A stretch of DNA of 44,481 nucleotides from an uncultured Robiginitomaculum sp. (GCA_938010385.1 CALLVD010000053.1:1-44481); one strand, 5' to 3'; counted from the first letter of the stretch, positions 1 to 44,481 are shown. Notes: generated by a model not told the origin, from the sequence alone. Numbers and translations are program-made.

Positions 1-641
1 CCGCCCTCATAGACCAGCCATGTTAACGGCTCTCGCAAATTATCCGGGCGATGCCGCTCTTCATTCCATCCCATTTGGCGATAAACAGTTTTCAGCGTGT
101 CCGGCTTTATATGCCGCTGTTTTTTTGAAAACCGTTTTCGCGGCGCATAGGCGAGCACGTCGTAATCATAAAGGTCCAGCAGGCGATCCGTCAGACGATG
201 TTCAAACCGACTGTATTCATGAATGTCGAGATCAACTGCGCCGGCCAAAGCGGCTTGCCATGCCTGCGGATCATGAATTGTCTTTGGGTCATCAAGGATC
301 GCATTGACCTGCGCCATGACATCATCAGACGTAAAGCCGGGGTCCGCGGGAAGCGAGGTCTCGGGTATATCGCGCGCAGCAGGCTGAACAATCTCGGGCG
401 TTTGGACAGCGGCGGGTTTGGGCTCGGTTACAGTTTCGGGCGCGACATCTATATCGGCCGGATTATAATCCTGATAGGCAGCATACTGTTTCGCCAGCTC
501 CAGCGCCTCCCTCAGCGCCATAAACCCTTCCGGATCATCCTGCGGCCGCGTCACTTTCAGCTTTGCCGCATAGGCACGCTTTATCGCTTTCAAATCAGAT
601 GTCGGGCCGTCCAGTCCGAGGGTTTTCCAGGGCGATGACAA
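1..641 (-). CDS. J-domain-like co-chaperone of HscC, partial (3' end off window)
   Basis: The reading frame runs off the left edge. It starts at a TTG (641-639) two bases after the hscC stop; I find no ATG or GTG in frame nearby, so translation is probably coupled to hscC. The N-terminus (about residues 1-45) reads SSPWKTLGLDGPTSDLKAIK, then AYAAKLK and RPQDDPEGFMALREALE. This is the helix II/III pattern of a divergent J domain in which the usual HPD tripeptide is replaced by an R-P-x-D-D-P motif, as in a family of proteobacterial J-like proteins. A proline/acid-rich linker follows, then a region of unknown fold. E. coli hscC also lies near non-canonical J proteins (DjlB, DjlC), which supports a partner role. 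The assignment as co-chaperone is inference from the motif and position. Confidence 0.72.
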   Translation of the reverse strand, partial: MSSPWKTLGLDGPTSDLKAIKRAYAAKLKVTRPQDDPEGFMALREALELAKQYAAYQDYNPADIDVAPETVTEPKPAAVQTPEIVQPAARDIPETSLPADPGFTSDDVMAQVNAILDDPKTIHDPQAWQAALAGAVDLDIHEYSRFEHRLTDRLLDLYDYDVLAYAPRKRFSKKQRHIKPDTLKTVYRQMGWNEERHRPDNLREPLTWLVYEG

Positions 642-643
642 AC

Positions 644-2356
644 CTAGAACACGTCCATGTTTTCAATTTCGGTCAGAAATTGTGAAAACTGTTCGCGGGC
701 CATTTTGATATCCGTATCATTTTGCCCGTCGAGTATGGCTTGAAATTGGGCCAAGCCTTGGCCGATTTGTTGCCGTAAATCTCCGAGGCTGTTCTCATAG
801 GCGCGCTCGAAACGCGAAATCAGCGCCGTATTTTCTGCCGCGTCGCGCGGATGAATTTTCAGCTTTTCGAGCTCTTTGAAACGGCGAACAATTTCCTCTT
901 TGGGAATAGAGCCGGGATTGCCTTCGATAACAAGAGTCTTGCTCTTATTATCCGACAGCGTCGTTACGATAACTTCCAAAATCCCTGAGACATCATAGGT
1001 GAAACGAATATCAAAGCTCTCATGGCCTTGGGGGTTATGGGGGACAGCAACGTAGAAAGAGCCCAGCTTAACATTATTGGCGACCATCGGGCTCTCGCCC
1101 TGATAGACGACAATGTCGACGCCTTTTTGGCCTTTGCGGATAGTAGAGTTCGTGGCGACCCGGGACACCGGAATGACCGTATTGCGTTCAATAATCGGCT
1201 GGAAATGCCCGGTTTCATAGACGCCGGGGCGCGGCTCTACAGTAATTTCCGTGCCCAATGTGAACGGAGCAACATCGGTCATGACGATGTCTTCCAAGGC
1301 TTCGTGGCGGTCCAAGAGGCCGCACTGCACAGCTGCGCCGAGCGCAATGACGTGGTCGGGGTCAAGGCTGTGTTCCGGGAACAGTTTTAAAAGCCGCGTT
1401 ATCATAGCCCGGATAACCGGCATGCGGGTTGCTCCGCCGACCATGACAACACGATCAATATCGTCAGCGCGAAGGTCAGCGTCCATAATGGCGCGCTGTA
1501 TGGGACGGCGCATACGCTTAATCAGGCTCTCGCTCAGCGTCTCAAACTTTTCGCGCGAAATGGTCAGCGTTTTTTCTTCGGGCTTCTTGGCTGATCGGTC
1601 GATAAATTTGACGCTCGCTTCATGCTTGCTCGACAGTTGAATTTTGGCTTTATCGGCCAAATCGCGCAGCAAGCCTTTGACGCCGGGTTTCAGCTCGTCC
1701 GGCTTTTTATCCAGCTGCTCGCAGAAATGCCCGACAATGGCGTCCGTGAAATCTTCCCCGCCTAAAAACGCGTCTCCGGCGGAAGAGCGCACTTCCATCA
1801 CGCCTTCAAAAATTTCCAAAATTGAGACATCGAACGTGCCGCCGCCCAGATCGATGACCAGAAATGTGTTCTCGTCCTCTTTGGAATTGAGGCCATAAGC
1901 CAGCGCGGCTGCTGTCGGCTCATTGATCAGGCGCTCTACGGTCAAGCCGGCCATTTTACCGGCGGCGTAAGTGGCCTTGCGCTGCACGTCATTAAAGTAG
2001 GCGGGAACAGAGATAATTGCGCGGTCCACAGGCTCGCCCAAATGGCGCTCGGCGTCTTCTTTAAGGCTTCGCAAAATCAGGGCGGACATGTCCTCGGCGC
2101 GGTAGGTTTTTTTGCCCATCTTCACTTCGCGGTTCGCGCCCATGTAGCGTTTGAACCGGGCAAAGGTTTTATCCGGGTGGCTGACCAGACGGTTCTTTGC
2201 CGCCGATCCGACAATGATGTCGCCTTTATCCGACAGGCCGACCGCCGACGGGGTCAGAGCCTCGCCCAGCGCATTTAAAATAAGCTGCGGCCCGTCCGCC
2301 GTGAACACTGAAACCAGTGAATTCGTCGTGCCTAAATCAATACCCACCAATGCCAT
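644..2356 (-). CDS. hscC: Hsp70-family chaperone HscC
   Basis: This is a cytosolic ATP-dependent Hsp70 of 570 residues. The start at 2356 gives MALVGIDLGTTNSLVSVF, with an AAAGG ribosome site just upstream; a longer frame to 2494 adds an unlikely extension. The ATPase domain shows IDLGTTNS (about 6-13), LINEPTAAALAYGL (about 142-155), DLGGGTFDVS (about 167) and VMVGGATRMP (about 300). A substrate-binding domain follows, with IIERNTVIPVSR and the motif KIHPRDAAENTALI. It is shorter than DnaK (about 635), lacks the acidic C-terminal tail of DnaK, and matches the remembered E. coli HscC pattern (SHPDKT, FKR.MG, LKIYPRD) better than DnaK or HscA. The J-like gene begins two bases after its stop. 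It is divergent from ettA. Confidence 0.88.
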   Translation of the reverse strand: MALVGIDLGTTNSLVSVFTADGPQLILNALGEALTPSAVGLSDKGDIIVGSAAKNRLVSHPDKTFARFKRYMGANREVKMGKKTYRAEDMSALILRSLKEDAERHLGEPVDRAIISVPAYFNDVQRKATYAAGKMAGLTVERLINEPTAAALAYGLNSKEDENTFLVIDLGGGTFDVSILEIFEGVMEVRSSAGDAFLGGEDFTDAIVGHFCEQLDKKPDELKPGVKGLLRDLADKAKIQLSSKHEASVKFIDRSAKKPEEKTLTISREKFETLSESLIKRMRRPIQRAIMDADLRADDIDRVVMVGGATRMPVIRAMITRLLKLFPEHSLDPDHVIALGAAVQCGLLDRHEALEDIVMTDVAPFTLGTEITVEPRPGVYETGHFQPIIERNTVIPVSRVATNSTIRKGQKGVDIVVYQGESPMVANNVKLGSFYVAVPHNPQGHESFDIRFTYDVSGILEVIVTTLSDNKSKTLVIEGNPGSIPKEEIVRRFKELEKLKIHPRDAAENTALISRFERAYENSLGDLRQQIGQGLAQFQAILDGQNDTDIKMAREQFSQFLTEIENMDVF

Positions 2357-2380
2357 AAATCTGCCTTTCAACTGCTGCCA

Positions 2381-2408
2381 CGATAGCGTGTGTGTTTCGG
2401 ATTTCAAG
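2381..2408 (-). promoter_or_regulatory. possible heat-shock (RpoH-type) promoter of hscC
   Basis: On the minus strand upstream of hscC, CTTGAAA is followed after about 17-18 bases from CTTG by GCTATCG, about 25 bases before the start codon. The alphaproteobacterial RpoH consensus as I know it is CTTG-N17/18-CYTATNT, so there are two mismatches in the -10 part. It fits a chaperone operon but is only a pattern match. Confidence 0.3.
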
Positions 2409-2432
2409 CGAAAGCGGGGTGCATAATGCGAG

Positions 2433-2461
2433 CGTAAGCGGGCGTATACGCTTTGCTTACG
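2433..2461. repeat. nested inverted repeat between hscC and ettA
   Basis: The arms CGTAAGC (2433-2439) and GCTTACG (2455-2461) enclose the perfect 10-base palindrome GCGTATACGC (2442-2451). It sits in the divergent hscC/ettA promoter region, about 75 bases upstream of the hscC start. It could be an operator for a dimeric regulator or simply a hairpin in an mRNA leader. The sequence does not distinguish these. Confidence 0.4.
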
Positions 2462-2592
2462 GGATGAAATTCGGCAGCGTCCGGGTGAAATCATTATGTG
2501 ATGGCCGGGCGGGCGCGCTTGCCCCTTGCATTCATCGGCGCATCATAGCATATCGCGGGCAATCAGTTTTTCCGCAAAATGCAGGAGCCGTT

Positions 2593-4254
2593 ATGGCGCG
2601 CCAATTTATCTATCATATGCAGGGCCTATCAAAAAAGTTCGGCAATAAAACCATTCTCGACAATATCCATTTGTCGTTCTATCCGGACGCGAAAATCGGC
2701 GTTGTCGGTGTGAACGGCTCGGGTAAGTCGACCCTGCTTAAAATTATGGCGGGCGTAGACAGTGACGTCACCGGCGAGCATTGGGCGGCCGAAGGCACCA
2801 AGGTCGGCTATCTGCCGCAAGAGCCAAAGCTGGACACGTCCAAAGACGTATGGGGCAATGTGATTGTCGGCTGTGAAGATAAGCAGATTTTTGACGCCTA
2901 TAATGCCGTCGCGACCAAGATGGCCGAAGAATATACAGACGAGCTGATGGAAGAAATGACCGCGCTGCAAGAGCAGGTCGACGCGCGCGATGCGTGGGAT
3001 ATTGACAGCAAAATTGAAATGGCGATGGGCGCGCTGCGCTGTCCGCCCAAAGATTGGCCTGTCGATAATCTGTCCGGCGGTGAGGCGCGCCGCGTTGCGA
3101 TTTGCCAGCTGCTGCTGTCAAAGCCTGACCTGCTGTTGATGGATGAGCCGACCAACCATTTGGACGCGGAGACTGTGGCTTGGCTGGAAAATTACCTGAA
3201 GAAATTTACCGGCGCGATTATCCTGATTACCCATGACCGCTACTTCCTCGATAATCTGACCGATTGGACGCTTGAGCTAGACCGTGGGCGGGGCCTGCCG
3301 CATGAGGGGAATTACTCCTCTTGGCTGGCCGCAAAATCCAAACGTATGATCCAAGAGGGCCGCGAAGGCGATGCCAAAGAGCGGGCGCTGAAACGCGAAT
3401 TGGAATGGATTCAATCCTCGCCCAAAGCCCGTCAGAGCAAATCCAAAGCGCGGATTAAATCCTATAACGAAATGCGTGACGAGGCCGAGCGTGAACAGGT
3501 CGGCGTAGCGGAAATCCGCATTCCTGTCGCAGAGCGTCTGGGTAATGTCGTGGTTGAGGTGAAGAACGTCACCAAATCTTTCGGCGATAAAATGCTGATA
3601 AAGGATTTGACCTTCAACCTGCCGCCCGGCGGTATTGTTGGCGTCATCGGCCCGAACGGCGCGGGTAAAACGACGCTGTTTAAAATGATCACCGGCGAAG
3701 AGCAGCCGGACGAAGGCTCTTTCCGAGTCGGCGAAACGGTCAAGCTCGGCTATGTCAATCAGAGCCGTGACGTGCTCGACCCGAGTAAGAATGTCTGGGA
3801 AGCGATCTCTGACGGCCTTGACGTGATTTCTATGGGCCCGCGCGGCGATGTTCCGTCGCGCGCCTATGTCGGGGCGTTTAATTTTAAAGGCACGGACCAG
3901 CAAAAGATTGTCGGCAATTTGTCAGGCGGGGAGCGTAATCGCGTCCATTTGGCCAAAATGTTGACCAAGCCGGCCAACCTGCTGCTGCTCGATGAACCGA
4001 CCAATGATTTGGACCGCGAAACCCTGTCCGCGCTTGAAGTCGCGCTGGAAAAATTTGCCGGCTGCGCCGTGATTATTTCCCATGATCGCTTCTTCCTCGA
4101 CCGGATTGCCACGCATATCCTGGCCTATGAAGGTGACAGCCATGTCGAATGGTTTGAAGGTAACTTCGCCGATTATATTGAGGACAAAAAGCGCCGCCTC
4201 GGCCCCGATGCCGATATTCCGCGCAAGCTGAAATTCATGAAGTTTGAACGGTAA
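2593..4254 (+). CDS. ettA: energy-dependent translational throttle protein EttA (ABC-F ATPase)
   Basis: This is a soluble ABC-F protein that binds the ribosomal E site and couples translation to the ATP/ADP ratio. At 553 residues it is very close to E. coli EttA (555). I chose the ATG at 2593 because GCAGGAG lies 6-11 bases upstream and the protein then begins MARQFIYHMQGLSKKF. Two ABC cassettes are present: Walker A GVNGSGKST and GPNGAGKTT, signatures LSGGEARRVA and LSGGERNRVH, and Walker B LLLMDEPTNHLD and LLLLDEPTNDLD. The EttA-type linker reads ELEWIQSSPKARQSKSKARI, and the HEGNYSSWLA segment after the first cassette is typical of this subfamily. No membrane segments are present. A terminator follows directly, so the gene is probably monocistronic. 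Confidence 0.95.
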   Translation: MARQFIYHMQGLSKKFGNKTILDNIHLSFYPDAKIGVVGVNGSGKSTLLKIMAGVDSDVTGEHWAAEGTKVGYLPQEPKLDTSKDVWGNVIVGCEDKQIFDAYNAVATKMAEEYTDELMEEMTALQEQVDARDAWDIDSKIEMAMGALRCPPKDWPVDNLSGGEARRVAICQLLLSKPDLLLMDEPTNHLDAETVAWLENYLKKFTGAIILITHDRYFLDNLTDWTLELDRGRGLPHEGNYSSWLAAKSKRMIQEGREGDAKERALKRELEWIQSSPKARQSKSKARIKSYNEMRDEAEREQVGVAEIRIPVAERLGNVVVEVKNVTKSFGDKMLIKDLTFNLPPGGIVGVIGPNGAGKTTLFKMITGEEQPDEGSFRVGETVKLGYVNQSRDVLDPSKNVWEAISDGLDVISMGPRGDVPSRAYVGAFNFKGTDQQKIVGNLSGGERNRVHLAKMLTKPANLLLLDEPTNDLDRETLSALEVALEKFAGCAVIISHDRFFLDRIATHILAYEGDSHVEWFEGNFADYIEDKKRRLGPDADIPRKLKFMKFER

Positions 4255-4282
4255 ATTTGCGGCGAAGCCGCTTCGGACAGTT

Positions 4283-4316
4283 AAAAAAAGCCTCGCAATA
4301 TGCGGGGCTTTTTTAT
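4283..4316. terminator. bidirectional rho-independent terminator, ettA / speH
   Basis: A run of A is followed by GCCTCGC, the loop AATAT, then GCGGGGC and six T, with one G-T pair. The A-run/T-run symmetry lets it end transcripts from both sides. Its right side overlaps the TAA stop codon of the minus-strand SAM decarboxylase gene (4313-4315). Confidence 0.85.
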
Positions 4317-4726
4317 GTCTCCAAAATACCGCGCCGTATTTCCTGCACGTCTATCCGCTCCGGCGAAAATCCGGCCGTAAGTACCGGCACCGCCAAATGC
4401 GGGTCGCAGTCTCCGCACATGAAAATGTCGATAGCAGTGTAGTCGCGCTCCGGCCATGTATGGATGGAGATATGCGATTCAGCCAGCAGGACGACGCCCG
4501 ACACGCCGCCAAAGGGGGAGAAGTGATGCATATGGCTGTGCAATATGGTTGCGCCGGACGCGCTCGCGGCCTCGCGCAAAACGGCGTCAACACGGGCGCT
4601 GTCGGTCAGGCCGGACCCTCCCCAAATTTCGACCAATAAATGATAGCCGGCAAAGGTTTGCCCGTCCTTTGTGATAAAATAATCGACAAGCGGGTCAGCC
4701 GGTTTTGGCGGCGCGTTGTCAGTCAA
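4313..4726 (-). CDS. speH: S-adenosylmethionine decarboxylase proenzyme (prokaryotic class)
   Basis: This makes decarboxylated SAM, the aminopropyl donor for spermidine synthesis. The self-processing site is AES-H within VVLLAESHISIHTWPE: cleavage between E and S would turn the serine into the pyruvoyl cofactor. The downstream motif DIFMCGDC carries the conserved cysteine seen in this family. No ATG lies at the expected N-terminus. A TTG at 4726 gives MTDNAPPKPADPLVDYF and 137 residues, and it overlaps the end of the GNAT gene by 8 bases, with TGGAG about 12 bases upstream. The frame stays open to an ATG at 4786, which would give a 68-base overlap and an atypical extension. Coupling to the acetyltransferase upstream is suggested. 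The enzyme class is firm; the exact start is not. Confidence 0.88.
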   Translation of the reverse strand: MTDNAPPKPADPLVDYFITKDGQTFAGYHLLVEIWGGSGLTDSARVDAVLREAASASGATILHSHMHHFSPFGGVSGVVLLAESHISIHTWPERDYTAIDIFMCGDCDPHLAVPVLTAGFSPERIDVQEIRRGILET

Positions 4727-5576
4727 AACGATAGCTCCACCAAATCTCGTCCACGCCGGCAGAGAAATAATCGCCGAGGCTGCCAATGTCTTTAAATCCG
4801 GCGGATTTTAACTCTGCTTCGTGCTTGGCCGAAACCACATCGGGCAGGGTGACGAACAAAGTCCTGCCCTCATAGCTGTCGACCTCTTCAATCAATTGCG
4901 CCAAGGTTTTAGTCTCAAACCGGCTCGGCGTGACGCCGTCTTCAACGGGCAGCATTTCCCATTCGGCGATATAGCTTGATTCGGATTCTTCAACCTCTTC
5001 AACGCCGATAAATCGGGCGGTGGCATCTTCCGGAATGGGGCTCTGTGCTTCGGAGCGCTCTGTCACGGGCAGGCTGTAGACATAGCGCGAATCGCCGGGG
5101 GCGTAGAAATCTTCCACCCATAAATCCCGGCGGGCCTGCAATTTCTGCTCATAAAAATTACGCGCCGGCAGATAGATGTCTTCGCCTGTGTCTTCATCCT
5201 TGTAATCCGATGTCGCAATGAACAGGCGTTCTATGCCTTGGGCTTCCAAAACATTGCGCAGCTCTAACATCATCCAATACCCATTGCCGTTGCCGCGAAA
5301 AAAGGAATGGATATAGGTAAAGGACAGCCATGCCGTATTATTGGTGTGAGTATCGACGCGAAAGCCGGTCATGCCCATCATGCGGCCTTCAAATTCCATG
5401 ACATATTTGTCTGCAAGGCTTTCGCGAAAGACGAGCTCTGCTTCTTCGCCGTCATCTTCGTCATGGTCGTATATAATCTCAAGCACCGCCGGCACGTCGG
5501 CGTCGGTCATCGGGCGAAAGACGCGGTTTGGACCGTTGCCGCCGCTCAGTCCTAATCGTGATAGAATTCCCGCCAT
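4719..5576 (-). CDS. GNAT-family N-acetyltransferase linked to polyamine gene
   Basis: A cytosolic protein of 285 residues that starts at an ATG behind AGGAG. The N-terminal part (about 15-165) has a GNAT layout: FRPMTDADVPAVLEII at the first strand/helix, GMTGFRVDTHTNNTAWLSFT for the central strands, and IHSFFRGNGNGYWMMLELRN in place of the R/Q-x-x-G-x-G/A acetyl-CoA loop. The C-terminal part (about 220-285) ends LKSAGFKDIGSLGDYF then GVDEIWWSYRF, which again resembles the last strands of a GNAT fold, so a degenerate second half is possible. It is followed without a gap by SAM decarboxylase, which suggests a polyamine or related amine substrate. That substrate is inference; no residue seen fixes it. 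Confidence 0.75.
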   Translation of the reverse strand: MAGILSRLGLSGGNGPNRVFRPMTDADVPAVLEIIYDHDEDDGEEAELVFRESLADKYVMEFEGRMMGMTGFRVDTHTNNTAWLSFTYIHSFFRGNGNGYWMMLELRNVLEAQGIERLFIATSDYKDEDTGEDIYLPARNFYEQKLQARRDLWVEDFYAPGDSRYVYSLPVTERSEAQSPIPEDATARFIGVEEVEESESSYIAEWEMLPVEDGVTPSRFETKTLAQLIEEVDSYEGRTLFVTLPDVVSAKHEAELKSAGFKDIGSLGDYFSAGVDEIWWSYRFD

Positions 5577-5719
5577 GACATCTCCTTTATCGCGGCATAA
5601 GCGATTTGTCGCACGCGTTCAAGCGCGCTTACAAAGGCTCAATTTTGCCGGCAAAGATTGTGCTTGAAAGACGCGCCCCCCCGTCTATGCTCAAATTAAA
5701 TCAACAGGGAGGATACATA

Positions 5720-6319
5720 GTGATCCGTATTTCGCACATTTTCGCCGCAGTGGTCTCCGCTGCCTTACTTGCCGGCTGCAGCGCTGCAGCGCCAAAGGGG
5801 CCTGACTTGGGCTCTGTGCTTGACCGCACGGTTATGGCCCTCGAATTTGCCGAGCAAGAATTTGAAAAGCCTGAGGCGCAGACGGAAGCCGAAATGAAGG
5901 TCAACGAATTTACAGGTCTTATGCACCAGGCCATGAACCTCGATCCGCGTTTTTATGAAAAGCCAATCGGCGTTAAACTTCGTGAAGACGCAGCCTTTGT
6001 CGGGTATTCTGATTTGAACGGAAACAATGTTCAGGACGCCGGCGATACAGATATCTTTACCGTTGAACTGGACGCCGAGCGTAACCGCATTATTGCGACA
6101 GACATCGCTTCAGGCGAAGGCACATTCCGCGTGTCGGGCACAGGCTTGCTCGCAGGCTACATTGCCGGCCGTCTGCTCAGCCGTCAGCGCGGCGCGGGCG
6201 TCAAGCCGGGGGCCTTTGCAAATCGCAATGTGAAATCATCTGCCGATTATCGCAAGTCACGCCCTGCGCCGCGCGCGCGCTCAAGCACGCGCTCCGGTTC
6301 TGCCCGTTCAGGCAAATAA
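5720..6319 (+). CDS. predicted lipoprotein with an EF-hand-like loop
   Basis: The start is the GTG at 5720, with CAGGGAGGA 7-15 bases before it. The 199-residue product begins MIRISHIFAAVVSAALLAGC, a lipoprotein signal peptide with lipobox LAGC. The mature part contains a D-x-N-x-N-x-V-x-D-x-x-D stretch (about residues 98-109), matching an EF-hand or dockerin calcium loop, and ends in an Arg/Ser-rich low-complexity tail. I do not recognise a family. It lies between the minus-strand speH/GNAT pair and the plus-strand spermidine-synthase-like gene and has its own terminator, so it is probably a single-gene unit. The export signal is clear; calcium binding is inference. Confidence 0.72.
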   Translation: MIRISHIFAAVVSAALLAGCSAAAPKGPDLGSVLDRTVMALEFAEQEFEKPEAQTEAEMKVNEFTGLMHQAMNLDPRFYEKPIGVKLREDAAFVGYSDLNGNNVQDAGDTDIFTVELDAERNRIIATDIASGEGTFRVSGTGLLAGYIAGRLLSRQRGAGVKPGAFANRNVKSSADYRKSRPAPRARSSTRSGSARSGK

Positions 6320-6337
6320 GCTGTCACACATTGTTAT

Positions 6338-6368
6338 AAAAAGACCGGCCTGCTTGCCGGTCTTTTTT
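6338..6368 (+). terminator. rho-independent terminator after the lipoprotein gene
   Basis: AAAAAGACCGGC, a short loop, then GCCGGTC and a T run. The stem is perfect and the T run lies on the plus strand; the A run on the other side may also let it work in reverse. It lies 18 bases after the stop codon. Confidence 0.88.
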
Positions 6369-6415
6369 ATATCCGGCGCTTTGATTGGCGCACTGAAAAA
6401 TTAAAAAGATAAACC

Positions 6416-8032
6416 ATGACCGCAGAAACACCCGCCGCAGATTTCCAAGAAGAAGCTGACGATTTTTCAGGCATTTCCGATCACGGCAAAGCCATATTGC
6501 TGGCGTCTATTCTGATTGTTGCGCTTTGCGGTATTGTCTATGAGCTGATTATCGGCGCAGTTTCGAGCTATCTGCTCGGCAATTCAATTTATCAATTTTC
6601 CATCACCATCGGATTTTTCATGTTTGCCATGGGGATTGGCTCGTATCTGTCACAATTTATCCGAAACAATCTGATCGAAAAGTTTGTTATCATTGAGATT
6701 ATCTTGGCGATTGTCGGCGGGATTTGCTCTATCACGCTGTTTCTGACGTTCCCGTTTTCGCCTTATATGTATCGCACAGTGATGATGGCTTTCATCATCA
6801 CAATCGGAACTTTGGTCGGGCTGGAAATTCCTATCCTGACGCGCATCATGGCGCAGGCGGAAGGGACGCGTAAGTCCATCGCAAAGGTGTTATCCTTTGA
6901 CTATATCGGCGCCCTTATCGGCTCTGTGGCATTCCCGCTTATGCTGCTGCCAAGCCTTGGGCTCGTGCGCGCCTCATTTGCGATTGGCTTGATAAATATC
7001 TTCGTCGCGCTGCTGACAATTATATTTATGCGCAATTATCTGAGATTTCCGAAAATCATGATGGCGACGGTTTTGTTTATCGCGGTCAGTCTGACCGGTC
7101 TCATCCTGCTTGGGTCGCGCATCAGCGCGGCGGCGCAGCAGCATCTGTATTTTGATCAGGTGATTTGGAAAAAAGATTCGCCTTATCAATCCCTGACCAT
7201 GACGCAAAGTTATGGCAACAACGATTTGCGCCTGTTCATTGACGGGCATTTGCAATTTTCTGAATCCGACGAGCATCGCTATCACGAAATGCTGGTCCAT
7301 ACGGCCTTGGCCCCGAGCGGACCGCGCGAGAACGTCTTGGTTCTGGGCGGAGGCGACGGTCTTGCCGTGCGTGAGATATCAAAATATACTGATGTCATGC
7401 GCATAGACTTGGTGGATTTGGACCCGGAGATGACCAAGCTCGGCTCCGAATTTCCGCCTCTGGTAAAGCTGAATCGAGACGCATTGGCAGACAGCCGGTT
7501 GACCGTTTACAATATGGATGCGTTCAACTTTATTAAAGACGCTGATTTAAAATATGATCGCGTTATCATTGATATGCCGGACCCGCATAATGAAGCGATT
7601 TCAAAGCTTTATTCCGTCGAATTTTACGCCATGATTGCGCGCAAAATGACCGATGAGGGCATCGTCATTTCTCAATCGTCTTCGCCTTATTTTGCCCGCA
7701 ATGCATTTTGGTGTGTCGGCAATACGCTCGCAGAAATTTTTCCTGAAACCCGCGCGTCTCAAGTCACCACGCCATCCTTTGGCGTTTGGGGGTTTCAAAC
7801 CGCAAGTAAGCGCGCGGGCCGGCTGGATGCTGATTATAATTTTGACGGCGTTAAAACCCGGTTCTGGACGCCCGAAGTCGCGAAGGCGGCTAACGTGTTC
7901 GGTAAAGACATTTCTAAACCCGTGCCCGGCAGCAAAGGCGATCCGGTCAACACAATCTTTGACCCGATTATCTATCATCTCTACCTGAAAGACGTGACCA
8001 CATCCGCCATTAAACGCTCGCCTGAGAGCTGA
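6416..8032 (+). CDS. membrane-anchored spermidine synthase-like aminopropyltransferase
   Basis: A protein of 538 residues with two parts. Residues about 25-240 hold roughly seven hydrophobic helices, starting LLASILIVALCGIVYELIIG. The C-terminal domain is a class I methyltransferase-like polyamine synthase: the nucleotide-binding loop VLVLGGGDG (307-315), the acidic strand end IDLVDLDPEM, and the catalytic-type motif DMPDPHN (from 386) followed by KLYS, as in the D-x-x-D-P...LY pattern of spermidine synthases. The substrate-pocket motif LFIDGHLQFSESDEHRYHE also fits. It would transfer the aminopropyl group made available by the nearby SAM decarboxylase, at the inner membrane. Soluble SpeE is about 290 residues, so the extra length is the membrane half. 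Whether putrescine is the acceptor is inferred. Confidence 0.87.
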   Translation: MTAETPAADFQEEADDFSGISDHGKAILLASILIVALCGIVYELIIGAVSSYLLGNSIYQFSITIGFFMFAMGIGSYLSQFIRNNLIEKFVIIEIILAIVGGICSITLFLTFPFSPYMYRTVMMAFIITIGTLVGLEIPILTRIMAQAEGTRKSIAKVLSFDYIGALIGSVAFPLMLLPSLGLVRASFAIGLINIFVALLTIIFMRNYLRFPKIMMATVLFIAVSLTGLILLGSRISAAAQQHLYFDQVIWKKDSPYQSLTMTQSYGNNDLRLFIDGHLQFSESDEHRYHEMLVHTALAPSGPRENVLVLGGGDGLAVREISKYTDVMRIDLVDLDPEMTKLGSEFPPLVKLNRDALADSRLTVYNMDAFNFIKDADLKYDRVIIDMPDPHNEAISKLYSVEFYAMIARKMTDEGIVISQSSSPYFARNAFWCVGNTLAEIFPETRASQVTTPSFGVWGFQTASKRAGRLDADYNFDGVKTRFWTPEVAKAANVFGKDISKPVPGSKGDPVNTIFDPIIYHLYLKDVTTSAIKRSPES

Positions 8033-8092
8033 GCCTTTACAAGAGCGCATTTGATTATCGACCCGGCGTGAAAGCCGCGCTATGTCATCATC

Positions 8093-8689
8093 ATGAAACT
8101 ATATTGCTCCGCTATTTCGCCCTATGCCCGCAAGTGCATGATTTTTAACCGCCTGAAGACACTTGGCATAGAAGAGGTCGGCGTCACGGCGGACGGACCG
8201 CGGGGCTATACGCAGGGTGCCAATCCGTTGGGCAAAATCCCGGCCTTGCTTATCCCCGGGCAGCCCGTCTTGGTCGACAGTCCTGTGATTTGCGAATATT
8301 TGGACAGCCTTAAAGATCCGGTGCTGCCGACATCCGGACCGGAGCGGTTTACGCAGTTGCGACAGCACGCACTGGGCGACGGCCTGTCGGATCCGACTTA
8401 TCAATACCGCTATGAAACCGTGCGGCCTAAGAACCTGCATTGGGATGATATCATTGCCCGTCAGGACTACGCTATGCGCAGCGCGGTCATGGCTTTGGAG
8501 GCCGAAGTGCCGCGACTGGGCACCGGCTGGACCTACGGGAATGTCGCCGTTGTGACGGCGCTGGATTATCTGTCCTATCGCGGACCGCATGTGGATTGGC
8601 GCGCTATGGCCCCGAATTTGGCGGCGTGGCACAAAGGGTTTGAAACAGATGCCGCCTATATCGACACCTATAAATATGAAATGCCTTAG
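8093..8689 (+). CDS. glutathione S-transferase family protein
   Basis: A protein of 198 residues with the thioredoxin-like start MKLYCSAISPYARKCMI, where the active-site serine region is S-P-Y-A-R-K. The glutathione-binding part follows: NPLGKIPALL and then VDSPVICEYLD (about 60-72), which holds the conserved S-P-x-I-C/x motif. An all-helical C-terminal domain follows. No good ribosome site is visible, so the start rests on the fold beginning exactly there. The stop overlaps the stop of the convergent GST by 4 bases. It may act in detoxification; the substrate is unknown. Confidence 0.87.
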   Translation: MKLYCSAISPYARKCMIFNRLKTLGIEEVGVTADGPRGYTQGANPLGKIPALLIPGQPVLVDSPVICEYLDSLKDPVLPTSGPERFTQLRQHALGDGLSDPTYQYRYETVRPKNLHWDDIIARQDYAMRSAVMALEAEVPRLGTGWTYGNVAVVTALDYLSYRGPHVDWRAMAPNLAAWHKGFETDAAYIDTYKYEMP

Positions 8690-9324
8690 CCGGCGTCTTT
8701 AGGGCCGTAATCGTAATTGCCGCCGCGTTCCAGTGCGCGCAAATAGGCGGGGCGTTTGTGAACCTTATCGACATATTCAAGGCAGCTGTCATAGCCCTTC
8801 AGCCGGCCGCGGGCCTTGCAGGCTTCCAGCGGGAAGATCATCATAATATCCGCGCCGGAAATCTCATCACCGGCAAACCAGTCATGACCGATAAGGTGGT
8901 ACTCAATATAGTCGATTTGCTTTTTTATCTCTTCGGTGATTTTCGGGTGCAGCGGCGCGCCCGCTTCGCCCAAAAGCCCGACATAGAGAGAGAGCAGGAG
9001 CGGCAGTATCACCGAGCCTTCAGAGGCGTGCATGAATTGTGTATAAAGATCAAAGGCGTCGCTGCCCTGCGGCGGGATCATTTTCCCGTCACCGTGATTG
9101 CGGATTAAATACTCAACAATCGCGCCGGTCTCCGCAATGACTTTATCGCCGTACGTAATGACCGGGGATTTACCCAGCGGATGAATGGCTTTCAGCTCTG
9201 ACGGCGCCAAATTGGTGACGGGGTCGCGTTGATAGTGGCGAATTTCATACTCAAGACCAAGTTCCTCAAGAAGCCAGAGAACCCGCTGTGACCGGGAATT
9301 ATTCAGATGGTGAACTGTAATCAT
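8686..9324 (-). CDS. glutathione S-transferase family protein
   Basis: The start at 9324 is preceded by CAGGAAAC and gives 212 residues; an upstream extension to 9363 is not needed. The N-terminus MITVHHLNNSRSQRVLWLLE is the GST site of the type with S-R-S-x-R near residue 10. It is followed by HPLGKSPVI and then AETGAIVEYLI (about 63-75), the E-[ST]-G glutathione contact. The helical C-terminal domain includes DWFAGDEISGADIMM. It is convergent with another GST and shares bases with its stop codon. The two proteins differ clearly, so they are not a recent duplication. Confidence 0.88.
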   Translation of the reverse strand: MITVHHLNNSRSQRVLWLLEELGLEYEIRHYQRDPVTNLAPSELKAIHPLGKSPVITYGDKVIAETGAIVEYLIRNHGDGKMIPPQGSDAFDLYTQFMHASEGSVILPLLLSLYVGLLGEAGAPLHPKITEEIKKQIDYIEYHLIGHDWFAGDEISGADIMMIFPLEACKARGRLKGYDSCLEYVDKVHKRPAYLRALERGGNYDYGPKDAG

Positions 9325-9423
9325 AACGGTTTCCTGAGCAGGGCGGGCACATAATGGCCTCACCGAGTGAGCGGTTTAGCGCTGTCGCGACAGGAATGAC
9401 AATTACACGGATTTGGCGGCCTG

Positions 9424-9448
9424 AAAAGCCCGGTTTGCGCCCCGGCTT
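9424..9448 (-). terminator. weak stem-loop after the 36-residue gene
   Basis: Read on the minus strand, AAGCCGG and CCGGGCTTTT pair around a loop, with one bulged G and a four-T tail. It begins 5 bases after the stop of the small frame at 9453. The imperfect stem and short tail make this tentative. Confidence 0.3.
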
Positions 9449-9452
9449 CGCC

Positions 9453-9563
9453 TTAGAGAATAAAACCGAGCGCAGCGAAAGCCTGTTGCCCAATCAGCAA
9501 AAAGCCGATAGCGACCAAAGCCGTAACGCTGCCGCGAAAAAAAGATCGGATTACTGATTTCAT
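9453..9563 (-). CDS. small membrane or secreted protein, 36 residues
   Basis: The frame runs from ATG at 9563 to TAA at 9453. The product begins MKSVIRSFFRGSVTALVAIG and ends QQAFAALGFIL. It has a basic N-terminus, one hydrophobic stretch of about 14 residues and an A-x-A-like end, so it is either a one-pass membrane peptide or a signal peptide with a very short mature part. AGG lies 4-6 bases before the ATG, and a possible stem-loop follows the stop. It fills the gap between a GST and a glycosyltransferase gene. I know of no family for it. The composition and gap position support it as real, but it could be chance. Confidence 0.42.
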   Translation of the reverse strand: MKSVIRSFFRGSVTALVAIGFLLIGQQAFAALGFIL

Positions 9564-9664
9564 GACCTGATGCCTGTTTACCTTTCGGTAACTATAAGGC
9601 CCGGCGGCGCAGAGTCCTATTATTTTCTTTCTGTCAGGGAAAAATAAGCCGTTTTCGCGTCAAA

Positions 9665-10456
9665 TCAGCTGTTGTTATCACCCATGCGGTGAATTTCGTA
9701 CATTTTGACATCCTTAAGCCAGCGGTTTTGAGCGGCGATGGCGGCGACAACAAATCCGTAAACGCCGCCGCGAAACATGCCGCGCTGCACATAATTGCGC
9801 AGAAAATAGATGGGGTAGCCAAACAGTATGCGCGCGCGCAGATAGCCGATCGGCTTGAGCTTGGTTTCATTGGCCCGCACGGTGCTGACGCGATTTTGTT
9901 TGCGCATGAGATGAGCGGCGTCGGCAAAGCTGTAATGAATGAGCGGTTCTTTCAGCGCGATGATGCTTGCGCCTTTTGGAATGTCTAACTGGTCCCACGC
10001 CGCGTGGTCGGGTTGGCGGATATAGCTTTTATTATAAAGCTTTACGCGCCGCGCGCCGCCAAAGCCTATCCACGGCTTGCCGAAGGGCGGGGCCGTGGCC
10101 ACGTTGAGCGAAAACAAGGTGCCGGGCGACGGTTCGGATTGAAAGGCTTTGCGGATTTCATCGGCGAGCGTGTCCGAGACAACCTCGTCAGCATCTATAT
10201 CCAAAATCCAATCATGTTTGGCCGCGTCCTCGCCGGCGCGTTTCTGCCGCCCGTTACCCAGCCAAGGCTGATTGATAAAGCGCGCGCCGAGGCCCTTCGC
10301 GATGGCGCGGGTTCCATCCACAGAGCCGCTGTCCACGATAATCACCTCAGCGCAGATTTTTTGCGCGGCCGCAATCACCTCGCCGATACGCCGCTCTTCG
10401 TTTAAAGTGCGGACATAGCAGGAAATCTGGCAGGCCGTTGTTGAAGCCGAGGGCAT
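9665..10456 (-). CDS. family 2 glycosyltransferase (WaaE/KdtX-like)
   Basis: A 263-residue GT-A enzyme that transfers a sugar from a nucleotide donor. The nucleotide-binding strand reads ISCYVRTLNEERRI, then VIIVDSGSVDGT (about 38-49) and WILDIDADEVVS (about 83-94), which carries the D-x-D metal motif. The later YLRARILFGYPIYFLRNYV and the MFRGGVYGF motif are typical of the lipopolysaccharide-core WaaE-like group. No real membrane helix is present, so it probably works at the cytoplasmic face. Its ATG overlaps the stop of the M28 peptidase gene (TAATG), so the two are co-transcribed. An LPS or surface-polysaccharide acceptor is likely by family but not shown. Confidence 0.85.
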   Translation of the reverse strand: MPSASTTACQISCYVRTLNEERRIGEVIAAAQKICAEVIIVDSGSVDGTRAIAKGLGARFINQPWLGNGRQKRAGEDAAKHDWILDIDADEVVSDTLADEIRKAFQSEPSPGTLFSLNVATAPPFGKPWIGFGGARRVKLYNKSYIRQPDHAAWDQLDIPKGASIIALKEPLIHYSFADAAHLMRKQNRVSTVRANETKLKPIGYLRARILFGYPIYFLRNYVQRGMFRGGVYGFVVAAIAAQNRWLKDVKMYEIHRMGDNNS

Positions 10457-12132
10457 TATTTCAGCATTTCATCCCGAAGGGCACGAAACTCATTGCCTTC
10501 ATACCAGTTCGGCCAATCCTGCGTATTGGCGATATTCATGCCGAGCTCGTAGAAAATCTGTGAGGTTTTCTCAATGCCGGACATATCCCAATCATCGGAA
10601 TATTCATCCGTGACTTGGTGATAGCGATTGGCCGTGTAGCCCTCATTGAAGCTTGTCCCGAAGGCTTTGCCTTTGGTGACGTGGTCAATGCCGCTGTCCG
10701 CATAAAGCATAGGCACGCCTTTTTTCGCCAAGCTGATATGGTCAGAACGGTAAAAATAGCCGGCAGACGGGTTCTGATCCGGCACGATATATTTGCCTTC
10801 TTTATCCAAAATTGTTTTCAGGCGGTCTTCAATTTCTGACGCGCCGTAACCGACGACGATGATGTCATTGGTATCACCGACGGGCAGTATGGCGTCGATG
10901 TTAATGCCGGCGACAATCTTGTTAAGCGGGACCAGCGGGTCCTCGCCGAAATAGGCTGAGCCGAGCAGGCCGCTTTCTTCCGCCGTAACGGCCAGGACCA
11001 TAACGCTGCGCTCCGGCTGCGGGCCATTGGCGAAAGCTTGCCCGATTTCGATAATGGCGGCTGTGCCGGTCGCATTGTCGACGGCGCCGTTATAAATGCC
11101 GTCCTCGCCGGCAGGCACGTCTTTGGAGCCGAGATGATCCCAATGACCCATATACAGGACATATTCGTCCGGGTATTTCGACCCGACTACGCCGCCGGCA
11201 ACATTTTGCGATTCCGTTGTGCTGATCTCATTGTCGATTTGCGCGTTCAGTTTCAAATTGCCCAGTGGGATAGGCTTAAAGCTGCGCTTGGCGGCGTTCG
11301 CTTTTGCGGCGTTATAGTTCACGCCGGCGGCTTTAAAAATTTGCGCGGCGCGGAAATTGGTCACCCAGCCTTCAAGCTCTGTGCGGTTCATGCCTTTGTC
11401 GGGGCGCACCAAATCAAACTGCCCGCCGGTCCAGCTGTCGGACACAACGTTCCAGCCATAGCTGGCCGGCTCTGTTTCGTGGATAACGATAGCTGCGGCT
11501 GCGCCTTGGCGGGCGGCTTCTTCAAACTTATACGTCCAGCGCCCGTAATAGGTCATGGTCTCGCCCTTAAAGAGCTCCGGGTTTTTGGTGGCAAAGCCCG
11601 GATCATTAACAAGCATGACAACGGTCTTTCCGGTGACATCGATGCCGTCATAATCGTTCCAGCCAAACTCCGGCGCGACCGTGCCGTAGCCGACGAAAAC
11701 CATGTCGCTGTTCTCAACCTTGGCCGTGTCAGTAAATTGCTTTGTCCAGAAAACCGCGTTTTCGCGTTGCTTTAATTCCAGTGTGCTCCCGCCTGTGTCA
11801 ATCCGCGCAAAGCTTGTGTCTTTCGCTGTGACTTCTGTCAGCATGACAGGTTGAAAATATGTATCATTCACGCCCATGGGCTTTAGGCCGGCGGCTTTCA
11901 TCTCATCAGCCAAATAGGTCATGGTCAACTCACCGGCAGGGCCTGACGGCGGGCGGCCTTCATATTTATCATCGGAAAGTTCTTTAACGCGCCGGGCAAT
12001 ATCCGCGCCGGAAACGCTCGCCTGCGCCGGGTCTTTGGCCGTGACGCCTTTGGCAACTTTCGGCGCGCTGTCTGAACAAGCCAAAAGCGGAAGAGCCAGA
12101 GCCGCAGAGATAAGAAGGGTGGACATGCGCAT
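10456..12132 (-). CDS. M28-family zinc metallopeptidase lipoprotein
   Basis: A 558-residue lipoprotein. The start at 12132 is chosen because GAGG lies 6 bases upstream; it yields MRMSTLLISAALALPLLACS with lipobox L-L-A-C. A PA-type insert spans about residues 130-280. The M28 zinc centre is visible: GHWDHLG (329-335), GAVDNATGTA, TAEESGLLGS, NIDAI and, near the end, YHQVTDE as the last histidine ligand. It is probably an aminopeptidase acting in the periplasm or at the outer membrane. It is divergent from a second M28 lipoprotein, and its 3' end overlaps the glycosyltransferase start by one base. Confidence 0.9.
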   Translation of the reverse strand: MRMSTLLISAALALPLLACSDSAPKVAKGVTAKDPAQASVSGADIARRVKELSDDKYEGRPPSGPAGELTMTYLADEMKAAGLKPMGVNDTYFQPVMLTEVTAKDTSFARIDTGGSTLELKQRENAVFWTKQFTDTAKVENSDMVFVGYGTVAPEFGWNDYDGIDVTGKTVVMLVNDPGFATKNPELFKGETMTYYGRWTYKFEEAARQGAAAAIVIHETEPASYGWNVVSDSWTGGQFDLVRPDKGMNRTELEGWVTNFRAAQIFKAAGVNYNAAKANAAKRSFKPIPLGNLKLNAQIDNEISTTESQNVAGGVVGSKYPDEYVLYMGHWDHLGSKDVPAGEDGIYNGAVDNATGTAAIIEIGQAFANGPQPERSVMVLAVTAEESGLLGSAYFGEDPLVPLNKIVAGINIDAILPVGDTNDIIVVGYGASEIEDRLKTILDKEGKYIVPDQNPSAGYFYRSDHISLAKKGVPMLYADSGIDHVTKGKAFGTSFNEGYTANRYHQVTDEYSDDWDMSGIEKTSQIFYELGMNIANTQDWPNWYEGNEFRALRDEMLK

Positions 12133-12271
12133 AATGTGCCTCATTTGATTGCAATTTTTATTGGCGCAAATTGCGCGGCTTTGCCGGCCGGCGCAAGGGT
12201 GCAATGCAATTTATCTTGCGCCGTCACGCCGCCCGGTTAGTGTGCGTCTGACATGAAATGCAGAGAGCCCT

Positions 12272-13744
12272 ATGACCCATAAATTTGCCGCAAAAGCCCT
12301 CCTGATAACGGCATTGTCCGCCGGCATTTTAGCCGCGTGTTCAGACCGCGCGCCGGTTGTCACGGCGCCAAGCACAGATACCGCACCGCAAACAGAGCAG
12401 GCCGCGAGTCATATCGCTCCGGACAATGCCAAGCTGATAGACGCCGCCCTGCAAAGTGATGTCGGCTATGAGGTCGTAAAATCACTCACTACCGATATCG
12501 GTCCGCGCCCCGGCGGCAGTGATGCCGAAGCCCGCGCCCGCGAGTGGGGCGTTGACACGCTTAACCGGCTGGGGTTTCAAAATGTTCGGGTTGAAAAATT
12601 TGATGTCGACGGCTGGCAGCGCGGCGTTGAAACGGCGAGCATTGTTTATCCCTATCCGCAGCCGCTTTATATCACCGCGCTGGGCGGCTCTGTCGCGACG
12701 CCTTCCGGCGGGGTAACGGCTGAGGTCGCGTATTTTAAAACTTTTGACGATCTGGTGGCCGCGCCTGAAGACGGTTTGGACGGGAAAATTGTCTATATCT
12801 CAGGCCGCATGGAAAAAGCGCCGGACGGCGCGGGCTACGGCCCGGCGAATATGAAACGCCGCAGCGGCGCAACGGAAGCGGCCAAACGCGGCGCGCTGGC
12901 CGTTCTTATCCGCTCTGTCGGCACGGACAGCCACAGATTTCCGCATACAGGGCAGATGCGCTATGATGAAAGCGTGAAAAAAATTCCGATTGCGGCTATG
13001 TCCGGTCCTGATGCCGATCAGATGGACCGCATGCTTGATCGCGGCGATATACTGACGGTCACAATGGACGTCGGGCCGCGCGCTTTGGGCCGGCTCCCGT
13101 CCGGAAATGTGATCGGAGATATTGTCGGCAGTGAAAATCCGGAAGAGATTGTGCTCATCGGCGCACATTTAGACAGCTGGGATCTGGGCACGGGCGCGAT
13201 TGATGACGGGGCGGGTGTCGGCATCACAGTCGGCGCGGCAAAAGTCTTTATGGACACTATGGGCATGCCCAAACGCACAATCCGCGTGGTCATGTTCGGC
13301 GCAGAAGAAACCGGTCTTTGGGGCGGCAAAGCGTACGCGCAGGCGTATAAAGACGCGCTTGATAATCACATCGTTGCCACTGAATCAGACTTTGGCGCAG
13401 AGCGCGTTTACGAAATTCGCGCCGATGAGAATGCCGGCAGTAAAGCTTTCGCGAAAGATTTGGCAGCGCAACTGTCCGATTTAAATGTTGGTCTTGGCAC
13501 AAAAACCGGCGGCGGCGGGCCGGATATTATGGCTATGAATGCAATGGGCGTTGCGTCTGTGCGCCTGCAGCAAGACGGCACAGACTATTTCGACCTGCAT
13601 CATACGCCTGATGATACATTCGATAAAATCGATCCGGAAGCGCTCGCGCAAAATGTGGCGGCCTATGCCGTCTTCCTGAACATGGCGGCCAACAGCGATG
13701 TAACGTTGCGCGACGTTTCGCAAGAAGACGAGAGCGGGGAGTAG
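12272..13744 (+). CDS. M28-family peptidase lipoprotein, carboxypeptidase Q-like
   Basis: A 490-residue lipoprotein that begins MTHKFAAKALLITALSAGIL and then AAC, a lipobox of form I-L-A-A-C. Zinc ligands are seen in IGAHLDSWD (H299, D301 region), AIDDGAGVG, FGAEETGLWG, ATESDFGAE and LHHTPDD. The gap between the signal and the catalytic domain holds a PA-like region with SGRMEKAPDGAGYG. The arrangement resembles the carboxypeptidase Q / PGCP branch of M28, which differs from the divergent neighbour. Together they suggest peptide scavenging in the periplasm. A ribosome site GAGAG lies about 7 bases before the ATG. Substrate specificity is not readable from the sequence. Confidence 0.88.
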   Translation: MTHKFAAKALLITALSAGILAACSDRAPVVTAPSTDTAPQTEQAASHIAPDNAKLIDAALQSDVGYEVVKSLTTDIGPRPGGSDAEARAREWGVDTLNRLGFQNVRVEKFDVDGWQRGVETASIVYPYPQPLYITALGGSVATPSGGVTAEVAYFKTFDDLVAAPEDGLDGKIVYISGRMEKAPDGAGYGPANMKRRSGATEAAKRGALAVLIRSVGTDSHRFPHTGQMRYDESVKKIPIAAMSGPDADQMDRMLDRGDILTVTMDVGPRALGRLPSGNVIGDIVGSENPEEIVLIGAHLDSWDLGTGAIDDGAGVGITVGAAKVFMDTMGMPKRTIRVVMFGAEETGLWGGKAYAQAYKDALDNHIVATESDFGAERVYEIRADENAGSKAFAKDLAAQLSDLNVGLGTKTGGGGPDIMAMNAMGVASVRLQQDGTDYFDLHHTPDDTFDKIDPEALAQNVAAYAVFLNMAANSDVTLRDVSQEDESGE

Positions 13745-13772
13745 GCGGGCAAATTTCCTTTGACAAATGCTG

Positions 13773-13792
13773 ATATGCATTTAATTGCATAT
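13773..13792. promoter_or_regulatory. 20-base inverted repeat upstream of the nitronate monooxygenase gene
   Basis: ATATGCA, six bases, then TGCATAT: perfect 7-base arms. A TTGACA -35-like hexamer lies about 8 bases upstream, so the repeat would overlap the -10 region and start site. That geometry fits an operator for a dimeric repressor (MarR or TetR type), but no such regulator is in the window. Confidence 0.45.
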
Positions 13793-13814
13793 GAGCCCTA
13801 ACTTGGAGATAGAG

Positions 13815-14774
13815 ATGTCCTTACCGCCGATTTTACAAAATCTTGAATTGCCTGTGGTCTGCGCGCCTATGTTTATTGTCTCCGGACCTGAGCTTGTCAT
13901 TGCGCAGTGTAAGGCCGGCGTGGTCGGCAGCTTTCCGGCGCTTAATGCGCGTCCGGCTGAAATGCTGGAAAAATGGATTGTCCGCATTAAGACCGAGCTG
14001 GCCGAATATCAGGCCGCGAATCCTGATAAGAAAGTCGCGCCATTTGCCGTCAATCAAATTTGTCACGCATCCAATAATCGCCTGCAACACGATATGGACG
14101 TTTGCGTAAAGCACGAAGTCCCGATCATCATTACCAGCCTGCAGGCGCCCCAACAGATTTTTGATGCCGTGAAAAGCTATGGCGGCATTGTGCTCCATGA
14201 TGTCATCAATATTCGCCATACGAAAAAGGCTTTATCCCAAGGCGCGACAGGTATTATCGCGGTGTGCGCGGGCGCCGGCGGTCACGCGGGAACGTTATCG
14301 CCCTATGCGCTGTTACCGGAAATACGCGAGTTTCATGACGGGCCGCTGTTATGCTCCGGGTCTATCGCGACCGGCGGTGCTATCTTGGGCGCGCAAGCTA
14401 TCGGCGCAGATTTGGCTTATATCGGTACGCGGTTTATCGCCTGTAAAGAAGCGAATGCGGAGCAAGGCTATAAGGATATGATTGTTGAAAGCAGCGGCGA
14501 AGACATTGTCTACTCTTCTCTTTTTACCGGCGTCTCCGGAAACTATTTGAAAAAGTCCGTGGAAAACGCCGGCATGGACCCGAATAATCTTCCTGAGGCT
14601 GACAAGTCAGCCATGAACTTTGGCAGCGGCGGAAACACTGATGCCAAAGCCTGGAAAGACATTTGGGGCAGCGGGCAGGGCGTGGGCTCTATTCACGATA
14701 TTCCGAGCGTTCAGGAGATTGTTGACGATTTGAAAAAAGAATATGATGCGGCCAAAGCGCGCCTTTCAATTTGA
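13815..14774 (+). CDS. nitronate monooxygenase / 2-nitropropane dioxygenase family protein
   Basis: An FMN-dependent TIM-barrel enzyme of 319 residues. The ATG at 13815 is chosen over the one at 13785 because TTGGAGATAG precedes it and the family N-terminus (LELPVVCAPMFIVSGPELV) starts there. Family motifs are PMF.VSGPELV, CKAGVVGSFPALNARP, AGAGGHAGTLSP (the flavin phosphate and H-A-G region, about residues 152-163) and GSIATGGAILGAQAIGADLAYIGTRF. It would oxidise nitronates or a related anionic substrate. It appears to be a single gene with a palindrome in its promoter. The family is firm; the in vivo substrate is unknown. Confidence 0.9.
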   Translation: MSLPPILQNLELPVVCAPMFIVSGPELVIAQCKAGVVGSFPALNARPAEMLEKWIVRIKTELAEYQAANPDKKVAPFAVNQICHASNNRLQHDMDVCVKHEVPIIITSLQAPQQIFDAVKSYGGIVLHDVINIRHTKKALSQGATGIIAVCAGAGGHAGTLSPYALLPEIREFHDGPLLCSGSIATGGAILGAQAIGADLAYIGTRFIACKEANAEQGYKDMIVESSGEDIVYSSLFTGVSGNYLKKSVENAGMDPNNLPEADKSAMNFGSGGNTDAKAWKDIWGSGQGVGSIHDIPSVQEIVDDLKKEYDAAKARLSI

Positions 14775-14924
14775 CAGCCCGTGCGTGATTTAAAAATTTA
14801 CGCTCTAATTCTTTAAAAACTTATATTTTATATTCGTGAAAAACTCTGTTTTCCGCGTTTGCCTTTTCCCATGACATAATGTTAATACTCGCGACGGAAT
14901 CAATATTTCGAGAAGGGGAATGTT

Positions 14925-16019
14925 ATGAACACCGGAAGCAGATGGGGATTGGTTTTTGTCATCCTCGCTATTCTTGCGCTTTTGTTCAGCTTAGTCGGTC
15001 CGATCAGCGGATTGAAAAGCTCAAAGCAAATGGGCGAGCAAATCCAAAGTGAATTGGTCGCGGCCGGTTATGACGGCGTGAAAGTCGACATGGACGGCAG
15101 TATCGCAAAACTCTCAGGCGATGTTACCACAGAAGCGAAAAAAGCGGGCGCAATGGATTTGGCAAAAAATGTCAAATGTGAAAAGTGCCGTTCAAAGGAC
15201 CGCACTTGGCATGTCGTCAAAGATGCGGGCATGACCGTTAAAACAGCCAATGTCTCACCTTACATCTTTAAAGCTGTCAAAGCAGCAAACGGCAATGTCG
15301 TCTTGGACGGCTATGTTCAGTCTGAAGCTCAAAAAGCTGAGGTCTTGGCTCATGCAAAGTCTGTTTACGGCAATTCTTATGTTGACCGCACTGTTCGGAT
15401 CGCCTCCGGCGCACCGAGCAATGATTGGGGCGCTGCGGTAAAGCGTCAGATGTCTAATCTTTCTGCGCTCGATAACGGCCGTGCAAGCTTGGAAGACAAT
15501 AAAGCCGCCTTGGTCGGTAAGATTGGTTCGCAAGAGGCAAAGGCCGCCTTAATGGCAAGCGCTGCTATGCCGGGCGGATACTCCTTGACCGAATCCGTTT
15601 CAGCGCCTGCGGCTGCAGAGCCTGCCCCTGCGCCGGTCATCGAGACAGAAGATGCCTGCCAAAAGGAAATCACGCGCGTTAAAGGCGACAGCCGCATTAA
15701 CTTCCGTTACGGCAAGTCAGAGATTGATCCGTCGAGCTTTGCTCTGCTGAACAATCTGGCAGCTGTGGCCAAGCGTTGTCCTGATTTCCAAATTCGCGTC
15801 GAAGGCCACACAGACAGTGATGGCAGTGACGCCTATAATCAGGCGCTTTCAGAACGCCGCGCGACAACAGTTGCGGCTTATCTTGCGGACCAAGATGTGA
15901 GCCGCGCTAATATTACTGCCAAAGGTTTCGGCGAAAGCCGTCCGGTCGCGACAAACGCTACCGCCGAAGGTAAAAGACAAAATCGCCGGATCGACTTCGT
16001 CGTTACCCGCGCAAACTAA
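14925..16019 (+). CDS. OmpA-family protein with BON-like domains
   Basis: A 364-residue envelope protein that starts behind GAAGGGGAATGTT. Residues about 8-28 form a hydrophobic anchor (GLVFVILAILALLFSLVGPI), probably uncleaved. Residues about 35-170 hold two BON-like repeats, seen as GYDGVKVDMDGSIAKLSGDV and ANGNVVLDGYVQSEAQKAEV. An Ala/Pro linker follows, then an OmpA C-terminal peptidoglycan-binding domain: INFRYGKSEID, IRVEGHTDSDGS (about 290), ALSERRATTVAAYL and RQNRRIDFVV. It would tether the membrane to peptidoglycan. The next gene begins 11 bases after its stop and is also membrane-anchored, so the two are likely partners in one operon. Confidence 0.9.
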   Translation: MNTGSRWGLVFVILAILALLFSLVGPISGLKSSKQMGEQIQSELVAAGYDGVKVDMDGSIAKLSGDVTTEAKKAGAMDLAKNVKCEKCRSKDRTWHVVKDAGMTVKTANVSPYIFKAVKAANGNVVLDGYVQSEAQKAEVLAHAKSVYGNSYVDRTVRIASGAPSNDWGAAVKRQMSNLSALDNGRASLEDNKAALVGKIGSQEAKAALMASAAMPGGYSLTESVSAPAAAEPAPAPVIETEDACQKEITRVKGDSRINFRYGKSEIDPSSFALLNNLAAVAKRCPDFQIRVEGHTDSDGSDAYNQALSERRATTVAAYLADQDVSRANITAKGFGESRPVATNATAEGKRQNRRIDFVVTRAN

Positions 16020-16030
16020 AGGAAAATCCA

Positions 16031-17176
16031 ATGACCGTTATTGCATATATTCTCTGCTTCCTCGTTATTCCCCTGCTTCTCGCAGGTTTGCTGGGAGCCT
16101 TTTTGATGTGGTTGATAAACCGTAACAAAGTGAAGGGTGATTTGTCCCTTGAAGGTGAAGGCGCGTTGCGCTCTGAAAACGACGCACTGCGTGCCAAGCT
16201 TCGCGACGCGGAAGGCGGCGTGAAAACACGTGACACTGAAATTTCAGGCCTGAAAGCTAAATTGGCTGCCGGCGCTGCGGCGGCTGCGGCCGGCAGTGCT
16301 GCAGTGGCTGCGAAATCTTCCGATAATGAAGACGATGACAGCACATATGCGCTGGAATGGCGTAATCGCTATCTCGCAGCGCGCGTGAAATATCTCGAGG
16401 GCCGTGTTGCTGAAGCGCCAAAAGCGAAAAAAGCAGCCGTCAAGAAAGCGCCTGCCAAGAAGAAGCCCGCACCGAAGAAAAAGGCCGCGCCAAAGGCTAA
16501 GGCCGCTCCGAAGCCTAAGGTTCTTTACACAGACGGTCCGACAGACGGCGCGCCTGATGATTTGAAGCTGATCAAAGGTATCGGTCCGAAGTTTGAAGGA
16601 GACCTGAACGGTAAAGGTATCTACTACTTCCGCCAAATCGCGGCGTGGAAGGCCAAAGATGTTACTATGGTTGAAGGTATTATCGACTCCATTCCGGGCC
16701 GTATTCAGCGCGACGAGTGGGTTAAGCAGGCGGGCGGTTTCGCAAAAAGCGCCGGTAAGGCAAGTGCCGCTGCACCGAAAAAGCGTGGTCCAAAGCCGGG
16801 CTCCAAAAACAAGACTAAGGCCGCTTCTGCCAAGAAAGCGAAATCTGCAACGCCGGAAAAAGGCTCCTTGGACGCGTATCACGCTGATGTGCTTGGTTAT
16901 CATAAGACAGCCAACCGTTATAAAGTGAAGGCGATTGTCGATCACTGCGGTATCGCGCTTCGCACACGTGACGGTTCTCTCGTCGCCTGTACGGACCAGA
17001 AAGAAAAAGACACAGTTGCGAAAAACTGGTGCCAGAAGAAACTGGGTCTGAGCCCTGAGAAGGCCGCAGAAACTGTTGAAGCCGTCTGTAAAGAAATGAA
17101 AGGTCAGCGCTTTAAAAATCGCGTTACTTTCTATTATCTTTGCGCCAAAACAACACGGACGCTTGCTAAGGTCTAA
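16031..17176 (+). CDS. membrane-anchored HhH / DUF2853 fusion protein
   Basis: A 381-residue protein translated from AAAGGAAAATCCAATG. In order it has one N-terminal membrane helix (about 5-29), a charged coiled-coil-like segment (about 45-80), an Ala/Lys/Pro-rich linker (about 115-165), a helix-hairpin-helix-type motif LKLIKGIGPKFEGDLNGKGI (about 177-196), a second basic linker with KKRGPKPGSKNKTK, and a C-terminal DUF2853 domain (YHADVLGYH, then GIALRTRDGSLVACTD). HhH motifs usually touch DNA and the linkers are histone-like, so the protein may hold DNA or another polyanion near the membrane. That is inference. It is co-transcribed with the OmpA/BON protein and ends at a strong terminator. 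Confidence 0.82.
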   Translation: MTVIAYILCFLVIPLLLAGLLGAFLMWLINRNKVKGDLSLEGEGALRSENDALRAKLRDAEGGVKTRDTEISGLKAKLAAGAAAAAAGSAAVAAKSSDNEDDDSTYALEWRNRYLAARVKYLEGRVAEAPKAKKAAVKKAPAKKKPAPKKKAAPKAKAAPKPKVLYTDGPTDGAPDDLKLIKGIGPKFEGDLNGKGIYYFRQIAAWKAKDVTMVEGIIDSIPGRIQRDEWVKQAGGFAKSAGKASAAAPKKRGPKPGSKNKTKAASAKKAKSATPEKGSLDAYHADVLGYHKTANRYKVKAIVDHCGIALRTRDGSLVACTDQKEKDTVAKNWCQKKLGLSPEKAAETVEAVCKEMKGQRFKNRVTFYYLCAKTTRTLAKV

Positions 17177-17198
17177 ACCTTTGCAGTCCTCAAATTTT

Positions 17199-17232
17199 AA
17201 GCCCGCCTTGTTATCGCAAGGCGGGCTTTTTT
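17199..17232 (+). terminator. strong rho-independent terminator after the HhH/DUF2853 gene
   Basis: AAGCCCGCCTTG and CAAGGCGGGCTT form a perfect 12-base stem around a six-base loop, followed by a T run. It separates the envelope operon from the lysis-like pair. Confidence 0.92.
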
Positions 17233-17306
17233 GTTTTAAGCCGTGAGATAAATCCACGCCCCTAATTGTCGCGTTAGGCTTCAAAATCAGTTTTGAAAGC
17301 CCTTCC

Positions 17307-17699
17307 GTGTCGAATGCCCGCCTGACATCCAATTATCTGACCCCGCATTTCACGAAGGCTGAAATGGCCTGCCGTCATTGCGGGGAAGGCTATCATTGGC
17401 CGGAGTTTATGGTCGCACTGGAAGCTGTCAGGATAAGCGCAGGCCGCCCTATGCGCATCTTATCGGCGCATCGCTGCGCGCTACATAATGCCCGCATTGG
17501 CGGCGCGCCGCTCTCGCAGCATTTAACGCTCGCCGCCGATATTGATTTGCGCGGCCATAACAGGCGCGCTTTGGCGGGCGCAGCGAAGCGGGCAGGCTTT
17601 ATGGGCTTTGGGTATTACCAAACATTTCTTCACATCGATATGGGCCGTCCGCGACGCTGGCATGGCTCAGAAAGGGCAAAGCAATTATGGCAAGTCTGA
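17307..17699 (+). CDS. M15-family peptidase, phage-endolysin-like
   Basis: A 130-residue protein starting at GTG with only a weak ribosome site (GAAAG). It resembles the compact D-Ala-D-Ala carboxypeptidase / L-Ala-D-Glu endopeptidase group (M15) used as phage endolysins. SAHRCALHNARIGGAPLSQH leads into LTLAADIDL with the H and D zinc ligands, and YQTFLHIDMG provides the last histidine. It has no signal peptide, as expected for a lysin released by a holin. Its 3' end overlaps the next gene, a holin-like membrane protein, by 13 bases. No other phage gene is nearby. Role in lysis is inferred. Confidence 0.83.
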   Translation: MSNARLTSNYLTPHFTKAEMACRHCGEGYHWPEFMVALEAVRISAGRPMRILSAHRCALHNARIGGAPLSQHLTLAADIDLRGHNRRALAGAAKRAGFMGFGYYQTFLHIDMGRPRRWHGSERAKQLWQV

Positions 17700-18142
17700 T
17701 AAATCTCGGCATGGACGCGGCGGCGGGCGGCCTATTTGGCATTATTGGCACGGCGCTGGGCCGGGTCGCAGGCTATTTCGAGCGCCGGCAGACCCATGAG
17801 CAGGAAATGCGCCGCTGGACCCACGAACTGGCGTTACATGAGCTCAATATGAAATCCCGTTTGCAAGAAAGCGAGCTTGAACTGGCCATTGCGGCGCAAG
17901 CCGGAAGCTGGGCCGGTCTGGAGGCTTCGATTAAGGCTGATGCCGCTCTTGGACAGGGCAGTCAGTGGGTCATTAATACGCTGCGCCTGGTGCGGCCTGT
18001 CCTGACTTTGCTGCTGTGGTTTATCACGGCCGGTATTTTCATCACGACTCAAGACAGCGAAATCGTAAAAGCGGCCGTGTTCGCTGCCACGGCCGCCACG
18101 CTGTGGTGGTTCGGCGACCGCGCGCCGAAACCTGCGGGGTAG
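17687..18142 (+). CDS. holin-like membrane protein
   Basis: A 151-residue protein whose ATG lies inside the end of the M15 gene. A Gly/Ala-rich hydrophobic segment (about 9-28) is followed by a long charged helix (about 32-75) rich in E, R and H. Two C-terminal membrane helices (about 103-121 and 128-141, the latter with a WWFGDRAP end) complete it. The layout and position next to a lysin match phage or gene-transfer-agent holin-type proteins. I cannot name a family from memory with certainty. It could instead be a spanin-like or structural accessory protein. Confidence 0.62.
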   Translation: MASLINLGMDAAAGGLFGIIGTALGRVAGYFERRQTHEQEMRRWTHELALHELNMKSRLQESELELAIAAQAGSWAGLEASIKADAALGQGSQWVINTLRLVRPVLTLLLWFITAGIFITTQDSEIVKAAVFAATAATLWWFGDRAPKPAG

Positions 18143-18220
18143 GGTTGGCGCAGTCGATTTTATATACAACTTTTTGCATATGGTTGTTGCGCCCGGCGAT
18201 GCGGGCGCTAAAGTACGGCC

Positions 18221-19018
18221 ATGTTACAAAACGCTTACAAAGATAAAGTCGTTGCGATCACAGGCGCTAAAGGCGGCATCGGTGAAGGGCTTGCAAAAAT
18301 GTTTGCGGATCAAGGCGCAATCGTTGCGCTCAGCGATTTGCAATCGCCCGATGCGGCGGCTGCGCGGGTCGGGGGACACGCTTATGTCTGTAACGTCGCC
18401 GATGAAGCCTCCGTCAAAGCCTTCACAGAGGCGGTGAAGCGCGATCACGGCTTGATTGATATCTATTGCTCTAATGCCGGCGTCGGCTATGGCGATGGTC
18501 CTGACGGGCTTGTGACGGGCGGGGATAACGCCTCTTGGGAAACCAGCTGGCAGGTTAATTTAATGGGCAGCGTTTACGCCGGCCGCGCTCTGTTTGCCGA
18601 TTGGGTTAAGCGCGGTTCGGGCCGGTTTATAATTACCGCGTCCGCAGCAGGACTGCTTAATCAAATCGGCAGCGCCTCTTACAGCGTGACAAAACACGCC
18701 GCCGTCGGCCTCGCCGAAGCCATGGCGATTACGCACAAAGATGACGGTATAGAGGTGCACTGCATTTGCCCGCAATATGTCCGCAGCGATATGACAAAAG
18801 GGCAGAAATTCGCTGAAGAGAATAAGGACGGTCTTCTGGAGCCGTCGGATGTCGCCGCCGCCCTGCATAATGCCATTCAAGCCGGAGATTTTCTGGTCCT
18901 CTCCCATCCTGTTGTCGGCGATTACTTTAAAGGCAAAGCGATGGATTATAACCGCTACATTTCAGGCATGGCGAAGCTGAAAGCTAAGACAGCTCGCGAA
19001 GATTTGCCGCTTCACTAA
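18221..19018 (+). CDS. short-chain dehydrogenase/reductase
   Basis: A 265-residue Rossmann-fold oxidoreductase. The dinucleotide site TGAKGGIGEG (about 14-23) and NAGVGYGDG are followed by the catalytic set, with Ser in ITASAAG, Tyr154 and Lys158 in SYSVTKHA. No ribosome site is strong, but ATG 18221 fits the fold. It is the first gene of a tight operon with a second SDR, an APH-like kinase and an acyl-CoA dehydrogenase. Its C-terminal tail is longer than in minimal SDRs. A hydroxyacyl substrate is probable from context only. Confidence 0.87.
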   Translation: MLQNAYKDKVVAITGAKGGIGEGLAKMFADQGAIVALSDLQSPDAAAARVGGHAYVCNVADEASVKAFTEAVKRDHGLIDIYCSNAGVGYGDGPDGLVTGGDNASWETSWQVNLMGSVYAGRALFADWVKRGSGRFIITASAAGLLNQIGSASYSVTKHAAVGLAEAMAITHKDDGIEVHCICPQYVRSDMTKGQKFAEENKDGLLEPSDVAAALHNAIQAGDFLVLSHPVVGDYFKGKAMDYNRYISGMAKLKAKTAREDLPLH

Positions 19019-19035
19019 AGACAAAGGATATTTCT

Positions 19036-19794
19036 ATGGCCCGTTTTGACTTGACCGGAAAAGTTGCCCTGGTTGCCGGCGGCAGCCGCGGCATCGGCGA
19101 AGCCGTTGCCCACGGATTGGCAGAACACGGCGCAACCGTTGTCGTATCATCACGCAAGCAAGGCGACTGCGAAAAAGTAGCCGAAGCTATTCGCGCCAAG
19201 GGCTTTAAGGCCGTATCCGCAGAGCTGCATTTGGGCGATCTTTCCCATCATGACCGCGTATTGGAGATGATAGAAAAAGAGTATGGCCGTTTGGACATCC
19301 TGATTAATAACGGCGCAACATCACCCCATTTCGGCCCGGCCCATGAAGCGAGCGAAGCGGCCTTTGATAAGACCATCGAAGTCAATACGCGCGGCCCATA
19401 TTTCCTGACGACGAAAGCGTATAAAATGCTCAAGGCGGACGGCGGGGGCTCCGTTGTCAATGTGGCCTCTATTGACGGACTGCAGCCGGCGGAATTTCGC
19501 GTGATTTACGGCATGAGTAAGTCTGCGCTGATTTCCATGACCCAAGGGTTGGCAAAGGAATATTCCCAACACGGCGTGCGCGTGAATGCGCTGCTCCCGG
19601 GCTTTACGGATACAAAGCTGGCGAGCGCGCTTAAAGATAATCCGGCGATGGATTTGTATATGAAAATGAACCTCGCTATTAAACGGATTGCGCAGCCGGA
19701 AGAAATGGTCGGCGCTGTTCTTTATATGGTGTCCGACGAGGCGAGCTATTACACCGGTCAGTGCATGGTCGTTGACGGCGGCGCGGTGATATAA
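19036..19794 (+). CDS. short-chain dehydrogenase/reductase
   Basis: A 252-residue classical SDR. It shows GGSRGIGEAVAHGLAEHG (about 15-32), NNGATSPHFGP (the NNAG position reads NNGA), the Ser in VNVASIDGLQ, and Tyr158/Lys162 in YGMSKSALISM, ending in the common VVDGGAVI. It lies 17 bases after the first SDR, and the kinase gene begins two bases after its stop. It probably oxidises or reduces a beta- or gamma-hydroxy intermediate in the pathway encoded by the operon. The substrate is not readable. Confidence 0.9.
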   Translation: MARFDLTGKVALVAGGSRGIGEAVAHGLAEHGATVVVSSRKQGDCEKVAEAIRAKGFKAVSAELHLGDLSHHDRVLEMIEKEYGRLDILINNGATSPHFGPAHEASEAAFDKTIEVNTRGPYFLTTKAYKMLKADGGGSVVNVASIDGLQPAEFRVIYGMSKSALISMTQGLAKEYSQHGVRVNALLPGFTDTKLASALKDNPAMDLYMKMNLAIKRIAQPEEMVGAVLYMVSDEASYYTGQCMVVDGGAVI

Positions 19795-19796
19795 CC

Positions 19797-20867
19797 ATGA
19801 GCGCCGGAGATAATGCCGCTAATGCCGTCAGAAAAGGCGATGAATTTGATGTCGCCAAAGCGGATGCCGAGCTGAAGGCCAATATTGACGGCCTGACCGG
19901 CACGCCTCAGGTCAGGCAATATCCCAGCGGCGCATCGAATCTGACCTATGAGTTGGCCTATCCCGGCCGCAAGCTGGTCCTGCGCCGCCCGCCTATGGGA
20001 ACCAAGCCGAAATCCGGCCATGATATGTGGCGCGAATACCGCATTATGCGCGACTTAAAACCGGTGTTTCCGGCCGTCCCGCCTGTCCTGCACTACACGG
20101 CCGATGAGACTGTTATCGGCGCAGAATTTTATGTCATGGATAAGGTCGAAGGCCCGCTCATCCATAACGATATTCCGGCCGATTGGAATTGGGACGCCGC
20201 GGACGGAGCCAAGTTGTGTGAGGAGTTTTTCTCCAAATTAGTCGAGCTTCACGCGGTCGATTTTAAATCCGCCGGCCTGTCCGATTTCGGCAAGCCCGAC
20301 GGTTATATTGAGCGCCAAATCCTCGGTTGGAACCGGCGCTATGAGAAAGCCTGGACGGATGATGTCGATAAATTTGAAGACGTGCGTCAATGGCTGGACG
20401 ATAACCGGCCGAAAACAGAAAACGCCCACGCTGTTGTTCATGGCGATTTTCGCATTGATAACTGCATTTTAAAGGCCGATGACCCGCACAAAATTGCGGC
20501 CATACTGGACTGGGAAATCAGCGCGCTGGGCGACCCGTTGATGGATTTGGGCAATACGCTGGCTTATTGGATAGAGCCGGGCGACCCGCCCTATATGCAA
20601 ATGATGGTACGCCAACCCAGCCGCGCGCCCGGCATGATGACGCGGGCTGAGGTTGCGCAATTTTACGCTGACCGTACGGGGCACGATGTCAGCAATATTC
20701 CGTATTACTACGTCTATGGAATCTTCCGCCTCGCGGTCATCATACAACAAATTTACTACCGTTATTATCACGGCCAAACCGATAATCCGCGCTTTAAAAG
20801 CTATGGTCAAATGACAAACATGCTGGGCCTGCTCGCGCGCGAGCGTATTGCCTCCGGCACACTATAA
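19797..20867 (+). CDS. APH-fold phosphotransferase (ACAD10/LvaA-like kinase)
   Basis: A 356-residue aminoglycoside-phosphotransferase-fold protein. The phosphate-binding region includes YPSGASNLTYEL and LVLRRPP with the ATP-contact lysine/arginine area (about 40-65). The catalytic loop is VVHGDFRIDN (about 216-225) and the metal motif is ILDWEISALGDPLMDLG (about 238-254). The long GHDMWREYRIM helix is typical of the group linked to acyl-CoA dehydrogenases. In human ACAD10/11 and Pseudomonas putida LvaA, such kinases phosphorylate 4-hydroxyacyl-CoA. Its stop is 11 bases from the acyl-CoA dehydrogenase start, which supports the same logic here. Antibiotic resistance is unlikely. Confidence 0.85.
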   Translation: MSAGDNAANAVRKGDEFDVAKADAELKANIDGLTGTPQVRQYPSGASNLTYELAYPGRKLVLRRPPMGTKPKSGHDMWREYRIMRDLKPVFPAVPPVLHYTADETVIGAEFYVMDKVEGPLIHNDIPADWNWDAADGAKLCEEFFSKLVELHAVDFKSAGLSDFGKPDGYIERQILGWNRRYEKAWTDDVDKFEDVRQWLDDNRPKTENAHAVVHGDFRIDNCILKADDPHKIAAILDWEISALGDPLMDLGNTLAYWIEPGDPPYMQMMVRQPSRAPGMMTRAEVAQFYADRTGHDVSNIPYYYVYGIFRLAVIIQQIYYRYYHGQTDNPRFKSYGQMTNMLGLLARERIASGTL

Positions 20868-20878
20868 AGGGAACCGAA

Positions 20879-22129
20879 ATGACAGAGATGAACCTTGGAA
20901 TGAGCGAGCGGGTCAAGCCCCTTGTCGATGCGGTCCGCGATATGGTGCGCAATGAGATTATGCCGCTGGACGTGGAGTATCACCACGAAGTCGGTAAGCA
21001 TCCCGACGGCCGGTTTGCCTTCACAGATCGCCAAAATGAAATCCGTGAGGGCCTGAAAGCTAAAGCGCGCGAGCGGGGCTTGTGGAACTTCTGGCTTACG
21101 GATTCCGAACGCGGCTATGGGCTTTCCACGGTAGAGTATGCGTATCTGGCCGAAGAAATGGGCTGGTGCACGCTGGCGGCGGAAGTGTTTAATTGCTCTG
21201 CGCCCGACACCGGCAATATGGAAGTGCTGGAACGTTACGGCGCGCAGGATCATAAAGACCGCTGGCTCGGCGATTTGCTTGAGGGAAAAATTCGCAGCGC
21301 GTTTTTAATGACAGAGCCGGATGTGGCCTCCTCTGATGCGACCAATCTTGAGTTTTCTGCCAAGCTTGAGGGCGACGAATGGGTCTTTAACGGCGAGAAA
21401 TATTGGAGCTCCGGCGCCGGGGATCCGCGGTGTCAGGTCTATATTTTGATGGCGCGGACAGCCCCGCGCGACGGGGATGTGCCCCGCCACCAACAGCATT
21501 CCATGTTCGCCATACCGGCCGACTTGCCGGGCGTGACCATCCTGCGGGCCATGGAAGTGTTCGGCAATGACGACGCGCCGCATGGCCATATGCATATTCG
21601 GTTTGAAAATGTCCGAGTGCCAAAATCGGCTCTGTTGCTGGGCGAAGGCAGGGGCTTTGAAGTCTCTCAGGGTCGCCTCGGCCCGGGCCGTATCCATCAC
21701 TGCATGCGCAGCGTCGGTCAGGCCGAACGCGCGCTGGAGCTTATGTGTAAGCGGTCATTGAGCCGGACAGCCTTTGGCCGGCCGCTCGCAAAGCTGGGAC
21801 AGAATTATGACATTATTGCTGAATGCCGCATCGCTATTGAGCAATCGCGCCTGCTGTGTTTGAAGGCGGCTTGGATGATGGATCAGGGCGATAAACGCGC
21901 CGCTGCGCCGTGGATCAGCCAGATAAAAGTGGCGGCGCCCAATATGGCGCTCAAGGTCATTGACGAGGCGATGCAAATGCATGGCGGCTTAGGCGTGTCC
22001 CAAGATACGCCGCTTGCGGCTATGTATGCCGGCATGCGTACGCTGCGTTTTGCTGACGGCCCCGATGCGGTTCATCGCATGCAGGTTGCCCGCAAAGAGC
22101 TAAAGGCATATACAAACCAAAAACCGTAA
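20879..22129 (+). CDS. acyl-CoA dehydrogenase, ACAD10/11-like
   Basis: A 416-residue FAD enzyme that starts behind AAAGGGAACC. The central domain has FLMTEPDVASSDATNLE and GEKYWSSGAGDPRCQV. The C-terminal helical domain has GPGRIHHCMRSVGQAERALE, SRTAFGRPL and MQMHGGLGVSQDTPLA. These are the features of the ACAD10/11 branch, in which the protein works with a kinase-type phosphotransferase. By analogy to LvaC it may remove phosphate and move the hydroxyl in a 4-phosphoacyl-CoA. That specific reaction is inference; the fold and branch are well supported. Confidence 0.9.
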   Translation: MTEMNLGMSERVKPLVDAVRDMVRNEIMPLDVEYHHEVGKHPDGRFAFTDRQNEIREGLKAKARERGLWNFWLTDSERGYGLSTVEYAYLAEEMGWCTLAAEVFNCSAPDTGNMEVLERYGAQDHKDRWLGDLLEGKIRSAFLMTEPDVASSDATNLEFSAKLEGDEWVFNGEKYWSSGAGDPRCQVYILMARTAPRDGDVPRHQQHSMFAIPADLPGVTILRAMEVFGNDDAPHGHMHIRFENVRVPKSALLLGEGRGFEVSQGRLGPGRIHHCMRSVGQAERALELMCKRSLSRTAFGRPLAKLGQNYDIIAECRIAIEQSRLLCLKAAWMMDQGDKRAAAPWISQIKVAAPNMALKVIDEAMQMHGGLGVSQDTPLAAMYAGMRTLRFADGPDAVHRMQVARKELKAYTNQKP

Positions 22130-22143
22130 TTTGGAGTGTATAT

Positions 22144-22629
22144 ATGCCGTCTTTTGATGTCGTCTCAGAGGCTGATCTGGCCGAAGTTGATAATGGCGTG
22201 GCCAATGTCATGCGTGAAATATCCGTACGCTATGACTTTAAAGGCAGCCAATCGAGGCTGGAGCATAAAGACGGCGTTTTGACAATTCACGCTGATGATG
22301 AGTTGAAGCTCAAGCAAATGCAGGAAATCATTCGCGGCCAAATGCACAAGCGCGGCATTGAGCCCGGCATGCTGGACGAGCAAAAAGTAGAGCCGGCGTC
22401 CGGTATGTCTGTGCGCCAAAATATCATTATCAAGCAAGGACTGGACAGGGATCTTGCCAAGAAAATTGTCAAAGAGATAAAGGCCGCCAAGCTTAAAGTT
22501 CAAGTCGCTATACAGGGCGAAGAGCTGCGCGTCTCCGGTAAGAAACGCGACGATCTACAGTCCGCCATCGCCTTTATGAAAGACATGGGGCTTGATCAAC
22601 CGTTGCAATTTAAAAATATGCGCGATTAA
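22144..22629 (+). CDS. YajQ-family nucleotide-binding protein
   Basis: A 161-residue cytosolic protein with the family start MPSFDVVSEADLAEVDN and the motifs ISVRYDFKGS, QEIIRGQMHKRGI, RQNIIIKQGLDRDLAKKIVK and VRVSGKKRDDLQ-like VSGKKRDDLQSAIAFMK. Two ferredoxin-like domains are expected. Members bind nucleic acid or nucleotides, and some bind cyclic-di-GMP. It starts 14 bases after the acyl-CoA dehydrogenase with its own TTGGAG site. The TAA stop shares three bases with the convergent kinase gene's stop. Confidence 0.94.
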   Translation: MPSFDVVSEADLAEVDNGVANVMREISVRYDFKGSQSRLEHKDGVLTIHADDELKLKQMQEIIRGQMHKRGIEPGMLDEQKVEPASGMSVRQNIIIKQGLDRDLAKKIVKEIKAAKLKVQVAIQGEELRVSGKKRDDLQSAIAFMKDMGLDQPLQFKNMRD

Positions 22630-24815
22630 GCCGACAGAGATTGAAGCGATAGGCCGGCGTCTTCGGCGCGCTGCGCTAAAACTTTCAAACACGATTCGAT
22701 AAGGTCTTCACGGTTGACGGGCTTACTGCGGGCATCATCCATACCGATGTTCATGCAGACCCGTCTTTGTTGAAACTCCGGGTCAGCTGTCAGAGCAATA
22801 ATAGGTACATTGCTGTACGAGGCCTCGGAATTACGAATGGCCAGCGTTGCTTCAATACCGTCCATGACCGGCATGTGAATATCCATTAAAACGATATCAA
22901 TGGGTCGGCTTGCTAAGACTTTGATGGCCTCTTGCCCGTTTTCGGCGAAATAAATCTCTCCGAAGACATGCTCAAATAAGGCTTTGACGACCATGCGGTT
23001 GGTGTCGTTATCTTCAGCGACCAATACGCTGATGTCGGAGAGCCCGGACCTGGCTTCATCGGCGCAACTGACTTGGGGCAGGGTGCTTGCGGGTGAAACG
23101 TTCGGGGCTTGGGACACAGGCGGAGCCTCTTGCGGCGTCGGTGCCTGCTCACGCGTAATCTGCGGCGCGGTGATGACCCGGGCTGCGTCAGCTAATTCCT
23201 GCGCAGTCGGCGATGAAGGCTCTTCATCGGCCTGCACGGCGACGGGTAGGGACATCAAGAAGACTGTTCCCTCGCCGACAACGCTGCGCATTTGCAGCGT
23301 GCCGCCCAACATTTCAACGAGGTTTTTAGTAATCGACATACCGAGTCCGGTGCCGCCATAGCGAGATTTTATCGTCTCATCGGCTTGTTTAAACGGCAAA
23401 AAGACCTGCTTTTGCTGCTCCGTCGTCATGCCAATGCCCGTATCTTTCACGGCAACAACAAACATGTCTTGTCCGTCTTTCTGAATCAGCTTTGACAAAA
23501 CAGAAATTTCGCCGTTTTCTGTAAATTTGACCGCATTAGATAATAGATTGTTCAAACATTGCTCAAAACGTGAGCGATCAAAAATCAGGGATTCCGGTAC
23601 AGAATTATGGACGCGAACAATTAATCGCGTGCCATTGTCTGCCGCCTTTTGTTTCCAAAGCCGGCCGGCGTCCGAGATTGCTTGCCTGGGGCTTTCAGGC
23701 TTGACGACATGGTCTGTATCTTCTGACTTCAACTTGGCCATTTCCAATGTGTCGTCCAAAACGCGCAGCAGATTTTCGGCAGAGCGTTGAATAATATGCA
23801 GTTCTTCCGAAGCTTCATTACCTCGTTCGCTCGAAAGCAGGGCCTGTGTCATGCCCATAATACCATTCATCGGCGTAAGGATTTCATGGCTCATACGGGC
23901 TAAAAACGCATTGCTTTTAGACAGGGCATTCTCGGCAGAAATTTTGGCCAGTTCTAACTGAATTTCCGTGTTCTTTTGTTCGGTGACATCCATTACAAAA
24001 CAGGTTGTGCCGACCGGCTTGCCGGTTGTGGAAAACTCGGGATAGCCGACATTTCTGAAATAACGCGTTCCCGTTTTTTCAGACAGAAGGCGGTAAACAA
24101 AGTCCATCTTTTCGCCGGTTTTGAAGGATTTCGCCCAAGCGGCACGCGTGGCTTTCAAATCCTCTTTGTGAAGCCGGTTCCACCATCCGTTTTCCTGAAT
24201 GTCGCGAACTTCTTCGTCTGTCATCAGATTGCGAATAGTTTCGCTGAGATAGTATTTACCGGTCTCAAATCGCGTAGACCAATAACCGGCATTGCCGATA
24301 GAAAAGGCAATTTCGGCCATTTCCCGCGACCGGGATCCCTTGGTAATATCTTCAATATAGATAAGCAGCGAGCCGTCTTCGGCGCATATCGTGTTATGAC
24401 GTACGCGGCGCCCGCTTTCCGTGCGCTCCTCAAATTCATAATGATCAATGCGGCCGCTTTGTTTCAGGCTCTCAATTTTTTCGCGATAGTCTGCGGCCCG
24501 TTCATCGGTGCCGTCATTGCCAAAGACCCCGTCGGTCTCAAGATGTTCAATCAGAGTGTCGAAACTTGCGCCGAGCGCAGTTACCGTCTCAGGAATGTTA
24601 AAGTGTTTTGTTGCAGTCTCGCTGCGATAAATCAGGACGCCGTCCGGGTTATAGAGAACCACACCTTTTGACAGAGCTTGGCTCAGAGGTCCGAAAAACC
24701 GATCAAGTTTAATGGCCTCAGTTTCAGAGGACCCATGCCCCCCTGAGTTAATTTCCCGTATTTGCGGCAGCATCACATCCCCGTTCAGCCATGATATTTC
24801 TTTTTCTGATGGCAT
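22626..24815 (-). CDS. PAS-containing hybrid histidine kinase
   Basis: A sensor kinase of 729 residues from ATG 24815; an internal ATG at 24773 with GGGGA before it would give 715. No membrane helix is visible, so it is cytosolic. Two PAS-like regions (about 30-140 and 160-275; KYYLSETIRNLMTDEE and YRLLSEKTGTRYFRNVGYPE) are followed by an H-box FLARMSHEILTPMNG with His310. ATPase boxes are NNLLSNAVKFTENG, DTGIGM and GGTGLGMS. A Pro/Ala-rich linker leads to a receiver domain with the acceptor Asp645 (LMDIHMPVMDG) and SKPV lysine. The H-box has Leu where most have Arg (EIRTP). No output gene is adjacent. Confidence 0.9.
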   Translation of the reverse strand: MPSEKEISWLNGDVMLPQIREINSGGHGSSETEAIKLDRFFGPLSQALSKGVVLYNPDGVLIYRSETATKHFNIPETVTALGASFDTLIEHLETDGVFGNDGTDERAADYREKIESLKQSGRIDHYEFEERTESGRRVRHNTICAEDGSLLIYIEDITKGSRSREMAEIAFSIGNAGYWSTRFETGKYYLSETIRNLMTDEEVRDIQENGWWNRLHKEDLKATRAAWAKSFKTGEKMDFVYRLLSEKTGTRYFRNVGYPEFSTTGKPVGTTCFVMDVTEQKNTEIQLELAKISAENALSKSNAFLARMSHEILTPMNGIMGMTQALLSSERGNEASEELHIIQRSAENLLRVLDDTLEMAKLKSEDTDHVVKPESPRQAISDAGRLWKQKAADNGTRLIVRVHNSVPESLIFDRSRFEQCLNNLLSNAVKFTENGEISVLSKLIQKDGQDMFVVAVKDTGIGMTTEQQKQVFLPFKQADETIKSRYGGTGLGMSITKNLVEMLGGTLQMRSVVGEGTVFLMSLPVAVQADEEPSSPTAQELADAARVITAPQITREQAPTPQEAPPVSQAPNVSPASTLPQVSCADEARSGLSDISVLVAEDNDTNRMVVKALFEHVFGEIYFAENGQEAIKVLASRPIDIVLMDIHMPVMDGIEATLAIRNSEASYSNVPIIALTADPEFQQRRVCMNIGMDDARSKPVNREDLIESCLKVLAQRAEDAGLSLQSLSA

Positions 24816-24960
24816 TAAAAGACGAAAGAAACTTTAATTTCTGCGACTTACGGCAAATTTATGTTATCAGGAGGCCGGTTCCGTCCAATCTCATTCATGG
24901 CGTGTATCGGAACCAATCCCGGGTCTGATACGTAATAGGCACACCGCCGCAAAGGATTTC

Positions 24961-26328
24961 ATGATGAGCATTCAAACGACTAATCCGGCAACAGGTAAGA
25001 CAGTCAAAACCTTTGCGGCGCACACTGATGCGCAAGTTGATTTGGCCATCGCAAAATCTGTCGTCGCTCATCATGCTCTGCGCGATATGAGCTTTAAGCA
25101 GCGCAGCCAAATGATGAACGCTGCTGCCGACATTTTGGAAAAAGAAGCCGATGAGTTTGCGGCCATAATGACGTTGGAAATGGGCAAGACGCTCTCTTCG
25201 GCAAAAGCAGAAGCCAAGAAATGTGCTTTCGTTTGCCGATATTATGCAAAGCATGCTGAAAGCTTGCTGGCCGATGACATAGTCGAAACCGATGCGTCGA
25301 AAGCTTTTCGCGCCTACCTTCCGCTTGGTCCGGTGCTCGCGGTCATGCCGTGGAATTTTCCGTTTTGGCAGGCCATGCGCTTCGCCGCGCCGGCTCTGAT
25401 GGCGGGAAATACCGGGCTGCTTAAACACGCGTCAAATGTCCCGCAATGCGCCTTGGCGCTGGAAGATATACTCAAGCGGGCAGGCTTTCCTGACGGGGCT
25501 TTCCAAACACTGTTAATTGGCGGCGACAAAGTCGAGCGTGTTTTGCGTGACGACCGCGTCATGGCCGCGACGCTTACAGGATCAGAACCGGCCGGGAGCG
25601 CCGTGGCGAAAATTTGCGGCGAGCTGATTAAGCCGACGGTTTTGGAACTTGGCGGCTCAGACGCGTTTATTGTCATGCCAAGCGCAGACATGGACAAGGC
25701 TGTAGACGTCGGGACCCACGCCCGCACACTTAACAATGGACAGTCTTGCATTGCGGCGAAACGGTTTATCGTTCACGAGGACATTTATGACGATTTCAAA
25801 CAAAAGCTGACCCGTGCTTTTGAGTCCCTGACTGTCGGCGACCCAACGGACGGCAAAACCGATATTGGCCCGCTCGTCAGTAAGGGCGCGCTGGAATCCA
25901 TTACCGCGCAGGTGGAGGCAGCCATTAAAGCCGGCGCCGTTCGCGTTTGCGGCGCGCAGCCGGTCGGCGGTGACGGATATTTCTACGCGCCCGGCATTTT
26001 GGAAAACATACCGCCGGACGCCGACATTTATTACGAGGAACTCTTTGCGCCTGTGGCTCTGCTTTTTAAAGTCGCCGGAATTGATGAGGCGTTGAATGTG
26101 GCCAATGACAGCCCGTTCGGTCTGGGCGGGTCAATATTTACACAAGACAAAGACGAACAGGAAGCCGCGATCCGCCGCCTGCAATCCGGCGCGACCTTTA
26201 TTAACTCCGCCACGGCGTCTGACCCGCGTTTACCGTTTGGCGGCATAAAGCGCTCGGGCTATGGCCGAGAGTTATCAGCCGAAGGCATACGCGCCTTTTG
26301 CAATACGAAGACAGTGTCCATCGCCTGA
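24961..26328 (+). CDS. aldehyde dehydrogenase, succinate-semialdehyde type
   Basis: A 455-residue NAD(P)-dependent aldehyde dehydrogenase starting behind AAAGGA. It shows LGPVLAVMPWNFPFWQAMRF, FTGSEPAG-type TLTGSEPAGSAVA, the general base Glu229 in LELGGSDAF, and the nucleophile Cys263 in NNGQSCIAAKRF. The end is LPFGGIKRSGYGREL. The length and the short N-terminus match the YneI/Sad-type succinate-semialdehyde dehydrogenases rather than the longer GabD. The family is firm; the aldehyde is likely succinate semialdehyde but a related short-chain aldehyde is possible. It is divergent from the hybrid kinase with no partner gene. Confidence 0.9.
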   Translation: MMSIQTTNPATGKTVKTFAAHTDAQVDLAIAKSVVAHHALRDMSFKQRSQMMNAAADILEKEADEFAAIMTLEMGKTLSSAKAEAKKCAFVCRYYAKHAESLLADDIVETDASKAFRAYLPLGPVLAVMPWNFPFWQAMRFAAPALMAGNTGLLKHASNVPQCALALEDILKRAGFPDGAFQTLLIGGDKVERVLRDDRVMAATLTGSEPAGSAVAKICGELIKPTVLELGGSDAFIVMPSADMDKAVDVGTHARTLNNGQSCIAAKRFIVHEDIYDDFKQKLTRAFESLTVGDPTDGKTDIGPLVSKGALESITAQVEAAIKAGAVRVCGAQPVGGDGYFYAPGILENIPPDADIYYEELFAPVALLFKVAGIDEALNVANDSPFGLGGSIFTQDKDEQEAAIRRLQSGATFINSATASDPRLPFGGIKRSGYGRELSAEGIRAFCNTKTVSIA

Positions 26329-26479
26329 TAATCTCAAAGGATTCGGCCGGGCCCGCCCGTAACAACGCTGCCCGTAGACTTCCCGCGCGTCACTTAAAAA
26401 AATCAGCTCAGCCACGCATTCAGACTTGCCCCCGGCAGGCAGGCTGCTGTAGACACTGCGCTTCGAACATATCGGATAT

Positions 26480-26554
26480 GCCGCGGTAGCTCAGGGGTAG
26501 AGCGCATCATTGGTAATGATGAGGTCGGGAGTTCAATTCTCCCTCGCGGCACCA
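26480..26554 (+). tRNA. tRNA-Thr (GGT anticodon)
   Basis: A full cloverleaf is seen: acceptor GCCGCGG with TCGCGGC, D arm GCTC..GAGC, anticodon stem CATCA/TGATG around TTGGTAA (anticodon GGT at 26512-26514), T arm GGGAG-TTCAATT-CTCCC, and an encoded CCA end. Confidence 0.97.
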
Positions 26555-26567
26555 GATTTCAGGCTTT

Positions 26568-26708
26568 ATGACCGACACTCCCAAAGACCTATCACCAAAA
26601 CAGATCGCCAAGCAGCGCGAAGCGGAGCGCAAAGCCAAAGCTTTGGCGCAAAACCTTCGCACTAATCTTCGCCGCCGCAAACAAGCCGGCAAACCGAGCG
26701 ATAAATAA
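26568..26708 (+). CDS. small basic protein between tRNA-Thr and murA
   Basis: A 46-residue frame starts 13 bases after the tRNA. The product begins MTDTPKDLSPKQIAKQREAE and is almost all charged helix, with RKAKAL, RTNLRRRK and a K/S-rich end. It is soluble and strongly basic. I recall short proteins of this type (K-Q-I-A-K-R-E-A-E-R-K pattern) upstream of murA in other alphaproteobacteria, but I cannot name a domain. AGG lies a few bases before the ATG. Nucleic-acid binding is possible from charge alone. Confidence 0.7.
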   Translation: MTDTPKDLSPKQIAKQREAERKAKALAQNLRTNLRRRKQAGKPSDK

Positions 26709-26821
26709 CGCCCGCACGCCGGCTGCAACCGCCTTTATAATGTCTGACAAAGTCCCAAATTTTGCCTAAGACTGTCTGTAACTGAGTCGCAATAATATGA
26801 GCGACAGGAAAGACAGATATT

Positions 26822-28087
26822 ATGGATAAGATAGTTATCGAAGGCGGCGCGCCGCTTAAAGGCGAGATAAAAATCAGCGGGGCAAAAAACTCGGCCATTA
26901 AGCTCATGGTTTTGCCGCTTTTAACCGATCAGCCTGTCGAGCTGACCAATATGCCAAATTTGCGCGACACGCGCTCTATGGCCGGCCTTCTGCGCCATCT
27001 TGGCGTTACCGTTGAAGAAGGCCCCGGTCCGCGCATGTTCATGCATGCGCCAAAGCTGGCCTCGACTGAAGCGCCTTATGACTTGGTCCGAAAAATGCGT
27101 GCCACCTTCAACGTTTTGGGCCCGCTCTTGGCGCGAGAGCATAAAGCCAAAGTTTCCTTGCCCGGCGGCTGCGCCATTGGGGCGCGTCCCGTCGACCTGC
27201 ATCTGAAGGCCCTTGAAGCTATGGGCGCGAAGATTGAGCTGATTGAAGGCTATGTTGTCGCGACGGCCAAAGGCGGTCTGAAAGGCGCAGATATAACCTT
27301 CCCGTTTATTTCTGTCGGAGCAACGGAACATGCCATATTGGCGGCCGTTTTAGCCAAAGGCGAAACAACGCTTAATAATGCCGCGCGCGAGCCGGAGATT
27401 ATTGATTTGGCCAATGCGCTCAATGCGATGGGGGCGCGGATTACCGGGGCAGGGCGCTCTGAAATTCAAATTGTCGGCGTCAAATCTTTGGACGGTGTAT
27501 CCCACAGCGTCGTGCCTGACCGTATTGAGGCCGGCACTTATGCTCTGGCGGCGGCGACGGCCGGCGGCTCTGTGCGGCTGGTCAATGTACGCTCTGACCA
27601 TTTAGGCTCGCTCTGGCCACTGATTGCGCAAGCGGGGGCGAAGGTGACAATGGACGAAACAAGCGTTTTGATAGAGCGCAATCCCAAGACCCGTCTCAAG
27701 CCCGTCGATGTTGAAACCCAAGCCTATCCGGGCTTTCCGACCGATCTGCAGGCGCAGTTTATGGCCATGTGCTGCTTGGCAGACGGCGTGTCGATTATAC
27801 GCGAAAATATCTTTGAAAACCGTTTCATGCACTGCCCCGAATTAGCGCGTATGGGTGCAGACATAAAAGTGACCGGCCGCGAAGCCATCGTGCGCGGTGT
27901 AAAGCAGCTTCGCGCTGCGCCGGTCATGGCGACGGATTTGCGCGCGTCGGCCTCTTTGATTGCGGCGGGCCTTGCAGCGCAGGGCACAACGCATATATCT
28001 CGGGTCTATCATTTAGACCGCGGTTTTGAACATATAGAGGTGAAACTCGGGAATTGCGGTGCTAACATCCGCCGTGAAAAAGAATAA
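26822..28087 (+). CDS. murA: UDP-N-acetylglucosamine 1-carboxyvinyltransferase
   Basis: The first committed step of peptidoglycan synthesis: transfer of enolpyruvate from PEP to UDP-GlcNAc, in the cytosol. The 421-residue length is standard (E. coli 419). Family motifs are MDKIVIEGGAPLKGEIKISG, AKNSAI, LPGGCAIGARPVDLHL with the catalytic and fosfomycin-target Cys117, RIEAGTYALAA, GFPTDLQAQFMA and the end VYHLDRGFEHIEVKL. AGGAAAG lies about 12 bases upstream. It heads a run of small alphaproteobacterial genes. Since Cys rather than Asp is present, fosfomycin sensitivity at the target is expected. Confidence 0.97.
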   Translation: MDKIVIEGGAPLKGEIKISGAKNSAIKLMVLPLLTDQPVELTNMPNLRDTRSMAGLLRHLGVTVEEGPGPRMFMHAPKLASTEAPYDLVRKMRATFNVLGPLLAREHKAKVSLPGGCAIGARPVDLHLKALEAMGAKIELIEGYVVATAKGGLKGADITFPFISVGATEHAILAAVLAKGETTLNNAAREPEIIDLANALNAMGARITGAGRSEIQIVGVKSLDGVSHSVVPDRIEAGTYALAAATAGGSVRLVNVRSDHLGSLWPLIAQAGAKVTMDETSVLIERNPKTRLKPVDVETQAYPGFPTDLQAQFMAMCCLADGVSIIRENIFENRFMHCPELARMGADIKVTGREAIVRGVKQLRAAPVMATDLRASASLIAAGLAAQGTTHISRVYHLDRGFEHIEVKLGNCGANIRREKE

Positions 28088-28109
28088 TTGAGACGGGAAA
28101 GCCCGCTAT

Positions 28110-28544
28110 ATGAGCGATAATTTAAAATGGCAGGCTTTGGACGCTGAGGACCTTGTATTGGTTTCCTCCGCTTTGCAGGACGGGATTACGCCGGTCGGAC
28201 AGATAAAATTTGACCGCACAGCGCGCACCTTAACGCTGCTGGTTAACCGGTTTCGCTGGGAAATGCCTGACTACGGTAAGGGCGAGCGCGTGCCGTCAAT
28301 CCTGCGCATTGACGGCGTTCTGGGCGTGAAAGCGCGCGGCATTAATCGCGCCAACCCGGAAGGCCTAGCCGTTATTTTGGCCATGGAATTTACGCCCGAT
28401 GATGAGCCGCCCGGCGGCACACTCAAACTGACATATGCCGGCGGCGGCGAGATGCAGCTGTCTGTCGAAATGATTGATATGATGCTGGCGGATATCGGTC
28501 CCGCCAGAGGCGCGCGCAGCCGTCCGGATCACACCGAGGCTTAG
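28110..28544 (+). CDS. DUF2948 family protein
   Basis: A 144-residue soluble protein with the family opening LKWQALDAEDLVLVSSALQD, the middle RFRWE and RVPSILRIDGVLGVKARGI, and LKLTYAGGGEMQLSVEMIDM near the end. The family is found next to murA in many alphaproteobacteria; its function is unknown. It lies 22 bases after murA and ends exactly where the UPF0262 GTG start begins (TAGGTG), so they are co-translated. Confidence 0.85.
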   Translation: MSDNLKWQALDAEDLVLVSSALQDGITPVGQIKFDRTARTLTLLVNRFRWEMPDYGKGERVPSILRIDGVLGVKARGINRANPEGLAVILAMEFTPDDEPPGGTLKLTYAGGGEMQLSVEMIDMMLADIGPARGARSRPDHTEA

Positions 28545-29033
28545 GTGAGCACAGACCAATATATTGTCGAGCTTAATATTGACGAGGACAGCTTGCCGCC
28601 GGCCTCGCCGGATATGGTGCATGAACGCCGCGTCGCGATTTTTGACTTGCTCGAAGAAAACGTCTTCCATCCCGCAGGGTCAGACGCCGGACCCTATATT
28701 GTGAAACTATCCCTGCGCGACAACAAGCTGGTCATGGCTATATCGCGCAGCAACGGCGCGCCGCGTGATGATGTCTCATTCTCCCTGACGCCGTTTCGGC
28801 GGGTCATCAAAGACTATTTTATGATCTGCGAGAGCTATCATAATGCCATCCGCACGGCCATGCCGGCGCAGATTGAAGCCATCGATATGGGGCGGCGCGG
28901 TCTGCATAATGAAGGCTCGCGCATGCTCACAGACAGTTTGCGTAACAAGGTTGAAGTTGATTTCCAAACGTCACGCCGGCTGTTTACCCTGCTGTGCGCG
29001 CTGCATCGCCGCCAGGCCGGAGAGGCGGGATGA
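28545..29033 (+). CDS. UPF0262 family protein
   Basis: A 162-residue soluble protein starting at GTG directly after the DUF2948 stop. Family motifs are YIVELNIDEDSL, HERRVAIFDLLEENVF, FRRVIKDYFMICESYHNAI and IDMGRRGLHNEGSRML. The function is unknown. Its TGA overlaps the ATG of the phosphatase-like gene (ATGA), as seen for this cluster elsewhere. Confidence 0.9.
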   Translation: MSTDQYIVELNIDEDSLPPASPDMVHERRVAIFDLLEENVFHPAGSDAGPYIVKLSLRDNKLVMAISRSNGAPRDDVSFSLTPFRRVIKDYFMICESYHNAIRTAMPAQIEAIDMGRRGLHNEGSRMLTDSLRNKVEVDFQTSRRLFTLLCALHRRQAGEAG

Positions 29034-29479
29034 GCGATACCGATATATCCCCGTTGCCGTCTTCGGTCTTATTTTTGTGTTTTTTAAACTCTATTCGCTC
29101 TCCTATGGCGGAAGGGCTGATGAAAAAGCACTATGGCAGCAAAGTTTACGTTCAATCCTGCGGCATATCCAAAGGCGAGATTGATGATTTAATGGTGGCG
29201 GTCATGAAGGAAAGCGGCATCGACAAAAGCGGGCATATTTCGCGCAGTCTTGATGATATTGAAGACAAGTCCTATGACACAGTCATTGCTTTTACTCCGG
29301 ACGCCGGCGATGCTGCACGGGCCGTTTTCGAGGGCAGCGATACGGAAATTATCGTCTGGCCGACGCCCGACCCGACGTCCGGTGAGCTGGATGTGCGCGC
29401 TATGATGAATAATTATCGCAGCGTTCGAAACTTTATCGAAAATCGCTTGCTTGCCAAATACGGTCCGCCCCTGATTTAA
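29030..29479 (+). CDS. low-molecular-weight protein-tyrosine-phosphatase-like protein
   Basis: 149 residues from the ATG that overlaps the UPF0262 stop. The P-loop is VLFLCFLNSIRSPMAEGL, i.e. C17-x5-R23-S, the signature of LMW phosphatases and related arsenate reductases. A possible general acid is the Asp of TPDPTSGE, followed by a last helix with YRSVRNFIENRL. The DP motif lacks the usual tyrosines. Gene order suggests a housekeeping protein coupled to UPF0262. Whether it dephosphorylates protein or a small molecule is unknown. Confidence 0.85.
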   Translation: MSDTDISPLPSSVLFLCFLNSIRSPMAEGLMKKHYGSKVYVQSCGISKGEIDDLMVAVMKESGIDKSGHISRSLDDIEDKSYDTVIAFTPDAGDAARAVFEGSDTEIIVWPTPDPTSGELDVRAMMNNYRSVRNFIENRLLAKYGPPLI

Positions 29480-29503
29480 ACCTGTGACGAAAAGGATGAC
29501 ACT

Positions 29504-29908
29504 ATGACAGCCGTTAAAAACCTCCCTAAAGTGCTTTTGGTTCTGCGCGTTACTATCGCCCTGTTTCTACTCCCATGGATTATTGAAAAATTCACGCAGC
29601 CCGAAATAACAGCTAAAATTTTTGCGGCGTTTTATTTCGTGGATGATTTGCCGGTGACGGCGAGCTACGCCATCGGCGTGCTGTGGCTGGCGCTTTGGCT
29701 GGCCTTTGTCACAGGTTTTAAAAAGCGCATCAGCTACGGACTGGTCATGCTCTTTCACGGGGTGGGGACGGTAACAACATGGTTTAAGCTCCTGCCTTGG
29801 CTGGATAGCTATAATCATCTGTTCTTGGCGGCTATTCCGACTCTTGGCGCGATGGTTGCGCTTTGGTGGCTGCGCGAGCACGATACAATTTTGGCCGTTG
29901 ATAAATAA
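29504..29908 (+). CDS. small four-helix membrane protein (DoxX-like)
   Basis: 134 residues starting behind AAAGGATGACACT. Four hydrophobic segments are apparent (about 8-27, 52-70, 76-92 and 103-124). Layout, the early LRVTIALFLLPWIIEKF and the internal HGVGTVTTW fit the loose DoxX/SURF4-like group, but the match is weak. It is 24 bases after the phosphatase gene and probably its last operon partner. No function is assigned. Confidence 0.65.
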   Translation: MTAVKNLPKVLLVLRVTIALFLLPWIIEKFTQPEITAKIFAAFYFVDDLPVTASYAIGVLWLALWLAFVTGFKKRISYGLVMLFHGVGTVTTWFKLLPWLDSYNHLFLAAIPTLGAMVALWWLREHDTILAVDK

Positions 29909-30222
29909 GGTCGGCGGCCGATCAGTATGCTCTGCGGGATAAACAGAGAACAGTGATCGGCCCACCTATATTAGGCAACTCAGGCGTGGGTTAAGAGTTG
30001 CCGCTTCTGCGCTGAACCGGGATAAAGTTCGCTGCGCACAATCTCTATACACTTATTTCTCTCAATTAAAAGTATAGGTTGTATTATTGGTTTCTGCGAC
30101 GTTAATGTGAAAAGAATGACTTAAGTTCGCTGTTGCAGCACTAGTTCGGTAAAGCTTACTCCGCCTAAAGGTCTCAATTTATGTTGCCGTCATCTTAACG
30201 GTCAAAATGACGGCTGTTTTTT
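29909..30222 (+). ncRNA. structured non-coding stretch, possible small RNA or long 3' UTR
   Basis: About 280 bases without a credible gene before the overlapped 3' end of the next gene. It holds, in order, a 9-base stem (GGCCGATCA 29916-29924 with TGATCGGCC 29954-29962, plus inner CTCTG/CAGAG), an 8-base stem (GGCAACTC 29974-29981 with GAGTTGCC 29995-30002), a 6-base stem (CTATAC/GTATAG), a direct repeat AAGTTCGCTG (30025 and 30123), and a plus-strand terminator at the end. It does not match tmRNA, RNase P or SRP patterns I know. It could be an independent RNA or the tail of the upstream transcript. Confidence 0.4.
30186..30222 (+). terminator. rho-independent terminator on the plus strand
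   Basis: GCCGTCAT and ATGACGGC form a perfect 8-base stem with a 13-base loop, followed by TGTTTTTT. It overlaps the last codons and stop of the minus-strand gene at 30195, so it serves transcripts coming from the left. Confidence 0.75.
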
Positions 30223-30434
30223 GCGCGGCGACGCAGGTTGCGACGGAAAAGATGAATGACGGGATCATACAGCCATACAAAGCCTACCAATGCGACGGCC
30301 CAAAGGATGTGGGCATCCTTGACATAAATCCACACCGCCGCGCCAATCAGGAAGGGGTAATAAAGATAGGCTTTTAAGACCCGCCAAAACACAAGGGCGA
30401 CTGCGCGCGGTTTTATAGCGTGCTTGTCAGCCAT
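30195..30434 (-). CDS. small inner-membrane protein, 79 residues
   Basis: Two hydrophobic segments (AYLYYPFLIGAAVWIYV and ILWAVALVGFVWLYDPVI) are flanked by a basic C-terminus, RRNLRRRAKNSRHF. The ATG overlaps the SixA-like gene stop by 8 bases, which points to translational coupling in the erpA-sixA unit. I do not recognise a family. Confidence 0.65.
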   Translation of the reverse strand: MADKHAIKPRAVALVFWRVLKAYLYYPFLIGAAVWIYVKDAHILWAVALVGFVWLYDPVIHLFRRNLRRRAKNSRHFDR

Positions 30435-30924
30435 CTAAATCACGCGGCAAAATCATATCTTTCAGCGTCCAGCTTTCAGGATCCAGCCAATCGCCGTCTC
30501 CGCGCCGCTCCAATACCGCGCAAGCGCCTGTGGGAAATCTGTGCGCTTGCCCCGTGAAATACTCAAACAGATCCGACCAGCCCGGATTATGTCCCAGCCA
30601 CATCAGCGTCTTTATACTGTCCGGCTCTCCTAAAGCTGCGGCGGTGTCAATTACGGTTTGCGCGCTAGCGTGATAAAACGCGCTGCTGTAAGTGACCGTT
30701 TGCGCGCCGGGTATGGCGCGTATCAGCAGTGTCGCGGTTTCGCGGGTGCGCTGAGCGTCCGAAGACCATATGAGCTGCGGCGAAAATCCGCGGGCACTCA
30801 GCGTTTTGCCGACAGCATCCGCGGCGCGGCGGCCGCGTGGGTTCAGCGGCCGGTCGTGATCAGCTTGCGCAGGATTCTCCCAAGACGATTTTGCGTGCCG
30901 CATAATTAAAAGACGGCGCAGCAT
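30427..30924 (-). CDS. SixA-type histidine phosphatase
   Basis: 165 residues of the phosphoglycerate-mutase-like fold. The RHG-type motif is LIMRHAKSSWENP (His10 as the phospho-acceptor), then RPLNPRGRRAADAVG, SSDAQRTRETA and LGHNPGWSDLFEY with the second active-site histidine. SixA proteins remove phosphate from histidine phosphotransfer domains or small molecules. It starts three bases before the erpA stop codon region and overlaps the next small membrane gene. Confidence 0.88.
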   Translation of the reverse strand: MLRRLLIMRHAKSSWENPAQADHDRPLNPRGRRAADAVGKTLSARGFSPQLIWSSDAQRTRETATLLIRAIPGAQTVTYSSAFYHASAQTVIDTAAALGEPDSIKTLMWLGHNPGWSDLFEYFTGQAHRFPTGACAVLERRGDGDWLDPESWTLKDMILPRDLDG

Positions 30925-30927
30925 AGG

Positions 30928-31272
30928 CTAGATTGAAAAGCTCGTGCCGCAGCCGCAATTTGCGGTGGCGTTGGGATTATGAATTTTAAACGCCGCGCCG
31001 ATGAGCTCGTTAACATAGTCAATCTCGCTGCCGGTCAGAAACTCCAGACTGACATCATCGACAAGAACTTTGGCACCGTCGCGTTCCAGCACCAAATCGC
31101 CGTCTTCGGGCGCGTCGGCAAATCCGAACTCATACTGAAACCCGCTGCAACCGCCGCCATTGACGGAAACGCGCAGATATTTGTCAAAACCTTCTTTCGC
31201 CATAATCGCGTTGATTTTAGCGGCCGCAGATGCGGAAACAGTGACAGGTAAAGTCGTGGTCATTTCACTCAT
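30928..31272 (-). CDS. erpA: iron-sulfur cluster insertion protein ErpA (HesB family)
   Basis: 114 residues of the A-type carrier fold that hands Fe-S clusters to target proteins. The three cysteine ligands are Cys42 in GGGCSGFQYEF and Cys106/Cys108 in ANCGCGTSFSI. The segment LEFLTGSEIDYV is typical. The start at 31272 is the longest; MTTTLPV at 31263 is also possible. ErpA-type (not IscA or SufA) is a judgement from DYVNELIGAAFKIHNPNA. It is divergent from the dGTPase-like gene, a common arrangement in alphaproteobacteria. Confidence 0.9.
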   Translation of the reverse strand: MSEMTTTLPVTVSASAAAKINAIMAKEGFDKYLRVSVNGGGCSGFQYEFGFADAPEDGDLVLERDGAKVLVDDVSLEFLTGSEIDYVNELIGAAFKIHNPNATANCGCGTSFSI

Positions 31273-31343
31273 AGCGTTGTATTCCGTTCTCAGTGTGAGT
31301 CTTTATATAGGCGCGCGCGCCATTATTGCAAAAGGCATTCCGC

Positions 31344-32558
31344 ATGAAAAAACCGTCCGTCCAATTCTCCGCCGTTTTGCCCCGTGCCGTCTATGCAGCA
31401 GATCCCGCTAATGCCAAAGGGCGGCGTATCGGTCAGCCGTCAACGTCAGAACGCAGCCCGTTTCAACGCGACAAGGACCGCATTATTCATTCCTCTGCCT
31501 TTCGCCGCCTTAAAGGTAAGACCCAAGTTTTCGTCGCCCATGAAGGCGATTATTACCGTACCCGCTTAACCCACTCTCTCGAAGTCGCGCAGATTGCCCG
31601 ATCCATTTCCCGCGTGCTGGGGCTGGACGAAGACTTGGCTGAGTGTCTGGCGCTCGCCCATGATTTGGGTCATCCGCCGTTCGGGCATTCCGGTGAAGAC
31701 GCGCTTAAAGCGGTCATGGAGCCGTTTGGCGGGTTTGACCATAACGCGCAAACCCTGCGCATTGTCGATTTGCTCGAAGGACGCTATGCTGAATTTGACG
31801 GGCTGAACCTGACCTGGGAAACCTTGGAAGGCATTGCTAAGCATAACGGCCCGCTTTTGACCGGGAAAGATAAGCCCGAAGATCTGCCATGGGCGCTTCG
31901 CGCGCTGGAGGATTGGCAGCGCTTAGAGCTTCACACTTTTGCCGGCGCCGAAGCCCAAGTCGCCGCGCTCGCTGATGACATTGCCTATAATAATCACGAC
32001 CTTGATGACGGCCTGCGCGCCGGGCTGTTCACTATTGCCGACATTGAAGCCCAAGTCCCGCTGGTCAAAGAAGCATTTGACGATGTGCGCGCCCGCTATC
32101 CCGGCATCAGCGAGGACCGTCTGATCCACGAAGCCGTGCGCGACCTGATCGGCTATATGGTCGGTGACGTCCTGACCGAGAGCAGGGCGCGCCTTGAAAA
32201 ATATGCCCCGCAAAGTTCCGCGGACGTGCGGGCGCTTGATGTGCCGGTTATCTCCTTTTCTGCCGGCTTTAAAGAGCGTGAAAAGCCTATGCGCACTTTC
32301 CTGTTTAAAAACATGTACCGCCATTACAAAGTCAACCGCATGATGGGCCAAGCCGCCCGCGTGGTCACAGAGCTGTTTGACCTGTTTATAAAAGACCCGG
32401 ATTTACTGCCGACCGTTATGTCCGAACGATGCGACGGGCCGAGCGGGCAAAAAACGGCGCGCATTGTCTGCGATTATATTGCCGGGATGACGGATCAATA
32501 TGCGGTCAATATGCACCGTAAACTGTTTTCTGTGACCGGGTTTTTAGGTCCCGAATAG
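31344..32558 (+). CDS. deoxyguanosinetriphosphate triphosphohydrolase-like protein
   Basis: A 404-residue HD-domain protein that removes triphosphate from dNTPs. ATG 31344 is chosen because AAAAGG lies 7 bases upstream; an in-frame TTG at 31326 is less likely. The metal site reads RLTHSLEV (His77), LAHDLGHPPFGHSGE (His106-Asp107) and DDIAYNNHD. Opening SERSPFQRDKDRIIHSSAFR and the RRLKGKTQVF are family signatures. It has the shorter length of the bacterial type 2 subgroup. It probably helps hold nucleotide pools. Confidence 0.93.
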   Translation: MKKPSVQFSAVLPRAVYAADPANAKGRRIGQPSTSERSPFQRDKDRIIHSSAFRRLKGKTQVFVAHEGDYYRTRLTHSLEVAQIARSISRVLGLDEDLAECLALAHDLGHPPFGHSGEDALKAVMEPFGGFDHNAQTLRIVDLLEGRYAEFDGLNLTWETLEGIAKHNGPLLTGKDKPEDLPWALRALEDWQRLELHTFAGAEAQVAALADDIAYNNHDLDDGLRAGLFTIADIEAQVPLVKEAFDDVRARYPGISEDRLIHEAVRDLIGYMVGDVLTESRARLEKYAPQSSADVRALDVPVISFSAGFKEREKPMRTFLFKNMYRHYKVNRMMGQAARVVTELFDLFIKDPDLLPTVMSERCDGPSGQKTARIVCDYIAGMTDQYAVNMHRKLFSVTGFLGPE

Positions 32559-32880
32559 CCCTGCAATTTCCGGCAGGCAGGGGAAATATCCGCGCGCAAC
32601 TGTAAAACATTAGGGCAGGGCATAGCTCCGGACCGGCGGACGTATTCTGATGCCGGCGGTTTGTTTATGCATGCGTTGCGGCCGGCTGTGATCTTTCGGC
32701 GGTGACACATTAAGGATTGAAGGCCCGACCAGGCGTCATATGAGCAGGAAAAATTTGCCCGCTTATTTAACGCTCGCTGCCACCCTTCCTATCAGGTTTA
32801 AGCAGAGCGTACTCTATGCCGTTAACCATTTGTTTTTCTTAATTCTTAATACACTGTACATAACAGAAGAGAGTTTTGAG
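32559..32880 (+). other. 322-base leader region of the Amt-kinase gene
   Basis: No gene is supported here. A frame from 32740 is in phase with the Amt protein, but the family N-terminus lies at 32881. The first half is GC-rich (short CCTGC/GCAGG stem near 32561-32577) and may serve as a weak end for the dGTPase-like transcript. The second half is AT-rich (32815-32870) and is the likely promoter region. I searched for a sigma-54 site (TGGCAC-N5-TTGCA) and for known riboswitch cores and saw none. Confidence 0.4.
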
Positions 32881-35800
32881 ATGAATGACAGTTGGATTGT
32901 AATTGCGGCCTTTTTGGTATTTTTGATGCAGGCCGGGTTTTTACTGATTGAAGCCGGGTCTGTCCGCTCTAAAAATTCTGTAAATGTCGCTCAGAAAAAC
33001 GTCTCAGATTTGATTATCTGCGTTGCTTGCTATTCGCTCGTCGGCTTTGGGCTTATGTACGGCATGTCGGTTGGCGGTTATATCGGAATGGGCGGAGTCA
33101 AGAGCGCGCTTGAAAACCAAGGCGACTGGCCCGAAGTTCTGATCTTCAATTTAGCGTTCTGTTCTGTGGTTGCGACGATTGTTTCCGGCGCGGTGGCCGA
33201 GCGTATGCGAATTGGTGCCTATTTTGTCAGCACAGCCCTTGTTGCGATGTTGATCTACCCTGTCTTTGGTCATTGGGCGTGGGGAAATACGATTATCACA
33301 TCCAATGTGGCTTATCTGGCCAATTTAAACTTTGTTGACCATGCGGGCGGCATTGCGATTCATGCGCTGGGCGGGTTTTACGCGCTCGCGGCCATCCTTC
33401 TTTTAGGGCCGCGCAAGGGCCGTTTTGATGACGCCGGCCGGCCGCTGCCGATTTCAGGCTATAGTCCTGTTTTGGCCTTGGCCGGCGCCTTGATATTATT
33501 TGTGACTTGGATCCCCTTCAATACGGGCTCATTGGAATTAGGGTCTAAGCTGTTTGCGGATGTGGCCTTGGCAACCGTTATAGCCGGGTCGGCCGGCGGA
33601 TTGTTCGGTAAGATTGTCGGTTATAAATTACACAATAAAACGTTCGCGCCTGAGGCCAGTTTTAACGGCATTTTAGGCGGCCTTGTCGCAATCACGACCG
33701 GCGCCGTTTTCGTCGGCCCTGTCGGCGCATTTGTTGTCGGGAGCGCGGGCGGCGTAGCAGCTATTTTGGGCAATCATATCTTGCTCCATAAATTTAAAAT
33801 CGATGACCCTGTCGGCGTTGTTGGTGTTCACGGTTTGGCGGGCGTTGTCGGGGCTTTAATCTTCCCGCTTTTCGCTGTTACAGCGCTGCCGGCAGGGAGT
33901 GTTTTGTCGCAAATTTCTGCGCAGGCCTTTGGCACTTTCGTTTGTATTGCTTGGGCGATGTCAACCGGACTTTTAATTTTCGGCATCTTAAAAAAGGTCG
34001 GCTTTCTGCGCGTCAGTGATGCGCAAGAGCATTTGGGTCTGAATGTCGGTGAACATATGCCCGAGATTAGCGAAGAACATCTTGAAGCCGCCTATGAAGC
34101 CTCAAAAAAAGCGGTTGCCGGCGGCGCTGTGGCGCAAAGCTATGAGACCGGCTCGGTCGGCTCTGAAATCGGCTTGGCGCTCTCCTCTATGTCGGATGAA
34201 AACAAGCGCCTGAGTGAAGAAGCGGTTATGCGCTCTGCCAGATTTTCTGACGCGACGAACAGCCTGACCGACGGATTAATCATTTTTGATGAAAATGACA
34301 TTGTCACCGAGGTGAACAGCGCCTTCAGAAAAATCATGGCCAAGCTTGATATAGATTGTTTCGTCGGAATGCGCAGGGAAGATCTGCTGCGCAAACTTGG
34401 GGAAAAAGCCGTTTTGAACACGGCAGGCGTAACGCATGACGGCTGGATGGAATCTTACCTGTCACAGTCATCGGAGTCCTACATTCAGGAAGAAGAGCTT
34501 AAGATTGGCGATGAGTATTATATCCGGCGTCTTCAATCAGTTCCGACCGGCGGGAAAATCGTCACAATGACAAATGTATCGGTTATTCGCGAAGCGCTGC
34601 AAAAAGCGAAAACAGCGGAAAAAGCCAAGTCAGAGTTTCTCGCGAATATGAGCCACGAAATTCGTACGCCCATGAACGGCATTATCGGTATGACCGAGCT
34701 TTTGTCCCGGTCTGAATTGGACAATCGCCAAAGACATTTTGTAGAGACAATCTCAAGTTCAGGCACCGCATTGATGACGATTATCAATGACATTTTGGAC
34801 TTTTCAAAAATTGAAGCGGGCAAAGTTACGCTGAACCCTGTTCCCTTTGTGTTGCGCGACAGCATTGATGATGTAACGACCATGCTGTCAAGTTCTGCAT
34901 CAGATAAGAACCTTGAATTGCTTGTGCGTATGCAGCCTGACCTGCCGTCAACCTATGTCGGTGACGTTGGACGTTTCAGGCAGATAATGACAAATCTGAT
35001 TGGCAATGCGTTGAAATTTACGCATTTCGGTCATGTGCTTGTTGATATTTCCGGCGACGTTAACGGCGATAATGTCGATTTGAAAATTCAGGTCGAAGAT
35101 ACGGGCATCGGCATTCCTGCGGATCAAATTGACGGCGTGTTCCAAAAGTTTGAACAGGTCGACAGCTCTACCACCCGTCAATATGAGGGCACAGGTTTGG
35201 GGCTTTCAATTTCCTCAAATCTTGTGAACTTGATGGGCGGTCAGATTGAGGTTCAGAGCACGCAGGGAAAGGGCAGCGTCTTTACAATTAACCTAAGCTT
35301 GCCCCGTCATCAGGATTTAAAGGTTGTCAAAAAACTGCCGCTTGAAATCATTGGCGCGAGCGTTTTGATTGTCGATGATAATATTGTTAATCGCAATATT
35401 TTGCGTGAACAGGTTAAACATTGGAAATGCCGTAATGTCGCCGTTGAAAGTGGGGCTAAAGCCCTGAAAGTCATGGAAAATGCCAAGGAAAAAGGCATTA
35501 AAATCGACCTGATTATTACGGATTATCAAATGCCCGGTATGAATGGCGAAGAGTTGTTTATGAGTTTGCAAAAGCAGCCTGAATTTGCTGATGTACCGGT
35601 TATTATGCTGACATCGGTCAATGATGACAGAATGGTGCGTCGCCTTCAAAGAGCGGGATTGAACGCCATTCTGACAAAGCCGGCCAGATCCTCAATGCTT
35701 TTGAATACTATCACAACGGCGCTCTTTAATGCGCAGAAGCAGTCTGACAATCCTGTGAACGCTAAAGTGAATTTGTCGGAAGGTCGCGTTACGTCCATTA

Positions 35801-36282
35801 CGGATGCTCTGCCGGCGCCGCGCCGCGAAGTTGCCAGAGGTGTTGAACGGAGAAAAACGCCGCGGGCCGAAGCCCCGACTCTGCGAGGTTTGGATGTTTT
35901 AATCGCTGAAGATAATGAAACCAACCAGACCTATATCAAATATATTATGGAAGAGCTTGGCCTGACCTTTAAAATTGTTCCGACAGGGCGCGCCGCCGTT
36001 GATTACTGGCGCAGCGAAAAGCCGTCCGTTATTTTAATGGATGTCTCGATGCCTGAAATGAACGGTTATGAAGCCACGCGGATTATTCGCGAGGAAGAGC
36101 GAAAACACAATATTGTTCGCACGCCTATCATTGCTGTCACGGCTCACACATTGGCCGGGGATGAGGAGCATTGTCTGGAGGTCGGCATGGATGATTTCTT
36201 ATCGAAGCCGGTATCTATATTCGGATTGAAGTCAAAAATTGAGCAGTGGTGCGATGTCGAAATTAATGAAAACAGCGCATAG
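32881..36282 (+). CDS. ammonium channel fused to a PAS hybrid histidine kinase with two receivers
   Basis: One frame of 1133 residues. Residues 1-390 form an Amt/MEP/Rh channel: [20 protein letters not shown] at the first helix, [22 protein letters not shown], then Asp153 and His161 ([14 protein letters not shown]) and His317 ([10 protein letters not shown]). Thus the twin-histidine pore and the binding aspartate are kept, so transport is possible. A linker (about 400-450) leads to a PAS domain (about 453-570), an H-box with His592 ([14 protein letters not shown]), ATPase boxes [17 protein letters not shown] and GTGLGLSI, then receivers with Asp881 ([11 protein letters not shown]) and Asp1054 ([11 protein letters not shown]). 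The start at 32881 is chosen because the channel family begins there; the frame extends back to 32740. It would sense or carry ammonium at the inner membrane and signal inside. No glnK is adjacent. Confidence 0.93.
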
Positions 36283-36505
36283 GGCGCAGGCCTATATCCC
36301 GGATTTTTTCTGATTACCAATGGGTCTGCTGCAAGACTTGAGTGCTAAAAATTTGCCAATCGTTTCGCAAAAAAAGCAGCTTAATAATCTACTTGGGTTG
36401 TTGCGATACGGCAATCGACTTTTGAGTATCCGCTTGAAACACATAAGTCACAGAAGGGAATAAAATCAGGACCCCTGCCTGTGTGTTTTCAAACTGCCTT
36501 GGGAT

Positions 36506-37036
36506 TTAGTTATCCAGCCATCTGAGTTTTGCTAACGGATATCCTAAATACCATTTGGAGCGCTCCAGGATTATTCTGGTTTTGATATTTTTTATCCCTA
36601 AGTCATCTTGGCTTGAAATTTGGTCAAGCAGGTTGTTGAGTGATTGGGTATTGGAGCAGCAAGTGAAAGCGATGTAATCTGACTCGCCGGTTACCCTCAA
36701 ACAATCCATGAATTCCGGGTGCTGATTTATCTCAGTTTCAAAGCGTTTTCTGGCTGCAAGCGTATTATCGCTCAATGCAAATTCTACGTAAGCCAAAACA
36801 TGTTCGACCAGTCTGTCGAGATCTAAGTCCGTGTGAAAACTAACAAAATACCCGGCGTCTTTAAGCGCCTTAACGCGCTGAAAGCAGGCGCTTGGCGACA
36901 GTCCGACACGGTCCGCAAGCTCTTGATTTGAGATGTCTGATTGCAGATGCGTAATCGAGAGTATCTTTCGATTAATTGCATCTAATTTTATATTCTTCAA
37001 TTTGACTGACATTTCGACAATAAATCTTCTTTTCAT
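36506..37036 (-). CDS. Lrp/AsnC-family transcriptional regulator
   Basis: 176 residues. The N-terminal helix-turn-helix reads LDAINRKILSITHLQSDISN, then LADRVGLSPSACFQRVKAL (about 35-55). The RAM ligand domain includes AYVEFALSD and RVTGESDYIAFTCC. A start at 37012 (MSVKLKNIKLDAI) is as likely as 37036. It is divergent from the NCS1/hydantoinase operon with 97 bases between, so it probably senses a related metabolite and controls that operon. The inducer is unknown. Confidence 0.9.
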   Translation of the reverse strand: MKRRFIVEMSVKLKNIKLDAINRKILSITHLQSDISNQELADRVGLSPSACFQRVKALKDAGYFVSFHTDLDLDRLVEHVLAYVEFALSDNTLAARKRFETEINQHPEFMDCLRVTGESDYIAFTCCSNTQSLNNLLDQISSQDDLGIKNIKTRIILERSKWYLGYPLAKLRWLDN

Positions 37037-37086
37037 GGTGACTGCAAGAATGAAATAGTTGCGCGATCAGGCATCCATATTTGATA

Positions 37087-37100
37087 GCTAATTTGTTAGC
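37087..37100. promoter_or_regulatory. inverted repeat in the AsnC / permease promoter region
   Basis: GCTAA-TTTG-TTAGC lies 34 bases before the permease start, in an AT-rich divergent region. A further GCTAGC palindrome lies at 37107-37112. AsnC/Lrp proteins bind short imperfect palindromes of this kind in A/T-rich DNA. Binding is not shown. Confidence 0.45.
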
Positions 37101-37133
37101 GGATGCGCTAGCTTGTTTTGAGAGGAGACGCAC

Positions 37134-38462
37134 ATGGAAGATATAAGCGAGTTTGCCGCAGTACCAATCCGGCAGGATCAACTTGTCGCCTGGCCTCGTG
37201 TCGCCGCGATTGCAGCGATGGTAGGGTTTTCACTCCCGACCTTTTTAACCGGGCTTGAAGTGTTCGCGGGATTGTCGCCAATTGATGCGATGTGGGCTTT
37301 GTTCTGGGGGTCGCTCATCGTTACTGCGGTAGGCTGCATAACCGGCTACATCGGTGCCACTGATCGTATGAGCTCATATTTGCTTGTGCGGGTCGCGTTT
37401 GGCGACAAAGGCGCGGCAATAGTAAACATCGCTTTCGCCGTGAGCTTGATGGGCTGGTTTGGCCTGAACATAAATTTGTTTATGGACACTGTTGGGCGTT
37501 TAGTGCTGGACTTATGGGGCCTGGCCGTCCCGGATATTGCTCTTGCGATAATGGCTAGCTTTTGCATGACCGTAACGACCTTAATCGGATTTAAGGCGAT
37601 CAACCTCTTATCAACGTTTCTCGTCCCGGTATTAATCGTCGTGACTGTGTTATTCGTGAAATCCGCCTTTACCAATCACGGACTGACAGACTTTTTTGCC
37701 TTGGAAAAACCCGCGCGCGCTGTGGGCGATAATGCAATGACGATAGGGGACGGAATTTCTTGGGTTGTTGGGGCCGTGATTATCGGCGCAATTATCTTGC
37801 CCGACATCACGCGTTTTATCCGGCAAAAATCGGGCGCTGTTTATACCGCTATCCTCTGTTATTTATTCGTCCAACTGTTAGTCATGATAGCGGCAGGATT
37901 GGCCGGTGTGAGTTCAGGTGTGTTTGAGAACTATTTTGACGCGCAAGGCGTGAGCCGCACAGATGTTATACTTAAGCTCATGCTGGACGTTAATCTCGGT
38001 TTTGGCGCCTTTGTTATAATCATCGCGGGGAGCTGGATTTTAAACTCTCTTAATTTGTACAGCACGGTGCTCAGCGCCAAAGCGACCTTCCCTAAACTGA
38101 ACACAAAATGGCTGACAATTGGGCTGGGCATCGTTGGCGTAGTCGCGGCACTTTTAAACATTTTGGGCGCGTTCGAGATATTCCTTTGGTATTTGTCAAT
38201 TATTTTCATCCCCGTCGCAGGGGTCTTAATCATCGACCGTTTTTTTATAAGGCCGGGCACTTACAAGCTTGAAACGCTTAAGGACAATAACACATTAAAC
38301 GGCCCCGCTTTCTTGGCTTGGGCGATAGGCGCGATAGTCGCTGTTTTAGCCGATCGTGGCACGTTACCAAACCTCAGCGGGATTGGCGCGATAGATGCGC
38401 TGGTGCTGAGCGCGGTGCTTTATTTTATTTTTGCCAAACTCAGCAAAAGGCGCGTCTCATGA
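37134..38462 (+). CDS. NCS1-family nucleobase/hydantoin permease (CodB-like)
   Basis: 442 residues with about 12 membrane helices, starting behind GAGAGGAGACGCAC. Early residues show AAMVGFSLPTFLTGLEVF (about 26-43) and a GLNINLFMD segment at the substrate-helix position; GAIILPDITRFIRQKS lies in the middle. The family moves cytosine, purines, allantoin or hydantoins by cation symport. Its TGA overlaps the HyuA-like ATG (ATGA). From the neighbours a cyclic ureide or thiohydantoin is more likely than cytosine, but this is inference. Confidence 0.85.
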   Translation: MEDISEFAAVPIRQDQLVAWPRVAAIAAMVGFSLPTFLTGLEVFAGLSPIDAMWALFWGSLIVTAVGCITGYIGATDRMSSYLLVRVAFGDKGAAIVNIAFAVSLMGWFGLNINLFMDTVGRLVLDLWGLAVPDIALAIMASFCMTVTTLIGFKAINLLSTFLVPVLIVVTVLFVKSAFTNHGLTDFFALEKPARAVGDNAMTIGDGISWVVGAVIIGAIILPDITRFIRQKSGAVYTAILCYLFVQLLVMIAAGLAGVSSGVFENYFDAQGVSRTDVILKLMLDVNLGFGAFVIIIAGSWILNSLNLYSTVLSAKATFPKLNTKWLTIGLGIVGVVAALLNILGAFEIFLWYLSIIFIPVAGVLIIDRFFIRPGTYKLETLKDNNTLNGPAFLAWAIGAIVAVLADRGTLPNLSGIGAIDALVLSAVLYFIFAKLSKRRVS

Positions 38463-39997
38463 GAATAGGTATTGATGTCGGCGGAACGCATACGGATGCG
38501 GTCATTCTGAACGGCGATAAAGTCATTGCAGCAACAAAGTCTTTGACAACATCAGATGTCGTTTCGGGCATTTCCAATGCGCTGGACGAGATATTGTTAT
38601 CCGGAGGCGTTCGGGTTGAGCAAATTCAAACTGTGATGATCGGGACAACGCAATTTACCAATGCCATTATCGAGCGAAAATCACTGTCGCGTATGGCAGT
38701 CATTCGGGTCGGCTTGCCCTCAGGACGCGGCATGCCGCCCATGGTCGATTGGCCTCATGACATGCACGAGGCGATTAACGCGCAGGTCCATATGATTCAC
38801 GGCGGCTATCTATATGACGGTCATCCACTTTCTGATTTGAGAGAGTCTGAAATTACTGCCGTTATTCGGGCGCTTAAAATGGAAAATATAAAGAACATCG
38901 CGATTTCGTCAGCCTTCTCCCCTATGAATGCGGAACCTGAAAACAAGGTCAGCCAAGCGATTTTAGAAGCAATCCCTGATGCGCAACTGACGCTGTCGCA
39001 TCAATTCGGCAGGCTCGGTCTTCTTGAGCGTGAGAACGCCGCCATTATGAATACGTCGCTCTTACCATTTGCAAAACACGTAGTGGATGCATTTCTGGCA
39101 GCACTCAAGTCACATGGTCTGACGTGTCCCGCATTCATCAGCCAGAATGACGGAACGCTGATGAGCTCCGAATTCGTGCGCCGTTTTCCTGCTCTGACAT
39201 TTTCGTCCGGTCCGACAAATTCACTGCGGGGTGCCTATAAACTCACGGGTCTTAAAGAGGCAATTGTCGTCGACATTGGGGGCACAACATCTGATATCGG
39301 TGTGCTGCAAGACGGGTTCCCAAGAGAGTCCAATGTCGTGGTGAATATTGGCGGCATCAGAACAAACTTTCGTATGCCGGATATATTGGCCATTGGATTG
39401 GGCGGTGGCAGCCATGTCAGCGATGATGGCAAAACGATTGGTCCGCAATCAGTGGGGCACCGTCTTGTTCATGATGGATTGGTTTTTGGCGGGAACACCC
39501 TAACGGCGACCGATATTATTGTAGCCTCCGGCGTGCGCGATATTGGCGTCCCGGCCAAGGTTGCCGGGCTTACGTCTAATCTTATAGAGAAAGCAACGGA
39601 TACTATGCACGCAATGTTGGACCGAGCCATAGATATGATGAAGCCCGGCGGGAAGGCATTGCCCGTGATTTTAGTGGGGGGAGGCGCAGTTCTTGTGACA
39701 GGCGACCTTAAAGCTGCCTCAAAGCTCTACCGTCCGGAAAATGCTGGCGTTGCAAATGCTATTGGGGCAGCCATCGCGCAGGTCGGGGGCGAGTCTGAGC
39801 GCATGTTGTCCTACCGTAATATCTCCCGCGAAGATGCCATTGCAGAAGTCACAGCGGCGGCCACAGAGCGTGCACTGGCAGCAGGGGCAGACCGCGAAAC
39901 TATTCGCGCTGTCGATATCGAAGAAACGGCCATCCCTTATATGGATGAAGGCGCAACCCGGGTGAGAGTCAAGGTCATAGGGGAGCTTCGGACATGA
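38459..39997 (+). CDS. hydantoinase/oxoprolinase family protein (HyuA-like)
   Basis: 512 residues from the ATG that overlaps the permease stop. The ASKHA-type fold is visible: phosphate 1 MRIGIDVGGTHTDAVIL (1-17), then IGTTQFTNAI, GRLGLLERENAAIMN, FSSGPTNSLRGA, phosphate 2 VVDIGGTTSDIG and AIGLGGGSHV. Oxoprolinase-type HyuA subunits are about 690 residues, so this is the short form that pairs with DUF917 rather than with HyuB. ATP-dependent ring opening of a five-membered cyclic amide is likely. Its stop overlaps the DUF917 start by four bases. Confidence 0.88.
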   Translation: MRIGIDVGGTHTDAVILNGDKVIAATKSLTTSDVVSGISNALDEILLSGGVRVEQIQTVMIGTTQFTNAIIERKSLSRMAVIRVGLPSGRGMPPMVDWPHDMHEAINAQVHMIHGGYLYDGHPLSDLRESEITAVIRALKMENIKNIAISSAFSPMNAEPENKVSQAILEAIPDAQLTLSHQFGRLGLLERENAAIMNTSLLPFAKHVVDAFLAALKSHGLTCPAFISQNDGTLMSSEFVRRFPALTFSSGPTNSLRGAYKLTGLKEAIVVDIGGTTSDIGVLQDGFPRESNVVVNIGGIRTNFRMPDILAIGLGGGSHVSDDGKTIGPQSVGHRLVHDGLVFGGNTLTATDIIVASGVRDIGVPAKVAGLTSNLIEKATDTMHAMLDRAIDMMKPGGKALPVILVGGGAVLVTGDLKAASKLYRPENAGVANAIGAAIAQVGGESERMLSYRNISREDAIAEVTAAATERALAAGADRETIRAVDIEETAIPYMDEGATRVRVKVIGELRT

Positions 39998-41118
39998 GCG
40001 AGACATTAACGCATATTGGCCGGGAGCATTTGGACGACTTGGCGCTGGGCGCTGTTTTCTTAGCAACGGGCGGCGGCGGAGACCCCTATGTGCCCAAGCT
40101 CATTACTGCAGAAGCCATAAAGACCTTTGGCCCTGTGCAATTGCTACCGCCGCAAGACCTCGCCGATGACGCCTTTATTGTTCCTGTCGGAAGCGTTGGT
40201 GCGCCGACAGTTAGCTTAGAGCTTTTGCCATCTGTTGAGGAAGCCGCAGAGACGTTGAATGCGTTTGAGAAATTTGTAGGCCGCAAAATCGACGCAGTGA
40301 CATCTTTTGAGATTGGCGGAGGTAATTCGGTTATTCCGATTTGCGCGGCGGCAGCCAAGGGTTTGCCGATTGTTGACGGTGACGGCATGGGCCGCGCCTT
40401 ACCGGAAGCTCAGATGATGTCCTATCCCATTGGAGGTGTAAAACCGACACCCGCGCTGGCCTATGACTATGCGGGCAATATCGCCACATTTCAAACGGAT
40501 ACAACTGAAACATATGAGCGCCATATACGCGCATTTTCTATGTCAGCCGGGGGGATGATTACTGCCGCAGAGCACGCGATGACCGGGCGTCAGCTTAAGG
40601 ACACAATTATCCCCGGAACGGTCAGCTTCTCCGTAAAACTGGGACGGCTATTGAGAGAGAAACGCGGCCAAGCCCCCGAGCTTGAAAAACCGCTGGCTGC
40701 ATTGTTTGCGGACTCAATTTACGGAGAATGCCGGCTCCTCTATACAGGAAAGGTCATTGATAAGACGACCCGCATAATTGGCGGCTATGATATTGGAGAG
40801 GCGACAATTGAGAGCTTTGAAAGCTCTCAGGAAAACCTTTCTGTCAATATCAAGAACGAATATTTGCTCGCAAAACAAGGCGACCGTGTCTGTGCGAGCG
40901 TGCCCGATCTGATAACCATTGTCGATTTTGAAACAGGCACGCCGATAAATGCCGAGCGCCTCCGCTACGGTCAGCGCGTCGCCGTATTCGCCACAGCATG
41001 CCCGGATTTTTATCGCTCCGAAACAGCGTTGAAAGTCGTAGCGCCGCGGTGTTTTGGCTTCGATATTGATTACGTGCCGTTAGAAAAGCTCCGGTCAGCA
41101 AGCCGGCTCAAGGCCTAG
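39994..41118 (+). CDS. DUF917 family protein (S-methyl-thiohydantoin desulfurase-like)
   Basis: 374 residues starting at the ATGA junction with HyuA. The opening LALGAVFLATGGGGDPYVPK, then PVGSVGAPTVSLELL, SFEIGGGNSVIPICAAA, GLPIVDGDGMGRALPEAQMM, and the ending FGFDIDYVPLE are typical of DUF917 (COG3535). The Pfam name I recall for the domain is S-methyl thiohydantoin desulfurase N-terminal. It commonly follows a HyuA-like gene. Cofactor is not evident from the sequence. It completes a transport-to-degradation cassette. Confidence 0.87.
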   Translation: MSETLTHIGREHLDDLALGAVFLATGGGGDPYVPKLITAEAIKTFGPVQLLPPQDLADDAFIVPVGSVGAPTVSLELLPSVEEAAETLNAFEKFVGRKIDAVTSFEIGGGNSVIPICAAAAKGLPIVDGDGMGRALPEAQMMSYPIGGVKPTPALAYDYAGNIATFQTDTTETYERHIRAFSMSAGGMITAAEHAMTGRQLKDTIIPGTVSFSVKLGRLLREKRGQAPELEKPLAALFADSIYGECRLLYTGKVIDKTTRIIGGYDIGEATIESFESSQENLSVNIKNEYLLAKQGDRVCASVPDLITIVDFETGTPINAERLRYGQRVAVFATACPDFYRSETALKVVAPRCFGFDIDYVPLEKLRSASRLKA

Positions 41119-41294
41119 CGCAGTTCATCCGGCCTGCCGCCATTTTTTTCCGCCCGCCGCTTAACCTTGAATATAGATGAGACGGATTTGACTGAACCGG
41201 GCGCAAAAACCGGCGCTGTATTCTCATGAAATCTCTATCAGGCCCGCTTTGTTAGGGGATAATCGAGTCACGTGCGGCGATGTTAATTTATGTA

Positions 41295-42470
41295 CTAAGC
41301 CTTCCGCACCGGGGCGGCGTGCAAGGCGGCAGCTACGGCTTCGCGCAAGGGTTTAGGTTGGTAGTTAATATCATAAAGCGTCGGTCGCTTAATCACACCG
41401 TCTTTGCGTGGCCACCAAGTTTGCAGCCATGTATGCCGGTCACACAGCCCCCATGCGAGAATATCTTTGGTTTGCTCATAGCTGAGCATCAAGTCCAGAA
41501 AAGCTTTGCCGTAGGCGGCCACTTCCTGATCGCGTATTTCGGGGTTTCGGTTAAGCCCGGTGTCATTGACGTCAAATTCACTGACGATCAAATTGTAATC
41601 CATGCCAACAATTTCATCGATAAAGGCTTGCCATTCTTTGGCTTGGGGATCCGGGTAGCCTGTTTTTGAGTTGCCGACGTTTATTCCTAAATGACCCTGA
41701 ATGCCAAAGGTGTCGATAGGGGTTCCGCGCTTTCGAAATCCTTCGAGCAGTTTTAATACGCCGTAACGATGCGATTCATTCCCATGTTCCCAAATCATGT
41801 AATCATTATAAACAAGTTCCGCATGAGGCGCGAATTCTCTCGCTTTATGAAATGCAAAATCGACGATTTGCTCGCCGCCATGCTCGACAAAGACGGTGTC
41901 GCGCATTTTGCCGGTCTTGGGGTCAATCGTTTCATTGACGACATCCCAGGAGTAGATTTTCTGTCCGTAATGCTGCGTCAGGTTTTTGATATAGTTTGCG
42001 ACAAAGTTTTCCATATCACTGCGGCCGGCAAAAGATTTTTCGGAAACCCAATCAGGCGTAAATTCCATACGGTTCCAAAGCAGGACATGGCCGCGAAAGT
42101 CCATTTGCTTGGCTTCACCCCACGCCACAAGTTCATCTCCGCGAGACAATTGCATGGGGCCGGATGCGGGCTGAATCGTGTAAAGCTTATGCTCATTCTC
42201 AGCCACTAATGTATCGCACTCGGCCGCGATAATTTTCAGGTAATCGGCATCTTTAAACGAGTCAGATCCTATAGCCGTGCCAAACCGAAGGCCCTTTGAC
42301 TTTGCTATCGAGGATAGGGACGTCTCGGGCAGGGCGGGCGATTTGTCGGGCGCCGGAATGAAGGCAGACTTGCCTTGATCCAAATCTGATATTTCGGACA
42401 CGCCCGCACACGCCGTCAGCGCCAAAAGGCTTCCGGTACCCGCCAAGAAACTTCTTCGATTAGTAATCAT
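41295..42470 (-). CDS. GH10 endo-1,4-beta-xylanase, Tat-exported lipoprotein
   Basis: 391 residues. The N-terminus MITNRRSFLAGTGSLLALTA then CAG has a twin-arginine motif and a lipobox L-T-A-C, so it is probably exported folded and lipid-anchored. The TIM barrel shows GRSDMENFVANYI-type helices, ENEHKLYTIQP, HVLLWNR, the acid/base Glu180 in SWDVVNETI, GIQGHLGIN, and the nucleophile Glu298 in LIVSEFDV, ending CDRHTWLQTWWPRKDG. No carbohydrate-binding module is present. A LacI-type operator lies 28 bases upstream of the start. Confidence 0.94.
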   Translation of the reverse strand: MITNRRSFLAGTGSLLALTACAGVSEISDLDQGKSAFIPAPDKSPALPETSLSSIAKSKGLRFGTAIGSDSFKDADYLKIIAAECDTLVAENEHKLYTIQPASGPMQLSRGDELVAWGEAKQMDFRGHVLLWNRMEFTPDWVSEKSFAGRSDMENFVANYIKNLTQHYGQKIYSWDVVNETIDPKTGKMRDTVFVEHGGEQIVDFAFHKAREFAPHAELVYNDYMIWEHGNESHRYGVLKLLEGFRKRGTPIDTFGIQGHLGINVGNSKTGYPDPQAKEWQAFIDEIVGMDYNLIVSEFDVNDTGLNRNPEIRDQEVAAYGKAFLDLMLSYEQTKDILAWGLCDRHTWLQTWWPRKDGVIKRPTLYDINYQPKPLREAVAAALHAAPVRKA

Positions 42471-42497
42471 GGTTCTCTTCCCTTAAACAACAGTTTA

Positions 42498-42511
42498 TGA
42501 CAACGTTGTCA
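42498..42511. promoter_or_regulatory. perfect 14-base LacI-family operator upstream of the xylanase
   Basis: TGACAACGTTGTCA is fully palindromic with a central CG, the typical form of operators bound by LacI-family sugar regulators. It ends 28 bases before the GH10 start codon. No LacI gene is in the window, so the regulator must be elsewhere. Confidence 0.75.
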
Positions 42512-42608
42512 AACGTATTATCAATGAAATTTATTCGTTTCAAGATGATTTTTTCCGATAAAGCCGAAAGCTTTTACAGTTTAGGGGGGGAGCTTGTTCA
42601 GGAAGGTT

Positions 42609-43304
42609 TTACATCAATCCCAAGCTCTTAAAACTCACAGTATTCTGACGGCCGACGATGATGTGGTCATGGACAGAGATGCCGATGGCTTTGGCGACGT
42701 CGACCATATTGGCGGTCATGTCGATGTCTGATTGGCTCGGCGTGGGGTCGCCGGATGGGTGATTATGGGTCAGGATGATGGCGGCCGCATTGAGTTCCAG
42801 CGCCCGCTTAATGACTTCGCGCGGATAAACCGGCGCACGGTCAATCGTACCTTGGCCAAGAATTTCATCAGCGATGAGCCGGTTTTTACGGTCTAAAAAC
42901 AGCACGCGAAATTGCTCGCGTTCTTCAAATTGCATGGCGCTGCGACAATAATCGAGCAGCGCCGTCCAAGACGACAGGACAGGCCGGGACATCACCGTTT
43001 CGCGCCCGAGCTTGGTTCCGGCGGCTTGGATGATTTTCAGATCGATGGCGATGTTTTCCGATATGCCTTTGACCTCGGTCAGCCGGGCAATAGGGGCCGA
43101 GATGACTTCGGCAAAGCTGCCAAACTTTGCAATCAGCTCTTTGGCCAGCGGTTTAATATCGCGGCGCGGAATGGAGCGAAACAGGTAAAGCTCGAGCAAT
43201 TCATAATCGGCCAATGCATCCGCGCCCTTTTGCGCAAATCGCTGCCGAAGCCGGTTGCGATGACCGACATGGTGGGGAGCAGTCTTTTTGGCCGGGGCGT
43301 CCAA
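42609..43304 (-). CDS. radC: RadC/JAMM-family protein
   Basis: 231 residues. An N-terminal HhH-like region (HRNRLRQRFAQKGADALADY, LTEVKGIS) is followed by the MPN domain with the JAMM metal motif LTHNHPSGDPTPSQSD (about 172-187). The family name is historical and a DNA-repair role is doubtful. It starts two bases after the methionine aminopeptidase stop on the same strand, an order seen in many alphaproteobacteria. Confidence 0.92.
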   Translation of the reverse strand: MDAPAKKTAPHHVGHRNRLRQRFAQKGADALADYELLELYLFRSIPRRDIKPLAKELIAKFGSFAEVISAPIARLTEVKGISENIAIDLKIIQAAGTKLGRETVMSRPVLSSWTALLDYCRSAMQFEEREQFRVLFLDRKNRLIADEILGQGTIDRAPVYPREVIKRALELNAAAIILTHNHPSGDPTPSQSDIDMTANMVDVAKAIGISVHDHIIVGRQNTVSFKSLGLM

Positions 43305-43306
43305 GC

Positions 43307-44131
43307 TTACGGGTTGAACGGCGGGCGGTGCAGGCCGGCCGGGCTTGTGGTGAAAATCTCGCAGCCGTCCTTAGTGACGCCGATAGAATGTTCAAATTGT
43401 GCGGTCAGTTTTTTGTCGCGCGTAACAGCCGTCCAGCCATCAGACAGGACTTTGACATGAGGCTTGCCCAGATTAATCATAGGCTCGATGGTAAAGAACA
43501 TACCTTCTTTTAAAACTTCGCCTTCGCCGGGCTTGCCGAAATGCAGAATATTCGGCGCGTCATGAAAAACCCGGCCCAGGCCGTGGCCGCAAAAATCCTG
43601 CACGACAGAGCAGCGCTCCCCTTCGGCAAATTGCTGAATGGCGTGGCCGATATCGCCGGTCGTATTGCCCGGCTTCACCTGAGCGATACCCAGCATCAGG
43701 GAGTCATAGGTGATATTAATCAGGCGTTCCGCACGGCGATTAATCTCGCCGATGGGATACATGCGCGATGTGTCGCCGTGCCAGCCGTCAACAATAACCG
43801 TCACGTCGATATTAACGATGTCGCCGTTTTTCAGCGGCTTTGGCGCCGGGATGCCATGGCAAACAACGTGATTGACGGAGGTGCAGGTCGTATGGCCATA
43901 ACCGCGATAGCCCAGACAGGCCGGCGTCGCGCCGTGATCGAGGATGAACTCGCGAGCCAAGTCATCCAGACGCTCTGTTGTCACGCCGACTTGGGCGTGC
44001 GGGACCAACATGTCCAGACAATCCGCTGCAAGACGGCCGGCTTTGCGCATGCCGTCAAAGGCGGCGGGGCCATGGAGCTTAATCGCGCCATCGCGCTCAT
44101 CCGGGGCTAAGTCTGCGTCGATATAGTTCAT
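43307..44131 (-). CDS. map: type I methionine aminopeptidase
   Basis: 274 residues from the start at 44131, which has TTAAGGAAAC before it; longer frames to 44161 are not needed. It removes the initiator methionine in the cytosol. Motifs: MRKAGRLAADCLD, TTERLDDLAREFILDHGA, CTSVNHVVCHGIP, DIVNIDVTVIVDGWHGDTSRM (two metal Asp), CGHGLGRVFHDAPN, FFTIEPMI and TAQFEHSIGVT (His and Glu ligands). Standard length is about 260. Confidence 0.95.
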   Translation of the reverse strand: MNYIDADLAPDERDGAIKLHGPAAFDGMRKAGRLAADCLDMLVPHAQVGVTTERLDDLAREFILDHGATPACLGYRGYGHTTCTSVNHVVCHGIPAPKPLKNGDIVNIDVTVIVDGWHGDTSRMYPIGEINRRAERLINITYDSLMLGIAQVKPGNTTGDIGHAIQQFAEGERCSVVQDFCGHGLGRVFHDAPNILHFGKPGEGEVLKEGMFFTIEPMINLGKPHVKVLSDGWTAVTRDKKLTAQFEHSIGVTKDGCEIFTTSPAGLHRPPFNP

Positions 44132-44194
44132 AATCGTTTCCTTAAGACCCCTATATAGCAAGAGCCGGTCTTATTTTCCATACGCTTAACGCGG

Positions 44195-44481
44195 CTATAC
44201 GGCCTTTATCAGCGCGTGTTTCTTTTTCCCGACAGAGACCTTCACCACGCCGTCATTTAACTGGCCGGCGAGGGTGTCTTCATGGCTGAGCACTTTTTCA
44301 TCGTTAATCTTCAGCGCGCCGGCTTTGATATGGCGGCGGGCTTCACCGTTTGAGCCGGCCAAACCGGTCAGGGTCGCGGCCGAGAGCACACCCATAGTTT
44401 CAACCTCTGAGGCGGGCACGTCAAAGCTCGGCAGGCCGGCCGCTGCGCCGCCTTGCTCAAACGTGGTTTTGGCCGTGGCCT
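44195..44481 (-). CDS. tyrS: tyrosyl-tRNA synthetase, C-terminal part (5' end off window)
   Basis: The frame enters from the right edge reading ATAKTTFEQGGAAAGLPSFD and then an S4 RNA-binding domain: TMGVLSAATLTGLAGSNGEA, RRHIKAGALKINDEKV, and a K-rich end. The FEQGG...LP linker and the S4 domain match the C-terminus of bacterial TyrS. The catalytic HIGH/KMSKS part is outside. It lies 63 bases upstream of map on the same strand. Confidence 0.86.
   Translation of the reverse strand, partial: ATAKTTFEQGGAAAGLPSFDVPASEVETMGVLSAATLTGLAGSNGEARRHIKAGALKINDEKVLSHEDTLAGQLNDGVVKVSVGKKKHALIKAV

Follow-up and report, generated by a model that had tools for sequence, protein, structure and literature searches.

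ATP-driven opening of cyclic amides is described for CapAB, 5-oxoprolinase, and N-methylhydantoinase, which share the HyuA ATPase fold. In HyuA-HyuB systems the second subunit, HyuB, holds an Asp-His-Asp-His metal set, and alanine mutants of D11 and D295 in the caprolactamase subunit CapA retain 0.05% and 0.4% conversion, respectively (PMC8453981). A different family, DUF917, is now named S-Me-THD_N and S-Me-THD_C in Pfam (PF06032 and PF20906), after S-methyl thiohydantoin desulfurase. The role of its characterised relatives, removal of sulfur from thiohydantoin rings, is taken here from NCBIfam names.

The pairing of DUF917 with a short HyuA is frequent in genomes from soil, sea, and gut and in those of archaea, its DUF917 member being annotated only as "DUF917 domain-containing protein". 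The NCS1, HyuA, and DUF917 families lie side by side, with no function given, in C. difficile (R20291_1615-1617; PMC12915319) and L. rhamnosus (PMC7513527). The same core is annotated without function in Peribacillus, Limosilactobacillus, and Streptomycetaceae. No paper characterising DUF917 together with HyuA was found in the searchable literature. If the two proteins form an ATP-dependent ring-opening pair, a large set of genes would gain a function.

The locus described here lies in a 44,481-nucleotide stretch of DNA from an uncultured Robiginitomaculum sp. (CALLVD010000053.1), hereafter the window. It has the same three families adjoining and is a member of an arrangement that is known and common elsewhere but uncharacterised. 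In contrast to the cassettes above, the window branch has a divergent AsnC/Lrp regulator, and its relatives add TonB-dependent receptors and a TPR-sulfotransferase. The order of HyuA and DUF917 in the Bacillota cassettes also differs from that of the window branch.

Layout, regulator, and permease of the cassette

The original prediction described an AsnC regulator divergent from a permease, HyuA, and DUF917 joined by two ATGA overlaps, a layout borne out by the sequence and by Pfam (Table 1). It also held that HyuA is the short form (512 residues) without HyuB. This is correct, and no HyuB gene is present inside the cassette. The sole Hydantoinase_B match in the assembly (2.05 Mb, ~75% complete) is a C-terminal piece on contig C106. 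Downstream of the cassette the window contains a GH10 gene.

Table 1. Features of the cassette, in window coordinates.
Feature	Position	Strand	Length	Remarks
AsnC/Lrp-family regulator	36506..37036	-	176 aa	Divergent from operon; Pfam HTH_24, HTH_AsnC-type, and AsnC_trans_reg above cut-off
Divergent promoter/operator region (putative)	37037..37133	.	97 bp	Intergenic
NCS1-family permease	37134..38462	+	442 aa	Pfam Transp_cyt_pur
ATGA overlap, NCS1 stop/HyuA start	38459..38462	+		From sequence
Short HyuA	38459..39997	+	512 aa	Pfam Hydant_A_N and Hydantoinase_A
ATGA overlap, HyuA stop/DUF917 start	39994..39997	+		From sequence; -4 overlap kept in most related loci
DUF917/S-Me-THD-like protein, HyuA-linked branch	39994..41118	+	374 aa	S-Me-THD_N and S-Me-THD_C

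Membership of the regulator in the Lrp/AsnC family is given by HTH_AsnC and AsnC_trans_reg (RAM) matches, both above the Pfam cut-off. In alignments of relatives the divergent region contains loosely conserved A/T-rich blocks, ACGAAATT..ATTCgATagaTAATT, which are degenerate in the window and whose operator role is putative. The A/T-rich blocks 5' of NCS1 and 5' of the receptor resemble each other, a likeness too weak for an operator claim. A conserved 11-mer was dropped as an operator candidate when it turned out to be coding sequence.

The permease matches Transp_cyt_pur with 80.1 bits (cut-off 23.5). Its closest solved structure is the cytosine permease 7qoa (E 2.7e-16), the only phmmer match at E <= 0.001, and its score against the cytosine permease equivalog is under the cut-off (124 vs. 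326 bits).

The HyuA and DUF917 proteins

HyuA of the window carries the phosphate-1 motif D6-V-G-G-T and the phosphate-2 motif D272-I-G-G-T, which fit the DxGGT and D(V/M/I)GGT motifs of HyuA-HyuB ATPase subunits. D6 and D272 align with D11 and D295 of CapA and are invariant across 44 short HyuA sequences. A joined HyuA-DUF917 model was obtained from a natural Halieaceae locus (L101) in which the two genes form one reading frame when a single TAG is translated as Gln. The HyuA part of this model matches the folds of caprolactamase 6yra (Z 28.5) and acetophenone carboxylase 5l9w (Z 29.9), as well as those of acetone carboxylase and N-methylhydantoinase. No natural HyuA-DUF917 fusions in prokaryotes were recognised in class and phylum searches.

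An active ATP site in HyuA is likely because the Asp pair essential in CapA corresponds to the invariant D6 and D272 and because the HyuA fold matches. The window thus has the HyuA ATPase fold and both essential ATP-site Asp residues in common with CapAB, 5-oxoprolinase, and N-methylhydantoinase, and by analogy ATP-driven opening of a cyclic amide would be expected here also. The closest named model is CapA, at 100 bits against a cut-off of 1000. Unlike HyuA-HyuB systems, however, the window HyuA is without the long-form C-terminal part, and the place of HyuB would be taken by DUF917, which shows no resemblance to HyuB among the fold matches listed and has no conserved His.

DUF917 scores 168 bits for S-Me-THD_N and 187.5 bits for S-Me-THD_C, both above the gathering score of 27, and its AF2 model has a pLDDT of 93.7 and a pTM of 0.92. 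The only strong fold match is 2o3i (Z 42.9, 341 residues aligned, 26% identity), the structure of CV_3147 from Chromobacterium violaceum. CV_3147 has the same fold but is an uncharacterised structural-genomics protein and gives no function. The second-best match, the cobalamin CbiG-like 3by5 (Z 5.1), is too low to be informative, and HyuB structures are not among the matches listed, an absence that does not argue against a relation. The alignment of relatives contains no invariant histidine.

The HyuA-linked branch of DUF917 is marked by the signature E76, E106, N111, D130, E175, and R328. E106 and D130 are kept in 84 of 85 non-identical HyuA-adjacent DUF917s and the other four residues nearly always. 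Among the DUF917s without a visible HyuA (n=25), the desulfurase-type members have Q106 and V130, and most of those bearing the signature were found on short stretches or at the ends of contigs. The HyuA-linked and desulfurase branches stand apart in the tree with 100% SH-aLRT and a long branch between them.

HyuA and DUF917 overlap by 4 bases at most orthologous loci and at many of the distant ones, and the reverse gene order occurs too. Judged from sequence, this arrangement is more than chance, as the overlap recurs across loci and the three genes co-diverge, with pairwise distance correlations of 0.82–0.88 over 36 loci against permutation maxima of 0.33–0.42, although shared ancestry alone can yield such values. 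The prediction that HyuA and DUF917 work as partners in one cassette is supported by the conserved overlap, by the occurrence of both gene orders, and by the HyuA-linked residue signature.

Distribution and neighbourhoods

Orthologues of the cassette are present in more than 35 marine Alpha- and Gammaproteobacteria, and the same core is found in Bacillota, actinobacteria, and haloarchaea. The nearest orthologues, with 83–88% identity, belong to Hellea-like and other Caulobacterales/Hyphomonadaceae MAGs. The cassette is an accessory one with a patchy distribution, as the orthologous clade (100% SH-aLRT) also includes Litorimonas, Alteromonadales, Halieaceae, and Sphingomonadaceae and any DUF917 match is found in just 14 of 99 genomes (the window's own and relatives). 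In this marine clade the operon is short, amenable to testing, and accompanied by a regulator and receptors of its own.

Over 41 named loci, HyuA is present in 38, NCS1 in 35, a TonB-dependent receptor in 30 (a raw count in genomes where receptors are numerous; several receptor-less loci stop at a contig edge), and AsnC in 23, being divergent from and adjoining the operon in most of those. One receptor family, of about 700–850 aa, adjoins the TPR-sulfotransferase in Caulobacterales; a second (1050 aa) occurs in Halieaceae and a third (853 aa) in Alteromonas. Paraglaciecola and Aliiglaciecola carry the receptor within the operon, between AsnC and NCS1. The window contains no TonB-dependent receptor, and its own assembly (~75% complete) has no close copy of the relatives' receptor, the best match having 39% identity. 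The earlier reading of an import cassette was made from the window alone, where neither the receptor of the related loci nor the spread of the three-gene core in other organisms is visible.

More distant HyuA-DUF917 relatives adjoin Opp/Dpp-type peptide ABC transporters, Asp/Glu/hydantoin racemases, and an Lrp regulator. The transporters (SBP_bac_5, oligo_HPY) are found in Haloferax, Qingshengfaniella, and Mesorhizobium.

Proposed ring opening and its alternatives

On balance, the operon probably serves to scavenge a nutrient, a small cyclic amide of amino-acid or dipeptide origin, whose ring HyuA activates with ATP and DUF917 opens. In most related bacteria the neighbouring TonB-dependent receptor would move the compound over the outer membrane, and NCS1 would move it over the inner membrane. 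Short HyuA would then bind ATP and activate the ring amide. Given its fold and ATP-site residues, the simplest route would be the one proposed for CapA and 5-oxoprolinase, phosphorylation of the lactim oxygen. DUF917, whose synthesis keeps pace with that of HyuA through the overlapping gene, would fill the role of HyuB, and water would attack the activated ring carbon and open the ring. The product would enter general amino-acid or peptide metabolism, which may account for the lack of further enzyme genes, and the operon would be controlled by the amino-acid-type AsnC/Lrp regulator. That the cassette is regulated, imports a cyclic amide, and opens its ring, as in the original prediction, is supported by the same three lines of sequence evidence as the partnership.

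For DUF917, comparison with the thiohydantoin desulfurases suggests attack of water at the activated ring carbon, with phosphate replacing the sulfur. Hydrolysis of the HyuA-activated ring by DUF917, the role of HyuB in a different protein, is a proposal by analogy, because the listed matches include no fold relation to HyuB and there is no invariant His. Should this reaction prove correct, the two proteins would be a novel variation on the ATP-dependent cyclic amidases. Tentatively, short HyuA and DUF917 could even represent a second ATP-dependent cyclic-amide hydrolase architecture across bacteria and archaea, with DUF917 replacing HyuB and the pair acting on cyclic dipeptides in some branches.

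HyuA and DUF917 might instead catalyse separate steps, the overlap merely balancing their synthesis. The joined L101 model leaves room for this, as its domains are confident but its pTM is just 0.70 and their mutual orientation is not predicted (unpaired alignment, one-residue linker). The physical HyuA-DUF917 complex suggested in the original prediction is neither supported nor refuted by this model. In addition, there are two or three DUF917 genes for every HyuA in some clusters, which strict 1:1 partnership leaves unexplained. However, two separate enzymes appear rather unlikely given the near-perfect link between the HyuA-type DUF917 signature and an adjacent HyuA and the nature of the clearest orphan with long flanks, a HyuA-less signature DUF917 on an Aestuariibacter chromosome (L092). 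This orphan is a deletion relic: in alignment with its sister locus L089, a single deletion begins within asnC, ends within DUF917, and takes out NCS1 and HyuA. The original prediction offered a hydantoin, thiohydantoin, or 5-oxoproline-like ring as the substrate, perhaps from ergothioneine or thiohistidine breakdown. A source in ergothioneine, thiohistidine, or thiohydantoin breakdown would make DUF917 a thiohydantoin desulfurase. The Pfam family name fits this, and in one actinobacterial cluster OsmC and a cysteine synthase are flanked by two DUF917s. The window DUF917 and the desulfurases belong to one two-domain Pfam family and have the core residues D128, R134, R179, N288, and E289 in common. 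Nonetheless, the window DUF917 reaches 108.7 bits for S-methyl thiohydantoin desulfurase (NF058532, cut-off 450) and 85.3 bits for thiohydantoin desulfurase (NF058529, cut-off 440), at most about a quarter of the cut-off, whereas control thiohydantoin desulfurases score 591–603 bits in five genomes and 585–599 bits in two more. None of the 62 relatives in set A1 comes near the equivalog cut-off (best E 1.6e-38). Where examined, true desulfurases, those over the cut-off, adjoin thiourocanate hydratase, the N-carbamoyl-glutamate hydrolase ErtE of the genuine ergothioneine cluster, and a HAL-like lyase, and HyuA is near none of them; the window DUF917 is partnered by HyuA. Thiourocanate hydratase over the cut-off was found in none of the six cassette genomes (G000, G005, G031, G035, G040, and G079; own assembly ~75% complete) but was detected in the positive control G417, and three of the six gave an ordinary urocanase-level match. 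The conserved residues differ as well, with Q and V in desulfurases at the positions of E106 and D130. The desulfurase role is rejected on these scores, partner genes, and residues, and is the least probable of the readings weighed here. If the ring-opening reading is true, it also cautions against giving such proteins the name "thiohydantoin desulfurase" when the Pfam label is the sole ground for it.

Within ATP-dependent ring opening two ring types remain, a hydantoin-like ring or a cyclic dipeptide; both are substrate versions of the favoured explanation, and their probabilities are part of its own. A hydantoin (imidazolidine-2,4-dione) would yield an N-carbamoyl amino acid, as in ATP-dependent hydantoinases. 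The NCS1 permease agrees with this, since NCS1 is a superfamily of hydantoin and allantoin carriers, as do the racemases in distant clusters, and hydantoin-type rings are also proposed for DUF917 in PMC11055893. Against it, no recurring carbamoylase was recognised in ~40 orthologous neighbourhoods, whereas the real ergothioneine cluster has one in ErtE. This is a slight point in favour of a ring whose product can do without a dedicated enzyme, and hydantoin itself remains a doubtful candidate. A cyclic dipeptide (2,5-diketopiperazine) would give a linear dipeptide to be finished by ordinary peptidases without extra enzymes, and Lrp-type regulation and TonB uptake are compatible with it. The Opp/Dpp-type neighbours also point to this ring, DUF917 is enriched in cyclodipeptide-oxidase-like clusters (PMC11055893), and genes for opening diketopiperazines were not identified in PMC3852281. 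If the pair does open rings with ATP, its genes would be candidates for this step, and likewise for related rings. However, the window branch carries NCS1 instead of a peptide ABC carrier, SBP family 5 binds non-peptides too, and a DPP-IV-like peptidase neighbour (L105) is a single case. The cyclic dipeptide reading is also rather unlikely. 5-Oxoproline (pyroglutamate) would be converted to glutamate, which requires no further enzyme, and HyuA belongs to the oxoprolinase superfamily. This substrate is highly improbable, as it is handled by the dedicated enzymes PxpABC and OPLAH and the nearest named HyuA model is CapA. Many annotated oxoprolinases are in fact lactamases, as warned in PMC6061476.

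Different branches may use different rings. Among the transport genes, NCS1 points to small heterocycles, and the TonB receptors and Opp/Dpp neighbours to larger or peptide-like compounds.

Flanks of the cassette in the window

The cassette is directly preceded by a 1180-aa fusion gene on the same strand as the permease, HyuA and DUF917 genes (Table). Its domain content suggests an ammonium sensor, and the operon it adjoins is likely to serve in nitrogen scavenging. On the downstream side, neighbourhood comparison shows that the place held by a sulfotransferase and a TonB-dependent receptor in close relatives is taken in the window by a gene for a GH10 glycoside hydrolase. The TPR-sulfotransferase recurs between DUF917 and the receptor in L068 and the remaining loci of cluster c5, which comprises 20 loci in total.

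Table. Features around the cassette and its relatives in other genomes
Feature	Position	Strand	Context or basis
Ammonium transporter domain-histidine kinase-two receiver domains fusion, 1180 aa	window 32740-36282	+	Pfam domains
GH10 glycoside hydrolase gene	window 41295-42470	-	Pfam
TPR-sulfotransferase gene (Sulfotransfer_3)	L068 10098-11651		between DUF917 and TonB-dependent receptor
Natural deletion	L092 8949-9062		Aestuariibacter chromosome
Shortened NCS1 gene	L073 6618-7454		Robiginitomaculum antarcticum
Fragmented HyuA and DUF917 matches	L104 7400-10046		Pseudomonadales MAG
OsmC-family and cysteine-synthase-like genes	L133 9120-11757		Streptomycetaceae plasmid
~990-aa protein gene	L061 11233-14214; L063 10670-13648		alphaproteobacterial loci

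Loss and shortening of the cassette

The cassette is dispensable: a natural deletion in one Aestuariibacter chromosome has removed most of asnC, NCS1, HyuA and the start of DUF917. At the R. antarcticum locus the NCS1 match is limited to residues 145-442, different genes lie immediately upstream of this shortened permease, and no AsnC match was found. In the Pseudomonadales MAG the HyuA and DUF917 matches are split into several pieces, reflecting either decay or an assembly error.

Other neighbours of HyuA-DUF917

On the Streptomycetaceae plasmid, two DUF917 genes flank one OsmC-family and one cysteine-synthase-like gene, with the second DUF917 likewise scoring far under the desulfurase cut-offs. 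A ~990-aa protein adjoins HyuA-DUF917 in two alphaproteobacterial loci; it is UvrA-like by Pfam in L061, and the L063 protein falls in the same cluster.
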